Source: Fragilariopsis cylindrus CCMP1102 (taxonomy: Eukaryota > Bacillariophyta > Bacillariophyceae > Bacillariales > Bacillariaceae). Taken from it: a DNA stretch of 64,000 nucleotides. The stretch spans positions 1-64,000 of the forward strand of contig FMBT01000365.1 in assembly GCA_900095095.1 (NCBI GenBank), written 5' to 3'. The first letter of the stretch is position 1. Each line of letters opens with the position of its first letter. The position numbers and the translations under genes were made by a program. Below, piece after piece: positions 1 through 64,000 of the stretch. The notes below the pieces were generated by a model. That model had not been told where the DNA came from. It saw only the letters and a program-made list of their open reading frames with translations, and searched no databases.

Positions 1-600
1 GTAGTAGTAGTAGAAGTAGGACTAGTAGAAACATCCGAAGAAGACTCTTCCTCCTTCGTTTTCCTATTTTTTTTACTCACAATACGACGTTGGTTCACCC
101 AATCGTAGGCTATTCCCATATTCACTGCATCCTTATATTCTTTTTTATTCTTCGAAGCGACGTGGAAGAAGATTGAGATGATGAGACCCCAACGTTCAGT
201 AATGTTGACGTCGTCGTCGTCGTTTTCGTCGTCGAGGAAGAGGACCGTATTATACTACTTGTACGTCTATTATAAGTAGATTTTGATATTTTGGGTCTAC
301 TTTTTATTATTTTTGATTTTGATTTTGATTCTTGTGATTGTAATTCCCCTTTTATTTTATCTTCGATGATTATATGTCGTCATTGCTTGTTGTGTTGTCT
401 CTTTTCTTAATTGTATTTGCTGCAGACGAGATATTATTTTCAGACTGTAATGATGTTGCAGGTGGTATGTGTGGTGAAGAATTCTTCGATATCGCATCGG
501 ACGACAGAGGTAGTAGTAGTAGTCGAAATAATAATTGTGACCAACGCAAATATTCTCAATAATAATACCATTCTAGCGCTTGATTAATTCGATCTTGACA
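1..600 (-). CDS. Partial low-complexity gene at left edge
   Basis: I do not recognise this product. On the minus strand, positions about 560 to 1 read as Ser/Thr/Lys-rich coding with no long in-frame gap, but the frame changes at least twice by one base (near 365-375 and at an A6 run near 145-150). The last part contains KEYKDAVNMGIAYDWVNQRR and then a charged KKNRKTKEEE tail running off the edge. The alternative is two short exons. The start is not identified; a hydrophobic ORF at 756-983 could supply it. Existence of coding is moderately supported by composition; the gene model is not. Confidence 0.35.
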
Positions 601-755
601 CCCGCTGGATTACAAACTGATGTTTTTTGTTTAGACAAATACGAGTACTATACTACTACTGCTACTACTACAGTTCGTCGAAAACCTAGATATTTCCTTT
701 AGAAATATCGTCTGAAATTAAGTCACTCCCGCAAGATAAGAAGATTTCGGTGCTG

Positions 756-983
756 TTATCTATTAAGTGGGCTAATAGGAGACTCTTGTCGTGACTTTAT
801 ATAATCATTGTTGTTGGCTGACACTACTACTGTACGGCGGTAATACGATGTGTGTCGTTCGGAATGGCAAATAAAAATGAATGAATTGATGAGGCCAGAA
901 AAGAAAGTTAAAAGTGAGAAGACGATCAAGACAGTAATAATTTCAGGATCGAGAGAAAAGCGCACGTTTGAACTTAAGCTCAT
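756..983 (-). CDS. Small hydrophobic ORF, possible 5' exon
   Basis: A 75-residue minus-strand ORF has one hydrophobic stretch (ITVLIVFSLLTFFSGLINSF) that could be a signal anchor. It lies just upstream of the low-complexity coding at the window edge and has the same direction, so it may be that gene's first exon. No family is recognised. It may equally be chance. Confidence 0.2.
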   Translation of the reverse strand: MSLSSNVRFSLDPEIITVLIVFSLLTFFSGLINSFIFICHSERHTSYYRRTVVVSANNNDYIKSRQESPISPLNR

Positions 984-1226
984 ATCCTGAAAATCATCAC
1001 AAAATTTTAGGCATTTCTGCTTGTTTTCTTCATTTTTAAATTTTTTAAATAATTCTTCTTTCTTACTGTACTTAAGAGAATAATTCCGTCGACATTTGCG
1101 ACGGATCAGGTGTTCTGTTCAAAGTACTTTAGCTCCATCATTCAATCCTAGTATGATGCTATCGAGTGAGGATTAACCAGAAATCAAACTTATATATATT
1201 GTATAGCAGATTTTTTTAACTGAAAA

Positions 1227-4200
1227 ATGTGGCAATCCAGACGAAATTTTTCAAATCCAAACTGCAAGAAACGACTACAATCACCTTCAACGACAACGAC
1301 AACGACAACGATAACGATAACAACAACAAAGATACGTCGATCTATTTTTCGATGCTTCCTGATTATGATCACGGTGACATTAATGTCGTCGATGTCATCG
1401 AGGATGAGACGAAATGTATTATTTTCAAATGCTTTTCTTTCGTCGAGGATGAAGATGAGGAATCATCACCGTCATATGAGTATGATTTCGATTTCGATTT
1501 CCCACATTAGCAGCAAGCATCAACTATCAGCCATATCAGTACCAATATCAAATACACGCACATCATCGATAAGAATTAGTCGACAACAGCAGCAGCAGCA
1601 GCGTCATCATCATCATCATCATCGATCGTTCTCGATAAATTATCATCCTCATTCGATACAACAACAGCAACAAAAATCATATACACAATCTACTACTTCT
1701 TTGGCAGCAGCAGCAACTGCAACTGCAACCGCAACTAACGGTAGACGATCCAAGAAGAGTTTCAGCAAAAATTACTCACTCGTAGTCCATGGACCACCAG
1801 GATTCGTCTTCCCATTCCCAAAGAAAATCGACATGTCCAAACAACAACAACGTCCGTTCAAATTGGTCATTGTCGAATCGCCTTCTAAATGTCTGACTAT
1901 CTCTAAAATTTTACAACACTACGTCCAAGAACATGAATTGAATTATGATTTTGTGATTACCTCTTCCATGGGACATATTGCCGGAATCGATCTGGAGAAT
2001 GAGTATCAACCATCGTATACCATTATTGAAGGGAAAGAAAAGTTGACACGAGAACTGCAAGAATTAAGTGCCTCGGCTCAACAGCTCGTCTTAGCCACGG
2101 ATGATGATCGTGAGGGAGAGGCGATGGCATGGCATTTGCTTCAACTATTAGAAGGAGACGGTATTAATGACATCACCACCATAACCACCACCACCAAAAA
2201 TACGAAAGAAGCTCCACTCCGAGTCCGGTTTACCGAAATCACTCGAAAAGCTATTGTAGATGCTATTGAACATCCAGAGACGTCCCTACGTGACAATCTT
2301 GTTCAGGCACAGGAGACTCGACGTGTACTTGACCGGTTGGCCGGTTTTACTGTCTCTCCTATCTTGTGGAAAAAAATTGTAAGTTCAAGTTAAACTGATT
2401 TTTATCCTATTTGATTTCTTATTATAAACATCGAAGAATATGAATCTGTAAAATGCCGAGTAAATTCAATTCGTCTCTAATTTCATTTGGAATTTTTATC
2501 TACATTAACTTGATCAGGCTCCAGGGTTGTCGGCTGGAAGAGTTCAGTCAGTGGGTATGGCAATGACTGTCCGACGAGAACGAGAGCGTTTGACATTTCA
2601 AGAAACTGAATATTGGAGCGTCAAAGGTAATTTTAGTGCTGCGACAGTCAACAATAATAACAACAAGGAAGATATAGATCGGTTACTAGAAACACAATTG
2701 ATTTCTATTAATGGGCAAACGTTAGCATCGGGTACGGCAGATTTCAATCCCAAACAGACCGATGAACTCACATCTGCATCACAAGATAAGATACACTTGA
2801 AAGAAAAATCGGCTGCAGAACTTATTAATCTTATTCACACACACACAAAAAATTGGATGTGGGCTATACAAAAAGTCTCTTCTAGTCAGCGCAAACAAAA
2901 GCCATCACCACCATTCATTACGTCTAGTTTCCAACAAGAAGCAAATCGACGGTTGGGATTATCAGTGAGTGGAAGTATGCGAGTAGCTCAGCAACTATAC
3001 GAGAAAGGTTTCATCAGTTACATGCGAACAGATTCCACCCATCTGTCACAAGACGCTCAAAATGCCATTGAAACGGAAATTACAAAGGAATTTGGTGGTC
3101 GTGGAAAGTATGTTTCTTCGATGGAAATTCGTGGAGAAAAAAAGAAAAAATCATCCAAGGACCAAAAGCCTGAACCACAAGCAGCACACGAAGCTATTCG
3201 ACCAGCAGTTCAGGAAGATGGACGATTTCTAAAACCGGACGACTTGCCACCTAGTTTTGATAAAGCGGCAACTGAAGTTTATAAATTAATCTATCAACGA
3301 ACGGTTGCATCTCACATGACACCTCAAATTTCTAACCAGACATCTGTTATTATTTCGGGTGAAAGTGACTATGAAGAGGAAGATAACACTGAAGTTTTGT
3401 TTCGTACGAGTGGAAGTGTAGTCGTTGATCCGGGTTATACGATTGCTTATCCTCGTCAGGTCGACTCAAAATCAACAATCTTGCCCTTTTTTGAGGAAGG
3501 TCAAAATCTCCATTGTGATGACGTTGAAGGGCTAGTCCACATGACACAACCACCAGCTAGATATACGGAGGCTTCATTTGTTCAAGAGTTAGAAAAGCTT
3601 GGTGTTGGTCGTCCTAGCACATATGCTGGCACTGTACAAATTCTTAGAGATCGAGCATACATTGGTTCTCCCGTCACTAGCGACTCCAATCGTAGAGGAG
3701 GACCAAAGGAAGTCTCGGGACCTGCAATAATCGCACAGAGAGCTGCGGGAGGAGAAGATTTCACTGGGTCTAATAATGCACGAGGGCCCCTTGTTCCGTC
3801 GCTCACAGCATTCGTTGTGACGTCGTTATTGGAACAGCATTGCGAGATGTATGTCGACCCCACTTTTACAGCAAAAATGGAAGAAAGACTCGACAAGATT
3901 GCAAACTCTGAGAAAGAAATCGGCAAAAGCGAACGTCTTTCATATCTCAACGAGTTTTATCAAGGAGAAGAAGGACTTGCTGCCAAAATTAATCACATCG
4001 ATCAGTTTGTTGATGCAGATGTCGCACGACGAGCAAATTTGCCTGCTCTTGCTTCGAATTCTATAGACAATGTTGATGAAATTGGCCTTTTTATTGGCCC
4101 TTGGGGTCCTTATATAAAGAAAACTTCTACCACGGAAAATGATAGCGAAAAGGAAAAATCAATCACAGCAAGTCTACCGCCCGGGATGGCCTCTGACATC

Positions 4201-5626
4201 TCAACCATTACACATAGTACTTTGAATGCTTTATTGAAGACGAAAGAGCAGGGTGGTTTAATCCTTGGTCAGCATCCGGAAGATGGTAGAAGCATTCGCC
4301 TGAAAGTAGGACCATATGGCGGATATCTTCAGTGGGGAGACGATGGTGAGGACGCAACCAGTACACATACTCTTCCCCGTGAGCTTCGAAGCTTCAAGAA
4401 ATCTGAAATGGAATCTTTGGATCAAAACCAAAAAGATGAACCCTTAGCTGATATGATCGGACCCACTCTAGAAGAAGCTATTCAGTATGTCGGCCTTCCT
4501 AGGACAGTTTGTCTGATGGATGACTTGCCTATCGAGGCAAATCTTGGACCGTATGGACCGTACTTGAAGTACAACGCTACGTTTATGTCGTTGAAGCCAA
4601 AGGATGGTGAAGTATTAACAATCGACGCAGACAAAGCAAAAGAATTAGTGACTGATACAATAGTAAATCAGGAATCAAAATTTTCCGCTGGTGTTCTCGC
4701 GGAAATTGGAGAAATGGATGGAAGCATGATAAGTGTTAAGCAAGGAAGGTTCGGCGAATACATCAATTGGAAAAAAATTAACGCTAAATTGCCCAGTGAT
4801 TATCTGGTAGACCCATCAGAGCTTCCACTTGAGGTAGCATGGTCACTCATCCAAGAAAAAGCAGCAACGAAACCTGGAAAGAGCAGTAGAAATAAGAATA
4901 CGCCTGACTCTGACCTTCCACCAGCACCCAAGAGACCCAAGTCTTCTTATCTCATATTCTGTGCTGAAAAACGTCCAGAAGCAGCAACCAAATTTTCTTC
5001 TCTCGGTGAAGTTTCCAAAGAATTATCTCGCTTGTGGAGTGAAATCACTGACGACGACAAACAGCCCTATATCGAAATGGCAGCGACTCTGAAATCAGCA
5101 TATGACGTGGAAAAAGGAGAATGGGAGGAAGAGACCAAGGATATGCGTAAGTCGAAGAGAGGCAAGACAGTTGTGAAGGGCTCGTCGACAACACTTCCAA
5201 AACGACCGCGTTCAGCGTACATATACTTTTGCGGCTCAAATCGAGCTGAAGTGTCAAAGGATCATAATAGCTTGGGAGAAATATCTAAGGAGCTCGGCAG
5301 ACGCTGGAAAAATCTTGATGCTGCCGCCAAAAGCGAATACGAAACTATGTCAGCAGAAGACAAATTACGATATACGAGGGAGAAGGGTGAGGCGAAAGGA
5401 TCTTCTTCCGACGATAACATCAAATCTAAATAGAAAAAAGCCTTTACCAAAACCAAATAAGAAGTCTTCACCAAAATCAGAGGGAAACATCAAGAAAAAG
5501 CGTCCTCCTTCTGCATATATGCTTTTCTGTGCCTCGCATCGAAGTCAGGTATTGGACGAAAACGGCGAAAAAATGAACTTACCCCGAAACGACAAAGGTT
5601 TTAGCGCAGATGTGGAGGGAATGTAA
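1227..5626 (+). CDS. DNA topoisomerase IA (bacterial TopA type) with C-terminal HMG boxes
   Basis: Type IA topoisomerases relax negative supercoils by passing one strand through a transient break. Exon 1 (1227-2378) has a Thr/His/Gln-rich leader, possibly an organelle presequence, then the Toprim domain from about residue 210 (VIVESPSK, metal site TDDDREGEA near 291). Intron 2379-2517 (GTAAGT..CAG) joins LWKKI to APGLSAGRVQSV. Exon 2 carries the active-site motif YMRTDS (Tyr about 552) and several C-terminal repeats of the GPYGPYLK kind, as in bacterial TopA. Two HMG boxes follow (about residues 1187-1260 and 1278-1340). Read straight through, the frame stops at 5433. Splicing out 5387-5480 (GTGAGG..TCAG) instead continues in frame into a third HMG box, which ends at 5626 after an apparent extra C at 5582-5585. 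TopA identity is firm; the 3' end is uncertain. Confidence 0.93.
2379..2517 (+). other. Spliceosomal intron, topoisomerase gene
   Basis: GTAAGT donor and TGATCAG acceptor, 139 nt, phase 0. Removal restores the conserved LWKK-(I)-APGLSAGRVQS stretch of type IA topoisomerases exactly. Confidence 0.9.
5387..5480 (+). other. Candidate intron before the third HMG box
   Basis: The GTGAGG donor and ATCAG acceptor delimit 94 nt. Splicing in phase 1 removes the stop at 5433 and leads in frame to KKKRPPSAYMLFCASHR, the start of a third HMG box. If it is not spliced, the protein ends after box 2. Confidence 0.6.
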
Positions 5627-5708
5627 TGATGAAACACGTAAAACTTTTACTGACCAAGCCGAGGTCCAAAAACAGGAATCACAAGGAGTAAGTAATATAA
5701 CGGCATGA

Positions 5709-6112
5709 TAAAATGTTTTAGAATATAGAATATTAAGCAGCATCTGAAAAAGAGCTATAAAATATTACTGATTAGATTAGTAGATAATTAGATAAAATTA
5801 ACGAAGATCGATTATCAAAGTAAAATTCAACTATTCATTCTATATAGAAAGAAATGAAAAAATATTAGAAGACTATTTGAGCTATATTAAATTGTCATGG
5901 AAGTTTCAACAGGTACTTAATAATAATGGGGATAGGTACTACTTGTAGATAGTCATTTAACAATCTTGAAGTTATAGTATGTAGTGCTGAGATTTCAAAC
6001 AATAGAAGTAGGTAGCAGAAAAGGCATATCTAGTTCTTGAATTTTTGCATTTATCTAATTTGATATTATGTACAATCTATACAATTGCAATTCAATCATA
6101 GTTTATTCTTCT
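5709..6112. other. AT-rich spacer between converging genes
   Basis: Topoisomerase and the minus-strand membrane protein converge here. A GTAAGT at about 5690 could be a further donor for the HMG tail, but I could not find a convincing downstream exon. Nothing else is seen. Confidence 0.5.
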
Positions 6113-6832
6113 TCAATATATTAACCAAATCTGATCAGCTATGGTAAATGCTCGTCGATCTGTGCTCTCTTCCGTCGATAAGTTCAAGTTCGACTCTGAT
6201 TCCACTGCCGTGATATACTCTTCTAGAGTAGTTCCTAATGCAGTTTCTATAGGTAATCTTAATTCTCCTAATTCATTCCCATCTTCCTGACAATGAATAT
6301 GCACCGCTGCTAGTAGTTTTCGTATCTCAATTTCTCTATTAGATTGTCTAAGTTGTTGTGCTCCCTTCACGATTTCAGGTGTATAAACGAGATTTGCAAA
6401 AATAAATGCTCCCACTGCAGCAGTAGATAGAATAATCCCAATAGTACCAAAACCAAAACTACTGGAATCCTCCGTAGTAGATGATAGTATGAAAGTCGTC
6501 GAATCGATGCCATTATTATGATATATCTGAGAAGCGGTTGCCTCGATATTATCCGAAAAAGAAGCAGTAAGAGCGACTTGACTAGTTTTGTCGGATTTAT
6601 TACTATTATTATTTTTATATTTTATCCTCATACCAACTTGTTGATCGGAAGCGCCAAAATTTCTTTGTGCAACATAAATATAATTTGTTGTATGTCGCAA
6701 TAAGACAAAACTCGAGCAGTCAATAAGATGTACAACAAAAAAGATAATCACGACGAAAATAGTAGACCAAGTCGAAATTGCACGTGCGAATAATAATAAT
6801 GTCATTGCGTCTTCTCTTCCTGAAAGGTACAC
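6113..6832 (-). CDS. Membrane protein of unknown function
   Basis: The product is unrecognised, 239 residues. The second Met (6805) starts a better signal peptide (LLLFARAISTWSTIFVVII..) followed by CSSFVLL, which faintly resembles a diatom plastid cleavage site. A Ser/Asn-rich stretch follows, then one clear membrane segment (IGIILSTAAVGAFIFANLVY, about residues 129-148). The C-terminal part is charged and helical (EIVKGAQQLRQSNREIEIRK). Plastid or endomembrane location is inference. It faces the next gene across about 580 nt. Confidence 0.6.
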   Translation of the reverse strand: MYLSGREDAMTLLLFARAISTWSTIFVVIIFFVVHLIDCSSFVLLRHTTNYIYVAQRNFGASDQQVGMRIKYKNNNSNKSDKTSQVALTASFSDNIEATASQIYHNNGIDSTTFILSSTTEDSSSFGFGTIGIILSTAAVGAFIFANLVYTPEIVKGAQQLRQSNREIEIRKLLAAVHIHCQEDGNELGELRLPIETALGTTLEEYITAVESESNLNLSTEESTDRRAFTIADQIWLIY

Positions 6833-7411
6833 ACTAGCACAGTCTGGGAAACCTCTCCGATTATATAGTAAACAAAGCGACTTTATTGCGATTGGTGACT
6901 ACGTACGGTAGACCAGTGGCAACAGCATGACAAATAGCATTACATTTGCATTGATTGTGCTCGTACATTTAATGAATGATTAAAAAATATGAAGTAGTGA
7001 TGTAATACATACCGTAGAGATGAAGTACTGATGAGTAGATGAAGAACCGCATAAGATGACGCACATCGATAAGATTGTGACGAGGAATGCGCGCGCCTAA
7101 TATTTTATGAGACCATACAATCCGGCTATCAACTAAGTTAAGTTATACTTTGAAGTGGTACTACTATGTAAATTGTAAATTAACAACCAAGAAAGAACTC
7201 AACAAGCACAAAATTAAAAATGCATAGTACAGTACTCCGTAAGCTTAGCGTTCCGTAGCTACTATAGTAGTAATGATAACACAGTTCAGCAAGAGGATCC
7301 GCAATATCAGTACTGGCAAGCACGAGGTCAAGTCCAAATTGTTTCAAACATATTATATCCGGTAAATAATACTCTACTAACTACCAACTAACTCACTACT
7401 GTACGAGAGAA
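6833..7411. other. Divergent intergenic region
   Basis: About 580 nt separate two divergently transcribed genes, so both promoters should lie here. A GCGCGCGCC patch sits at about 7088-7097. I see no gene and no clear motif. Confidence 0.5.
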
Positions 7412-8224
7412 ATGTCGTCCGCGTCGTCGGGAAATAATAACAATCATCTAGCTGCCAGAGAATTCGCGTCGGCAGTTCTTTCGGGCACAGTAATTGGAAG
7501 AAGTCTACAGGATGCTTTATACTCTTTAAGTCAGGAAGATGAGAAGGATCAATCGATTCAACCACCAGGAGACGATAACAACGACGATGGCGATGACGAC
7601 GAAGAAAATGACGATGGTAATGACGACGATGACGATGACGATGATGATGATGATCAGCAGCAGACCACAACATCTTCTCAGAAGAAGGAAGATGACAAAA
7701 AGATGCATGTCCGAATGGATGCTCATAGTATGGATAAAATAATAAGATCATTTGGAGATGCAGTTGCAGAAAGTAGTCGAATAATAGGGAGTAGTAGAAC
7801 CGCCGAATGCGAAGCCGAAGCCGATCAACAACAACAACAAGACTTGCTGGCGGTGGCTCCTCCTCGTGCCTTATTAAAAGGTCGATGCAAACACTACAAT
7901 AAATTTGGTCAAAATTGGATGGTTTCAATAGATCAAGTACGGATCAAACAAAGGCCGATTAAATTTACGAAACGAAGAAGATATGATCGACCATCATTAT
8001 GGGATCGTGATAATGATGACGGGATAATAGCAACAACAACAGCAGCAGCAGCAACAACAGCAACAACGAACAAGGAGAAAGAGATTCCTGTGAAAGAAAA
8101 GATACAGCTTCTTGCGTATGGGATATTCCTTAAGGTTAGATCATATAATCTTATTGCATTGTACGATTTTCAATTTGCTGCGGAGAGAAAGCCTGTCTTT
8201 TGGGGTGATAGACAATACACATAG
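7412..8224 (+). CDS. Acidic low-complexity protein of unknown function
   Basis: An intact ORF of 270 residues. A short N-terminal part (AAREFASAVLSGTVIGRSLQ) is followed by a long Asp/Glu run (about residues 50-90). A basic segment with RCKHYNKFGQNWMVSIDQ and KFTKRRRYDRPSLWDR comes next, then an Ala/Thr run from mixed GCA/ACA codons. The last 35 residues after KGTT-like donor sequence near 8133 might be read-through of an unspliced intron. No family is recognised. Confidence 0.55.
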   Translation: MSSASSGNNNNHLAAREFASAVLSGTVIGRSLQDALYSLSQEDEKDQSIQPPGDDNNDDGDDDEENDDGNDDDDDDDDDDDQQQTTTSSQKKEDDKKMHVRMDAHSMDKIIRSFGDAVAESSRIIGSSRTAECEAEADQQQQQDLLAVAPPRALLKGRCKHYNKFGQNWMVSIDQVRIKQRPIKFTKRRRYDRPSLWDRDNDDGIIATTTAAAATTATTNKEKEIPVKEKIQLLAYGIFLKVRSYNLIALYDFQFAAERKPVFWGDRQYT

Positions 8225-8653
8225 TACTTTTCTTAGAATATTTTTATAGAAGACCTTTTAGAGGATTGGAATAGTACTCTAGACATAGTTTAATTTCTCC
8301 ACAATTTACTCCTGCTTTTTGACTAAATTGTTGAACTTCGTTTAGATCTTAATTTCAATATGGGAAGTCTGAAACTAATACATCTACACCAATGATGGTA
8401 AAACATTATATATATATATATAACTATTGTAGGTGCTTTTACTTTACGGGGATATTTATTCTGGGTAGAGCAGTGCTAATGCTGGTTTCACATTTGGGGG
8501 ATCATTCATTTGGGGGAGCATATCATGCTCCTCCGAATAAATCAACACTTATTGTTACAATTATCAGGATAAAAAATGCTTGTTACAATTTATTTTGTAT
8601 TTCCCATGTAAGCAAATCCGAAGAAAGTAGAAAAATAATACAGGATTATTAGA
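8225..8653. other. Spacer with purine-rich runs
   Basis: AT-rich spacer. Positions about 8480-8530 hold two TTTGGGGGA runs and a small inverted repeat (GGAGCAT/ATGCTCC). This is faintly like the stretch at about 21430-21470. No gene is supported. Confidence 0.4.
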
Positions 8654-9291
8654 ATGATTTTGCTGCTCCGTCTTCCTACTTTGATGGCGGCGACGGCGGC
8701 CGTTTTATTTATTCTTACCATCCTCGAAGGACTGCCCGACGTTATTACTACTGTGGTAGCGGCCGCATCAACAGCATCGGCATCGGAGTTGGATACACAA
8801 GATGACGTCGTAAAGATCGCGTACTGTGCCGTTCAAATCTGTTCGGATGTTCCGTGGTATTATCCACTGTTCACTCACACATTCCGTAGCGCCACGGTAT
8901 CATCATTAAGAGCCAACAACGAGAACAAAAATATCGAAATCGATTTTTATATGCTCCGGGTCCTTCCCGATAAGACAATAAGCAAAAACAAGAACGCCAC
9001 TAATTTGCTCGATGAACAAAGGAAGACAATGTGTGGGAACGTCGGTGAAAATTGGGAGGCAAGTGATAATGGGGAAGTTTCCGATCAAAATTTAACATCG
9101 ATCGATGGTATCGAGAAGGTACATAAGAATGACATACAAAAATCTGAATTTCGTAGACAAAACGTTTTTTACAAGGAGGTTACGGACGAATGGTTCAGAG
9201 CAGCGCTCGAGGAACGTGTTGCCGGATCCGGTGCGTGTGGTGACCACAACGATGGTAGAGACAGCAGTAGCGAGGATGATGATGGTGATGG

Positions 9292-9327
<36 letters not shown>

Positions 9328-11193
9328 GTTTTCTGAGAATGAATCGAAACCTTTGAGAAACCAAGCGTACTGGGTGTATCGATTGTTTGGTCCACAATTG
9401 TTTCGAGAGGAATGGTTCGATGAGGTAACGATCGACGACGATGCCGATAGAAAAGATAATGACGACGATGACGATGATGATGATATTATAGTTTCCATGA
9501 TGTCCGGAAGAGGAAATAAATACTACAAACCGAAATATACGCATTGGTACGTAAAGTAAAGTGTCTTGTTTTCATCATTGTTTCCTTCTTCTTTTTCTGT
9601 TTGTGAATCAGCGGGAGTTTGTATTTTTGAACCGCTACACGTGTACTACTTAATTAATGTTGAGTTCTGTATGCTTCGTTTTCTATTTTACTCAGGGGAT
9701 ATCTCGATTACGACATGGTCTTTTCGAACAATTTTCCAGATCGGATATACGATCTATACAAAGATTCGAAACGCAGGTTCGTGGGTAATTTGCCACCCGA
9801 CGTGATGTCCTTTCCTGACCAACAGGGCGCGCAATTGTTTTTGGCGGGTCAAAACACGGTATACGCTATGACGAGACCACCAGAACCAAAACAACCACAA
9901 GAAGAAGAAAACAAAAATAACAGCAATTCGAATAATGATGGAACAAATTCGAACAATGATGGAAAAATCAATACTACAAAACAAGAAAATCCCAACAGCA
10001 GCGGTAGTATTCTTAGGGAGATATACCGTCCGCTTGCACCGACGAGACCGAAATTAAAAAAATCGAGGAAAAAACAACAACGTCCTAACACTAAAATTAA
10101 TAGTAGCAGCACTATCAGAGAACTGTACCGTCCGTTCCGGTTGTCGAAATGTTCGTCGTTGTTCGATTCAGATACGGATTCACTCGACGAAGTTCAAGCA
10201 TCGTTGTCGGCGATCGCGGGGTTGGGAGAATCTCCACGATTGGCATTTGATTTCGGTGCACAACGAGAGGCATATGACATCAGTCACGGTCGATGGAATC
10301 TCAAATTGATGTTGTCACGAACCCGTGATGTTAAAAAAAAGAAGGGTGGAGGAGATAGAAAAATAAAAGATGAAAGTACTAAGATAATCTTTGAACGAAC
10401 AGAAAAAGCAGAAGACAGTCCATTAAGTCCGCCAAGAAATTTTACATTTGATATGTTACAAAAAATAGATATTAACCGCGAACAGCATTTCTGGAAAGAT
10501 GTTGCCATACAAATGATGAAAGCATATTCATCATCCTCGACGTATTGTCACGAGGTCAAAATTAGAAACGAAGTAAGCAACGACGAATACGTTCGGAAGG
10601 AATTAAATCGGTTATACTGCCATTATCCGATAGAATTAGGAGCTGCGACGTGGTTCGGTTCTAGGTACGTTGTAGGTCCTTTGGCGGACGACAAACGAAG
10701 CAATAATAATGCTGATGGTGAGGACCTATTCGATGCCAAGAAGGAACTTGATTTGATTGTTACAAGGGAGCTCATTCCTCCTACTACTACCAAAGACGAT
10801 GGTAATGATTACGATAGAGCGTTAAAACGAACTGAAGACTGGCCGTCGTTTTTTCATTGGCATCGCAATTTGAAATCGTGGATGCCGAGAGAATATTGTA
10901 GTCCCCAATTTGAAGCCGTTCTGTATCGTCTCAACGGGTACATAAACGACGACTATAATTTTCGTTTGACGGGTAGAAACGAGGCGGTCAATATCACTGT
11001 TGGTTGGTACGACGATATATACAATAACTCACAGAAATGTCCAATGTTATCCATGAGAGAAGTTGTAGAAGGAGAGACATACCAAAATAATCAAGAGAAA
11101 AGAAAAAGGCATAAGAGACAGTTCGGAGAAACTAGTAACGATGATAACGATGATGATGATGATGATGATTACTATGATAAAGACGAGCTGTAA
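8654..11193 (+). CDS. ER-lumen glycosyltransferase-like protein (DUF6625-like) with KDEL tail
   Basis: Exon 1 (8654-9546) encodes a signal peptide and the start of an alpha/beta domain (VKIAYCAVQICSDVPWYYPL). Intron 9547-9695 (GTACGT..TCAG) joins phase 2 to give THWGYLDYDMVFSNNFP. The W-G-Y-x-D-x-D pattern is what I know from DUF6625 and related GT-A-fold glycosyltransferases, where the paired Asp would bind metal and sugar nucleotide. Exon 2 (9696-11193) holds long Asn and Asp inserts and ends in KDEL directly before the stop. Signal peptide plus KDEL predicts an ER-lumen protein, so a role in glycan assembly is reasonable inference. Catalysis and substrate are unknown. Poly-Asp tracts use mixed GAT/GAC codons. 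Confidence 0.7.
9547..9695 (+). other. Spliceosomal intron, KDEL protein
   Basis: GTACGT donor and CTCAG acceptor, 149 nt, phase 2. Without splicing the frame stops four codons later at 9559. With it, the conserved WGYLDYD motif forms across the junction. Confidence 0.85.
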
Positions 11194-12975
11194 CAACGCT
11201 GTACGAAAACTATAATACACTACTTCAGTATTAACAAAGTTTCGTTTTTATCACATAATTTATAATTTAACGGGACTGGGAATCTATTTATTTAACGGGT
11301 TGAGTAAGTGTCTAAATAATATCAAATTCTGTGATCTATCTGTTTGACGTGCTTTTCAAAACAATAAAAATACCATGTGTCTCAGTAAAATTTGGCTCCA
11401 ACTAACTAGATAATAGCCACACCTCCATGCAGCTCGGTGGACCACCATGATATCCATTATTCCCCTAGCATATTAAACTATAATGGTTTATATTAATTCA
11501 ACTGATTGATCTATCGTCGATTGATTAATCGATTGATCCATTGATCAATTCTTGTTATTGTTGTTGTTGTTGTCTTTATTGTTATTGTTGTTTCAAGTAC
11601 AAGTTCTGCTAACTGCGCGTGTGTAGAATGCAATATCTAGTTTATAAATTATAAACCTAAACTATGCTTTAATCTCCAAGAGTAACTTCTAATTGTCTAC
11701 AACGGCAAAATTCACTGTAAAACTGGTCAAAGGTAGAGGACATGAGTTCGATACTGGACATTGGTTCAATACTTATGTGGGAAGAGTTGATGTGCTAGCT
11801 TTAGCTACTCTATCAATTGCAATACTTTTGTCTTAATTCTTTTTTAATTCAAAAAATCAACACGTTGTTTTGCTAGTGAAAGAAACAGTCCGCGAGACTC
11901 CAATTTCTTATGACAGGAAAGCTGTTAAAAGGAGGAAAAGGTACGGTTCTATTTGGTCATCTAGGGAAAAGTCTGTGAGCTTGTATAGAGTTGGTAGGCA
12001 AATTTTGAATTGCCACAAGAGTTGCATAAGAGAGGAGGATTACGAATCGAATAATAGAGTATGAGCTAAACAAATGAATAATTATGTAGTATATTTTATG
12101 ATTGTTATATTAATGATCCGTTTTGTTGGTTTTATCATGAGAGTGTTAAAAGGGGATCCATTATCAACAGGTATGTTTGACCTATTTTTATGTAGAAAAT
12201 TAAAATCATGTCTCTTCGTAGAATAGACTCCAACCAAATAGATAACAGTTGCACCTCTATGCCACTTAATGGGTGGACCATGATCTCCATCTTTCCATTT
12301 ATATTATCTTGTTATCATCCTATTATTTGATTCATTTTGTTGTTTAAAAGAATAGTAATAGTGGATTTTAATGGATTAATGGATTTGGATCTACAGATTA
12401 TACTGTGTACAGTGCGCGTTGTTTTTGAGAGTATGAATACCCTAAAATTTGCTCTATTGTTAACAAGCGGCTCTGTCTTAGCACAGTGGTCCCACGTTAT
12501 GAATACACAACTATCAGTCGTTAGTTGGACTCTGAAAGAAGTGTGCATTCCTCTTGTCCAATATCGATTGGTTGTTGAAATGCTGACCACCAAATAAGAC
12601 TGGCTATGTAATAATTGCAGAACAGCAACTAGTTTGATTAAAAAATATGATTTGAGCAATCAGAGTTTTAAATTGAGTCCCATAGAATATGTTCATTTCT
12701 TTTCTTCGTTGTTATTAGTCGTCGTCACTGAATCGATCGAGACAACATTACGTCGTGATGTATCATCCACCGTTATAAGAGGTTTGATTGGATTTCTTGA
12801 CGGCTCTTTGTGACCCACTGTCAGCCTAGACATTATGGGTTGGTTTGAGTTTAATGATGAGGCCGTCAAATGGTCGGTATTCGATTATTTTCCTGCAACA
12901 CAAGCAGCACTGCTTCCTTTTGACTCTTTCATATCTGTCGTACCTTTCATTACAACTTGTTTTTACTAATGGTAG
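11194..12975. repeat. Spacer with two diverged copies of an unknown repeat
   Basis: Copies at about 11390-11465 and 12225-12300 share a pattern (CTCCAACNAAxTAGATAA..CACCTCxATGC..TGGACCA..ATGATxTCCAT), same orientation, roughly 70 percent alike by eye. Between them an ORF at 11870-12064 (KAVKRRKRYGSIWSSREK) and around 12340-12600 short frames on both strands look like decayed coding. The family is not recognised; a dead transposable element is the simplest guess. Confidence 0.35.
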
Positions 12976-13750
12976 CTATATTTGTTCCGTTTCTGAATCT
13001 GCAAGACTATCTAAGGACATACTATTGATAGACTTGTCATCACTAAGCGCGAATTGCTCCCTAAAGTTGCCAGGGACTAGAGGTTTTGCGTTTGGTCCTT
13101 CTTCACCGACACTACTTTTCTTCGTTTCCGTCATCTTTGTTGTTTCATTAAAGGGCGGCGGATTCAAGCCATCACTGTGAACTGGTGATTTACCTGAAGT
13201 AATATCCAATAACAATCCGCTCAAGGTGTTATTATTTGAGGGCATTTCCTTCGAATTCATATCGCTAAGTGTTAACTCACCTGAATTGATTATCTTTGGA
13301 AGTTCCCCTATTTGTTGTAACCACTAAAAAAGACTCTTCATCATCTCCAGAAGAAGCCTTGTTACCGTCATCTATATCAGAAGTCTGTTTATTTTTCTCC
13401 TTCGAAAGGAAAAAATAAGCCACCATATTCTTGTCGAATGTATTGTTTTCACTATTGGTATCTGTGTGGTAGATCGTTTTCTCTTGGTGCCAGCACGCTT
13501 GATCATGTGTGAAGGAAGGAAACAACTCGTCATATTTCCTCTAGAATAGTGCTAACTCTCCTAGAAGACTAAATCAGACTTGTGTAAAGGGAGAGAACTA
13601 GCCCCCGCGGTTTCCTCAGAAGAAGAATTAATACTCTTGGTGTCTACATCAGTAGCAGGTTGATTCTGAATGAAAGTAGGCTCATGCATAACTGTCACAC
13701 CCTTGAGAGGAATACGATTATTCTTATTTCTATTACAATTCGCTTTGTCA
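12976..13750 (-). pseudogene. Broken or multi-exon coding downstream of the DUF6824 gene
   Basis: Minus-strand segments read as plausible protein in successive frames: NRIPLKGVTVMHEPTFIQNQ after the DUF6824 stop, then THDQACWHQEKTIYHTDTNS and KNMVAYFFLSKEKNK (13525-13277), then a Ser/Asp-rich piece (13260-12976). VTTNR occurs near the end of both the DUF6824 ORF and the second segment. They may be the disordered tail of the DUF6824 gene interrupted by indels, a separate small gene, or decay. No domain is recognised. Confidence 0.3.
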
Positions 13751-13752
13751 GC

Positions 13753-15688
13753 TTAGCACGTCTTATGGTCTCCATCAACTATTGTGTCAGAAAGAGATAA
13801 TTCTGACGCCGCAGCTGCTAATGCTGCAGACGAAGCGATATCAGATCCTTCCCTGTTGGTTGTTACCGACATCTTTCGAGAACAATCATGATTGGACTCA
13901 ATGGCTTCGTTTCCAGTTGCTGGTGACTGCTGCAAATCATCCGGTATCACGGAGAGTGGAATTGGCTGTCCTTCATCACAATGTCCTACATCATTATCAT
14001 TATCATTATCATTATCATCATCATCATCATCATCATCATCGTTATCGACGCGTCTTTCGTTGTTATCAACGTGTCCTTCGTCATCGTCGTCAATGCCATC
14101 GCCAATGCCATCATTGTCGTCGTCAAAATTCTTAGATGAATTCGTGTAGTTTTCGTCATTCATCTCGCTCTTATCTTCCATCGTCTGTTTGAATGTATTG
14201 TGGTGTGGCGTATGAATATCACTGTTCGGATTCGTCACAGCATGACTGCGTACAAAACGATCGTTTTCCTGTGCATCCATAGCAAGTTCTTGTTGTTGAT
14301 GTTGTTGCTTCATCATATGTTGTTGCTGATTCATCATATTTTCTCCATATTGGTCGATTCCGAGGGAATTAGATGCTTGCATCATCCCTGTTGCTCCACA
14401 GCCTGCTGCTGCTGCCATCATATTATTATTATTATTATTAGATCGAGGTTGTTGATACTGTTTATACATCATCATTCTAGCAGCTTGCCGTTTTTTCATC
14501 ATCATCAATTTCATCATCATCGCTTGTTTTCTCATCATCTCTTGTTGCTGTTGCTGTTGCCTCGTGCTCATATTGGTATGTGCATGTGGATACGTGTGTA
14601 TATTATTATTTCTAGATTGGGCTTTCGTCGTGTTTAATATATAGGCATTTTGAATAGCTCGTCGTTTCATAGCCATGTGCATCTGTGCTTGTGCTTGCAG
14701 GTAGTTAAGACTAGTGGGCACGGGGCTGTTAATATTCATAATGTTACCTCCCAACGACGTCGTCGCCATGTTAGGTCGCTGATGTGCGTACATTCCCATC
14801 ATAGTAGAAGGCATGATATTATTATTATTATGTCTTTGGTGATTTGAAGCTGCAGCACTACTAGCACTTGTAGACGTCCCCATCATTACGTTTCCCATTA
14901 TGTCACCACCCTGGAGTAGGGAAGAACACCATCAGTTCTCTCCCGTAGACACTGCGAAGCTTTGGCCTGTGACCTCTTTTCTGTCACTTCACGCCAAACG
15001 TAGGGACGGTATTTTGGGGTTGCAGTATCAATATCAATATCAATATCAATATCAATATTATTAGATCCGGTTGATGTTGTTGTTGTTGTTGTTGTTAGAG
15101 CTTTGTCAACCCTTCGAAGGAATCTACCAGGTGGCGATTGGTTACGCCACATCTTAACAACAAGTTTTGATACCCATGGTTTATCATTTTTGCCACAAGC
15201 CAAATACTGGATTTATAACGGCTCACTAACTTTCGAAAGTTGACATTTCCCTGATGGTTGGAAGACCATCCACCACGTCCCAGGATGATATCGTTATCGC
15301 CAGGTTCTTCGATTTCCTCTTCTCCTTCGATCCAGTCGCATTTGTTGTTGTTGTTGTTGTCTTCATCCTTTTTAAAAACGGTGGTAGAACCATGCTTGAC
15401 GACGACAGCTTCTTGTTCGTAGGTGACACCTAATCCTGCATGGGCCGAATCATGAAAAGACATATCTTCATTATGATAATTTCGACGTTTAATACTTGGA
15501 TCAACATTGTCTTGTTGATACGACATTAAATTACAGATCTTCTTTGAACCAGCTGCTTCTGAATCATCCACGATCCAGTCGCATTTGTTGTTGTTGTCGG
15601 AAGCGTTGCCTCCATCCTTATCATCATCATCCTCATCATTGTTATCGCCGCTGTTACAATTAGCAATATGAATCGAATCCTTCTCCAT
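13753..15688 (-). CDS. DUF6824 domain protein with Gln/Met/Asn-rich tail
   Basis: The first frame (15688 to about 15205) has an acidic leader with CDWI twice, then DNDIILGRGGWSSNHQGN and NFRKLVSRYKS, the hallmark of the DUF6824 family expanded in diatoms. The domain continues one frame over at 15204-15210: YLACGKNDKPWVSKLVV, PPGRFLRR and RSQAKASQCLRER. A second one-base step at the CCC run 14919-14921 leads into the long tail (14898-13753), rich in Met, Gln, Asn and Asp, with an Ile-Asp hexanucleotide repeat before it. Both steps look like a missing base rather than introns. A nuclear or regulatory role is guessed from composition only. Confidence 0.75.
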
Positions 15689-16341
15689 CTCTTTGATATG
15701 GATCTAAATTACTGGTACCGGTATGATAATTGATAAATAATGTAAGAAGTATATGTGCTACTTTAATCTTACTATATTCCGTTTCTTCTGGTCTACAGTT
15801 ACGAGAGAGGCAGGATTCTTAACGAATTATTCCTTCAAATTCGTTTGTCTTTGACAAAGTGGCAAGAGGGTATATTGGATGGAGCGATACGGTACTTTGT
15901 GCATGACTTCATTATTCTTATGTAAAAGTACAGTAAGGAATGATGCTGTTGTTCTTTATTTATCATGCGCGAAGCGATGAAAATAATATAAAAGGCAAAT
16001 GCCAAAAAAAGGGCGCGCCATTATATTTCCGGCGGGAACTTCCTCACATTATCAATTGTATAGTATACAGTATTGTTTCAATCTAAAGTACTGTACTAGT
16101 TTCAAGGGTTTGAGGGTGTACTACTGTAGATTCTAAATTCTATACCCATAAAATCATCATAATCCCGTAATATATTCCTTCCACCAACTTTCCCAAATTT
16201 TTTAAAAACATGACACATGACAAATGACATATGACAAACGACAATGAACTGATAATCTATCTGATAATAAGCCCGAGCATATAAGTACCAGTAGGCCCCA
16301 CAATATCTTGATAAGCAACAACAAACATAGAATAACGAAGA
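15689..16341. other. Divergent intergenic region
   Basis: Promoter region for the DUF6824 gene and the SpoU methyltransferase. It contains an 8-base GGGCGCGCC at about 16010 beside a TATAAAA at 15987-15993. No gene is seen. Confidence 0.45.
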
Positions 16342-17946
16342 ATGACTTGCACACATATAATGAATCCAGGAATTGGAGAGCGTTTAGAGAAGGATACTTC
16401 TTGTTTTGAATCTTATGGGTTTACGTTTCACAGAGATACTACTTGTAGTAATAGTAGCAGTAATGAGCAAAACAATAATGATAATAGTAATTATCATGGT
16501 ATTTTTCATTCAATTGATGATCCAATTATACCTTCCGCCAGTTTATATATTCAAGTTTCTACTGTATCATTGATTGCGTCCATCGGTCCATATTTACGTA
16601 CTCTGGTACGATTGTGCGTACATCCTATAAATCCAAGGTCACTACAAGCCATTGTAGTGATTGGCGATGAGGATGAAAGGAAGATGACGACGAAGAAGAA
16701 GAAAAACAACAACAACAATAACGACAATGACGATGACGCTAGCAGATCCATTGCCCATGCGATACATATGTTGATTCGAAATAGTATGGGAGCAGCATTA
16801 TTTCTTAATTTACATGTGGTATTACCTACAGGGACAAGTCGTGAGAAGGTACTAGAAAAGATGGAACAAAATGATGATGGTTGTTACGAATATCCATCTG
16901 TGGTTGTACACGAACATGAAAATAAATATGAACATGAACATGGCTCAGACAGCTCCATCATCAGAAGTAACGGTGGGGATTATAATAGTATGATAGGATC
17001 GAAGCAACCTTTTATTATTGACCTGGGACTTGTACAGGAATCGGATGGTGTACCTCCATCGATAGACAAACCACTTTCACACGATTGTCTACATAGATTC
17101 GATCCGATACGACATTTCTTATCTTTGCAAGTAACAACTCGCATGTGTACAATCCGTCTAACTCCACTGGTATATCATCTATCTCAACGATTATTGTTAC
17201 TAGTAGAGAAGAACCACGACGAAAGAATAACAGCACCACCCGTATCATCGTCATCATCAGAAGGAGAAGAAGAAGAAGAAGGAATACCGATAATACTATC
17301 AAAATCGGAACAACAACCACAAAAAAATCATCAACATCAACATCAACCTATGATATTGGTTTGTTTGGAGAAAATATCCAACCTGTATCGTGTACTAATG
17401 CTTGTACGGGATTATGGTGGTATAGAAACCATCGGACGGCAACTTGTAGTGGTGTGTAAACTTGATTCAACAGTGGAACGTTTTCGATTAGAAGCTATCA
17501 ATTTTATATCTAAAAACTTTTTAAAACAAAAAAAGGAGAAATCCAGTAGTAGTCATGCCAACAAAAACGAAGACGAAGACGAAGACGAATCATTACTATC
17601 ATCATCATCATCATCATCATTGTATTTTCCACGTGTAGTGTCGATCGAAGAAGCAAGGGAACTGATAGTCAAAGATATTATTGATAGCTCGTGTTCATCC
17701 TCGTCTTCTTTTCCTGACATAATTGGATTCGATTTACATGAAAACGCTATGACATTGAGTGAAAACAATAAAAACGCAAAACTTATTCTTGAATCTGCTA
17801 GAGCCGTTATATTGGGTTATGAAAGCGATGGGATACCACAGCCGATAAATGAAATTATTTCCCACTATGTACAAATTCAATCAAGAACGAGTATCAATAT
17901 TGTTGCTGCTTTTTCGATTGTTCTGCATGCAATCATGGCACAATGA
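16342..17946 (+). CDS. SpoU/TrmH-family RNA 2'-O-ribose methyltransferase
   Basis: This single-exon gene of 534 residues ends in a SPOUT-fold domain. Motif 1 is NLYRVLMLVRDYGGIE (about residue 347), motif 2 is ARAVILGYESDGIP (about 488) and motif 3 is SRTSINIVAAFSIVLHAI (about 515), the knot that binds S-adenosylmethionine. These enzymes methylate ribose 2'-OH in tRNA or rRNA. The N-terminal 340 residues are less conserved and hold Asn, Ser and Glu runs; a helical region there could be the RNA-binding half. Of eukaryotic relatives, Trm3/TARBP1 is the nearest I can suggest, but this protein is shorter. There is no clear targeting peptide. Confidence 0.8.
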   Translation: MTCTHIMNPGIGERLEKDTSCFESYGFTFHRDTTCSNSSSNEQNNNDNSNYHGIFHSIDDPIIPSASLYIQVSTVSLIASIGPYLRTLVRLCVHPINPRSLQAIVVIGDEDERKMTTKKKKNNNNNNDNDDDASRSIAHAIHMLIRNSMGAALFLNLHVVLPTGTSREKVLEKMEQNDDGCYEYPSVVVHEHENKYEHEHGSDSSIIRSNGGDYNSMIGSKQPFIIDLGLVQESDGVPPSIDKPLSHDCLHRFDPIRHFLSLQVTTRMCTIRLTPLVYHLSQRLLLLVEKNHDERITAPPVSSSSSEGEEEEEGIPIILSKSEQQPQKNHQHQHQPMILVCLEKISNLYRVLMLVRDYGGIETIGRQLVVVCKLDSTVERFRLEAINFISKNFLKQKKEKSSSSHANKNEDEDEDESLLSSSSSSSLYFPRVVSIEEARELIVKDIIDSSCSSSSSFPDIIGFDLHENAMTLSENNKNAKLILESARAVILGYESDGIPQPINEIISHYVQIQSRTSINIVAAFSIVLHAIMAQ

Positions 17947-19026
17947 ATTCACACACGCACATACTCACACACATTTTTGTGGCAAGCATAGACATTCCCC
18001 ACCCACTAAGTTATGGACCAATTTGTAACAAACTATACTATCATAAAAGTTGTTTCTGTTCATATTATACATTTCTACTGTATCTATCCATGGTCTACTT
18101 TATTAGACTCTTATAATAGGATCAATGCGGCCCTTCAATTCACATGGAAATTAGGATATGAAAAAATATATGTATTCAGACAAAAAATGCAGGCATTGAT
18201 CATGACATTGTGTACCTTTTCTTGATAGAGAGTATGTGTTTTTAGAAAACTCCCCTGGACAAATTATTCCGTACTGTACCCTAAGGATTTACTAGTAGTA
18301 GAGAATGAGAGTATTTATAATGGTAAAGTAGATATTGGTAGATATGCTCCATTACACATTAAATTGTGGAATAATGTATGTATAATACAAGAGAGAGATA
18401 TCCAACTGTGACAGACAGATAGTATAGTCCCGGTAAATGGCATATTATAAAATTGTACCATACTTATCTGATAGTTGACTATATGGAAGGAATTTTTCTA
18501 CTGCATACATATAGACAGGAATATCATTAGTATACTTCGATAAGGTGCTGATATATACTAATGTGATTCCATGCAAATAACCAAAGAAGCTCAATATGAT
18601 TTGGTCCTCTATATGTTGTAGTATCTTTTTTGTTTTTCACACTATTTTTTGATATTGTTATGCCATCATCCTTGGCCAATTTGATGCTATTCTTGTCCAA
18701 AAATTCTTAAAATGAAGCTACTATTGTGAAATTGGATTGAAGTCAGAAGGGCGGAATGAAGAAGGAAGTTTGACTTGGGGGATCCGAGCGATTTATTCTA
18801 TATTTCTCGATTTTTTTTACCGTGTCAGTTGTCGTCGTGCGCTATTATTGGATTTAATGGTTGAGAGGATGATGGATGATGGGATGATGTAACAGCGGTA
18901 GCGAGAAAGATCCAGGATCTAAAAATAATCAACACGAACCGGTAATATCGTATGAATGATAAATGTAGAACGCGTTACAATACACTTTTCGCCTTCTCGA
19001 TTGATTGATTCAATCTCACATTCGAC
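17947..19026. other. Long AT-rich spacer
   Basis: About 1080 nt between two plus-strand genes. I see short chance ORFs only, for example 18013-18225. The last 150 nt before 19027 are probably the promoter and leader of the ribokinase-ITPase gene. Confidence 0.45.
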
Positions 19027-20982
19027 ATGAGGAGTACATTTATCCCAACATTCCTACTTACAACATCATTCCGCACTCCCTTAACCGTCAGCTCCTTTTG
19101 CATACCTTCGTCGTTTTTCAAATCCTCCAAAGTCCATAACGTAAAAACTCAAATCAAAATGTCATCAACAGAAATCGATAAGCAGAACGATAAAAACTTA
19201 ATCCTGGTAGTCGGTAGTGCGAACCAAGATTTGACCAGTACTTCGGATGTTTTACCCACGCTTGGCGAGACTATAATGGGAAAGGATTTCGCAATTGCAT
19301 GTGGCGGAAAAGGAGCAAACCAAGCCGTAGCAGCAGCGTCACTAGGAATGGCACCGGTTGCAATGGTAACTAGAGTCGGTGACGATTTATTTGGAAGAAA
19401 CCTTCTGGATAACTTTCGACGCGTTGGGGTGGATTATTTTAGTGAAGCAGAAACTGTACTCAATGCAACACCGTCGGGAGTTGCCAGTATTGTGGTCGAC
19501 GCAAAATCTGGTGACAATCAAATTATAGTAACTCCGGGAGCCAATTACAAATTGACGCAAGAGGACGTGCGACAGAAAATTATGGATGTAAAACCATCCC
19601 AAGTTTTGGTTCAGCTAGAAATCCTACCAAGAGTTGCATTTGAGGCCCTAAAAGCGGGAAAAGATGTTGGAGCGACGACTATTTTGAACACAGCTCCTGC
19701 TCCTTTTGGATGGAGTTTAGAAGAACCCGAGATGCAATTCTATAAATACGTTGATATTCTCATATTGAACGAGACCGAGTTGGAAAAGGTGGTATACAAC
19801 GGTAAAGAATCAGGTGACGAAGAGACTCTTGCAAAGTCACTGATAACGAAGGGGGTTGGGAATGCTGTGATTGTGACGTTAGGAGCTAGGGGAGCGATGA
19901 TTGTCGAAAAGAATGATCAAGGAAGAATTGAGACCCTCATCGTCGATGCTCCCGAGGATCTTCCAGCACGAAAGCTTCCGGTTAAAAACACGGTTGGAGC
20001 AGGAGACTCTTTTTGTGGAGCATTAGCAGCCTATCGATCGACTGGTCTCTCTCTAGCAGATGCTGCCAGATATGCATGCGGAGTAGCGAGCATGACTGTT
20101 CGAAAGGATGGAGCACAAACTTCATATCCACTTTATGACGAGTTACCGGACTGTCTGAAACTGAAAGATAGGCCTGCAAAACGTTCAAAGACATCGCTTA
20201 AACCTATCATCACTTTTGTAACCGGAAACAAGAAAAAACTGGAAGAAGTAAAACAAATCCTTTCTTCTTCGGAAGGGGATGCTGCGTTTGAGTTAACTAA
20301 CGTTAAGCTGGATTTACCCGGTGAGTCATTCTTCTCGATCTCCAATACCACAGATACTTTTTTCCATTCGTATTTTGACTTCTCACTTTCATTCTTTCTC
20401 CTCTATGCCAGAACTGCAAGGAGATCCAGTTGAAATTGCGACAGAAAAATGTCGCCTGGCTGCGGAGAAAGTAAAGGGTGCTGTGTTTACCGAAGACACG
20501 TCTCTGTGCTTCAATGCTTTCAATGGACTACCCGGGTGAGCCATTCTTCTCGATCTTCAATACTACAAACACTTTTTTTTTTTTTTTTTCATTCGTATTT
20601 TGACTTCTCACTTTCATTATCTCTCCGCTATGCGAAATCTAAAAATAGACCTTACATTAAGTGGTTCTTAGATAATTGCGGTCATACAGGGTTGAACAAA
20701 ATGTTAGATGGCTTCGAAGATCGGACTGCATACGCCCAAACAATTGTGGCTTATACAACTGGTCCCGATGCAGAAATTCATGTTTTCGATGGTAGAACCG
20801 ACGGGAAAATCGTGACGGCTCGCGGTCCAACTGACTTTGGCTGGGATCCTGTATTCGAACCTAATGAGGGTCATGGAAAGACCTACGCAGAAATGAGCAA
20901 GGATTTCAAAAACACTATTAGTCATAGGGGTCGTTCGTTTGAAAAGTTTCGAACCTTTTTACATGAAAGCTTAAAGTCGTAA
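19027..20982 (+). CDS. Ribokinase-ITP/XTP pyrophosphatase fusion
   Basis: Exons are 19027-20320, 20412-20535 and 20649-20982. The N-terminal half is a PfkB-family ribokinase (ATP + ribose to ribose 5-phosphate): [24 protein letters not shown] and the catalytic [13 protein letters not shown]. After a short linker ([14 protein letters not shown]) the same frame enters a HAM1/ITPA-type pyrophosphatase, which clears ITP, dITP and [57 protein letters not shown] and a final SHRGRS. No stop or intron separates the halves. The first 44 residues look like an organelle or signal leader; an internal Met at 19159 could give a cytosolic form. Both family calls are firm; true co-translation rests on the open frame. 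Confidence 0.93.
20321..20411 (+). other. Intron 1 of ribokinase-ITPase (duplicate pair member)
   Basis: GTGAGT..GCCAG, 91 nt, phase 1; splicing gives LDLPELQGDP. It is almost identical to the next intron over its first 85 or so positions. Confidence 0.92.
20536..20648 (+). other. Intron 2 of ribokinase-ITPase (duplicate pair member)
   Basis: GTGAGC..AATAG, 113 nt, phase 2; splicing gives GLPGPYIKWFL. It differs from intron 1 mainly by a longer T run and a different 3' end (about 14 nt ending in AAATAG). Confidence 0.92.
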
Positions 20983-22237
20983 TAAAAAAGATCATCTACT
21001 TGTTAGTATAAGACTGCCAAGGCAGCCATAGCGATATATTGACATCTCAGATCTACGAAATGATGCACAATAGTATATGTATGTTGTTGTGTTAATAACT
21101 CAAATTGATTTTAAACTTTTATCGCTTCGTCCACACTATACTTTCATTAAGTTGATTCAGAAATTTAGGGGCCAGGTGTGAGTAATCTATTTTTGGTTAC
21201 AAACACAAACACCTCATTATGTACCATCGAAACGTATGACAACGCTTTATGGATCACGGAGTGTTGGTTTTTCAATCAGTACTTTAACGAACAAAATGAG
21301 AGATTATCCATTTCTTATGCTATTGTAAGGATTTTGCTAGCAATTTGAAAAGTGAAGTAAGAGATGATCAGAGGTCATTGGGATCTTTTACTGGTACTTT
21401 TAGATTTACTTGCTTTATATTATTCTTAATGTACTACTGGGTGTATTTATTTTGGGGGAGCTGTGTTAGCTAGTCTACTCTTCTCTTCTCATTGTGGCAA
21501 AACTTACATGTACCAGACTAATATAAGAGGAAAAAGAGGAAACAGTAGACTGCTCCTGCCCAAGGGACAAGGCGTTTGTGGGGGTGATGCTACTTTCTGC
21601 AATAAGAAGGAGACGACTACATGAGGTAGGTGTGGCCTCATTTTCTATTATTGTTGGTATGTTTTGACGTGTTTTCATAGAATTTTATACACATCATATC
21701 ATAATGCCTTGTAGACTTAAATCAAGATCTTAGTTCCAGAGACATCTGAGTCCCTTTCAACACTCTTACAATATATTGGTGAGCTTGCTAGTTTATTGTA
21801 CAGTTTTCAACATGCATAAATGAGTTGATAATATATTATTTTCACAATGGCGGTTGACGTAAGGGCTGGTTTCTGTGTTTTTCTACGCGCTATTGTTAGC
21901 GATTTCATCATAATCCGGCGTCCGTCCACCCATCAGCCACAAAGGAAATTAAGCCATCACTTTTATTTTCTATTGTACACATACTCAATACATCAATCAT
22001 CTATCTATCACAACACATCAATCCAGCAGCTACTAGTAGTACAAGTAGCTAGAGCAAGGGAGTGTGTCAAGATAACGACGACGACCATAAATACAATACA
22101 ATATATCAACACGGATAGAACTACTTGGAAGTTTCACCATAGACATCGACATCTATCACATCTGCCCAACACATTTTCTTGTACGAAGTAATACTAATAA
22201 GTACATCATAGAAAAGAAAAAGAAAAATTGCCATATA
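20983..22237. other. Long AT-rich spacer
   Basis: No supported gene. A TTATTTTGGGGGAG run at about 21448-21463 resembles a polypurine tract, but nothing around it confirms an element. The region 21840-22190 with many ACA/ATC triplets is probably leader sequence of the next gene. Confidence 0.4.
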
Positions 22238-23791
22238 ATGACGATGTGTTCACGAAGTATAGTTCAGCGGAGTAGCACAGCAGTTGCTTTATTTTGGGTT
22301 TTCTTCAATAGCAGTTCACATGCATTCTCTGGTCAAAATCAATTGCCTGCTACGGCTTACACCAATCCACTACAACAACAATTATTGACGAAAACGACAA
22401 CTACTACGACATCATCATCATCATGTTTGTGGCTGGTTCCTCCCCCTGGTTCAGGTTATGCTGGTCCAGAATTAGAAATCAATGAAATGCCTGATACGTA
22501 TGATCCTATGATGGAATATCCAGGAACGATGCGACCTGGACGGACACCCGAAAATATGCCTTTTCATGATTTACCAATTGGTGATGATGATCCAGATCCA
22601 GTACCGTGGCCACATTTTCAACAAATTGAGGTATGTATGATGTATACTGTTCTACAAGTAGTACTGAATATATTGTGATTTTTTTTCTCTCTTGTACTTC
22701 CTTTTTGTGTATTCGTTCTACTTTATTCTAATTTCCCAAACCTTTTTTGTTGTTTATTCATTCAGTGGCATCATCGATGGGCGCCACCACATCCTCATCC
22801 AATACCAATGGAAGATTTTATTGAACAACAGGGCCGATGGTACGTTCGCAGTAAAATGAATAGAAGTTGTGTTCTACTTTAGTTATTATGTTGTTTTCGT
22901 TTTGTTTAACTCTTTTCGGGTTCCATCTCACTCACACATACTCGTACTCATACAATCAAACAAACACAATATTAATAATGAAATGCCAGGGCGACACCGG
23001 AAATGGAAGCAGAAATGAGAGCGGGAAGTCGTCGGGCCTCGAGGACACGACGAGAAATGGAAGAAGAGCAAAAGAGAGACACACTTATTATGGATGATGA
23101 CGACGACGATGATGATATGGCGGAGGAATTACCGCAGGACTTAGGTGAGGGTATGTTCGGACAATTGGGTTCAACTGATGACGCAAAGATTATTGCGGAT
23201 GCAACCTCCCCAGAAATGATGGATAAGGAAACAGAAACTAAATCGGTAGATGACGAAGAAGATGGAGAAGATGATGCTGGTCTCGATGACTTCCTATTAG
23301 ATCTAGGATTGGATTCATTGGGTGACGATGACGACGATGATGATGATTCAGGCATCGTGGACGATGATGACGACGATGATGATGATGATGATGATACAGC
23401 TATCGTAAACGTTGAAGAAAGTGCAGACGAATTTGTAGATGACGTAGAACCAAGTAGAGTTTCAATTAAAGTCCCTACTAAGAAATCATCACCGGGGATA
23501 ACACGGGGATTAGAAGATGTCATGTTAATTGATGACGACGACGATGATAACTCTACAGAAGAAGAGAGTGCCAATCCCGACGTAACAGCTTCGATTGATG
23601 TCGACGATGATGATGATCTAGAACTTGGATTGGACGAAGACGATGACTTAGATGATTCCATGGAAGTACCATTAGAGGACGACTTCGACGATAGCAACGA
23701 ACTAGAGGGTGAGAACTTTTTTGATGACGGAGGATTTGATTATGACGATGGAGATGGAGGAGGGGATTTCGATGGCGGTGGTTTTGATTGA
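22238..23791 (+). CDS. Plastid-type acidic protein of unknown function
   Basis: Exons are 22238-22630, 22766-22839 and 22990-23791 (introns 135 and 150 nt; GTATGT..TCAG and GTACGT..CCAG). The N-terminus is a signal peptide ending in SSSHAFSGQ, an ASAF-like site for diatom plastids. A Pro/His-rich conserved-looking middle follows: DPVPWPHFQQIE, then WHHRWAPPHPHPIPMEDFIE, then a basic helix with MRAGSRRASRTRREM. The last 250 residues are largely Asp-rich runs ending in a Gly/Asp tail. No enzyme motif is visible. A scaffold or nucleic-acid-associated plastid protein is possible but only a guess. Confidence 0.75.
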
Positions 23792-23859
23792 TCAAGTTTT
23801 ACATCTTAATTTGCTTTACTATAATTTATGCATAGATAGTATTTATGATATTTCGAAAT

Positions 23860-25363
23860 TTATAGTTCCCCAATATAATCACTACTCAATGTTTCCATGG
23901 CCTCAAGATCAGTTGAGTCCAAAAATACTGGACTGGTCAATAGTCTTGATAGCTCTTCAATATGACCTTTTTTATTAGATCGTGGAATGACACTAACAAA
24001 TTCCGAGTAGAGAGAGAGAGAAAAGAAAGGAACGGGATATTAATTTATGCTGGTTCACAAGATTAGTTGTTACATAAATTTTAGCAGATACTCCATATCC
24101 TAATTTTGACGTACCTCATATCATTTTGCAAAGCCCAACTCAGTACAACCTCAGCAACACTTCTTGAATGTTTTTCGGCAATATGAGCGACAACGGTTGA
24201 AGTCAATACGGGATTCTCTGGAACGTTTCTGTGTTGGGTACCTAAAGTTGAATATGAAACAAACTCAATATTGTACTCTAGACAGAGTTCTCTCAGCTCA
24301 CGAGATGTACGAATTGGGTCACTGTGAGCCTGTACAGCATCCGGTAATCGAGGAGGTGGGTTGTTCTCTCCAGCTTCGATACGCTCATTTACAAATTGAA
24401 TGATATCCAATAGCTCATTGGGATGGATATTAGACAAGCCTATTCGCTTTGATGTGTAATCTAGACCAACAACGGCCTCCATGGCTTTCCACGCATCACG
24501 TAAATCCAATGTTGATGGTGGATTATCACATCTTGGATGCCATCCTAATTAGATTATTAGGTTTAAGTTACACAAAGATAATCACAAGCAACAAACAGAG
24601 AAATGTCAGAAATAAGAATGAGGTACATAATATAACAGTAGCAAGTCTTGAACAAAGCATGCCCGTGCGATACATCGTCGTAAAAGTAAATCACCTTTCC
24701 AGCATTGTGGTGCATGTATATAGTAGACATCTAACGGGAACGGGACTCCTTCTTGTGATTCTTCCGGATATATATCTTCGCACGATCCTACAAGTTCTTG
24801 TCGACTATTGGAGGCATGGAGACGGATATCGGAGAAAGATGTCAACGACCAGGGTGGTATCTTAGTAGAAATTTCAAGATTATCACAATTTAAATTCTTT
24901 TTGGTAAAAAAATCGGTCAGAGATCTTCCAACTTCACCCTGATCGTACCACCATTCAGCTGTTACATATCGTTGCCATAGAAATTATAGAAGAAAAAGAA
25001 GAAAGAAACAGCGACGATGATTCATGATAAGTGAGTCAGTCGTCACAACAACAACTAAAGCACGAATATATAAAATATGTATGACACGCACCTTCTGCCG
25101 TATCGAATTTTCTAAAGCCGGATTCCAAAGCCATTGTAACTACATCGTACGTGTTTCCTCCCAGTGCCCTACAATTACGATGAAGCAACAGCATGACATC
25201 ATTAAGTTAGATCTCATACGAAAAGAAGAAGAAAATCATGCGGTGTTATATAACAGCATCACATAATGAATATAAAATTCAAATAAAAGAAGAGGAATTA
25301 GACTCACGCAGTCCCAAATCCAACGCCGATGGAGGAATTTGAAAGTTGCCATGCATAGCTCAT
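23860..25363 (-). CDS. Aldo/keto reductase
   Basis: Five exons on the minus strand: 25363-25308, 25168-25092, 24958-24695, 24544-24115 and 23992-23860, giving 319 residues; all introns are GT..AG and restore frame. NAD(P)H-dependent reduction of aldehydes or ketones is the family activity. The TIM-barrel landmarks are present: SIGVGFGTAA, KFDTAEAEWWYDQGEVG (catalytic Asp and Tyr), EISTKIPP (catalytic Lys), DVYYIHAP (catalytic His), IGLSNIHP, FVSYSTLG and the cofactor motif SVIPRSN. The middle segment has a family-atypical insert (CWKGWHPRCDNPPSTLD). The start Met is the first in frame after an upstream stop; no targeting peptide is evident. Substrate is unknown. Confidence 0.9.
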
Positions 25364-26348
25364 GTTGCTTAATCAGAAAGACAGATAAGTTCAAAATTAT
25401 TGTACACCAGAGAAAGAACTCAGAGATGAAAGTCAATGCAACTAGAATCCTATTTTTGTGGTGCTAAAAAATGCTTCTCGTTACTTTTTACACAACATAT
25501 TCATTTTCGAGAATCGTTCTTATTTTCTCTCGTATCTTATTTGAAACGGGACTCAAATACCTCATTCACGGGAAAATTTAAAAAGATTTTACGATAAAAG
25601 AAAATTGGACAGCTATCTTTCTCTCTCAGTTCCAAGTACAGTAGATCAGTACATTGATGTTTGCAAGACAATACATATAGCAGTATCGTCATATTGTAAT
25701 AAAAGTCGATTTGGTGGATCACAATTTGGTAGAAAACTCAAAATTGCTACCGTAGTAGGGCAGGTAGGGCAATCCGAAGTAGAGCGTGCGTTCGAAGGAA
25801 TCGAATCAAGTCTCCTAAAGTCAAAGAAGGAGATTCCATTAGAAGGGATGACAATATGTTGAAACGACTACGAAAGAAGAAGAGGACAGCAGCATCGAAA
25901 AAGGACACAAATAGTATTTATAACTTCAGCTTCGTCTCCATATAGTACATGAAAATTTATAGTAGATCACTCAATACTCAATCACCGGATGACAGTCGAA
26001 TGTACTGTATACAATCTGAGAAAAAGATCCGAATGGATCCATATCTGTCTCACAATAAATATGTAGAAACGTAGTATTCATATATATATATACATCGATT
26101 ATTTTTAATGCAGATATGTCATCATTGGATTTTTTTTAAAATTTTATTACTCATTGATTGTTTTATTTATTAAATTTCTTCCCATTGTAATACAGTAGCG
26201 TTCAGTGTTACAGATGACGTTTTGCCATAATATTATTGTTTTTGTTATTATTATTATTATTACATTTTCATATCACTTGAATTGACTTTTGACTTTTTCA
26301 AATAAAATCATTTCCTTTCTCTCAAAAAAATCTCAAATTCTAAATTCT
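25364..26348. other. Spacer
   Basis: AT-rich. A plus ORF at 25605-25862 and an opposing open stretch look equally plausible, and neither resembles a family, so I do not call a gene. Confidence 0.4.
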
Positions 26349-26491
26349 TTACTCTTGTTGATTCGTCATTCGTGTAGGAACTGAGGATCCAACTCCATTA
26401 CCATTAGCATCAATTTGATCTAATCCTAAATCATTCCAACCCTCCTCTCTTCTTCGTCTTTCCGCAGCTAGTAGTGATAGTATTATATATC

Positions 26492-26525
<34 letters not shown>

Positions 26526-26951
26526 TATTCGGTTGTTGTCAAAAGAAAAGATAAATGAAAGAAGGAAAAAAAAAAAATTAAAAAATATGAACCTATTTTG
26601 AATTTAAAGATATATATACACATAACTTATATATATATACATAACTTGTATAAAGATAAACTTACCATTATTAGCAGCCGATGCAGAATTACCAGTCGGT
26701 GAAACAACAATAGCATCCGCATCGAGTTCACCTTCTTCTAGTAATGGTGCAACAGCTGCCTCGTGTCGTGCAATTTCAACTTCATCATCACTTAATGTAT
26801 CAGCAGCCCATGCTTCATCAACGATGTGTAATGCAACCGGTACAGTACTACTACTACTACTACTACTACTACCCGCTGATGACGATGATGATGTTGTAAA
26901 TGGTCGACGTGTATACCTCGTAACAGAAGAGTAATTACTATCGGATGGCAT
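26349..26951 (-). CDS. Small Ser-rich acidic protein, unknown
   Basis: Two exons (26951-26666 and 26467-26349) with a 198-nt intron (GTAAGT..CTAG) that contains a long TA microsatellite. The 134-residue product has a Ser run, then a helical acidic part (ALHIVDEAWAADTLSDDEVE, ARHEAAVAPLLEEGELDADA), then AERRRREEGWNDLGLDQIDA. Splicing is well supported because both flanks read as continuous protein. No family is recognised; it looks like a small regulatory or adaptor subunit. Confidence 0.65.
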
Positions 26952-27688
26952 TGTTATTGTTATTATTGTTGTTTAATGTTTAGTTTTCTTTTCCGATTTG
27001 ATGGATTCAACTACAGTAGCTAGTTGTAAGGAGTACTGTTGTTATGTTTTGTTCTTTGTTTGTAGTGTCGTGAGATGTTCTCTATTATTTGATCTTGTTC
27101 TAGTCACATATTGTACTGATGATCAGTTCTTGCTTCTTGTATTCTTGAACTTGTTTATCGAAGTTGTGGTAACCACAGTTGTAAGTTCACTAGTTTTATC
27201 TTTATTTATTGTTGTCATTTTTAGATTTGTTGATTTCGAATTTGAAATTGGGGAGGCGAGGCAGGGTAATAATCTGAGGCGAGGGAGGTTTCATTATCAT
27301 GATTGATTGTTACGAGTCGATTGATTCATTCGAATCAGATTACCCATGACTGAATATTTTTGAATGACCTTGCCTTCAAAAAAATGAGCATGACTGAAAA
27401 TTATTTTTAATTCGTGCTTCATTATTATTTGGATCTTATAATACAGTATTGACTTCGATTATTAAGATTGAGAATAGAATCTCGAAATCGAAGTCAATAC
27501 TGTTTATTACGACGGTATATTATATATATATTGTGCTGTGCTTACTATTGTCGATACAACATAGAAGAAAAAAGCTAAACAAAAGGAGTACTCTGCCTCT
27601 GTCAGCTTGACTACTACTTCGAAGTAAGTTATTAATAATAGCGAATTTTAAGAAGTGTTCTATCTGATTTGATTTGATTTGATTTGAT
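26952..27688. other. Divergent spacer with hairpin and pentanucleotide repeat
   Basis: Promoter region between a minus and a plus gene. It contains the inverted repeat at 27443-27503 and a (TTTGA)n run at 27665-27692 immediately before the protease start codon. No gene is supported. Confidence 0.5.
27443..27503. repeat. Perfect 18-nt inverted repeat (hairpin)
   Basis: Arms ACAGTATTGACTTCGATT (27443-27460) and its exact reverse complement (27486-27503) flank a 25-nt loop; similarity continues imperfectly for about 7 nt outside. It could be a small foldback element, a structured leader, or a small-RNA precursor. Confidence 0.8.
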
Positions 27689-27692
27689 TTGA
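27665..27692. repeat. (TTTGA)n microsatellite
   Basis: Five to six units directly at the protease start codon. The reverse-complement repeat lies past its 3' end (29248-29293). Confidence 0.85.
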
Positions 27693-28870
27693 AGATGGAA
27701 TCTCCTCACGACGGCGACGTCGACGATAATAGTCACAATAATAACAACAATAACAGTAACGATAATAACAATAACGATAACAATAATAACGATAACAACA
27801 ACAATAACAATAATGACAATTCATACAATGAATCTGTGAAAACTTTTCTAAAATATAAAATGTCATCAGATCCAGGATATTTTGCAAAAGGATTAGAACA
27901 ACGTCATTATGAACTTTGTCAAGTATGTCCATTACGACGACAACGACAACAAGTAGAAGAAGAAGAAGAAGAAGAAGAACTTGAGCAAATTAAAAACACG
28001 TCATCATCATCATCATCATCATCATCATTATTACTACTATTAGCAGTAGGAGTACCAATACTTGTATTGCCATTACGGATTAATTTAATACGAAGTACTA
28101 TACTTGGTTGTTCTCAATCATTAAATATTAATTCTATAAAGTCTATAGTGGAACAAATAAATAATATGTATTGGATAAAACAAGCGGGGATACAATTTGA
28201 TTTAATTGATATGAAAGAACGATTCTGTACATTAGGACCAACAATTGAAAAGGATATACAACATTTTATTACACATCAATTAAAACGTGGTACTGATGGG
28301 AAAATGATGTATAAAAAAGAAAGACGTCATAAATTCTGTAATGTATTACTTTCATCTTTTTTAGACAATAAGAATAATAATGATAGCAATAAGAATAATA
28401 ATAATAATAGTAATAAGAATAAAAATGGCTTATTAGAAACAACATCAAATATATATGACATTTGGTTTATTGATATGGTCGGACAACAATCTCAAGGACA
28501 ATGTATTGATCGTACGTCACGTACAATAATTATGGGTGAACGTAGTACAAAGGGATATAAGGAACCAACGAAACGACCACATGATTGTATAGCAAAGACA
28601 GCTGCTCATGAATTAGGTCATGCCTTATTATTAAATCATCCACAAAAGGGAATGACATTTGATGATGGACGAAATCAAATTTTATTATCATCATCATCAT
28701 CATCGAAATCGAAATATAATAATAGTAGTAATAATAGTAATAGTAATAGTAGTAAAAATTTAATGAGCGGTGGTTCAGATATTAAGGGTGGGGGTGGATC
28801 ATATTTAGAACAATGGCAATGTAGTATTGCAAGAGAAGCTGCACAAATATTTCTAAACAAACACAGATAA
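27689..28870 (+). CDS. Metzincin-like zinc metalloprotease
   Basis: An intact single-exon ORF of 393 residues. The zinc-binding motif HELGHALLLNHP (HExxHxxxxxH, about residue 309) and a following NLMSGGSD, a candidate Met-turn (about 353), define a metzincin-type endopeptidase. A hydrophobic stretch (LLLLLAVGVPILVLPLRI) lies near residue 113, but the N-terminus is Asn-rich and has no signal peptide, so secretion is uncertain. Asn and Ser runs interrupt the domain, including between the zinc site and Met-turn. Upstream conserved-looking parts are LGCSQSLNINSIKSIVEQIN and DIWFIDMVGQ. Archaemetzincin or eukaryotic secreted metalloprotease groups are possible assignments. Confidence 0.75.
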   Translation: MKMESPHDGDVDDNSHNNNNNNSNDNNNNDNNNNDNNNNNNNDNSYNESVKTFLKYKMSSDPGYFAKGLEQRHYELCQVCPLRRQRQQVEEEEEEEELEQIKNTSSSSSSSSSLLLLLAVGVPILVLPLRINLIRSTILGCSQSLNINSIKSIVEQINNMYWIKQAGIQFDLIDMKERFCTLGPTIEKDIQHFITHQLKRGTDGKMMYKKERRHKFCNVLLSSFLDNKNNNDSNKNNNNNSNKNKNGLLETTSNIYDIWFIDMVGQQSQGQCIDRTSRTIIMGERSTKGYKEPTKRPHDCIAKTAAHELGHALLLNHPQKGMTFDDGRNQILLSSSSSSKSKYNNSSNNSNSNSSKNLMSGGSDIKGGGGSYLEQWQCSIAREAAQIFLNKHR

Positions 28871-29247
28871 TAGCTTCACTCAACAAGGATAAATTAGATA
28901 AATAAATTCGTTCGAACTGTAGTAATGTTTAATGTTCAATGTAGTTTATAATTTACATATGTATATGTATTGAATAAATTCGTAGAAATAATTTGAATTT
29001 TGTTTTAGAAAGTAGTATTGTATATAAAGTATCTTATAGTATGTTGTTATATTAAATTAATTTTTTTTGTTGGTCTTAATTATGGATTTATATTAAGATT
29101 AGCTTTTGGATTATAATAATGCTCTACTACAAATGACTATTTTTTCTTTGTTTATATTATATATATATTCCGTTTCGTGTTGTGCCATAGCTACTTTTAT
29201 TCAATAATATTTCACATGAACGGCATTTTATTGTAATGCGTGCCAAG

Positions 29248-29322
29248 TCAAATCAAATCAAATCAAATCAAATCAAATCAAATCAAATCAAACAGGACAG
29301 GACAGGACAGGACAGGACAGGA
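29248..29322. repeat. Compound microsatellite (TCAAA)n(ACAGG)n
   Basis: About nine TCAAA units pass directly into six ACAGG units. Confidence 0.9.
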
Positions 29323-29708
29323 TATTGTACTGTAGAAGCAATAAACGTTCCATATTACTTACAGTATCATTAAATCGTTGGTGAACAAGTATGGTATTGT
29401 TGCAGATTATTGCAGATTTTTTCTTAAAGAGGAGTATTATGAGCGATGAAAAGGCAGGCATCATACAGTAGTGATGCCAAAAAAAATCCTTTCAATATGC
29501 AATATGCAAGTAATTTAATTGATCGTCCAGTTATTTGCTCTAGTCATTGACTGGATCCTGAATCCTGAATCAATATTCATCGTTGCCGTTATAGTTGCTG
29601 CTATAGTTGTTGCTATAGTTGTCGTTATAGTTGTCGTTATAGTTGCTGTTGTTGTTGTTGTTGTTGTTGATGTTATTGTTAATCGCGTATATTCCATCAG
29701 AAAAGGAG

Positions 29709-29737
29709 GAGCTGAGCTGAGCTGAGCTGAGCTGAGC
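29709..29737. repeat. (GAGCT)n microsatellite
   Basis: Nearly six perfect pentanucleotide units. AGCT makes each unit partly self-complementary. Confidence 0.85.
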
Positions 29738-29761
29738 ATGTTTTTTTTGTATGAGAATTAA

Positions 29762-30601
29762 TTAATTTATTATTGTTGATTGATTGGTTTCTTGTAATAT
29801 TTCATCTGTTGATAAGATTCGACAAAAACCTTTCATACCAGATAAACCTCTTTGATGTTTTTCATTGGTATGTGCTGCACATGCATCTTCTGCAACTGTT
29901 ACTAAGTACCCCAAGTCAGCAGCATCACGTACCGTCGATTCGACACATTGATCTGTTAGTTGACCACAAATAACTAATTGTTCCACAAACAAATTACGTA
30001 GTATCATATCTAAATTAGTATTCGTAGAAGAAAATGCACTACAGGCAGTTTTTGGAACAACAATATCACCACGTCCTTTACTACAATTTGGTTTTAAACA
30101 TCCATCGTAGTCATCTAAGAATATTTCATCATATGTCATAGTAACATTCGGTATATGACGAAAATATTGGCCTGATAACTTGTAATCGATACTCATATCT
30201 CGACCATCTTTCGTCAAAGATTGGATCATAACAAATATAACTTCAGGAAAACCAGTTTCGTTGATATTAGTAGTAATAGTAGTAGTAGTAGTAGGATCGT
30301 CCATAGTACAGTTGTAGGAACAATCACGTTGTTCACGAAATTGATTCAGTAAGTCTCGGATGTTTTGTTTCATTCGTGGGAGTGCTTCATCTTTATAGTA
30401 ATATTTCTTCTTTGGTGGATTTGAATTTGGATCATCATCATCATCATCATCATCTATAACAACAACAACAACAACAACATCACCATCGCAACAATACTTC
30501 TGTACGTCAATAATCAACAATGCCGATTTTGACAAAACTAATGGGAAATTATATCGATTAGAAACTCCAGCACGGATCGATTCTCTTAATGAAAGGGACA
30601 T
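29762..30601 (-). CDS. Isochorismatase-like cysteine hydrolase
   Basis: A single-exon gene of 279 residues in the isochorismatase-like hydrolase family, which includes nicotinamidases, isochorismatases and biuret/ureidoacrylate hydrolases. The triad is visible: Asp in ALLIIDVQ (about residue 32), Lys in VVPKTACSAF (about 187) and Cys in GQLTDQCVESTVRDAADLGY (about 222). Two insertions are unusual: a Val run followed by an Asp run right after the first strand, and a Thr-rich loop near residue 105. The core is otherwise complete. No leader peptide is evident, so a cytosolic location is likely. The substrate cannot be told from sequence. Confidence 0.87.
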   Translation of the reverse strand: MSLSLRESIRAGVSNRYNFPLVLSKSALLIIDVQKYCCDGDVVVVVVVIDDDDDDDDPNSNPPKKKYYYKDEALPRMKQNIRDLLNQFREQRDCSYNCTMDDPTTTTTITTNINETGFPEVIFVMIQSLTKDGRDMSIDYKLSGQYFRHIPNVTMTYDEIFLDDYDGCLKPNCSKGRGDIVVPKTACSAFSSTNTNLDMILRNLFVEQLVICGQLTDQCVESTVRDAADLGYLVTVAEDACAAHTNEKHQRGLSGMKGFCRILSTDEILQETNQSTIIN

Positions 30602-31009
30602 ACTGTATGTAATGACATATGTCTACAACAAGATATGATATTGTATTGATGATTGTTATATTTTGGAGTTAGATGTTGTTAGATGTTGGTACATATTGCG
30701 GTTTTTTGGTTCCTTGTTCTTTGGAAAGAAGATTCGATCTTCGTCCCCTCTAGTTATATAAAAATTAATTCAGTCCCGCTTAAATTGTATCCATCATACA
30801 ATGCTGGACCATCTTCCGTTCATCATACGTGGATAAACACTTGTACAAAATTTTAATGGCATCACATTCATGGACCGGAAAAAATCTCTTGTTTACGCAG
30901 TTTACGGACCCCGCTAATCATTTCAAACCTTCATATAATACTAGTACTTTATTTTGTGTCGCTCTGTATGCATGATATGCCATACTAGCTAGAACCAATA
31001 AACACAACC
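30602..31009. other. Divergent intergenic region
   Basis: About 400 nt holding the promoters of the hydrolase and the SRR1 gene. No gene or strong motif is seen. Confidence 0.45.
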
Positions 31010-32293
31010 ATGATATTAGGTCCACCAACAGGTACAGGTTCTCAGAAAGAAAAAGAAGAAGGAACGGAAACAGGAATAGGAACAGAGACGACGACGACGA
31101 ACGTTCCGGAGGATGAATGGACGAGCGTGCACAAAGTACCACGGCGTCGTCGTCCACAAAGAGGGCGTCGTCGTAACCACCAAACGAAAGAAAACACTAC
31201 TTGTTCGTCGGGAGAAATTCCAAGTAAACCTTTAAAAGCAGGGTATTGGTCCTCCTCAGTATATACACAGAATAATAATAATAATAATAATAATAATAGT
31301 GACTCGATCGCGAATGAAGAAATATACAATTCATTAAATATCTGTCTCCGAGAATTGAAAGAGAGCGAATATTGGCGTAATATCAAACAATTGCTGTTAA
31401 AAATGCGACTGGACGACGACGACGTCGACGACGACGACCGCAGATACAGCAACAGCAATTGTAAATTATTTCAATCTATTGTCTGTTACGGAATTGGAAA
31501 TTTTGGTACGACGCGTTCGTCGGCTCCTTTGTGGCAATTAGCGTTGGCAGTAACGATTCGAGATTATATTAGAACTCTTCATACACATAACGACAACGAT
31601 GATGAGACCTCGTTAGAGGATGATGATCATGCTTCGTCTTCTTCTTTGAGTTCAACACTGAAATCTACATCAAATAAAAACAACGACGACGATCATCGAC
31701 GACGACGACGACGACGACGACTTCCCACTATGTACTACTTTGAACCTCTCATGACGGTAGAAGAATCAATTATACTTGAAAAATTAGACATACATATTAT
31801 CGCAGAAAATGAACGCGGTGGACGTTCGGTGATCGATGAACAAGGAGGTTGCCTATTTTTCATGCCACATTGTCCAATGACATTGTATACCAATTTACTA
31901 CACGCCAACTGGGATTGCTTAAGAGAAAATAACATACTTATATTTGGAAACTCTTTAAGTAGTTATATTGACGGTGGCGGCAACAATAGTAATAACAATA
32001 ATATTGATATAACGAATACTAATAATCCACAAAAACGGCAGGCACTCGATATCTTAAAGGACCTACAACCTCATTGGGAAGAAGAGCGATTGGATATAAG
32101 TAAGAATGATATTTCCGACAGACCAGCATATTTCGAACGAGCTTTCAATGATTCTAGTTTCACATCCTTTCGAAGAACAGTGAATATTGCTGCTGATTCT
32201 GCTACCGAAACCAAAACCCAAAACTCTTGTTGGCCAAAGCGGCCACAATTACTCGATACTTCACAAAGTGATGACGGAGGCGAGGTACTGTAG
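31010..32293 (+). CDS. SRR1: SRR1-like domain protein
   Basis: An intact ORF of 427 residues. After a basic N-terminus (KVPRRRRPQRGRRRNHQ) comes the SRR1 domain: CYGIGNFG with APLWQLALAVTIRDY (about residue 160), YYFEPLMTVEESIILEKLDI, FFMPHCPMTLYTNLLHANWD and NNILIFGNSLSSY. In plants and animals SRR1 family members affect circadian output and heme or light signalling; biochemical function remains unsettled. Asp-rich and Arg-rich runs interrupt the domain between these motifs. The C-terminal 60 residues are less conserved. Confidence 0.88.
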   Translation: MILGPPTGTGSQKEKEEGTETGIGTETTTTNVPEDEWTSVHKVPRRRRPQRGRRRNHQTKENTTCSSGEIPSKPLKAGYWSSSVYTQNNNNNNNNNSDSIANEEIYNSLNICLRELKESEYWRNIKQLLLKMRLDDDDVDDDDRRYSNSNCKLFQSIVCYGIGNFGTTRSSAPLWQLALAVTIRDYIRTLHTHNDNDDETSLEDDDHASSSSLSSTLKSTSNKNNDDDHRRRRRRRRLPTMYYFEPLMTVEESIILEKLDIHIIAENERGGRSVIDEQGGCLFFMPHCPMTLYTNLLHANWDCLRENNILIFGNSLSSYIDGGGNNSNNNNIDITNTNNPQKRQALDILKDLQPHWEEERLDISKNDISDRPAYFERAFNDSSFTSFRRTVNIAADSATETKTQNSCWPKRPQLLDTSQSDDGGEVL

Positions 32294-32495
32294 ATTATAT
32301 GAAATAACCAACTCTCAGTTTACAACTAGATGAATAAATAAATGGTATGGCCAATACTCTAGCTAAACTCAGTACATCCTTCAGATTACGAATTTCGTGC
32401 AATGTATGGTGCATAGACTCACTTCTTCTACGAGCCTACTTTCTCTTAATAATGACAGAAAAATACGTCCGCTGTCGCTCGATTTTAATAATGGT

Positions 32496-35400
32496 CTATA
32501 TATGTTTTATATGGGAGTTTTCTGTCAGATTTTGGTCTGGCCTGTGCAATAGTCTATATTGAAATTGACAGCCAGAGCTTGGAACATGGTGCACAACACA
32601 GTTTTTAATCTGGTGATCAGCTATCGAATCTGATCTAAACCATCTTGTATTGTCCAGCGTACTATTCCCCGCTTCCGTTGACTCTGGAATAGTTGTAGGA
32701 TGCACCAGAAGTATGATTCTGAACGACATTGAGTCAGTCCAATTATGCGATTGTAGCCCCTCGAGTTTACCTGAACTACAAATCATATCCCGTAGCTCTC
32801 TTTTCAATACCGAAGACACAACATCGAAAGCGTTTTTACCCGAAGAAAACGAGAGCGAAAACTGTTCAAATGTGATCATCTTGGTCTGGTCATAAATTTC
32901 AACCAGTAGCTCATCCGACCGTCTTCCCCCGCAATCGTCGTCGTTGTTGTCAAAAATAGCCGGTACGATGACTTGCAATGCTTCTCTAATGTAAGCTGCA
33001 ACACCAGGATGGCGATTAATTTTGCATTGAGCACCAATATACCGCGTCGAGCAAAATGTATCACCTGGATAAACTCTTCGACGGTAAAGTATTTGATGGA
33101 TGAAAATCTCTAATGTGTCTTTCCAGAGAGTTCGTACCGCCGATATCTCGTTGGCCGTAACTCCTTTCAAGTCTTTTCTATCTATTATTTGATTCTTTTC
33201 TAAATTCGTGTTCGAATCCTCTTCCCCGAGGATTTGTTTATTGATACTGACGCTTTGCATTCCTTCATCCTTTCCTTCATTTGTATTCCTTGCATAAGTA
33301 GATTTTCTTCGTTTCGTTTTCAAATGCGAATTATATAGCTCCGATGTCGATTTTCTTGATCGTCGATGGTTGGAAATTTTTGTTCGCGACGTGCGTTGTG
33401 ATAAAACGCCTACCTGTCGGGTGTCTTGATTAACCACCTGAAGTTTGATTTCAAGCGGAAGTTTTTCCAGCTGCGTGAGGGATATGCCTGTTCTCTCTTG
33501 ACCCGATTTTACTGCCGCTAGCTTCATCATCTTTTCAAGTCGGTTTGCAGAAACCGATTGACATAATTGGTCTCACTATTCACGACGTGGCTGATGTGTG
33601 CGTTGTTCATATTAATGCTTTCTTCTATGTCACCAGACTCCGCTTTCTTCATTCTGGAAACGATTTGTCGCTGGAGTTCGATAGGTAGCGCCTCAACCTG
33701 ACTCATATGTATTTGGCTCATTGGAGGTAATTCAATGAGTGGTGGATCATCATCCCTAAAATTGCGTCACCCGTAACGTCTTGTTCAATGTCGATTTTAT
33801 CTATCTCGTTGTTCGATTCTTCTATAAATGACAGCGTATCATTTATTACGGGAGACTCGTACACGGCTTCATCGGTTTTTTCACTTTGCTTACTCGACCT
33901 GATGTTGTGATCAACATTTCCCATATCAATACTTTTCTGTAACCAATGTTGCATCCCAGTGACATTCATTTGATTCTCGGTGGCATTATCATTTTCAAGG
34001 CTACTTATTATAATACCCATACCACGAATATCGTTAATATCTCCAATATCGAATTCTTGTAATAGACTCAGACCAACTTTCTTGAATATTTTAGCATCTC
34101 TTGTAGCTACATTCCCTGAAAGACCCCTGATTTTGGAAAGGCTGTTACAGGAGCCATGACCCAGAAATTTCGACGGCTCTGTAGACCCTTTCTTCCGCTG
34201 CTTGATCTTTAGTGTTAGTCGTTTCCCTCTGACAGAAATTCCTTCCATGCGCTTTTCAACTTCCCTAGCAAGACCTTCCATGAAATGGTCAATTCCATAC
34301 GGTCCATCAAATCTCACTCCGTAGTTGCATTCTGCTCCTATTGTCTTTCGTTCTACAGGTGTAATAGACCTATTATCCTTGCCTTGAGTGAAATCATAAA
34401 TTTTCTTACCAGTGCCGGATCCTAAGATTCGAATCAATTCGCTTTCTCCTCTCGATCCCAAATCCCATATATCCTGAACAGTCACAAGTCCTTCTTTTTC
34501 TAATTTGGTTTCTGTTCGCCGACCAATTCCATGCAAATCTCGCAGTTTCAATTCTTTTAACAGTTCTTCGTAGTCCCGGACGCAATAGGCTTTATTTGGT
34601 TTGACTTTATCCGTTCCCAACTTCGCCAAAAACTTGTTACATCCATACCAATAGACGCAGTACATTGTGTTGCGTTAAAAATTTCAGTCCGAACCGATTC
34701 TGCTAATTGAATGCGTAGTCGTATAGATTCTCCAAAACATTAGGATCATCAAAATACAGTTCTACATAAGCTTCGTCGCAGGAAACAACTTCGACATTAC
34801 CTCGATGGTTTTCTGAGGTGATCAAGCGATCTAGAATCTCTAAAACTTGCTGACTGACTTCTTCGTACCCCTTAAAGTCGTAGCTCAAGACAATAACTTC
34901 AGGACAGAGTTCCTTCGCTCGTCCTAGAAACATTCCTTTTTTGATTCCATAATTGCGGGCTACATAATTACACGTTGCACATTCTGAGGAAGAGTTCTTG
35001 GGAACATGAGTTGACTTCTCATAGGAGAGATCAAGCATGGCATTGCCATGACCATCGTCGTTGTTTTGCTCATCGTTGCCACGTTTTCCGTGATGTGAAA
35101 TGACAACAGGTTTATCACGGTATTGAGGATAGTTTCGAAGGGCAACTGCCGCAAAGAAACAATCCATATCGACGTGGAAGATGAGCCGCTTTGTATTAGA
35201 GGAATGCTTATGAGACATATTGTTGGGATGATGCGTGGATGATGTTCGTTGTTTGAAACTCCCAATGAAACTCAATCGAGAGGATGCAAAATAAGAATCA
35301 AGAAAATTTGGATCAGTACCTACGTTTCTGACTTTGCCATCGATGTATCTATTGTCCTTTCTTATCTGTCGTGTCTGGTTGCTTGAGTGTCCCTTTCTCA

Positions 35401-36821
35401 ATAACATTACCATGACCAACTTTGATTGGCGATTGATGACGAGTTGGTTCCTTCGATGAATATGGACTAAGGTAATCATTTTGATGATGTTGCTGATTAT
35501 TACGTTCCATCCCTGACTTTTCTGGTGACGAAGTTTTTGAGTATCTTTGTGAGTCTTTTTGTTTTTGAAAAATCGATTGTATTCCCATCTGTAGCTGATC
35601 CTTATGTTCAACGAGAAGATAATTCCCAAATGGCAACAGCTTTCCCTCACGAACACTATCGACAATCCATGTTGGACGACACACTGGCCTCGGTTGTTTT
35701 TGTCTCTTATAGGCCTCGGCCTTAGCCATCTTATTAAATTTTTTGGTAATTCAATTCGCGTTGAAAGGTAGTACAATTAGTTTCAAAAAAAGTGACTAAA
35801 ATGAAATTAAATAAATTGAAGATATCATACTAGTAGCGCAAAACCTTTCGTGCCAACTTACCGACAGTTGTTCTGCAATGATATGTGTAACACGCACAGT
35901 TTCGTATGTCTCGTAGTCACCACCATGCTTTTGTAGGAGACGTTTAATTGTTTCTGTATCAGGATTTGTGTAGCCAGCAACTTTCACGACGACCCCATAA
36001 AAGAATAAATCTGGTCGTGATTTTCGTAGACTTTTTGGTGAAGAAGAAGGAGAGGTGATTATTTGTGTTGTCGTTTTTTCTTCTTCGTCGATCGGAGAAG
36101 AGGCTATGGTCGATTTCGTTTGCGGTTCCTGTTGTTGTACGGAAAGATCTTTAATATATTGAACATCATGATTAGAAGAATCCTTATCATTATCATCTGC
36201 CATTGAAAACATTCTAGCCAGTTCTGTTATGCTATCTTCCTCCACTGATGGTGGGATACATGCATCATGATTTTGGTTTTCTTCCTGATCACTAGATTTT
36301 GTTTTTATTCTCTTTTTTCTCTCCAACCTTTTATTTCCTCGTCCATGACGTCTTTCTAATCGATGTATAATAGATTCCATCTTCGTTCTTTTCTTTTTCG
36401 GTCGTGAGTTTTCTATAGACTTAACACCCTCCACAAAACGTACAGTAGCAGCAGTACCATTCGTCCGGCTTCTTTTGTTATTGATATCACTAGCCGGAAA
36501 CGAAGAAATTAGATTTGAATTTTGTGTATATTTTGCAATAATTTCTGTTGCTGTTTGTGCCACCGTTGGTGTGGGCTTCATAGATCGTGATGATGTCGGA
36601 GACGACGAAGTCGTTCGGTTTGCGTCCGACGAGTCCTTAAGTGTTTCTGGTATTGGTGGTGGAGGGAGTACAAGTCCAAATTGTTCTCGTTGTCCCGCGA
36701 TTTTTAAGGCCATGTAGTTATGAAACGAATCTTCTCCAAAGGAACTACCACTGCCCGTCTTTCGACCAGCCTTTACAAGGTCGACATTCTCCGGTTGCAT
36801 CGATTTTGTGGGTTTTACCAT
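32496..36821 (-). CDS. REV1: REV1 Y-family polymerase fused to a REV7-type HORMA domain
   Basis: REV1 inserts dCMP opposite damaged bases; REV7 (MAD2B) is its HORMA partner in polymerase zeta. The N-terminus (36821 on) has a disordered region and a BRCT domain split by intron 35861-35730 (GTAAGT..AATAAG): VTHIIAEQLS joins MAKAEAYKRQ and RPTWIVDSVREGKLL. The polymerase follows: GTDPNFLDSYFASSRL, FHVDMDCFFAAVALRNYPQY, VVSCDEAYVELYF, LAKLGTDKVKPNKAY and RDLHGIGRRTE. Two ubiquitin-binding-like motifs (EALPIELQRQIV, EKLPLEIKLQVVNQ) precede the HORMA segment at about 33140-32529: FIHQILYRRRVYPGDTF, HPGVAAYIREAL. The usual REV1 C-terminal domain is not seen. The second ubiquitin motif and HORMA share one open frame. 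Five one-base frame steps interrupt the polymerase and linker. Confidence 0.85.
35730..35861 (-). other. Intron in REV1 BRCT domain
   Basis: GTAAGT donor, AATAAG acceptor, 132 nt, phase 0. Splicing rebuilds a continuous BRCT domain. Confidence 0.85.
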
Positions 36822-37244
36822 ATTGCTATAATTTTAAAATGTATCGATGTAATCTCAGCACTTCATGTCACAATAGCTCCTACTCCTACTACTAGCGGAG
36901 GATGATATAGTCCATCGTTGATTCTATTTGTACTGATAATGAAACTAACTTGTTTCTTTTCGCTTTTCTTATTTTGTTCTTGTTTTTCTAAAATTGAAAA
37001 TAAAAACAGAAACAATTGTAAATCAATTTTAACACTGGGCCAGTTTGATCAGAGTACTGATATAGCTCCTTATAGATTTGTGATGCCTTGATTGCCAATG
37101 AGAAATGGTACATTGTACATTAGATATATTTTATTGTAACTTAGAGGCATTGTACTGTATATATTTAAATAATATTGAAATATGGAGAAAAAAAGTTATC
37201 ACAATAATATATACTAAACTTGTCGTTTTCACGACGCAAGTATC
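36822..37244. other. Divergent intergenic region
   Basis: Shared promoter region of REV1 and the TrmB-like gene. No further feature is seen. Confidence 0.45.
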
Positions 37245-38388
37245 ATGTCATCACCAACGGCAAAACAATCCCCAACCTTCCAACTTTTCTCATCTAGCAG
37301 ACCTGTTGTCACAGCACTTTTATTGTTATTCTACAACTCCTTATTGACGCCGACGTCGACGTCGACGTATTTTATCACCGCGTTCACCCACCCATCGAAG
37401 TTGTCGTCATCGTCGTCGTGCAAAATAAGATGCAGGATACGTAAATCATTATCATCATGCAGTTCCGATCTTGATTCTACATTCGTCATCGATAACGACC
37501 AAGATAAAGCTGTGGTTGTGGTGGGGTTGCTCGAAAAGGATGATAGCGAATATATTAATTACTTGGTGGAAGAACGATCACAAGCTCGATGGCAGGGGAA
37601 TTATACAGGTGCTGATGTTTTGAGACATCAGATAACAAATTTTACCGGTATTCCCTCCGGATATGAGATATTCCTTCAAGATTTTCCTCGTAGTGTTGGT
37701 GGAAATTCAAAATGGAGTTTAGTACGTACAATGACAGGAAACGACGACGGACGACAAAACTACGACGAACAATATTTAACTAGTCCGACAGTCTTACAAC
37801 TAGCTCATGCTGCAATGGGATTTGTGATGAAAGAAAATCAACAAAAAATAGAGATAAATAATACTAAGCAACAACATCAACAACAGCTCAATAGAAATGA
37901 ATCGCTTGAGGCACTGGTGCAACAGGCAAAGAACCGATTAGAAAAGATCGAACAAGAAATGATCACACAATCGACTGATGACGATGATGACAATGATAAT
38001 GATAATGATGATGATCCGTATATAGGTTTTGGAAGATCAACAAAGAAAACAATGGTCCAGTATGAATTAGGAGGAAGAAAGGCGGCCGATGCAGCGTTTT
38101 GGTTTGCCTTATCAGGCATCAAGGATAAGGATCTATTTCATCGATTAGCTGAAATTGCCAAATGTGAGCTAAATCGTTTCGGACAACGACCATCGTGTCG
38201 AAGTAAGGATGTACATCAGATTTTAGAACGTTTTGCCGCAGCTGGATTAAGAAGCCACGAGGGTTTGGAAGCAGTTGCCCAAAAATGTCTGCTGCAGAAA
38301 CAACAACAACAACAAGATGATGATGGGCTATCGAAGATTGATAATGATATCAATGAAGTTAATCATCGAGAAAGTGCCGCTGATACCG

Positions 38389-38426
<38 letters not shown>

Positions 38427-39676
38427 CAGATCAAACATCACCAACATCAGCTAGAACACAATTACCTAAACTTGCACTCAGATCGATCCCTACTACTACT
38501 TTGGAAGTTCTCTACGAAGCAAAAGAAACAGCGAGCCTTTCTACACTCAGCTCAAAAACATTGGGAACAGTACCAAGAAACGACTACGGCTACAACACAA
38601 AAAATAGAATCAATAAGCTCAAACAAATATGAGGATGAAATACAAACCCTTTCCTCTGTTTCGACTCTCAAAGTTGGATCAAATGAAACTAACGTCGCCA
38701 TGTCTTCTTATGACTGGAATGAAATATTTGAAGACGCATCCCGTCCCTTGGTCATCGATGTCGGTTGTGGAATGGGTGTATCACTTTTGGGGTTGGCGTC
38801 TGCTTCTGATCAATCGGGTATAGAGTCGTCTCGTTTAATGTTGGGAGAAAACAATAATGGGGACGATCAAACAGAATTCTTGAAATGGTCTGATTGCAAC
38901 TTTGTCGGTGTCGATTTAGGTGCATTGGGGATTGGATATGGTCGTGGAGTAGCTCATCGCTGGAATTTGCATGGGCATCTTCATTATGCTGTTGATGCCG
39001 CCGAAGATTTCTTTCGGCATCTGCATTCATATCCAGGAGAGATTCGCTGCTGTATGGTTCAGTTTCCGACGTGAGTAAAAAAAGGAAAAGAAAGAAAAAC
39101 TCGTTCTAGCGCTGCTTTGATATATAATGTCGTTCCCTTCCTTATCTGTCGTATTTTTGTTCACTTCGTCTTCTTTAAAATGAAATAAAACGATATAGAC
39201 CATTTCGACTGCAAACAAACAAGGACGGAGGTAATTCTCAGCTCCCTACATCGAAATATGATGGCTTTATGGTGACAGAGAAACTTTTAGAATTGATCCA
39301 TTCCAATTTACATCCCAAAAGAGGGAAGTTGCTCCTACAGAGCAACTGTGAAGATGTCGCGGTGTGGATGCGGAATCTTGCTTGCCAGAAAGTAGGATTT
39401 GCTGCTATAAACGACATCGATATTGACGATAATGACATCGATGTTGTGTCATCCTATACAGACAACGAAAGCGACTTTGTGTCGTCTCAACAAAGGATCC
39501 CCCAAAGAACCGTAGATTACGTAGCAATGGGTGGAGAACGAGCCGAAGGAGGAGGTTGGTTCCAGAGGGAAATCTTGCACAGTGAAGGAGCAACTGAAAC
39601 AGAAGTAGCATGTGCCATAAATGGTACTCCTGTACATCGTTGTCTGTTGAAGGTGCAGAAAAATGACAACTTTTAA
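37245..39676 (+). CDS. Plastid TrmB-like tRNA (guanine-N7) methyltransferase with extra N-terminal domain
   Basis: Exons 37245-39070 and 39199-39676 (intron 128 nt, GTGAGT..TATAG). A signal peptide ends in FITAFTHPSK, an ASAF-like plastid site. Residues about 100-135 (LVEERSQARWQGNYTGADVL) resemble the helical segment of cysteinyl-tRNA synthetases (R..AR....Y..AD..R). A helical region follows with Gln, Asn and Ser runs. The C-terminal third is a class I methyltransferase: PLVIDVGCGMGVSLLGLA, NFVGVDLGALGIGYGRG, NLHGHLHYAVDAAEDF and VQFPTPFRL, the F-P-x-P motif of TrmB enzymes forming across the splice junction. TrmB makes m7G46 in tRNA. A plastid tRNA-modifying role is reasonable inference. 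Confidence 0.8.
39071..39198 (+). other. Intron in TrmB-like gene
   Basis: 128 nt, GTGAGT..ATATAG, phase 2; splicing forms FPTPFRLQTNKDGG. Confidence 0.9.
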
Positions 39677-39723
39677 AACTTTCAGAAGAGTCAGCCTAAT
39701 TCTAAAAAAATTCGCTAGAAATT

Positions 39724-41250
39724 TTACTCTACATTGTCTATTAAGTCGGGTTGAGAATCACTTCCCTTAGTCTGGCTCAAGGATGTAAAAAAACCTCCAT
39801 TTTTCAACATGGGTACAAGACCAGGAGATCCACTAAATAGACCTCCTATCGGTTTCCCCCCAATAAATATATGTGGTAACGAAGATTGGCCAGTCATTTT
39901 TAATAACGCCGCTCTTTTTATGGGACCATTTTCTGAAATTAGACCAGGTATCCATTCTTTCCCTAAAGAAATTTCCTTATAGTCCACATCGAGTCTATCT
40001 AATAGATCTTTTGTTTCAGATGAAAATGGTGACAGTTCATACGTGTATACTACTACAGGATCAGTATCGACTTCAGTTTTGATGACACGGATTGCTTCTT
40101 CGACGTTTTGTTGAAAATTATTATCAGCATCTTTTTCTCCTGCCTGTAGGGGGGCTATAGTTGAAAATATCGGTTTGAATAATGACATAACATTCGTTGA
40201 CGTCCATTCTAGTATTTCATTTGGTGGAGTCCAAAGAGCATAATTCTTGTACAAGTACTCAACAATGTCTTTACTATCTGGTATAGAAACTCCTGTATTA
40301 GGATCAATCAGATACGGACATTGTGTTGATCCACCAGTTATTGAAGCCAATTCATCACGACGGGGAGATTTTTTTCCGGCGCTGCGTAATTCGTAATTAA
40401 TATCCAATTCCGTTAAAACTTCACGAACAATTCTACAAAATTGATTCCCTTCATACGAATATAATATTAATGTTTTTTCGGGACGATTTACTGTATTGGG
40501 AGATGACGTAACAGATGATGATACCTGACTTCCTTTACCTAATCGTATCCATTCAGTGAGATACATTCCAGCAAGTTGAAGGTACTCTTTGAAAGTGTCA
40601 AGTTGGTCGTTGCTGTTGTTGTTAGCATCGAGGATTTGTTGTTGTTCTTGATCAACAAAAGATTCATCCAAAAACTTCAAGATATCTTCAGTCCCTTCAA
40701 TCGTCAGATACTCTTCTTCTTCTGATACTTCTGCTACCAACACGGGAATCAAAAATCTCTTACAATTAATTGGTAAAATTGAAGCAATCGAATTGGTGGC
40801 TGATGGAATGACTTGTTCTACTACAAGATCCAATTCGGTAATTTTTTCTCGTACTGGACGACATTCCTTCGAATTTTCGACGTCGTATAATTTGACGAGT
40901 CGAACGTTATTGTTGCTAATAATATTGCTGGAAACGGTCACTCCATTAGGAAGACGAAAAATTGATGCTAATCCAGAAGTGAAGACATCAAAAGAATTCG
41001 GAACACTCATATAAAGTCGGCGGCGGCGACGTGTAGTAGTAGTAGTAGTAGTACTTTGTCTGTTGTGGTGCATTGCTCGTGATTTTTCATATATAATTGC
41101 TTTGTTTGAAAAGTCAATCGTTGAAAAGGCCGTTGTCACTGTCATCATCTTCATCGGCACAGGGCAATAACTGCTACTTCCGAGAATAATGATAATGATA
41201 TTTGTTATAAAAAAGAAATTCATAGTAGTGTGGTGGAAATATTGCATCAT
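39724..41250 (-). CDS. Plastid protein with two GST-N-like folds and a glutaredoxin-like fold, CxxC sites degenerate
   Basis: Single exon, 508 residues. The N-terminus has a hydrophobic signal followed by VTTAFSTIDFSN, an ASAF-like plastid site. Three thioredoxin-fold modules follow. Module 1 is VRLVKLYDVENSKECRPVRE (about residue 115). Module 2 is LILYSYEGNQFCRIVREVLT (about 258), with STQCPYLIDPNTGVSIPDS, as in plant chloroplast GST-N-domain proteins. Module 3 is VVVYTYELSPFSSETKDLLD (about 397), with SLPHIFIGGKPIGG, a glutaredoxin. The places where CPFC or CPYC is expected read SKEC, NQFC and SPFS, so classical dithiol chemistry looks lost. A plastid redox-sensor or binding role is inference. 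Confidence 0.8.
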   Translation of the reverse strand: MMQYFHHTTMNFFFITNIIIIILGSSSYCPVPMKMMTVTTAFSTIDFSNKAIIYEKSRAMHHNRQSTTTTTTTRRRRRLYMSVPNSFDVFTSGLASIFRLPNGVTVSSNIISNNNVRLVKLYDVENSKECRPVREKITELDLVVEQVIPSATNSIASILPINCKRFLIPVLVAEVSEEEEYLTIEGTEDILKFLDESFVDQEQQQILDANNNSNDQLDTFKEYLQLAGMYLTEWIRLGKGSQVSSSVTSSPNTVNRPEKTLILYSYEGNQFCRIVREVLTELDINYELRSAGKKSPRRDELASITGGSTQCPYLIDPNTGVSIPDSKDIVEYLYKNYALWTPPNEILEWTSTNVMSLFKPIFSTIAPLQAGEKDADNNFQQNVEEAIRVIKTEVDTDPVVVYTYELSPFSSETKDLLDRLDVDYKEISLGKEWIPGLISENGPIKRAALLKMTGQSSLPHIFIGGKPIGGLFSGSPGLVPMLKNGGFFTSLSQTKGSDSQPDLIDNVE

Positions 41251-41691
41251 CTTTCGAATTAATAAGAGTCGCGTATTATATGATTACTGTGAAGTAACAA
41301 TAAAACTACTACTCCATATTTCTATCCCTTCGATTATATCAGTGTATACTTTGATCTTGTTGTTACGTTGCTTCAACAAGAGTGATTGAATTGAAAGGAG
41401 AAATCTCGAGAGCTCTCAAGATACCATATTATATATAAGCTAAGTATTTAATTATAGAATATTTGAATCTCCCCCGAAATACCATTACCCCATTTTGTCA
41501 TAAAATTGTATCTTTCTTTTACATTTTCAAAAGAGTGAAGAGGCGAGAGGCAGATCAAATTCGATAAGAGATAGCTAGTAAGACAAAAAAAACGACGCCG
41601 AATAAAATTGTGAGCCCTTCTCATAGTCATATTTGAGAAACCGGTATATTATTATCACCAAAATCCTATAACAACGATAACGTAAACGACC
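41251..41691. other. Divergent intergenic region
   Basis: About 440 nt between the thioredoxin-fold gene and MPDU1. No gene is seen. Confidence 0.45.
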
Positions 41692-42769
41692 ATGGTTGAA
41701 CTAACAGACATTCCCTTTGTAAAGGAGTTGGCAGAATGGATATGGGGAATAGATGCAACAAAATGTCTCTCGGAGGTACCTTTCATCAGCTCGTCGTGTT
41801 TTTCACAATTATTAACAAAGGCTGTTGGAGTTGCAATCATTTTTGGATCAATGTTAAATAAAGTTCCTATTATGCGTAATATGATCAATTCACAGTCGGC
41901 GGAAGGGATGTCTCGTAATTCTTTATACGGGGAATTAATAGTGTATGCAAATGTTGCTATGTACAGTCATCTGTTGGGTCATCCCTTTACTGCCTAGTGA
42001 GTTATTTTTATGCTACTGTTCTGTTATTGTTGTGTGATGAACTTGTTATAATGAACACGGAAAAGGATACTCATAAACTCTCTCTTTTACCTTAATTTTG
42101 AACATAATGTGCTTTTAATTTGCGACTCTTAATTATAAAATTATACAAATTAAATCTGAATACACAAAAAAAAACCGACTACACCTATTAACAACGACGA
42201 CGACGACGACGACGACTTCAAATAATGATCACCACCTGACCTGCTGATTCTACTACTACTACTACGTAATAAAAATTAGCGGAGAAAATGTTTCATTGCT
42301 GATACAAAATACTGCTCTGATCGTCATGACGTGGAATTTTCTAAGTAAGACGGATAGTCAGGTTCAATTAAAAGAAAAGTTCATGATAATAATCGGTTTC
42401 GTATTGTATTGTATAGGTTCATTAAATTTTCTTCCGAACGAATATCGACATTTATTAATGAGTACAACATGGCCTGTTATGCTGTTTTCACGTGGAAGTC
42501 AAATATATGAAACCTATACTGTTAAACATACAGGAAATTTATCCATCGTCACAACAAGTATGAGTTTAGTTGGAGCAGCAATTCGTATATTAACTACATT
42601 AAAAGAAACTGGTGATATGGTAGTTTTATCAGGATATATTCTATCAGGATCACTTAGTTTGATGATGTTTATCCAATATTGGATGTACCTGGTACGAACT
42701 AACGAACTTGCAAATAAGAAAACAACAGCAATGAAAGAGGACGAAAAGGAGTCCAAGAAAGATAAATAG
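41692..42769 (+). CDS. MPDU1: MPDU1/Lec35-like PQ-loop membrane protein
   Basis: Exons 41692-41996 and 42280-42769, intron 283 nt (GTGAGT..ATTAG) with a (GAC)n run. The 264-residue product has multiple hydrophobic helices and the two PQ-loop-like repeats: NKVPIMRNMINSQSAEGMSR and FSRGSQIYETYTVKHTGNLS. MPDU1 proteins are needed for use of dolichol-phosphate mannose and glucose in ER glycan and GPI-anchor assembly. The C-terminal tail is Lys-rich (KESKKDK), which fits ER-membrane retention. Family assignment is good; the ER role is from the family. Confidence 0.85.
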
Positions 42770-43948
42770 TAGTAGACTTACATATATAATATAAACAATA
42801 TATGAAAGAATATACACATCATAAATAATGAATAACTTCAGATCACATCACAAAAAGTGTTTTTGTTTGTTCAGGAAACAACAAGAATAGTGTGACACGA
42901 TATAAACAATAACTACTTGTAAGTGTAAATAAAATATCTTCTCTATTGGTTGAGAGGGAATGGAATATTCTTGTACTATATAGGAATAAGAATAGCGTTA
43001 CAAACTGAATATTCAGCATAACATAGAATAAAATTTGCCCTAAGTAGTGTCAATTCTCTTCATCATGAGTATCAGGATGTTCATATTCAATATGCTTCTA
43101 GCATTTGACAGCAGCAGCATTTAAATAGACATATTTCATACATAATACTACACTAGAAGGCTGATATCATTTTCCCTAACGATTCACTTTGTGGAAACTG
43201 CATATTGACATTAGGTGTAGCAAGCAGAATAAATGAATGTTGTAGTCTGTTACTCTTTCTCGTCAAAATTGATGATGAGGATAGGGATAAAATAAACAGA
43301 GAAGCTGGGGAGGGGACAAAGAAAGCTTTCTCTTTCTTTATAAGCATTACATTAGATCTACTAGTGCAGTGTAGTTCACTTATACTATTACATAAGCATG
43401 TGATATTATATTCTTATTATGTCTATATCCTGACTGATTAAATAGTGCCTGAGAAATTGTTTCTTAAGCTTTAATGATACTTGTGCTGTTTTGGAGTTTT
43501 TCAGGACACATCAGTAGATTTAAGGTATGAATTCCTTGCTCTATTGTTATATCTTTTATGTAGCCTAGTTATGATATACTATTATTGTTATTAAACACAG
43601 TGGTATGGTGTTACAGCAATGCACTACATTTTCGGAAGCTTAATATCCCACTGTATCATAATATGATTTATTGTTATCATGAGTACCTTCATATCGTAGA
43701 TTGAAGTTAATTTATCAGATACCGGCAATTTTTTACCGATGAGATTATGGTAAATGATTGGCGTTGGGCTCACATACGTTTTGTTTTCATTTTACAGCAC
43801 AAACAAGAAATGGGGGCGCCATGAATTTTTTGTACGTACTATTCTCTCACCTCCGGCATTTCCCATTGCTATTGCTTGTAATCCCTACAAACATTCTTTA
43901 CACTCATCACTTTTTCATTTCTCTCGCAGATAATATACTTTTTCGACC
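42770..43948. other. Long AT-rich spacer
   Basis: About 1180 nt with only chance ORFs. A CTTTCTC/TTTCATTTCTC pyrimidine patch just before 43949 is probably the leader of the next gene. Confidence 0.45.
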
Positions 43949-44767
43949 ATGGCGCCTCTAAAATTAGTTTTCCTAGCTATCACAGCAAGTGTTGCTGTTG
44001 CATTCACACCGTCGACATCTCGAGTACAGAAGGTTACATCGTCGACACAATTATATGAAGATTTTGGATTTGATTTTGCTGAACAAACATATGAAAATCA
44101 ACCAGATCTTCTTAAGGGAGAACAAGAATACAAACAATATATGAACATTGTCAAAGAAGACAACATGCTTAATAAGAAGGTGCGAATTTCTCTCGTTATA
44201 TATGTATCGGGATTTTTGAACTAACTCCAGTTTATTTTTCCAAGACTTGGAGAAATAAAATTATTTCTTCCGTCGTTGGCTAACCTGAACTCTTTCTCTT
44301 TTGTTGTCTTGTTAATTTCCTGTACACTTCACCAGTACAATGCTATCGGCAGAGTACGTGAACTTGAACTTCTTCAGGCAACCATTGATAATGGCTTATT
44401 GTCTAAGCTTGAGAAGAATGGACTTGATTTGAAAACTATCGAACAACTTTTACCTCTTCTTGAACAATACGGTCTATTGAGTGTTGCTGCTAACAACCAA
44501 CAATTGATTGTGAACTTGGCAGCACCATTACTTATTGAGGGTGCCCCTATTCTCTTACCTGTTGTTGCTGGAGCACTCGATATTGGCCCAACTGCATTCT
44601 TCGCTGCTGCTGCTGCCCTTGCCGGAGCCGACTATGCCTTATTCGCAAACAACGTAAATATTCCATTTGTGGGTCTTTCTGCTGGTTTTTACCTCGGTCT
44701 TCTTCTTGTCCCATTATCTGCTGTATTAGCTGGTGCAGGAATTGCTTTGGGAAGCTTGAAAAAGTAA
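43949..44767 (+). CDS. DUF1118-like plastid membrane protein
   Basis: Exons 43949-44179 and 44336-44767, intron 156 nt (GTGCGA..CCAG), 220 residues. The leader LVFLAITASVAVAFTPSTSR has a textbook ASAF-type site (VAF/TPS). After QLYEDFGFDF and a charged helix, the second exon reads LLSKLEKNGLDLKTIEQLLP and LLEQYGLLSVAANNQ, the LLSxxExxGL pattern of the plant chloroplast DUF1118 family. Two long hydrophobic Ala/Leu/Gly-rich spans follow. It also uses more C/T-ending, translation-favoured codons than neighbours, suggesting high expression. A thylakoid or envelope protein is inferred; function is unknown. Confidence 0.78.
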
Positions 44768-45438
44768 ATTGATCATATTATTCAATACAGAACATAGATT
44801 TTTTTAATGAAAGATGAAAGTTATTCAATTTATTTAATACCCGTATGATGCGATGGAAATGAAAAGGTCGATGGAAGTCCATTTGAGTAATTACAGCAAT
44901 GCGATTGTATTTATTATATATTATAGATTATGTTACACGATTTTTGAATGAATATGAATAGCCTACTGAAAATATGGACGTTTCTTTTCTGTTGCCTTAT
45001 ATTATAATTATAATATTACTCAAGCCGTCATGATATTGATCCTACGTTGCAGTAGCTTTCTGATATTATATTCCATATCCTATCACCACATGTTGTACTT
45101 CTTTAGAGCTGAGCGTTTTTAATACTGTAGGTAAAAGTAGTGCAGTATATCTTCCGGTAAAAGGTTTTAGTAGAGTAGAGAATATATCATTGTATTCAAA
45201 AGTAGGTAAATAATATCTACTATTTTTATGGTTATCTTAATTTTAGATGAATGATACGATATGTTCCTTCTGAGCCAATTGTATTGGTATTGAATGGAGA
45301 ATTATGCAAGAACTTGGTGCACATCATGGTTACTTTGTGTGTGGAGTGAAGAAGATTATTATTATTGGTGTTGTTGGTGTTGGCCTGTCAAACTTGCCTT
45401 CTTTTGCACTACTAACCATTCAGCATCTCTACTACTAA

Positions 45439-45485
<47 letters not shown>

Positions 45486-45822
45486 ATATATTTCTTCTTC
45501 CTTCTCCCTCACAATTATAGAGACAGTGAATTGAAATATAATTGTAGAATACCTTCAGAGCAGCAGCAACTAAGATGAGAGAGACCTCTCTCGCTCCTAT
45601 TGTGTCGTCTGTCCGCTATCCGTTCCGATTTTTACCACAGAAATCATCTCTTTTCAATCGCATTGAATAAAAGAACAAAATTTACAATTCAAAAGAGATA
45701 ACTTCTTATTAAGTTACCGTTAGATCTTCTTTTGAATTTCGAATTCGAGAATGGTGATACGATAGATAATAGATAAAATCGTTACACAGACAAAAAACTG
45801 ACAGTTGTAATTAACTTCTTTC
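44768..45822. other. Spacer with CT microsatellite
   Basis: About 1050 nt. The only marked element is the (CT)n run at about 45441-45482, followed by TATATA, some 340 nt upstream of the next start codon. Confidence 0.5.
45441..45482. repeat. (CT)n microsatellite
   Basis: Twenty-one uninterrupted CT units, then TATATATA. Confidence 0.95.
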
Positions 45823-47001
45823 TTGAACACAACGATGGCGATTCGCATGTTGGATTCGTCCGCTATTTTTCTGTTGGCGACAATCTATTATTACTATACC
45901 ACTGATGCTTACATGCCCGCTTACAAGAACGTTAAGCACAACAACAGCATAAGACGACACAATTTTCCTACATTTATCTCAGCCGTCCCTCGGTACGGTC
46001 CTACAGATAGTAGCAGCAATAATGATAGCTCAAATAATGATTCTCTAGAATCACCTGAAGAAGGAGCACCGTCGCCGAATAATGACAATAATAATGCTAA
46101 CGACGTCAAAATAATAAAAATCAAAGAAGACTTTCGAGATCTTGTAGAAAGTGTAATGCAAATATCTCAAGCAGAACTTATACCAAGACTATTAGTGAAT
46201 AACATTGAATTGATTATGGGATTACAAGGAGAAGAAGGAACACAAGTTATTTCTAGCTTATTGGAAGATGCCAAGAAGACGAAGGAAACGGCGACGACGA
46301 TGACAACAATTATAAATAATGATGATGACGACGATGATGATGATGATGATGATGATGATAGTTACTACTCTCAAACTATTCAGACTGTAGAGATGATATT
46401 AACATTTGCAGAAGACTTTGTTAAGGAAGCACAGAATATGGATAAAAATAATAAAAGTCTTCTGGGTAAAATATTGAAGGCTATGGTTAATTCAGATAAT
46501 GATACATCCATTTCTGGAGGAGAAGGAAACAAAGAAGAGTTGTCAGCAATAGGTGCTAGAAGTAGAGAAGAAGCATTAGATAAAGTTATGAAAGAAGAAA
46601 AGGCAAATTTTACAACAGGATTTCTTCGACATCTCGAAGGGGAATGTAATCGAATTGAAAATGCACAAGGAATGACACCAGAAAGTACAAAATTACTTGA
46701 AATTTTACGATTGGTCCAAACTCGCGTATTAGAGGAATTAGGTCAAGATCTCGGAGAAGCTGCCTTAGTCTTAGGACAGCTGATGGGATACGATAAGGAA
46801 GAAGAATTATTAGGTGTCCTTGAGGCAGGTTTAACAGTTCAGGGTAGAGATTTTGCACTAGAGATGGCAAGTCTAACAGAAGAAGCATTAGATGGGTTCA
46901 AAAGAATACCGGGTGGAGCTGATCCAGAATTAGTGGAAAAGGTGAACTTTATTGACAAAAGATTACAAGAATACCTGAACGAAACAAGTGAATTCCAATA
47001 G
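45823..47001 (+). CDS. Secreted or plastid helical protein of unknown function
   Basis: An intact ORF of 392 residues. A second Met (45835) begins a better signal peptide (MLDSSAIFLLATIYYYYTTDAYMPAY). After Asn/Ser and Asp runs the protein is almost wholly helical, and the C-terminal 140 residues look well conserved: RHLEGECNRIENAQGMTPES, LEILRLVQTRVLEELGQDLG, ALVLGQLMGYDKEEELLGVL and GLTVQGRDFALEMASLTEEA. I believe similar regions occur in plastid proteins of algae and plants but cannot name the family. No catalytic motif is seen. Confidence 0.65.
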   Translation: MNTTMAIRMLDSSAIFLLATIYYYYTTDAYMPAYKNVKHNNSIRRHNFPTFISAVPRYGPTDSSSNNDSSNNDSLESPEEGAPSPNNDNNNANDVKIIKIKEDFRDLVESVMQISQAELIPRLLVNNIELIMGLQGEEGTQVISSLLEDAKKTKETATTMTTIINNDDDDDDDDDDDDDSYYSQTIQTVEMILTFAEDFVKEAQNMDKNNKSLLGKILKAMVNSDNDTSISGGEGNKEELSAIGARSREEALDKVMKEEKANFTTGFLRHLEGECNRIENAQGMTPESTKLLEILRLVQTRVLEELGQDLGEAALVLGQLMGYDKEEELLGVLEAGLTVQGRDFALEMASLTEEALDGFKRIPGGADPELVEKVNFIDKRLQEYLNETSEFQ

Positions 47002-47111
47002 GGAGAGAGGTTTTCTGAACGATCACGAATTCCGAATTTGTACGATAAATAACATACATGAATCGAATCGAATCATTAAGTAAATTTTCAGTAATTAATT
47101 ACTATTATGAT

Positions 47112-47900
47112 TTATATTGCTTTAATCTTCCCCAAGATCTCTTTCACGACATTATTCGCATTGTCTTCAATAGGATCATTACCATCGAGGATGATATGGG
47201 GGAATGTAACAGGATTAAATTCCCATTCACTCATATCTTTTTCTTCGTTGGTGGTAGTGTCAACCTCCTCCTCCTTCTTCTTCTTATCAGGTGTATCTCC
47301 CTTATAAAAATGACCTTCTCGTGCATTAATCCGTTTCGTACATTCTTCCTCAGTTGTATCAATTAAGATCCATTCTGCTTTAGGAAATCGTTCTCTAAAT
47401 ATATCTCGTAAGTCTGTATTAACAAAGCTGAATGATATAATAGCCGATAAATTAAAATCTTTCTGCTGTTGTTTTTGTTGTTGACACTTTAATAATTTCT
47501 CATCTAATTGCTTTTCAACGTAATCACACGCACCTGATGCAAATACACTTCGTTCCTTTAAAGATGGATATATGCCCTTGCCGAAGTTATCTTTCATTCC
47601 TTGTGAGATGCATACGTCAAGATCCAACTCAATACATTGTTGATGTTTATTGTTTTTGTTATTATCGAGAGATAGAGATTCAAAAGCTTTATTAGCTACG
47701 GTTGTTTTACCAGAACCTGGTCTTCCAAATACGATAAATAACGACGAACTTTTCATGGGTTGTAAAGCGTCAATTGTTTTAATTTGGTGTGATAAATTAA
47801 AAATTGTTCCACAAATAATGAAAATACGTATTATGAACGACGACGACGACGACGACGACATTATTAATGGCGATGACGACGATCGCAAGAAGATATCCAT
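47112..47900 (-). CDS. P-loop kinase, gluconokinase/shikimate-kinase-like
   Basis: A single-exon gene of 262 residues. After a hydrophobic leader (FIIRIFIICGTIFNL..IDAL) comes a Walker A motif, IVFGRPGSGKTTVANKAF (about residue 56), then ELDLDVCISQGMKDNFGKGI. A lid-like WILIDTTEEECTKRINAREGHFYK (shown here in part by TTEEECTKRINAREG and HFYK) matches small-molecule kinases of the gluconokinase or AAA_33 type. It ends in VTFPHIILDGNDPIEDN. Gln, Lys and Glu runs are inserted. The true start may be the Met before KSSSLFIVFG; the longer form would be organelle-targeted or membrane-anchored. The substrate is unresolved. Confidence 0.7.
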   Translation of the reverse strand: MDIFLRSSSSPLIMSSSSSSSFIIRIFIICGTIFNLSHQIKTIDALQPMKSSSLFIVFGRPGSGKTTVANKAFESLSLDNNKNNKHQQCIELDLDVCISQGMKDNFGKGIYPSLKERSVFASGACDYVEKQLDEKLLKCQQQKQQQKDFNLSAIISFSFVNTDLRDIFRERFPKAEWILIDTTEEECTKRINAREGHFYKGDTPDKKKKEEEVDTTTNEEKDMSEWEFNPVTFPHIILDGNDPIEDNANNVVKEILGKIKAI

Positions 47901-48428
47901 TTCGTTTTATACAGACGAGTGAAGCGTACACAAATAGATTCACGGAAGATCCCGAGATTTGGCTACTGATCGCTACTGCTACGTGTGTAATGCAATATGA
48001 TAGTGAGCATTGCAAGAGTGTGAAGTGCCAATCTAATAATACTGTACAATTGAAGCCATAATAACTTGGTCAAATAGCATCACACTCTCATTATCCTCAG
48101 TAATTCAAAGCAATGGATTTTGTGCAGGCACCCGGAATTAGAATGGCGAAAAAGGGGCGCTCGGCGAAATAAGGAAATAAGGGGGTCAAATAATGCGAAG
48201 GTATTTAGTATTGATGTATTTATAATTTATACATTCATATTCAATATTATATATGCTGCATAAATGCATTTATTGAATCCACCAGACAGTACAATTAGCA
48301 ACTGTAGAAAAAAATCGGGAATTCACTTGATTGGATAGTTAAAAGAACACATTATTATTTTGATATATATTTTTAAAGTACTACCAACACCACTAACTAT
48401 TACTCAAAAGTTTGTATGTGTGTGTGTG

Positions 48429-48505
<77 letters not shown>

Positions 48506-49026
48506 ATTATTAATCTACCTACTATTGAAAGGAAGGTGGACTTTCTCCTGCTAGCTAACAAGCAAGATATTCGTGTCAATTATAGACAGCTATGAAGGGG
48601 AAGTAATACCAATAAAACGTTGATAAAGTTTTAGGGCATAGGAGAAAAAAATCACCATAACTATGGAATATCAGCAAGATCCAATGCTGCTGAATTACAT
48701 TTGTTGCGTAGCCATAAAAGGCAAGCATCTTCTCACGGCATTCCACCACTAGTGGAAGTTAATTTAATGCTAGCTAGGGATGGAATATTATTTAAAGAGG
48801 AACGATATTATGTTAGGGTAGCGATTTACTTGGAATGCTAAAGATCTCATTGTGAAACAATCTATATGATATTTTTAATGTTGAAAATCTGGTGGCAGAG
48901 GTTTCTATAGTCATAGTACTGAATAATGACAACGACGACGACGAGACTCGAATCAATATCACAATCAATCGCATAACAGCCAACGACAGCAACCATCAAA
49001 AGAAATTGGAAGGCCACCGTCCTCCT
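47901..49026. other. Spacer with GT/TA microsatellites
   Basis: About 1100 nt between two minus-strand genes. A (TG)n and (TA)n compound run lies at 48417-48500. A GC-richer patch sits at 48130-48170. No gene is supported. Confidence 0.5.
48417..48500. repeat. Compound (TG)n/(TA)n microsatellite
   Basis: Alternating TG and TA blocks, ending in about 15 TA units then TTA repeats. Confidence 0.95.
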
Positions 49027-49641
49027 CTACGCCGTATAACGATGACGTGTTAACCGATACCATTTCTCATAATCCAATGGGAACTTCAAAACTTGAAGCC
49101 GTTTCCATCTACCTTCTTCCCTTGGATTCGCTATCCTATAACCGGAATATATTTCTCGAAATAGCTGGCGTTGGCGGGAGACCCAATCGGCAAATTTTGG
49201 TTCGGTACTCCAATTGATCGGAACACCTGAATGTCCATGAGTCGAATGGAATTCTTGAAGTCTGCGATAATTTTCATTCCAACATGCATTACTCTCACTC
49301 CTTTCACTGTTTTGATCGTATATTTCCCACATTTCGTCTTCATTATTCGCATCATCTTCCGAGAATTCTCCCGTATCGTCCTCGCTGGGTACGGGAGACC
49401 ATTCTTCTCCGTTGGTGCTGATATTGTTGATATTATTTCGATTTTTGTCGCTGCGTTTGCCGCTGGTTTTACTATTGCCGACATTCGATTTTTCTTGAGG
49501 AGGAGCGACGACTTTCTTCACAGTTTTCTTCTTCGTAGAAGTGGTTTTCTTCGCCCTTTTTTTCGCCGCAGCCTTCTTAGTTTTCGCTTTCACCGTCATA
49601 GTCTTCTTGGCATCAGCAGCCGATAATTTATACGAAGTCAT
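49027..49641 (-). CDS. Stand-alone helicase-associated (HA) domain protein
   Basis: An intact ORF of 204 residues. The first 55 residues are Lys/Ala-rich and histone-H1-like (TKKAAAKKRAKKTTSTKKK), predicting nuclear or DNA binding. An acidic linker follows. The C-terminal 65 residues match one helicase-associated repeat: ACWNENYRRLQEFHSTHGHS, VPINWSTEPKFADWVSRQR, and a closing KRLQVLKFPLDY. In bacteria this repeat sits beside helicases; diatoms carry many proteins with the repeat alone. Role unknown; chromatin association is inference. Confidence 0.8.
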   Translation of the reverse strand: MTSYKLSAADAKKTMTVKAKTKKAAAKKRAKKTTSTKKKTVKKVVAPPQEKSNVGNSKTSGKRSDKNRNNINNISTNGEEWSPVPSEDDTGEFSEDDANNEDEMWEIYDQNSERSESNACWNENYRRLQEFHSTHGHSGVPINWSTEPKFADWVSRQRQLFREIYSGYRIANPREEGRWKRLQVLKFPLDYEKWYRLTRHRYTA

Positions 49642-50080
49642 CTACTGGTATGTAATCAATTAAAGGCTTTCCAAAAATCTTTAGAGAGATACAATATATT
49701 TATATTGAATATTGAATGATCTTGAATGATATGTTCCGAATTCCTAATAAGCGTCGTTCGTTAGCAAAAATCTATGAATTGCTGTCAGCTTTGAAAGTGC
49801 AGGGTCCTCCCACTGAAATAATTTAAGTCGAGTCCGAGTCCCGTTTATAATTTCGGTGACTCACTCAATCAGCATAATTTTTTCGAAGAAAAAGAAGCAA
49901 AAATAATCTCATCATCATCATCACCCATTACCATCTCTATCTCCGTCGCGGCTGCTGCTAGCATCCTTATAGTACTTGTGCACATAAACTGACTAGAGTG
50001 GAGATGGAAAGGGAAATAAATCAATACACTACACTACAATAATTTATCATATAATATAACATAATACAATATAGAGCATC
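49642..50080. other. Divergent intergenic region
   Basis: About 440 nt with the promoters of the HA-domain gene and NDC1. No gene is seen. Confidence 0.45.
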
Positions 50081-51709
50081 ATGATTCTACCGATTCTTCA
50101 AATTTTCACTTTACTGACAACAGCAACTGCCTTCGTTAGCAGAAGTTCCAGATTTAGACAAGGCGTTGTCTTATCGGGGACACACAATGATCAATGCGAC
50201 GTTGCAATTATGGGAGGAGGATTTGGAGGTCTATATACAGCTTTAGCTATTTCTCGAGAAGCTAAAAAAAAGGGACGAAAGGTAGATATTGCGTTAGTCG
50301 ATAATTCCGACCGTTTTGTTTTTTTACCATTACTATATGATTTGACGATGGGAACTGCATCAGAAGGGGAAGTATGCCCTACATACGATGAACTCTTAGA
50401 AGGTACTGGAGTTCGTTTTATCAAGGCTTCATTCGATAGTTTTAATGGCGAGTCGGGATCAGTTCTGAAAACCGGCGGCTCGGAAAAGGAGGATGATGTT
50501 GATAACAGCGATACTATTAACTTATCTTTTCAAGCCTCTGTAGTTTCTGTAGGTGCTACACCTCAGTCTATACTATCTTCGATACCTGGCGCTACAGAAT
50601 ACGTCCAACCGTTCTACACCCGTGAAGATGCTTATGCAACTCGTGAATTATTGTTTCGAATGGATCAAAAGATACGACAAGGACATTGTCCTAGGTTAGC
50701 TATAGTAGGAGGAGGGTATGGTGGTGTAGAATTGGCAGCATGCGTCGCTCGACGACTGCCCAAAGCAAAGGTAACATTGTTAAGTCGTGGACGACCAATG
50801 AGTGGCACGCGAGCTGAACCACTAGTAGACCAGGCCTTGAAAAAGTTAGGTGTCGCCGTCGAGATATGTAGCGTCGACGAGATTAAAAAGAATACCAATG
50901 GTCAGACTACAATCCAAAGAACATCCAATTCGAATGACAGTAATCTCACGATAGACGCAGAAGATGAATGGGACGCTGTTTTGTGGACTGCTGGAAGTCT
51001 ACCGGCCTACCCTGTGACAAAAGGTGAGAATATGGATGGACTTGCGTTATCATCATCGGGACGTTTAATAGTAGATAAGACACTTCGGTGTTCTTCCAGC
51101 ACGGAAAATAGTAAAGTCATGCCATCGGTATGGGCTCTTGGCGATTGTTGTGAAATTACACCGGTTGTACTACCTGTCCCTCCGAAGACCGCTCAAGCTG
51201 CGATGCAACAGGCAGATGTTGTTGCATCCAATGTCCTCTCGAAAATTTTAAATCAAGAAAGTGAAACTGAAGTTTTCAAATTTCAAGACCTTGGTACTGT
51301 GCTTTCACTTGGTGGACCGAACGGAGCTATACTTGGACCTACAGAGGATACCCAACTCACTTCTTTACTGATACCACTGCTAGATACAGCAAGAATTGGT
51401 TTTGGCATTGCAGATAGCCTGTTCGCAACAATCATAGATTCCTCTGATATTGATAAAAAGGCCGTGGAAAATTTAGGTCTGAGTATTGGTGGTTACGGTC
51501 TGGGTGTAGATCCAGAGTCAACACCTGGGACTCTTTCCGGTACTCTCAGTGGTGCTTCAAGAAGAGCTATCTATGCATTACGTATGCCGACGAATAAACA
51601 ACGAGCTGTCGCGGGTGCTTCGGCTTTTATATCTTCCGCTGCTGCCTTAGCAAAGGAGGCTTCGGATCAGATTCAAAGTAGTAACAGTAACAATGGCGAA
51701 AAACGATAA
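50081..51709 (+). CDS. NDC1: Plastid type II NAD(P)H dehydrogenase, NDC1-like
   Basis: Single exon, 542 residues. The leader LLTTATAFVSRSSRF carries an ATAF plastid site. The FAD-binding Rossmann motif is VAIMGGGFGGLYTALAI (about residue 41), and the NAD(P)H-binding one is LAIVGGGYGGVELAACVARR (about 207). PLLYDLTMGTASEGEVCPTY, VLWTAGSLPAYP and WALGDCCEI with PKTAQAAMQQADVVASN complete the type II NAD(P)H:quinone oxidoreductase signature. NDC1 enzymes reduce plastoquinone and prenylquinones in plastids and contribute to phylloquinone and tocopherol metabolism in plants. The fold is complete; the quinone substrate is from the family. Confidence 0.92.
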   Translation: MILPILQIFTLLTTATAFVSRSSRFRQGVVLSGTHNDQCDVAIMGGGFGGLYTALAISREAKKKGRKVDIALVDNSDRFVFLPLLYDLTMGTASEGEVCPTYDELLEGTGVRFIKASFDSFNGESGSVLKTGGSEKEDDVDNSDTINLSFQASVVSVGATPQSILSSIPGATEYVQPFYTREDAYATRELLFRMDQKIRQGHCPRLAIVGGGYGGVELAACVARRLPKAKVTLLSRGRPMSGTRAEPLVDQALKKLGVAVEICSVDEIKKNTNGQTTIQRTSNSNDSNLTIDAEDEWDAVLWTAGSLPAYPVTKGENMDGLALSSSGRLIVDKTLRCSSSTENSKVMPSVWALGDCCEITPVVLPVPPKTAQAAMQQADVVASNVLSKILNQESETEVFKFQDLGTVLSLGGPNGAILGPTEDTQLTSLLIPLLDTARIGFGIADSLFATIIDSSDIDKKAVENLGLSIGGYGLGVDPESTPGTLSGTLSGASRRAIYALRMPTNKQRAVAGASAFISSAAALAKEASDQIQSSNSNNGEKR

Positions 51710-51910
51710 ATTATTTCAAAAAAATAAATCAAATTACAAAATTGTGAATAATAATTGCAAAAAATGTGTTATACATACCCATATAGAGAGAGTAATAGAT
51801 ATAGATAGACTGAATTGTATGGGTTCAATAAGCAAATGCATGTAAAAGAAAGCATACAAGCACTACTATTAATTCATTCACAGAGTTTTTTTTAAAGATA
51901 TTTTGTTACA

Positions 51911-53329
51911 CTATTGTACTTGCGGTTGCTTCAGGCTTAGTTTGTATGCGTCGAGAATCCCTCCAACATTTTGTTTCCACAAATGAAGTCTTGATTGGAG
52001 TGCCTTCCATTGTTCCATATCAAATTTTCTAACTACGCTCCGTTCGACCATAACCTTCTCTTGCAATTGATCCATTTTAGCCGACAATAGTCCTGAGGAA
52101 ACGGCAGCGATGACCCACTTTTCAACGTCTCCGGATGTTGTTTGTAGTGTTTTTGCTACAACCGTATATGGGATTTCTTCATGTTCTGCGGCTAAACTGC
52201 AGAGACTCAAAATACGCATGTGTCGGGAACAATCATCAGCTGATAATTCCCATTGAGTTAGAACCTTATCACCGCCATTGGATTTAATGTAAGAATGATA
52301 GTCTTCTAATTTCCCCTCTTGAAAGACCTTCAAAAGTGCTAATAATGATGCTACAGGAAGGAAGATAACGAAGAAAAAAAAACAATGCGACAACGAGTTA
52401 TTTGGGAGCGGTGGTGTTGGTGTGAGAGAAGATGGAGGAAAAAAATGAAACGACTAACTACAGGAAACAACCTCGGTCAAATCAAATTGGTTGAACATTG
52501 CAATATAAATAAAAATAAGACAAAAGAAAAAAAACGCACCATCTTTTTTTTCCAGTGCCTGTATGACCGGAAGAGAAAGAATCTTTCGTTGTTGCACAAA
52601 CAACGAAACGGGATCACGAATCGCTCCGATGGCAGCTTGTTTGGCCGCATCCAACCCAGAGGAATCAATATCCGATTTGGAATATGTTTCAACCACCAAT
52701 AAAGTAAATTGCTGCTTGGTATTTGATGACTTTTTAGACCCATCCGCAGCGGCCCGGTACAATTCTCGACGGCCAGCAGATTTTACTTTCCATTCATCTA
52801 ACATAGTAACGAGTCGGGTTGGGTCCATCCATTTTCCAAGGACGGAATTATCTGCTTCCAACAAAGACGATGCTTTATTCGAGGATGCCAATCGAATCAT
52901 TTTTACCAACAGTGCTACCTTTTCTGTCGGATCAGATCTCATGTTGTATAGGGTTGCTAATAATGAAATTGCCTTAGCGGTGGAATCGGCATTGTCGGCA
53001 GAAGTAGCAATCGATATGATCGAATCGGCAAGTTCGTTTAGCATTCTTTCACTATCAGTATCCTCTACTTGATCTAAACAGGCAGCAAGGAGAGAAATTG
53101 CTGACACAGCTTCTTCCTCTAACGAAACGAGGGCCGCGATAGCACCTTGTTCGGCAACGATTGTTTTGAGCAACTGAGTGGCATCACTGTGGGCGATATT
53201 AGCCTCACAATCAGGAATAAAATTCGGTCGGATCGATCCAGGAGCGGCAGAATCGGCAAGTAGTCGTACCAAACAAAGTTCGGAACCATCAACGACATTG
53301 ACTAGAGCAGAGGAAGCTGTAGTGGTCAT
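51911..53329 (-). CDS. EIF3M: Translation initiation factor eIF3 subunit M
   Basis: Exons 53329-52540 and 52350-51911, intron 189 nt (GTGCGT..TGTAG, phase 1), 409 residues. Splicing joins LSLPVIQALEKKD to ASLLALLKVFQEGKLEDYHSY. The PCI domain is clear: RHMRILSLCSLAAEHEEIPY, GDVEKWVIAAVSSGLLSAKM and VERSVVRKFDMEQWKAL, with a final LHLWKQNVGGI. eIF3m is a PCI-octamer subunit of the 43S-recruiting eIF3 complex. I chose the Met of MTTTASSALV (53329) over an upstream Met at 53386 because the shorter form fits family length and the extra residues are hydrophobic and unconserved. Confidence 0.92.
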
Positions 53330-54739
53330 ATTACGATTATATATATATTTTCTTGTTAATGTAGTAAAGAATAAGATCGGTTTCACTTGGGTTTTATTTA
53401 GCTGACTAGACGCGATTTCTTGACTATATTGTGGCTAGTCTATTCGGGTGCTTTTTAATTCTTTCTTCTTCTTCTCTTTTGTTCAAACCAAGGTGTACCG
53501 TAGCTATTGATTCTGAAACTGCTAATAACAACGATGCTGTAATATCCATTCCAAACCTTGCTAAATGCAAAAAAGCACCGCATTTTATTTGTTTTATCGT
53601 TGTACTCCCGCGTTCGGGTCTTGTGGTGGAAAATAAATACAAACAAAGGCTCATAACCTACCAGAGCATAAAATAGTTTCTTCCACTACTGTGTTCTCTA
53701 TTCTCATAATTCATAATTCATCAGTAAGTTAGTTGTTAAAAGTAAAACAAAATACGGACACAAAATATCAACATGATGATATCAAAATAATATTAGATGA
53801 AACACTGAAGGTTTAGAAGAGGTGTGGTACGTGTATGTACTGTATTGTTTTGATGATATTTGATTAATTGGATGGACACACACACAACACTACACATCAA
53901 ACACACACAGACACATCATGAGAATGTGATTTTTAGTTGGACAGTGCTGGGACTATTCTAATAGACTCACTACTATCAAGAATAACTCCTCACTAGTTGT
54001 TTATCATTTAGTATATTGTCATCTATGCATTAACGTTATTGTGATTACATTTTACACAGTGGACTTAAGCTACCAAATAACTTGTTATTCAAAAGCTGCC
54101 GCTTTGCTCCTCAACGTTTTAGAAAGACAGAAGAGTCAGCAGTCGACCCCGCCTATTATTCTATATTATTTGATATTACATTGATTTATCCCCAGACCAA
54201 TTGTCAATTGTTTGTAACTCTACTTCTAATGTTGTTGGACTTAAGCTATTAATATATCAGATGACAACAATGATCCCTATCTCTCTCTCTCCTCTAAAAA
54301 CGCATGCTGCAACCAGATGCATTAGATATAAAAGCCTGAAGAGAACAGCATGTGATAACTTGTGGCTATACAATTGATTGCATCAATCACACCTTATCAA
54401 AAGCACCATTTCTTTCCATCACAAGAACACACTTTCCCCAAAAGAACACTGTATGTTAGTAAAGAAAAATATAGGAACTTGTGAAGCAAGAAGGAAGGGT
54501 TGTTACTTGTGAAGCAAGAAGGGTTATTGTTATGAAGAACAAAGATAATCAAACTTCAGCCAGAACCAAGTAAAGTTTATTTGTCCATCATTTATCCTAC
54601 TCAGTGCCACAGTAAATGTTCCCCCCCCTCCAAACCCATCATTATCTAAGGGAAAATAGAAAGATAAAACTCCCACACTCGTTCCTATTGAATTTATAAT
54701 AATACACTGTTATATTCTTATACATAAACTAGAATGTTA
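53330..54739. other. Long spacer
   Basis: About 1400 nt with no supported gene. It holds the LTR-like stretch described separately, and a CA-rich run at 53876-53920. Confidence 0.5.
54233..54600. repeat. Possible solo LTR fossil (Copia-like)
   Basis: The stretch begins TGTTGGACTTAAGC, as many Copia LTRs do. It carries a TATAAAAG at about 54328 and a near-perfect tandem pair of ACTTGTGAAGCAAGAAGG at 54478-54525. The 3' boundary and target-site duplication are not established. No internal element region is present, so if real it is an old solo LTR. A related GGACTTAAGCTA occurs at 54061. Confidence 0.25.
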
Positions 54740-57700
54740 CTATGAGTTTTGTATGCTATCCGCAATTCCTAAAGTTGTATCCTCCAGACCTGTTTCACTG
54801 GGCAAAGGAACATTGTTGTCTGGTACGGAACCCGTACAATGAAAGAGGTGGGATGGATTCGCCAGTATATTTTTAAGACCATCAGGATATAATCCATTAG
54901 ATCTTTTGGTGAAGTTAAGATTGAATAAAGTGCATTGGGCGTTGCTATTTGTATTTCGAGGCATAAAATTCTCGCCACTTTTGTTACTCTTGTTGTTATC
55001 TCTGCCATTGACCATGTTGTAAAGATACGATGACGCGTTGAATTTGGAGAGACCGAGGATATTGTCAGAAATCTTGTTACATTCGTTATTCCTGTTATCG
55101 GTAGTGATGACTTCAGAAGGTTCCTCATTTTGTGCTCGAACTAAATTTTCTACATCCTCATTTTCCATAATGACCTTGCTTGGTTCGGATAAAATTGACG
55201 GAGCTGTAAAATTGTGGTCGACTACAATGATCTCGCATGGAACGGGTGGTTTAGATTCGGAATCTTCGTCAGAATCACTACTCTCTACAGAAGAAGCTGA
55301 TGGCAAAGCTGGTGGTGAAGTTGATGGTGAAGCTCGTGGTGAAGATGTGGGATCGTCGTCACTAAAAGTACTATCACTGAGGTAGCTTGTCACTCCGAAA
55401 CTGTCCTGCAAAACATAGTTACCACAAAAATCATCACCTGCAGAGAAATGTTTTTTTCGGATATTCGATACCTGTGGAGTTTCCAAGTTGGCGGCATGAT
55501 TTCCGGTCAAATTATCACCTGCAGCAAAATCTTGTGTTGAGATATTCGATACCCGTGAGGATTCGATATGATCTATACTGCTCCCAGTCCTTTGCCATGA
55601 TTCAACCTCGTCCTCTTTTATCTTTCGAATGGGTTTACTTCTCTCATCAACTGCCTTTTGTGGACTACAAGTAAAGCATTTAAAAGGAGTATCAGCATTA
55701 TCTGATACAGAGCTTCCAACATTGCACTCTTCGTCAATATTCCTGTTATCACTTGAATCGCTCTCTTTGTTGACCATCTCAATCGCATCTTCACAAAATA
55801 TGGGATCGTCTTTTGAACCAAAGACTATCTCAGTCGTATCTTCCCAAAATTTGGGATCGTCTTTTGAACCAAATCGTTCCTTTTCGTTGTTGCTGTTTTC
55901 ACTGTGAAAGTTAGGACTAGTTATGACTATGAGATCAGGCACATTGATTGGGCATGCTTTCACTGTTGAGGGTAACTTTCCAACTTCTACCATAGATACC
56001 TTGCCCTCAAACGAAATTTGTGTTAGTGCTTTCTGCCATAAAGGTTTCTCCGTCATCATCATTTCAAGTTGTTCTTCCAAAGTTTTGCTACTATCATTCA
56101 ACGGCTTGGCGTTGCCCTTTACGACACTTGACTTCGCACCCTCTAAATTGGTTGTTACACTTCTCTCGACTTCAGATTTCAAGGTTTGACGACCCTGAAT
56201 AAATTTCTTCATGGGTGAATCTTTATCATTATGCGTACTACTTTCGGTTTTTGCGGGCATCATTTCACCAAATTCTTTCGTAGATGATTCATCAACCGAT
56301 GTAATCCATATCTTCGAGAATTGATTCTCAACTTCATTATCGCAACTGTTTTTGTGATCGCATTTATTCTCGTTCGTTGCTATGCTTTCCCCTACAGTAT
56401 AATCAGCTTCGATAACAGTATTTTTATTTTGTACATGTAACGATGAAGCACCAGTTTTCCCCGCCTGGAGATTCAAGCACTCATTATACTCCGACTTTAA
56501 ATAACTTAGATCAATTTGACATTTAGACGTATTGCAAGCTGACTTTCGCTGAGTTGGTTTCGAATTTTTGTTTTCGGTGTTAGAGGTATTGAGTATAGAA
56601 TAGTTGTTTTTAATTTCCGATAAGACAACAGCTTCACTCTCATCTCTGGTAGTACAATCGTTTTCAGAAATATTTATGTTGGTCACATTTCCCAGGGATG
56701 TATGAGACAATGTTCGTTCATCATCTTCAGTAGTCTTTTTTCTAAGGAGTATCTGTCGCCGTCTTTCTAACGACTGGTTCTGATTTCTTGTAGAAAAGGT
56801 CCTAATACCTTCATCTTCTAGACTTGGGGACGTATCGTCGTCGGTGCTGTCATAATCCCTTATCCCCTCCTGATGGTATATCGCTCTCAAAAGACATAAG
56901 ACTATGAAAGAAGTCTTTTGTATCCTCTCGACTATTATAGTAGTATTATTTAGTGTGGAGATCATCGTCCTGTCGATTTCGTAACGCTGACTGCTATTGT
57001 TTCGTATAAGTAGTCGATTTGTGAGCTTGTTGGTCGGGTAGGACAAATAATGATTGCTTGAGCGAGGATTGCCGTATAGGAGTAGATCCATGGGCTAAAT
57101 CAATTCCTTTCGTTATGGATTTATATTCTCTTCAAGAACTGTCTGCTTCGTATCAGGTGTCGAGTGACGCTTACTATAGGACAACCGTTTCATTCGTGCG
57201 TTTCTGAGTATAACTGCAGATTTATCTTCAGAAGAAACGGTAGGTCGTTTCACATTACCCCCACTCTTGATGCAGTGCGTTGACAATGACGCATTTGTCT
57301 CGTCAAATTTATGTGATGTAGTAGATCCCATGGTTGCTAATTGTTCGGTTTCAAAATCATTATCTGCCATAGGATTAGCATCTGGTAATAAAGGAGACGA
57401 GCATAGTAGCGGTCGGAAATTTTGAGCTTTTCCTATCTGTTTGGTGGATTGATTTCCTACTTGTGTACGACTATTTGTACCAGTATGCAGAGATTTTTTC
57501 GGTTGCTGTGTGCTGGTCGTCGTCGTCGTGATTATTATTCATGACCTGAAACAATTCTGACTCGTTTTCTCCTCCTTGAGTTTTCGATATGTCCATCAGG
57601 GGTGTATTACGACGACTCTCCATCTCATGTCTTGTCTCCAAATAGGAACTCTCCTCCTCTCTAGAACCCATCGCTGCCTCTACACTTCGAATCTGCTTCC

Positions 57701-57761
57701 ATTTAATCTGCAATGTACATACAATACTACTAAAACCGGATGAAGACGAATGAACAATCAA
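54740..57761 (-). CDS. Large Ser/Asn/Glu-rich protein of unknown function
   Basis: The longest frame (57091-54740, 783 residues) is open but compositionally disordered. Upstream, 57761-57113 also reads as coding: MADNDFETEQLATMGSTT.. is preceded in frame by NQSTKQIGKAQNFRPLLCSS, then a one-base step near 57530. Between 57113 and 56830 the best frame is unclear. The C-terminal half has two internal repeats: GSKDDPKFWEDTTEIVF then GSKDDPIFCEDAIEMV (tandem, about 55870-55775), and RVSNISTQDFAAGDNL then QVSNIRKKHFSAGDDF (about 55560-55435). No domain or membrane segment is convincing. The exon structure is unsettled. Confidence 0.5.
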
Positions 57762-58121
57762 ACAATCACATCCGTCGCATAAAAAAGAGGACAGCCGTTA
57801 AAAAAATAATTCAACGATAAAAATTTGAAATGCGCAAGGCAGTCACTCGTGAATTAATAACGTAAAAAGAGTGCACGCACTAAAAAACGTTTCTAGTATT
57901 TACCTAAAATATAATATAATATAATATTATACTATAATATAATATAATAACATAATATGATAGTTAGGGAGTTTACAGTGTACAGATAGTAGAGCTTAGG
58001 TAGCTCGACGCATTTACAGTTTATGAGGCAATTTTCTTTCATTACTTTGGAAAGATAATAATAATATAATAAGACATCACAGGGTACCAATCACACTAAC
58101 CAGTATAAAATTCAGAAATAC

Positions 58122-58153
<32 letters not shown>

Positions 58154-58741
58154 AGCTGCTGTAATTTCATTGATTCCTTGTATAGATATATGTATACGCA
58201 TATTTCCTAACAAAGAATGCACATATAATGTGGTGTCTTGTATTTTCGATGTACGCAATAAAGAAACAGGAAGAAGATCAGTCTTACTTGTACTTCAAAA
58301 GAAAAGGAATTGACGCTAGTAGCTCTAACTATTGATGAAGAAAGAGCTAGAGCTACTAGGTAGCTCACATGTACTAAAAACAACAATAGTACCGTGACTA
58401 TAGTTTTTAAGATTTTTTGCGTAAGGGCATACAGGTACTACCAGACCTACTTAAGTTTGAAGATTTAGAGTTTAATAGAGAGAGAAATAAAGATAATTGC
58501 ACTGGAATGGCGTAATTATGAACATATTGGATAAACAAACAATCTTACTATTTCTAACAAAGGTAACGTCCGGCACAGTTTTGGACTGGTAATTTTTGTA
58601 TCTTCTATAGATACAATATTGGCGACTATCGTCTCTAACCATAGTAACTTGCTATTTCATCATCGATTGTGTCTTCGTCTAACCAATTTGTCTCTTCGTT
58701 TTCATTTCTCTTTTTAGAAGAAAAAGTTGAATAGGCCTTTT
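57762..58741. other. AT-rich spacer
   Basis: About 980 nt with an AATAT-type low-complexity run (57908-57960) and a (TA)n run at 58122-58150. No gene is supported. Confidence 0.5.
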
Positions 58742-61700
58742 TCAATACACCATAGGATTTTGATGAAGGGGAAGACAACGACGACATTGAAGTATGCGCG
58801 GTGGCGATTTTCCACGTAGCATTTTTCCATCACGCTCATTGGGATAATGAGTATCCGGGACTATTGATTCAACACATGTGCCAACTTCGTCTGCATCATC
58901 ATCTATGTAACATTTGGGCGCAGGTGGCTTCATTATCATTGTTGTTGTATAGTGTTCCTGTTGCTCGTGTCCATGGTCAAGATATGGGCGGCGATGATGT
59001 TGTTGTTGATAGGTATTGGTCTGGTGTATAAGGCTGTCCATGCTACGATCTTGGATTTCTTCTCGTCTGAGTGATCGATCTGGTTGCAATGCAAATTGAG
59101 TGGGCGCACATTCAATCTTGGTTGGTCGTTTTCTACCCATAGTACTCGCAAGATGTTTGAGCCATGCGAAGACAAATAATATGATCGAAAAAAATACTCG
59201 TTTTCCCAAAGATATAGTCCATGACAGGACGGAAAGCCGTGGTTCTGGTTCTTTATTACTTCTCTTTGTTGTCCGCAATGAAGATGTTACGGAAGTTACA
59301 ACTGGACGTATTCGATGTGAATAACTCGTTAATGAAACGACGCTTTCATCTGTTGATTTGTGTCTACCGAGGCTACATTGTCCGGAATACACGGTATCTT
59401 GATCAAAGGTTTGCAAGGTACTCATGGTGGATAGAACTGCCATGGGCATATCCGCTGTATAAGATGATTTCAACATTTGTGAATTTGGTTCGTCCGTTAG
59501 ATATCTTCTTTGCAAATTCTTCAGTTTTGATCTAGCGGACATTGATGCGGTAGACTCTAGCGATGTGTCTCTTGTCAACAACGATTGTACTGTTTCATCC
59601 ATGGTGGCTACGGATTTTGATTGTGTGTAATTCGTGTTAACAGTCGCTCCACTAGAAAAGTGATGATCATCCGGACAATTGTGCTTACTGCGGTACTTAT
59701 CGATTTGGTTTCGACGGCTATTGTTAACATGCATACGCGGTAGAAGATCAGCTGATCTACTATTCGACATCATTTCTGAAACCGTATCAGCTTCTTCAAA
59801 ATCTTCAACATATGAAGTTGTATCAGTATATATGTCCGACTCCTCGCTACTGCTGCTGCTACCAGTGTCAATCAAATTGGACCTCTCGGTCTCTGTACTT
59901 GCTTCTTCGTCACCTATTGATAGGGAAGGATTGTCGACCGAGTAGCTTGAACCTACCATTTCGTTATATTCTTGTGTATCTGAACGTGACTGTTCTTCAG
60001 CTTTATAGCTATCTGCATCTCGAGTGTCAATATCGTCCACTTCCAAATTTCTGTAGCCGACTTCACTGTCTCTTACATCGGACGCATAACTCCTACCGAC
60101 GGACACGGGCAACTTTCTTAGTGTAGCTTCGTTGCGTTCAACACCTGCTTGAGTGGTTGATAAGCTCTTGCAATAGTCATCAAATCCTTGCATTTGGTAT
60201 AGGGAAGCACGATCCCCAGATTTTAGAGAATATTCTGCCACAGAGTTCTTCGAGTCAATGTCGTCTTTCCCTTGCTTTACTGCATTCTTTCCATTTCTAG
60301 AACCAGGCAAAGATATCTCTTCCGCATTGCGTCTTTCCTCACTAGAAACATCTTCAACTGAGGTTCCCTCCGTGTGGATGTCGGTTATATGGGCTGAAGC
60401 CTCGGCCTTTCTTTTTTCTTCTACTTCTGCATCTGCTTGCTTTCTTTCCTCCTCAATCTTCGCGTCTGCTTCTAGTTTTTTCTTCATTCTTCCTCATCTT
60501 TGATTCGTTTTTTTCGTTCCTTTATCTTCTTTACTTCTAGTTCCCTCTGTGCTGCTTTCTGAGCTTCACATCGTTTCTTTTCTTCCTTTGCCTTCGTATC
60601 CTCTAGATCCTTCTGTATCTTGACTTCTTCTAGTTTTCTTTCAGTCATTTTTGCTTTCGCTTTGGCATTTTCCTCTTCCATTTCAGCGTTTTCTCTTTCG
60701 TCCAGCTTACTGTTTCTCGATGAAATATCAAATGGCTCGTCGTCTTCAGGTTGGTCGTTATTATGTAAGTCGCTATTAATCTGAGCACCACCGTTTTCAC
60801 TGTTCAGTTCATCATCGAGCTTCTTGTTTATAACATCTTTCTCCGGACTTCGCACCATCTTTTGTTTGGGCTCTGTTTCGGTCAAACCTCCTAGCTCAAC
60901 TTTTGGATCTTTAGAATCGCTGTTCAATAATTCATCATCAGGAGCTTCCTCATCGTCGTTCAACGTCTTTTGCAGGTCCGCTTTTTCCATGATCTCGTCT
61001 TCCTCACAAACGACGATCTTCTGAGCGTCTACGGACTTATCTTCTTGTGTATACGACCGAAAACCAGGCAATGGATCTGGCTTCGAGAAAATTTGCTCCG
61101 TATCAGTCTCGTCTCCGCCTGGCGCACTTGGTTTAACCACATTCCTTTTTTCCTTGTGGGAACTTTGAGAAACTGGTTGCACGGATTTCGTATGAACCTT
61201 CGATTCCTGGTCAAAAAGAGTTTCTTTATTTATGCTATTCCGTTGGAAGGAAGCTTTGCTGCATCCCATTATTTCATCACCACTGAAATGAGTTTTTATC
61301 GTCGGGATTTTTGTTGTGACTTTACCTACAGATTTGCGGATATCAATGGTCAAATCGCTGTAGCATTCAGGGATGATTTGACCATCTTCTAAATTGTGGA
61401 TACAATCAATAATATGCGGAATTTCAGCTTTCGATTTCAAGTTTCGTATTTTTGATTTAGTTTCTCCCACTTTTGCGTCATCGTATGATTTCCTTTCTCT
61501 TTCTCTTTCAATGGTAGATTGGTTGGGTCGGATTTGTTGATTGGATTGGATCTTGTCATTCACTATAACGGGGCTCTCTTGGTCACCCATAAGTAGTGCC
61601 TCTTTTTTGGCAGGTATCCATTGTGTATTTCGACGATTGTTCTCATTTTGATCAGACAAGATTCTTGAATCACGGATAGCGATGTCCAAATTGTTACTTA

Positions 61701-61890
61701 TTGTGGTCATAATTCCAGTTCTAGCAGACTTGGTTGGATATTCATTGTTGGGCTTATCACGAGGTGATGTTAGATTCCAGCTATTATTAGAACTGATGGC
61801 AGACGGCTGATCTGAAATTATGATATGTGAGGGAATGCAACGCGCAGTATCTACCTCTCCTGAGCTGTCAATGAGATCCTTCGTATGATT

Positions 61891-61937
<47 letters not shown>

Positions 61938-62901
61938 GCTGCTGCTGTTGCTGCTGCTGCTGTTGCTGCTGTTGCTGTTGCTGAAGATTCGGAGAAAATT
62001 TAGGTAAAAAACGAGGGTCTTCGTACGTACTTTGAGATTCATCCTCTATTCTATCATCATCTTCATCTTCAGAAGATTCACTTTGACTCTGAAATAAGCT
62101 TTTGTAGAAAGGCATGACGCCCTCCATCGTTCCCAAAAACCGCTCTCCATATCTACCTGGTCGTCTAAATGACTATAATCACCATACTGCATATTGCATT
62201 TTTTGGGACTTAAGGTAGCCATCGCATTACTAAAACCTTCTTTAGCAGCCATATCTAATCCATTAACGTACTGCATTGGTACAGGAAGATTAAGTTTCAT
62301 TTGCACTTCCGTTGAATCACCAACCTGGTTGCAATGAATCCCTCCCATCTTTTTTAGATTACCCGCCATATCATTAAGCGCAGACATGATGTTTTCTTCC
62401 CAGTCGTTTACAGACTCCAAATCTGTTCCTGAAGAAGAGGATGACGAGCTTCCCGATCTAAACGTGGATCGACTACCTGACGTTGTTTGTACATGTGTGC
62501 CTCTAGTATGTTCAGTTGGTGTCTGTAATCCACTGGGAGTTGTTGAACGAGGAGCAAAAACTCATTGTACATCTCTGCATATCGTTCATCATCATCTCTA
62601 TCCTCCATACTTATTTCCTCTTGTTGTTGTTGCTTTTGCTGTTGTTGTTGTTGTTGTTGTTGTTGCACCTGTACATTATGTCTCTTACCAACCCTCGGAC
62701 TTTGTTGGTGTTCTACTGCAACGTACTGTTGGTGTAGATGATACGCTGCTGCTACTGGTGCATCGCCATCATGGTATGGATGTCGTTCATTGAATTGGAC
62801 ATTGGTCGCAGAATTATATATTCCTGCTGCATTTCATCTCCACCATAATAATTTTGTCTTGGATGATTATTCATATTCGTATTCGTACTGTTGCGTCTCA
62901 T
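58742..62901 (-). CDS. Large coiled-coil, Gln-rich protein with one membrane segment
   Basis: No known family. Reading from ATG 62901 (MRRNSTNTNMNNHPRQ), the protein continues through one-base steps near 62812, at the A5 run 62556-62560, at the A5 run 62135-62139 and near 60490. Each step joins sensible protein (YNEFFAPRSTTPSGLQ, DMESGFLGTMEGVMPFYKS). Order of parts: Gln/Asn/His-rich N-terminus, Ser-rich linker, conserved-looking helix (NDWEENIMSALNDMAGNLKK), a run of about 30 Gln (61893-61983), an acidic disordered part, a long charged coiled coil (60700-60400, RELEVKKIKERKKRIKDEEE), a Ser/Thr-rich region and a membrane helix (VFFSIILFVFAWLKHLAS, about 59200-59150). A tail-anchored scaffold is a fair guess. 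Confidence 0.6.
61893..61983 (-). repeat. Polyglutamine-coding trinucleotide tract
   Basis: About 30 CAA/CAG codons (TTG/CTG on the plus strand), pure CAA in the 3' half and mixed in the 5' half as read on the coding strand. Confidence 0.9.
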
Positions 62902-63665
62902 GATAATAATATGAAAATCCGAGTAACACACATTGACTTAGTTTGTGTTGCCTTTTACGATGTTTCGATCGTATCGTCGATGCCTTCGTGGACGCGTGCC
63001 TATATTTTGTACTCAAAAAATGTTTTAATGAATCGAATCAATCCGATAACGTTTTAAACGGCTGTAATGAAGTTGTCTGCAGAGGTAGAGGAGGAGTACA
63101 TACATGTATACTACATCAATAAAAAAATTGGAATATTACGACAACTATCATAAAATAGTGAGCGATTGGAAATCAGTGAGGTATGCTCGATCGGCGATCA
63201 AACCAAAATGTTTTTCGTGCGACATACATACTGTACACAATTTTTAAGACGTGGCCGTGCATTCGCCTCGTTCGTATGTATGTTAATAGTTGTAGTACAT
63301 AGCATGTCATTGGTATCGGTATGGCAAAAGTGAAATCTTAACGGTATATAACGGCGCACTGGGGGAGATTTTATAAAATTATATTATAATTTTAGCGAGC
63401 ATATTATTTGATTCACGTCTTTTTCTTCAGACCGGCTAACCACTAAGCATTATACTATTTTCGCCGAATAATATTTCGCTTCGGAACAACTTGTTGTGCG
63501 TGTAAAGATGAAAGCAACAGTACAGTATATAATTGGTGTAAATTGGAGTGAGTCAAGTCGTCAGTCGAATCGAATCATATTTGAAAGTCTTGTCCTATCA
63601 CTTTATCATTTACCACTCTAGCTTCTACATACTACCAATAACCGAGGAGAGTGAACAGAAAAGTA
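62902..63665. promoter_or_regulatory. Bidirectional intergenic region
   Basis: About 760 nt between the minus-strand coiled-coil gene and the plus-strand gene at 63666. A TATATAACGG at 63344 and an AT-rich block at 63370-63410 are candidate core-promoter sequence. No gene is seen. Confidence 0.35.
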
Positions 63666-64000
63666 ATGTTTAAAAAAATCTTTCCCGGGTGTTCGGCCAA
63701 ACCAAAACAAGAAGCGTCGAAGCGTCATGACAGCGCTTCATCTATCGCGGATTTGGACGGTGCGTCAAGTAGTGACACTGAGAATTCGGATAATCATTGC
63801 AGACCAAGGGCGGAGAACTTAGAAGACTACGAAGGATCAGAACTCGTTCATGGTATTTTAAGTCAATCTTCGCCAGATGATGACGACTCTTCCGCGTCCG
63901 AGTACTCAAGAGGTTACGGTTCGGATTATGATGACGAGGAGGAGGAGGAGGAGGAGGGAATGGAGGGTGTTCTGCAAATGGGATGTATGGACATCGTATT
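63666..64000 (+). CDS. 5' end of an acidic low-complexity gene (runs off window)
   Basis: Open from ATG 63666 to the window end, 111 codons. It begins MFKKIFPGCSAKPKQEASKR, a basic N-terminus, then Ser/Asp/Glu-rich sequence with a GAG/GAC-coded acidic run. No stop is met. No family can be assigned from this part. It is divergent from the coiled-coil gene, and its composition (basic start, then Ser/Asp-rich) is similar in kind to that gene's linkers. Confidence 0.6.
   Translation, partial: MFKKIFPGCSAKPKQEASKRHDSASSIADLDGASSSDTENSDNHCRPRAENLEDYEGSELVHGILSQSSPDDDDSSASEYSRGYGSDYDDEEEEEEEGMEGVLQMGCMDIV

Follow-up and report, generated by a model that had tools for sequence, protein, structure and literature searches.

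A probable natural fusion of REV1 with a REV7-type HORMA domain in one lineage of Bacillariaceae diatoms

The window, a stretch of 64,000 nucleotides of Fragilariopsis cylindrus DNA (contig C564), carries on its reverse strand a REV1-type gene whose predicted product ends in a REV7-type HORMA domain (Table 1). The gene spans about 32496-36821 once its first exon is included; the preliminary description had placed it at 32496-34665, a segment that does lie inside the gene but falls short of its full extent. Exon 1 terminates in ...AEQLS, and both its start and its end match the database protein P0003, a relative considered below. Its 3′ end encodes the first part of the BRCT domain, which is present as a whole in P0003 (Pfam BRCT_2, E 3.2e-08). 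Exon 2 of the allelic contig C35 is a 1078-aa frame in which the end of the BRCT domain, the polymerase, two ubiquitin-binding motif (UBM)-like motifs, a linker and a REV7-type HORMA domain follow one another. Pfam assigned IMS to residues 186-373 of this frame (E 3.8e-40) and also matched IMS_C in it (E 1.1e-10). The two motifs were recognised by eye from the LP-type pattern of UBMs, and we take them to be UBM-like; Pfam UBM had no match in C35 and at most sub-threshold matches in the relatives. In the window itself, a 344-aa open frame at 32496-33530 (- strand) comprises the UBM2-like motif, the linker and the HORMA domain, so that these elements share one frame, as had been stated. The further claim, that the REV1 polymerase frame continues into the HORMA domain, holds for C35 but not for the window copy, where 33718-34665 is another frame. 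Elsewhere in the window we noticed by eye an open frame resembling a metalloprotease, with a HELGHALLLNH-type motif (27689-28870, + strand), and one resembling an isochorismatase-like hydrolase (29762-30601, - strand).

Table 1. Positions, in window coordinates, of the parts of the REV1-REV7 gene
Feature	Position	Strand	Evidence and remarks
REV1 exon 1: N-terminal region and beginning of BRCT; 320 aa, starting at MVKP	35862-36821	-	Pfam BRCT E 5.7e-06; 960 bases, open
Intron, 132 bases, GTAAGT...AAG, in-frame stops inside	35730-35861	-	P0003 crosses the site as ...EQLS/MAKA...
REV1-REV7 exon 2	32496-35729	-	1078 aa, single open frame in allele C35; five one-base breaks in window copy
Y-family polymerase catalytic part (IMS, PF00817)	34612-35173 (approximate; two frame breaks near its end)	-	Pfam
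IMS_HHH and IMS_C (little finger) part	33979-34575	-	Pfam IMS_C E 3.9e-11
First ubiquitin-binding-like motif, MSQVEALPIELQRQIVSRM	33650-33706	-	By sequence; in frame in C35
Second ubiquitin-binding-like motif, ISLTQLEKLPLEIKLQVVNQD	33423-33485	-	By sequence
Variable linker between REV1 and REV7 parts	33156-33422	-	Identity to C35 lowest among parts compared
REV7-type HORMA domain in place of REV1 C-terminal domain	32541-33155	-	PDB search, profile, HMM, alignment

The affiliation of the HORMA domain was assessed by several comparisons. When the 344-aa frame was searched against the PDB, all 16 matches at E <= 1 were to REV7 (best E 5.9e-05), namely 13 MAD2B entries, two engineered constructs with hREV7 and one Pol zeta processivity subunit (6v8p, E 0.033). 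A profile of the domain and its relatives matched MAD2B at E 3.6e-07, in line with the REV7 character first reported for the domain. Both the profile match and the PDB alignments fall largely within the first third of the domain; its C-terminal part can be aligned with stand-alone diatom REV7s. All 14 of the aligned proteins retain the equivalents of Y37 and Y63 (human REV7 numbering), together with one tryptophan that we place at human W171. Pfam HORMA matched the frame weakly (E 0.008, under its cut-off), and MAD2 is encoded separately in this genome, on C537. These sequence comparisons place the domain nearer to REV7 than to MAD2.

Related REV1 proteins with a C-terminal HORMA domain were then looked for, using the HORMA part of the C35 frame as the query and restricting the candidates to the length of the whole protein. 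Four of the 641 long candidates matched (P0001, P0002, P0003 and P0004), and all four were REV1-HORMA fusions. Identities to C35 within the HORMA domain were 100% (P0001), 87-88.3% (P0002), 73-73.7% (P0003) and 57-57.5% (P0004). For P0002, P0003 and P0004, respectively, the polymerase core was 93.7%, 82.0% and 73.1% identical to that of C35, and the linker 85.9%, 61.2% and 37.3%; in this sequence set, the HORMA domain is conserved less than the polymerase and clearly more than the linker. P0002 is labelled in its source as DNA repair protein REV1 from a MAG of Bacillariaceae sp., and P0004 is incomplete, starting towards the end of the polymerase. In P0003, which has 1375 aa and comes from a contig of 4203 bases, the BRCT domain is complete; the protein reads as a spliced transcript or an intron-less gene would, because the two BRCT halves are joined exactly at the site of the 132-base intron. 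The viral_contigs scan found no relative.

To place these proteins among other REV1s, we used the polymerase part as a query, which gave 223 relatives, and examined the best 120 of these with HMMs of diatom REV1 C-terminal domains and of stand-alone REV7s. Among these best 120 of 223, the C-terminal domain was found in 78 (13 of which had served as seeds of the C-terminal-domain HMM), the HORMA domain in 4, both in none and neither in 38. Of the last group, 31 proteins had no listed IMS_C and for that reason probably stop before the C-terminal region, while the remaining 7 had IMS_C. In the alignment, the HORMA domain occupies the position of the C-terminal domain, after UBM2 and the variable linker. 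Searches of this genome with Pfam REV1_C and with one Pseudo-nitzschia-type domain, for which it offered no positive control, found no REV1 C-terminal domain. Pfam REV1_C had no match to the Pseudo-nitzschia-type domain in the five proteins scanned (P0005, P0008, P0010, P0011 and P0013), and a profile of that domain had no match in the PDB; it is identified as a REV1 C-terminal domain because the HMM marks the site at which Pfam REV1_C matches Chaetoceros P0081 (at the cut-off) and P0054 (above it). The C-terminal domain, reported at the outset as not seen, is absent from all four fused proteins, was not found in the genome and is present in the sister REV1s described below. REV7 seems, from the alignment, to have replaced the very domain that binds REV7. 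By eye, several of the Pseudo-nitzschia-type REV1s (P0005-P0013) have an extra UBM1-like block (LPPMSQI.M.QVEALP) and hence three UBM-like motifs, not two.

A tree of 42 diatom REV1s, built on the region extending to just past UBM2, grouped the four fused proteins into one clade (99/98) that branches inside diatom REV1. Its sister consists of 11 REV1s, including three named Pseudo-nitzschia (100/99), none of which has the HORMA domain; nine have the C-terminal domain (partial in P0007), and P0006 and P0014 have neither. In the REV7 tree, which we chose to root on P0129, the fused HORMA domains also form one clade (99/99), beside eight stand-alone REV7s (97/92), which include a protein of the genome coded Psemu1, read here as Pseudo-nitzschia multiseries. 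The simplest reading of the two trees would be one fusion, after the split from the Pseudo-nitzschia-type REV1s, of REV1 with the stand-alone REV7 orthologue. The window species is provisionally placed in the fused lineage by these REV1 and REV7 trees alone.

A fused gene might nevertheless give rise to free REV7, whether from an internal promoter or start, through alternative splicing or by proteolytic cleavage in the linker, in which case the tether would not be permanent. Conservation is lowest in the linker, and three sequences (those of the window allele, P0002 and P0003) have in-frame Met codons between UBM2 and the HORMA domain. However, the stretch from UBM2 to the first HORMA helix is free of in-frame Met codons in C35 and P0001, the only Met of P0004 in this region lies inside that helix, and P0003 reads like one mRNA. 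The separate start between UBM2 and HORMA that the preliminary description had envisaged as a way of dissociating the two parts is therefore excluded, as far as an internal AUG in the linker is concerned, for C35 and P0001 alone. We regard the production of free REV7 from the fused gene as unlikely. The linker was also considered as the site of a closure motif for the HORMA domain, since a VLSP...P stretch in P0003 and P0004 slightly resembles a REV7-binding motif. P0001 and P0002 have no prolines there, the stretch is also found in unfused REV1s, and the candidate was dropped.

Alternatively, an ordinary second REV7 could exist, missing from the assembly or too divergent, with the fused copy having another role. 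The assembly may be incomplete, and the genome was searched with single proteins as queries, namely the window frame, the stand-alone P0121 and the divergent P0129. None of the three found a separate REV7 gene in this genome, consistent with the proposed fusion. The window frame and P0121 matched the fused locus alone, on both haplotypes. P0129 gave 37 matches, of which 4 were at the fused locus and 33 fell within its residues 152-344 (an acidic insert and the part that follows); the two best of these 33 proved not to be HORMA when examined with the REV7 HMM and low-complexity masking. The protein search, moreover, yielded nine stand-alone REV7-like proteins, all of which fall outside the fused clade. 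Pfam HORMA finds only MAD2 across the genome, which is not a sensitive test because it missed the fused HORMA domain too. On these searches, a second, hidden REV7 appears quite improbable.

The genome does encode REV3, since the best PDB match of a frame on C324 is the Pol zeta catalytic subunit (E 3.1e-91). We found no strict match to REV7-binding motifs in the REV3 frame and four relaxed ones, not above chance by a rough estimate, and a 73-residue stretch of REV3 that looked suggestive gave nothing relevant when searched against the PDB. Between the N-terminal and polymerase parts of REV3 (L023:982-6624, - strand) are two short sequences similar to each other, STPSMNEAISAL and CPPSVHEAIDAL, which are reminiscent of the tail of the human REV7-binding motifs. 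Two other Y-family polymerase frames contain FF motifs, which by eye are PIP-like and uninformative.

In the window copy, two frame breaks separate the polymerase frame from the HORMA frame, and there are five in all within exon 2. The window allele might then be decaying and the fused gene being lost, and the neighbouring genes at 31010-32293 and 37245-39074 (both + strand) have no net frame break relative to C35. However, all five breaks (33530-35360) are one-base length differences in short homopolymers, typical of consensus error, and the frame is open in C35 and in P0001-P0004; we regard this reading as very improbable. C35 is 98% identical to the window over the gene and is collinear with it also at window positions 45001-49000 (94%). 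P0001 is near-identical to C35, with 99% identity over the polymerase part, and has a source other than contig C35, because the longest contig of that source is 12,287 bases. The HORMA differences between the two alleles (6 synonymous, 3 non-synonymous) are too few for selection between them to be inferred. That an assembly error put two adjacent genes, or a chance frame, together is hardly credible: the window copy does have indel differences, but these destroy the fusion frame rather than create it, and a single frame is kept across the UBM2-to-HORMA stretch (111-132 residues) in C35 and the four database proteins, which contradicts such an artefact.

Taken together, we think it likely that a natural REV1-REV7 gene fusion exists in one Bacillariaceae lineage, with REV7 where the C-terminal domain stood and a proposed role as a tether for REV3/Pol zeta. 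The fusion interpretation of the preliminary description is supported in that related fusions exist, no separate REV7 was found and the C-terminal domain is absent. A full-text literature search, with preprints and most subscription papers outside its reach, found no published REV1-REV7 fusion.

The REV1 C-terminal domain has been described as a hub of the bypass machinery and a drug target; one of its faces binds REV7, and the opposite one the RIR motifs found in other polymerases and in POLD3 (PMC11276120, PMC8468184). The safety belt of REV7 closes on REV3 motifs, with Y37 and Y63 of human REV7 contacting REV3, and this closure creates the site for the REV1 C-terminal domain (PMC11276120, PMC8468184). 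Human and yeast Pol zeta bind two REV7s (PMC11276120), and yeast Pol zeta has been suggested to bind Rev1 1:1 via one of its two Rev7s (PMC11276120, PMC8468184). The predicted fusion product, of ~1400 residues, would consist of BRCT, a Y-family polymerase, two ubiquitin-binding-like motifs, a flexible linker and REV7. It would dock on (ubiquitylated) PCNA through BRCT and the UBM-like motifs, and the safety belt of the tethered HORMA domain would close on REV3. Pol zeta would thereby be brought to the lesion directly by the fusion, without the REV1-CTD/REV7 contact, and REV3 would not have to be bound before REV1. From the sequences, a normally separable REV1-REV7 contact appears to have become permanent. 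We infer that the gene is expressed here as one protein, that its tethered HORMA domain binds REV3 and that RIR-based recruitment of other polymerases should be lost, because the C-terminal domain needed for it is missing. Each polymerase would carry one REV7, and if Pol zeta requires a pair of REV7s, each REV3 would be expected to have two fusion proteins.

We lean slightly towards a stronger version, in which these diatoms have no free REV7, REV1 carries every REV7 function, RIR recruitment has been abandoned and REV1 and Pol zeta form an obligate covalent unit containing one or two REV1s for each REV3. If this is true, a regulated, REV3-triggered handover has been turned into an obligate covalent unit, and the REV7 functions at stake are that of Pol zeta cofactor and any checkpoint or break-repair role. 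The lineage would offer a natural experiment in which the C-terminal domain is exchanged for its own ligand and the REV7 link (the tether) is separated from RIR-based polymerase choice (presumably lost). Where REV7 cannot leave REV1, one may also ask whether its release, its dimerisation and its functions beyond lesion bypass are required.

The fused proteins have BRCT, Y-family polymerase and, as judged by eye, UBM-like motifs in the same order as canonical REV1 (human, yeast; unfused diatom P0005 and P0008), but carry a HORMA domain where canonical REV1 has the C-terminal domain that binds REV7 and RIR motifs. Stand-alone REV7/MAD2B (P0121-P0128; human MAD2L2) likewise has a HORMA domain that retains the counterparts of Y37 and Y63, but is a separate small protein, whereas here REV7 is joined N-terminally to REV1 (C35, P0001-P0004). 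In the REV1-CTD/REV7/REV3 assembly as described (PMC11276120, PMC8468184), the partners and their functional link are those seen here; that assembly is non-covalent and forms after REV3 binding, whereas the fusion would use a peptide tether and lacks the RIR-binding face of the CTD. The FANCM-XPF fusion reported for chytrid fungi (PMC11061109) likewise unites two DNA-repair partners in one protein, although these partners, FANCM and the XPF endonuclease, and their pathway step are unrelated to those of REV1-REV7.
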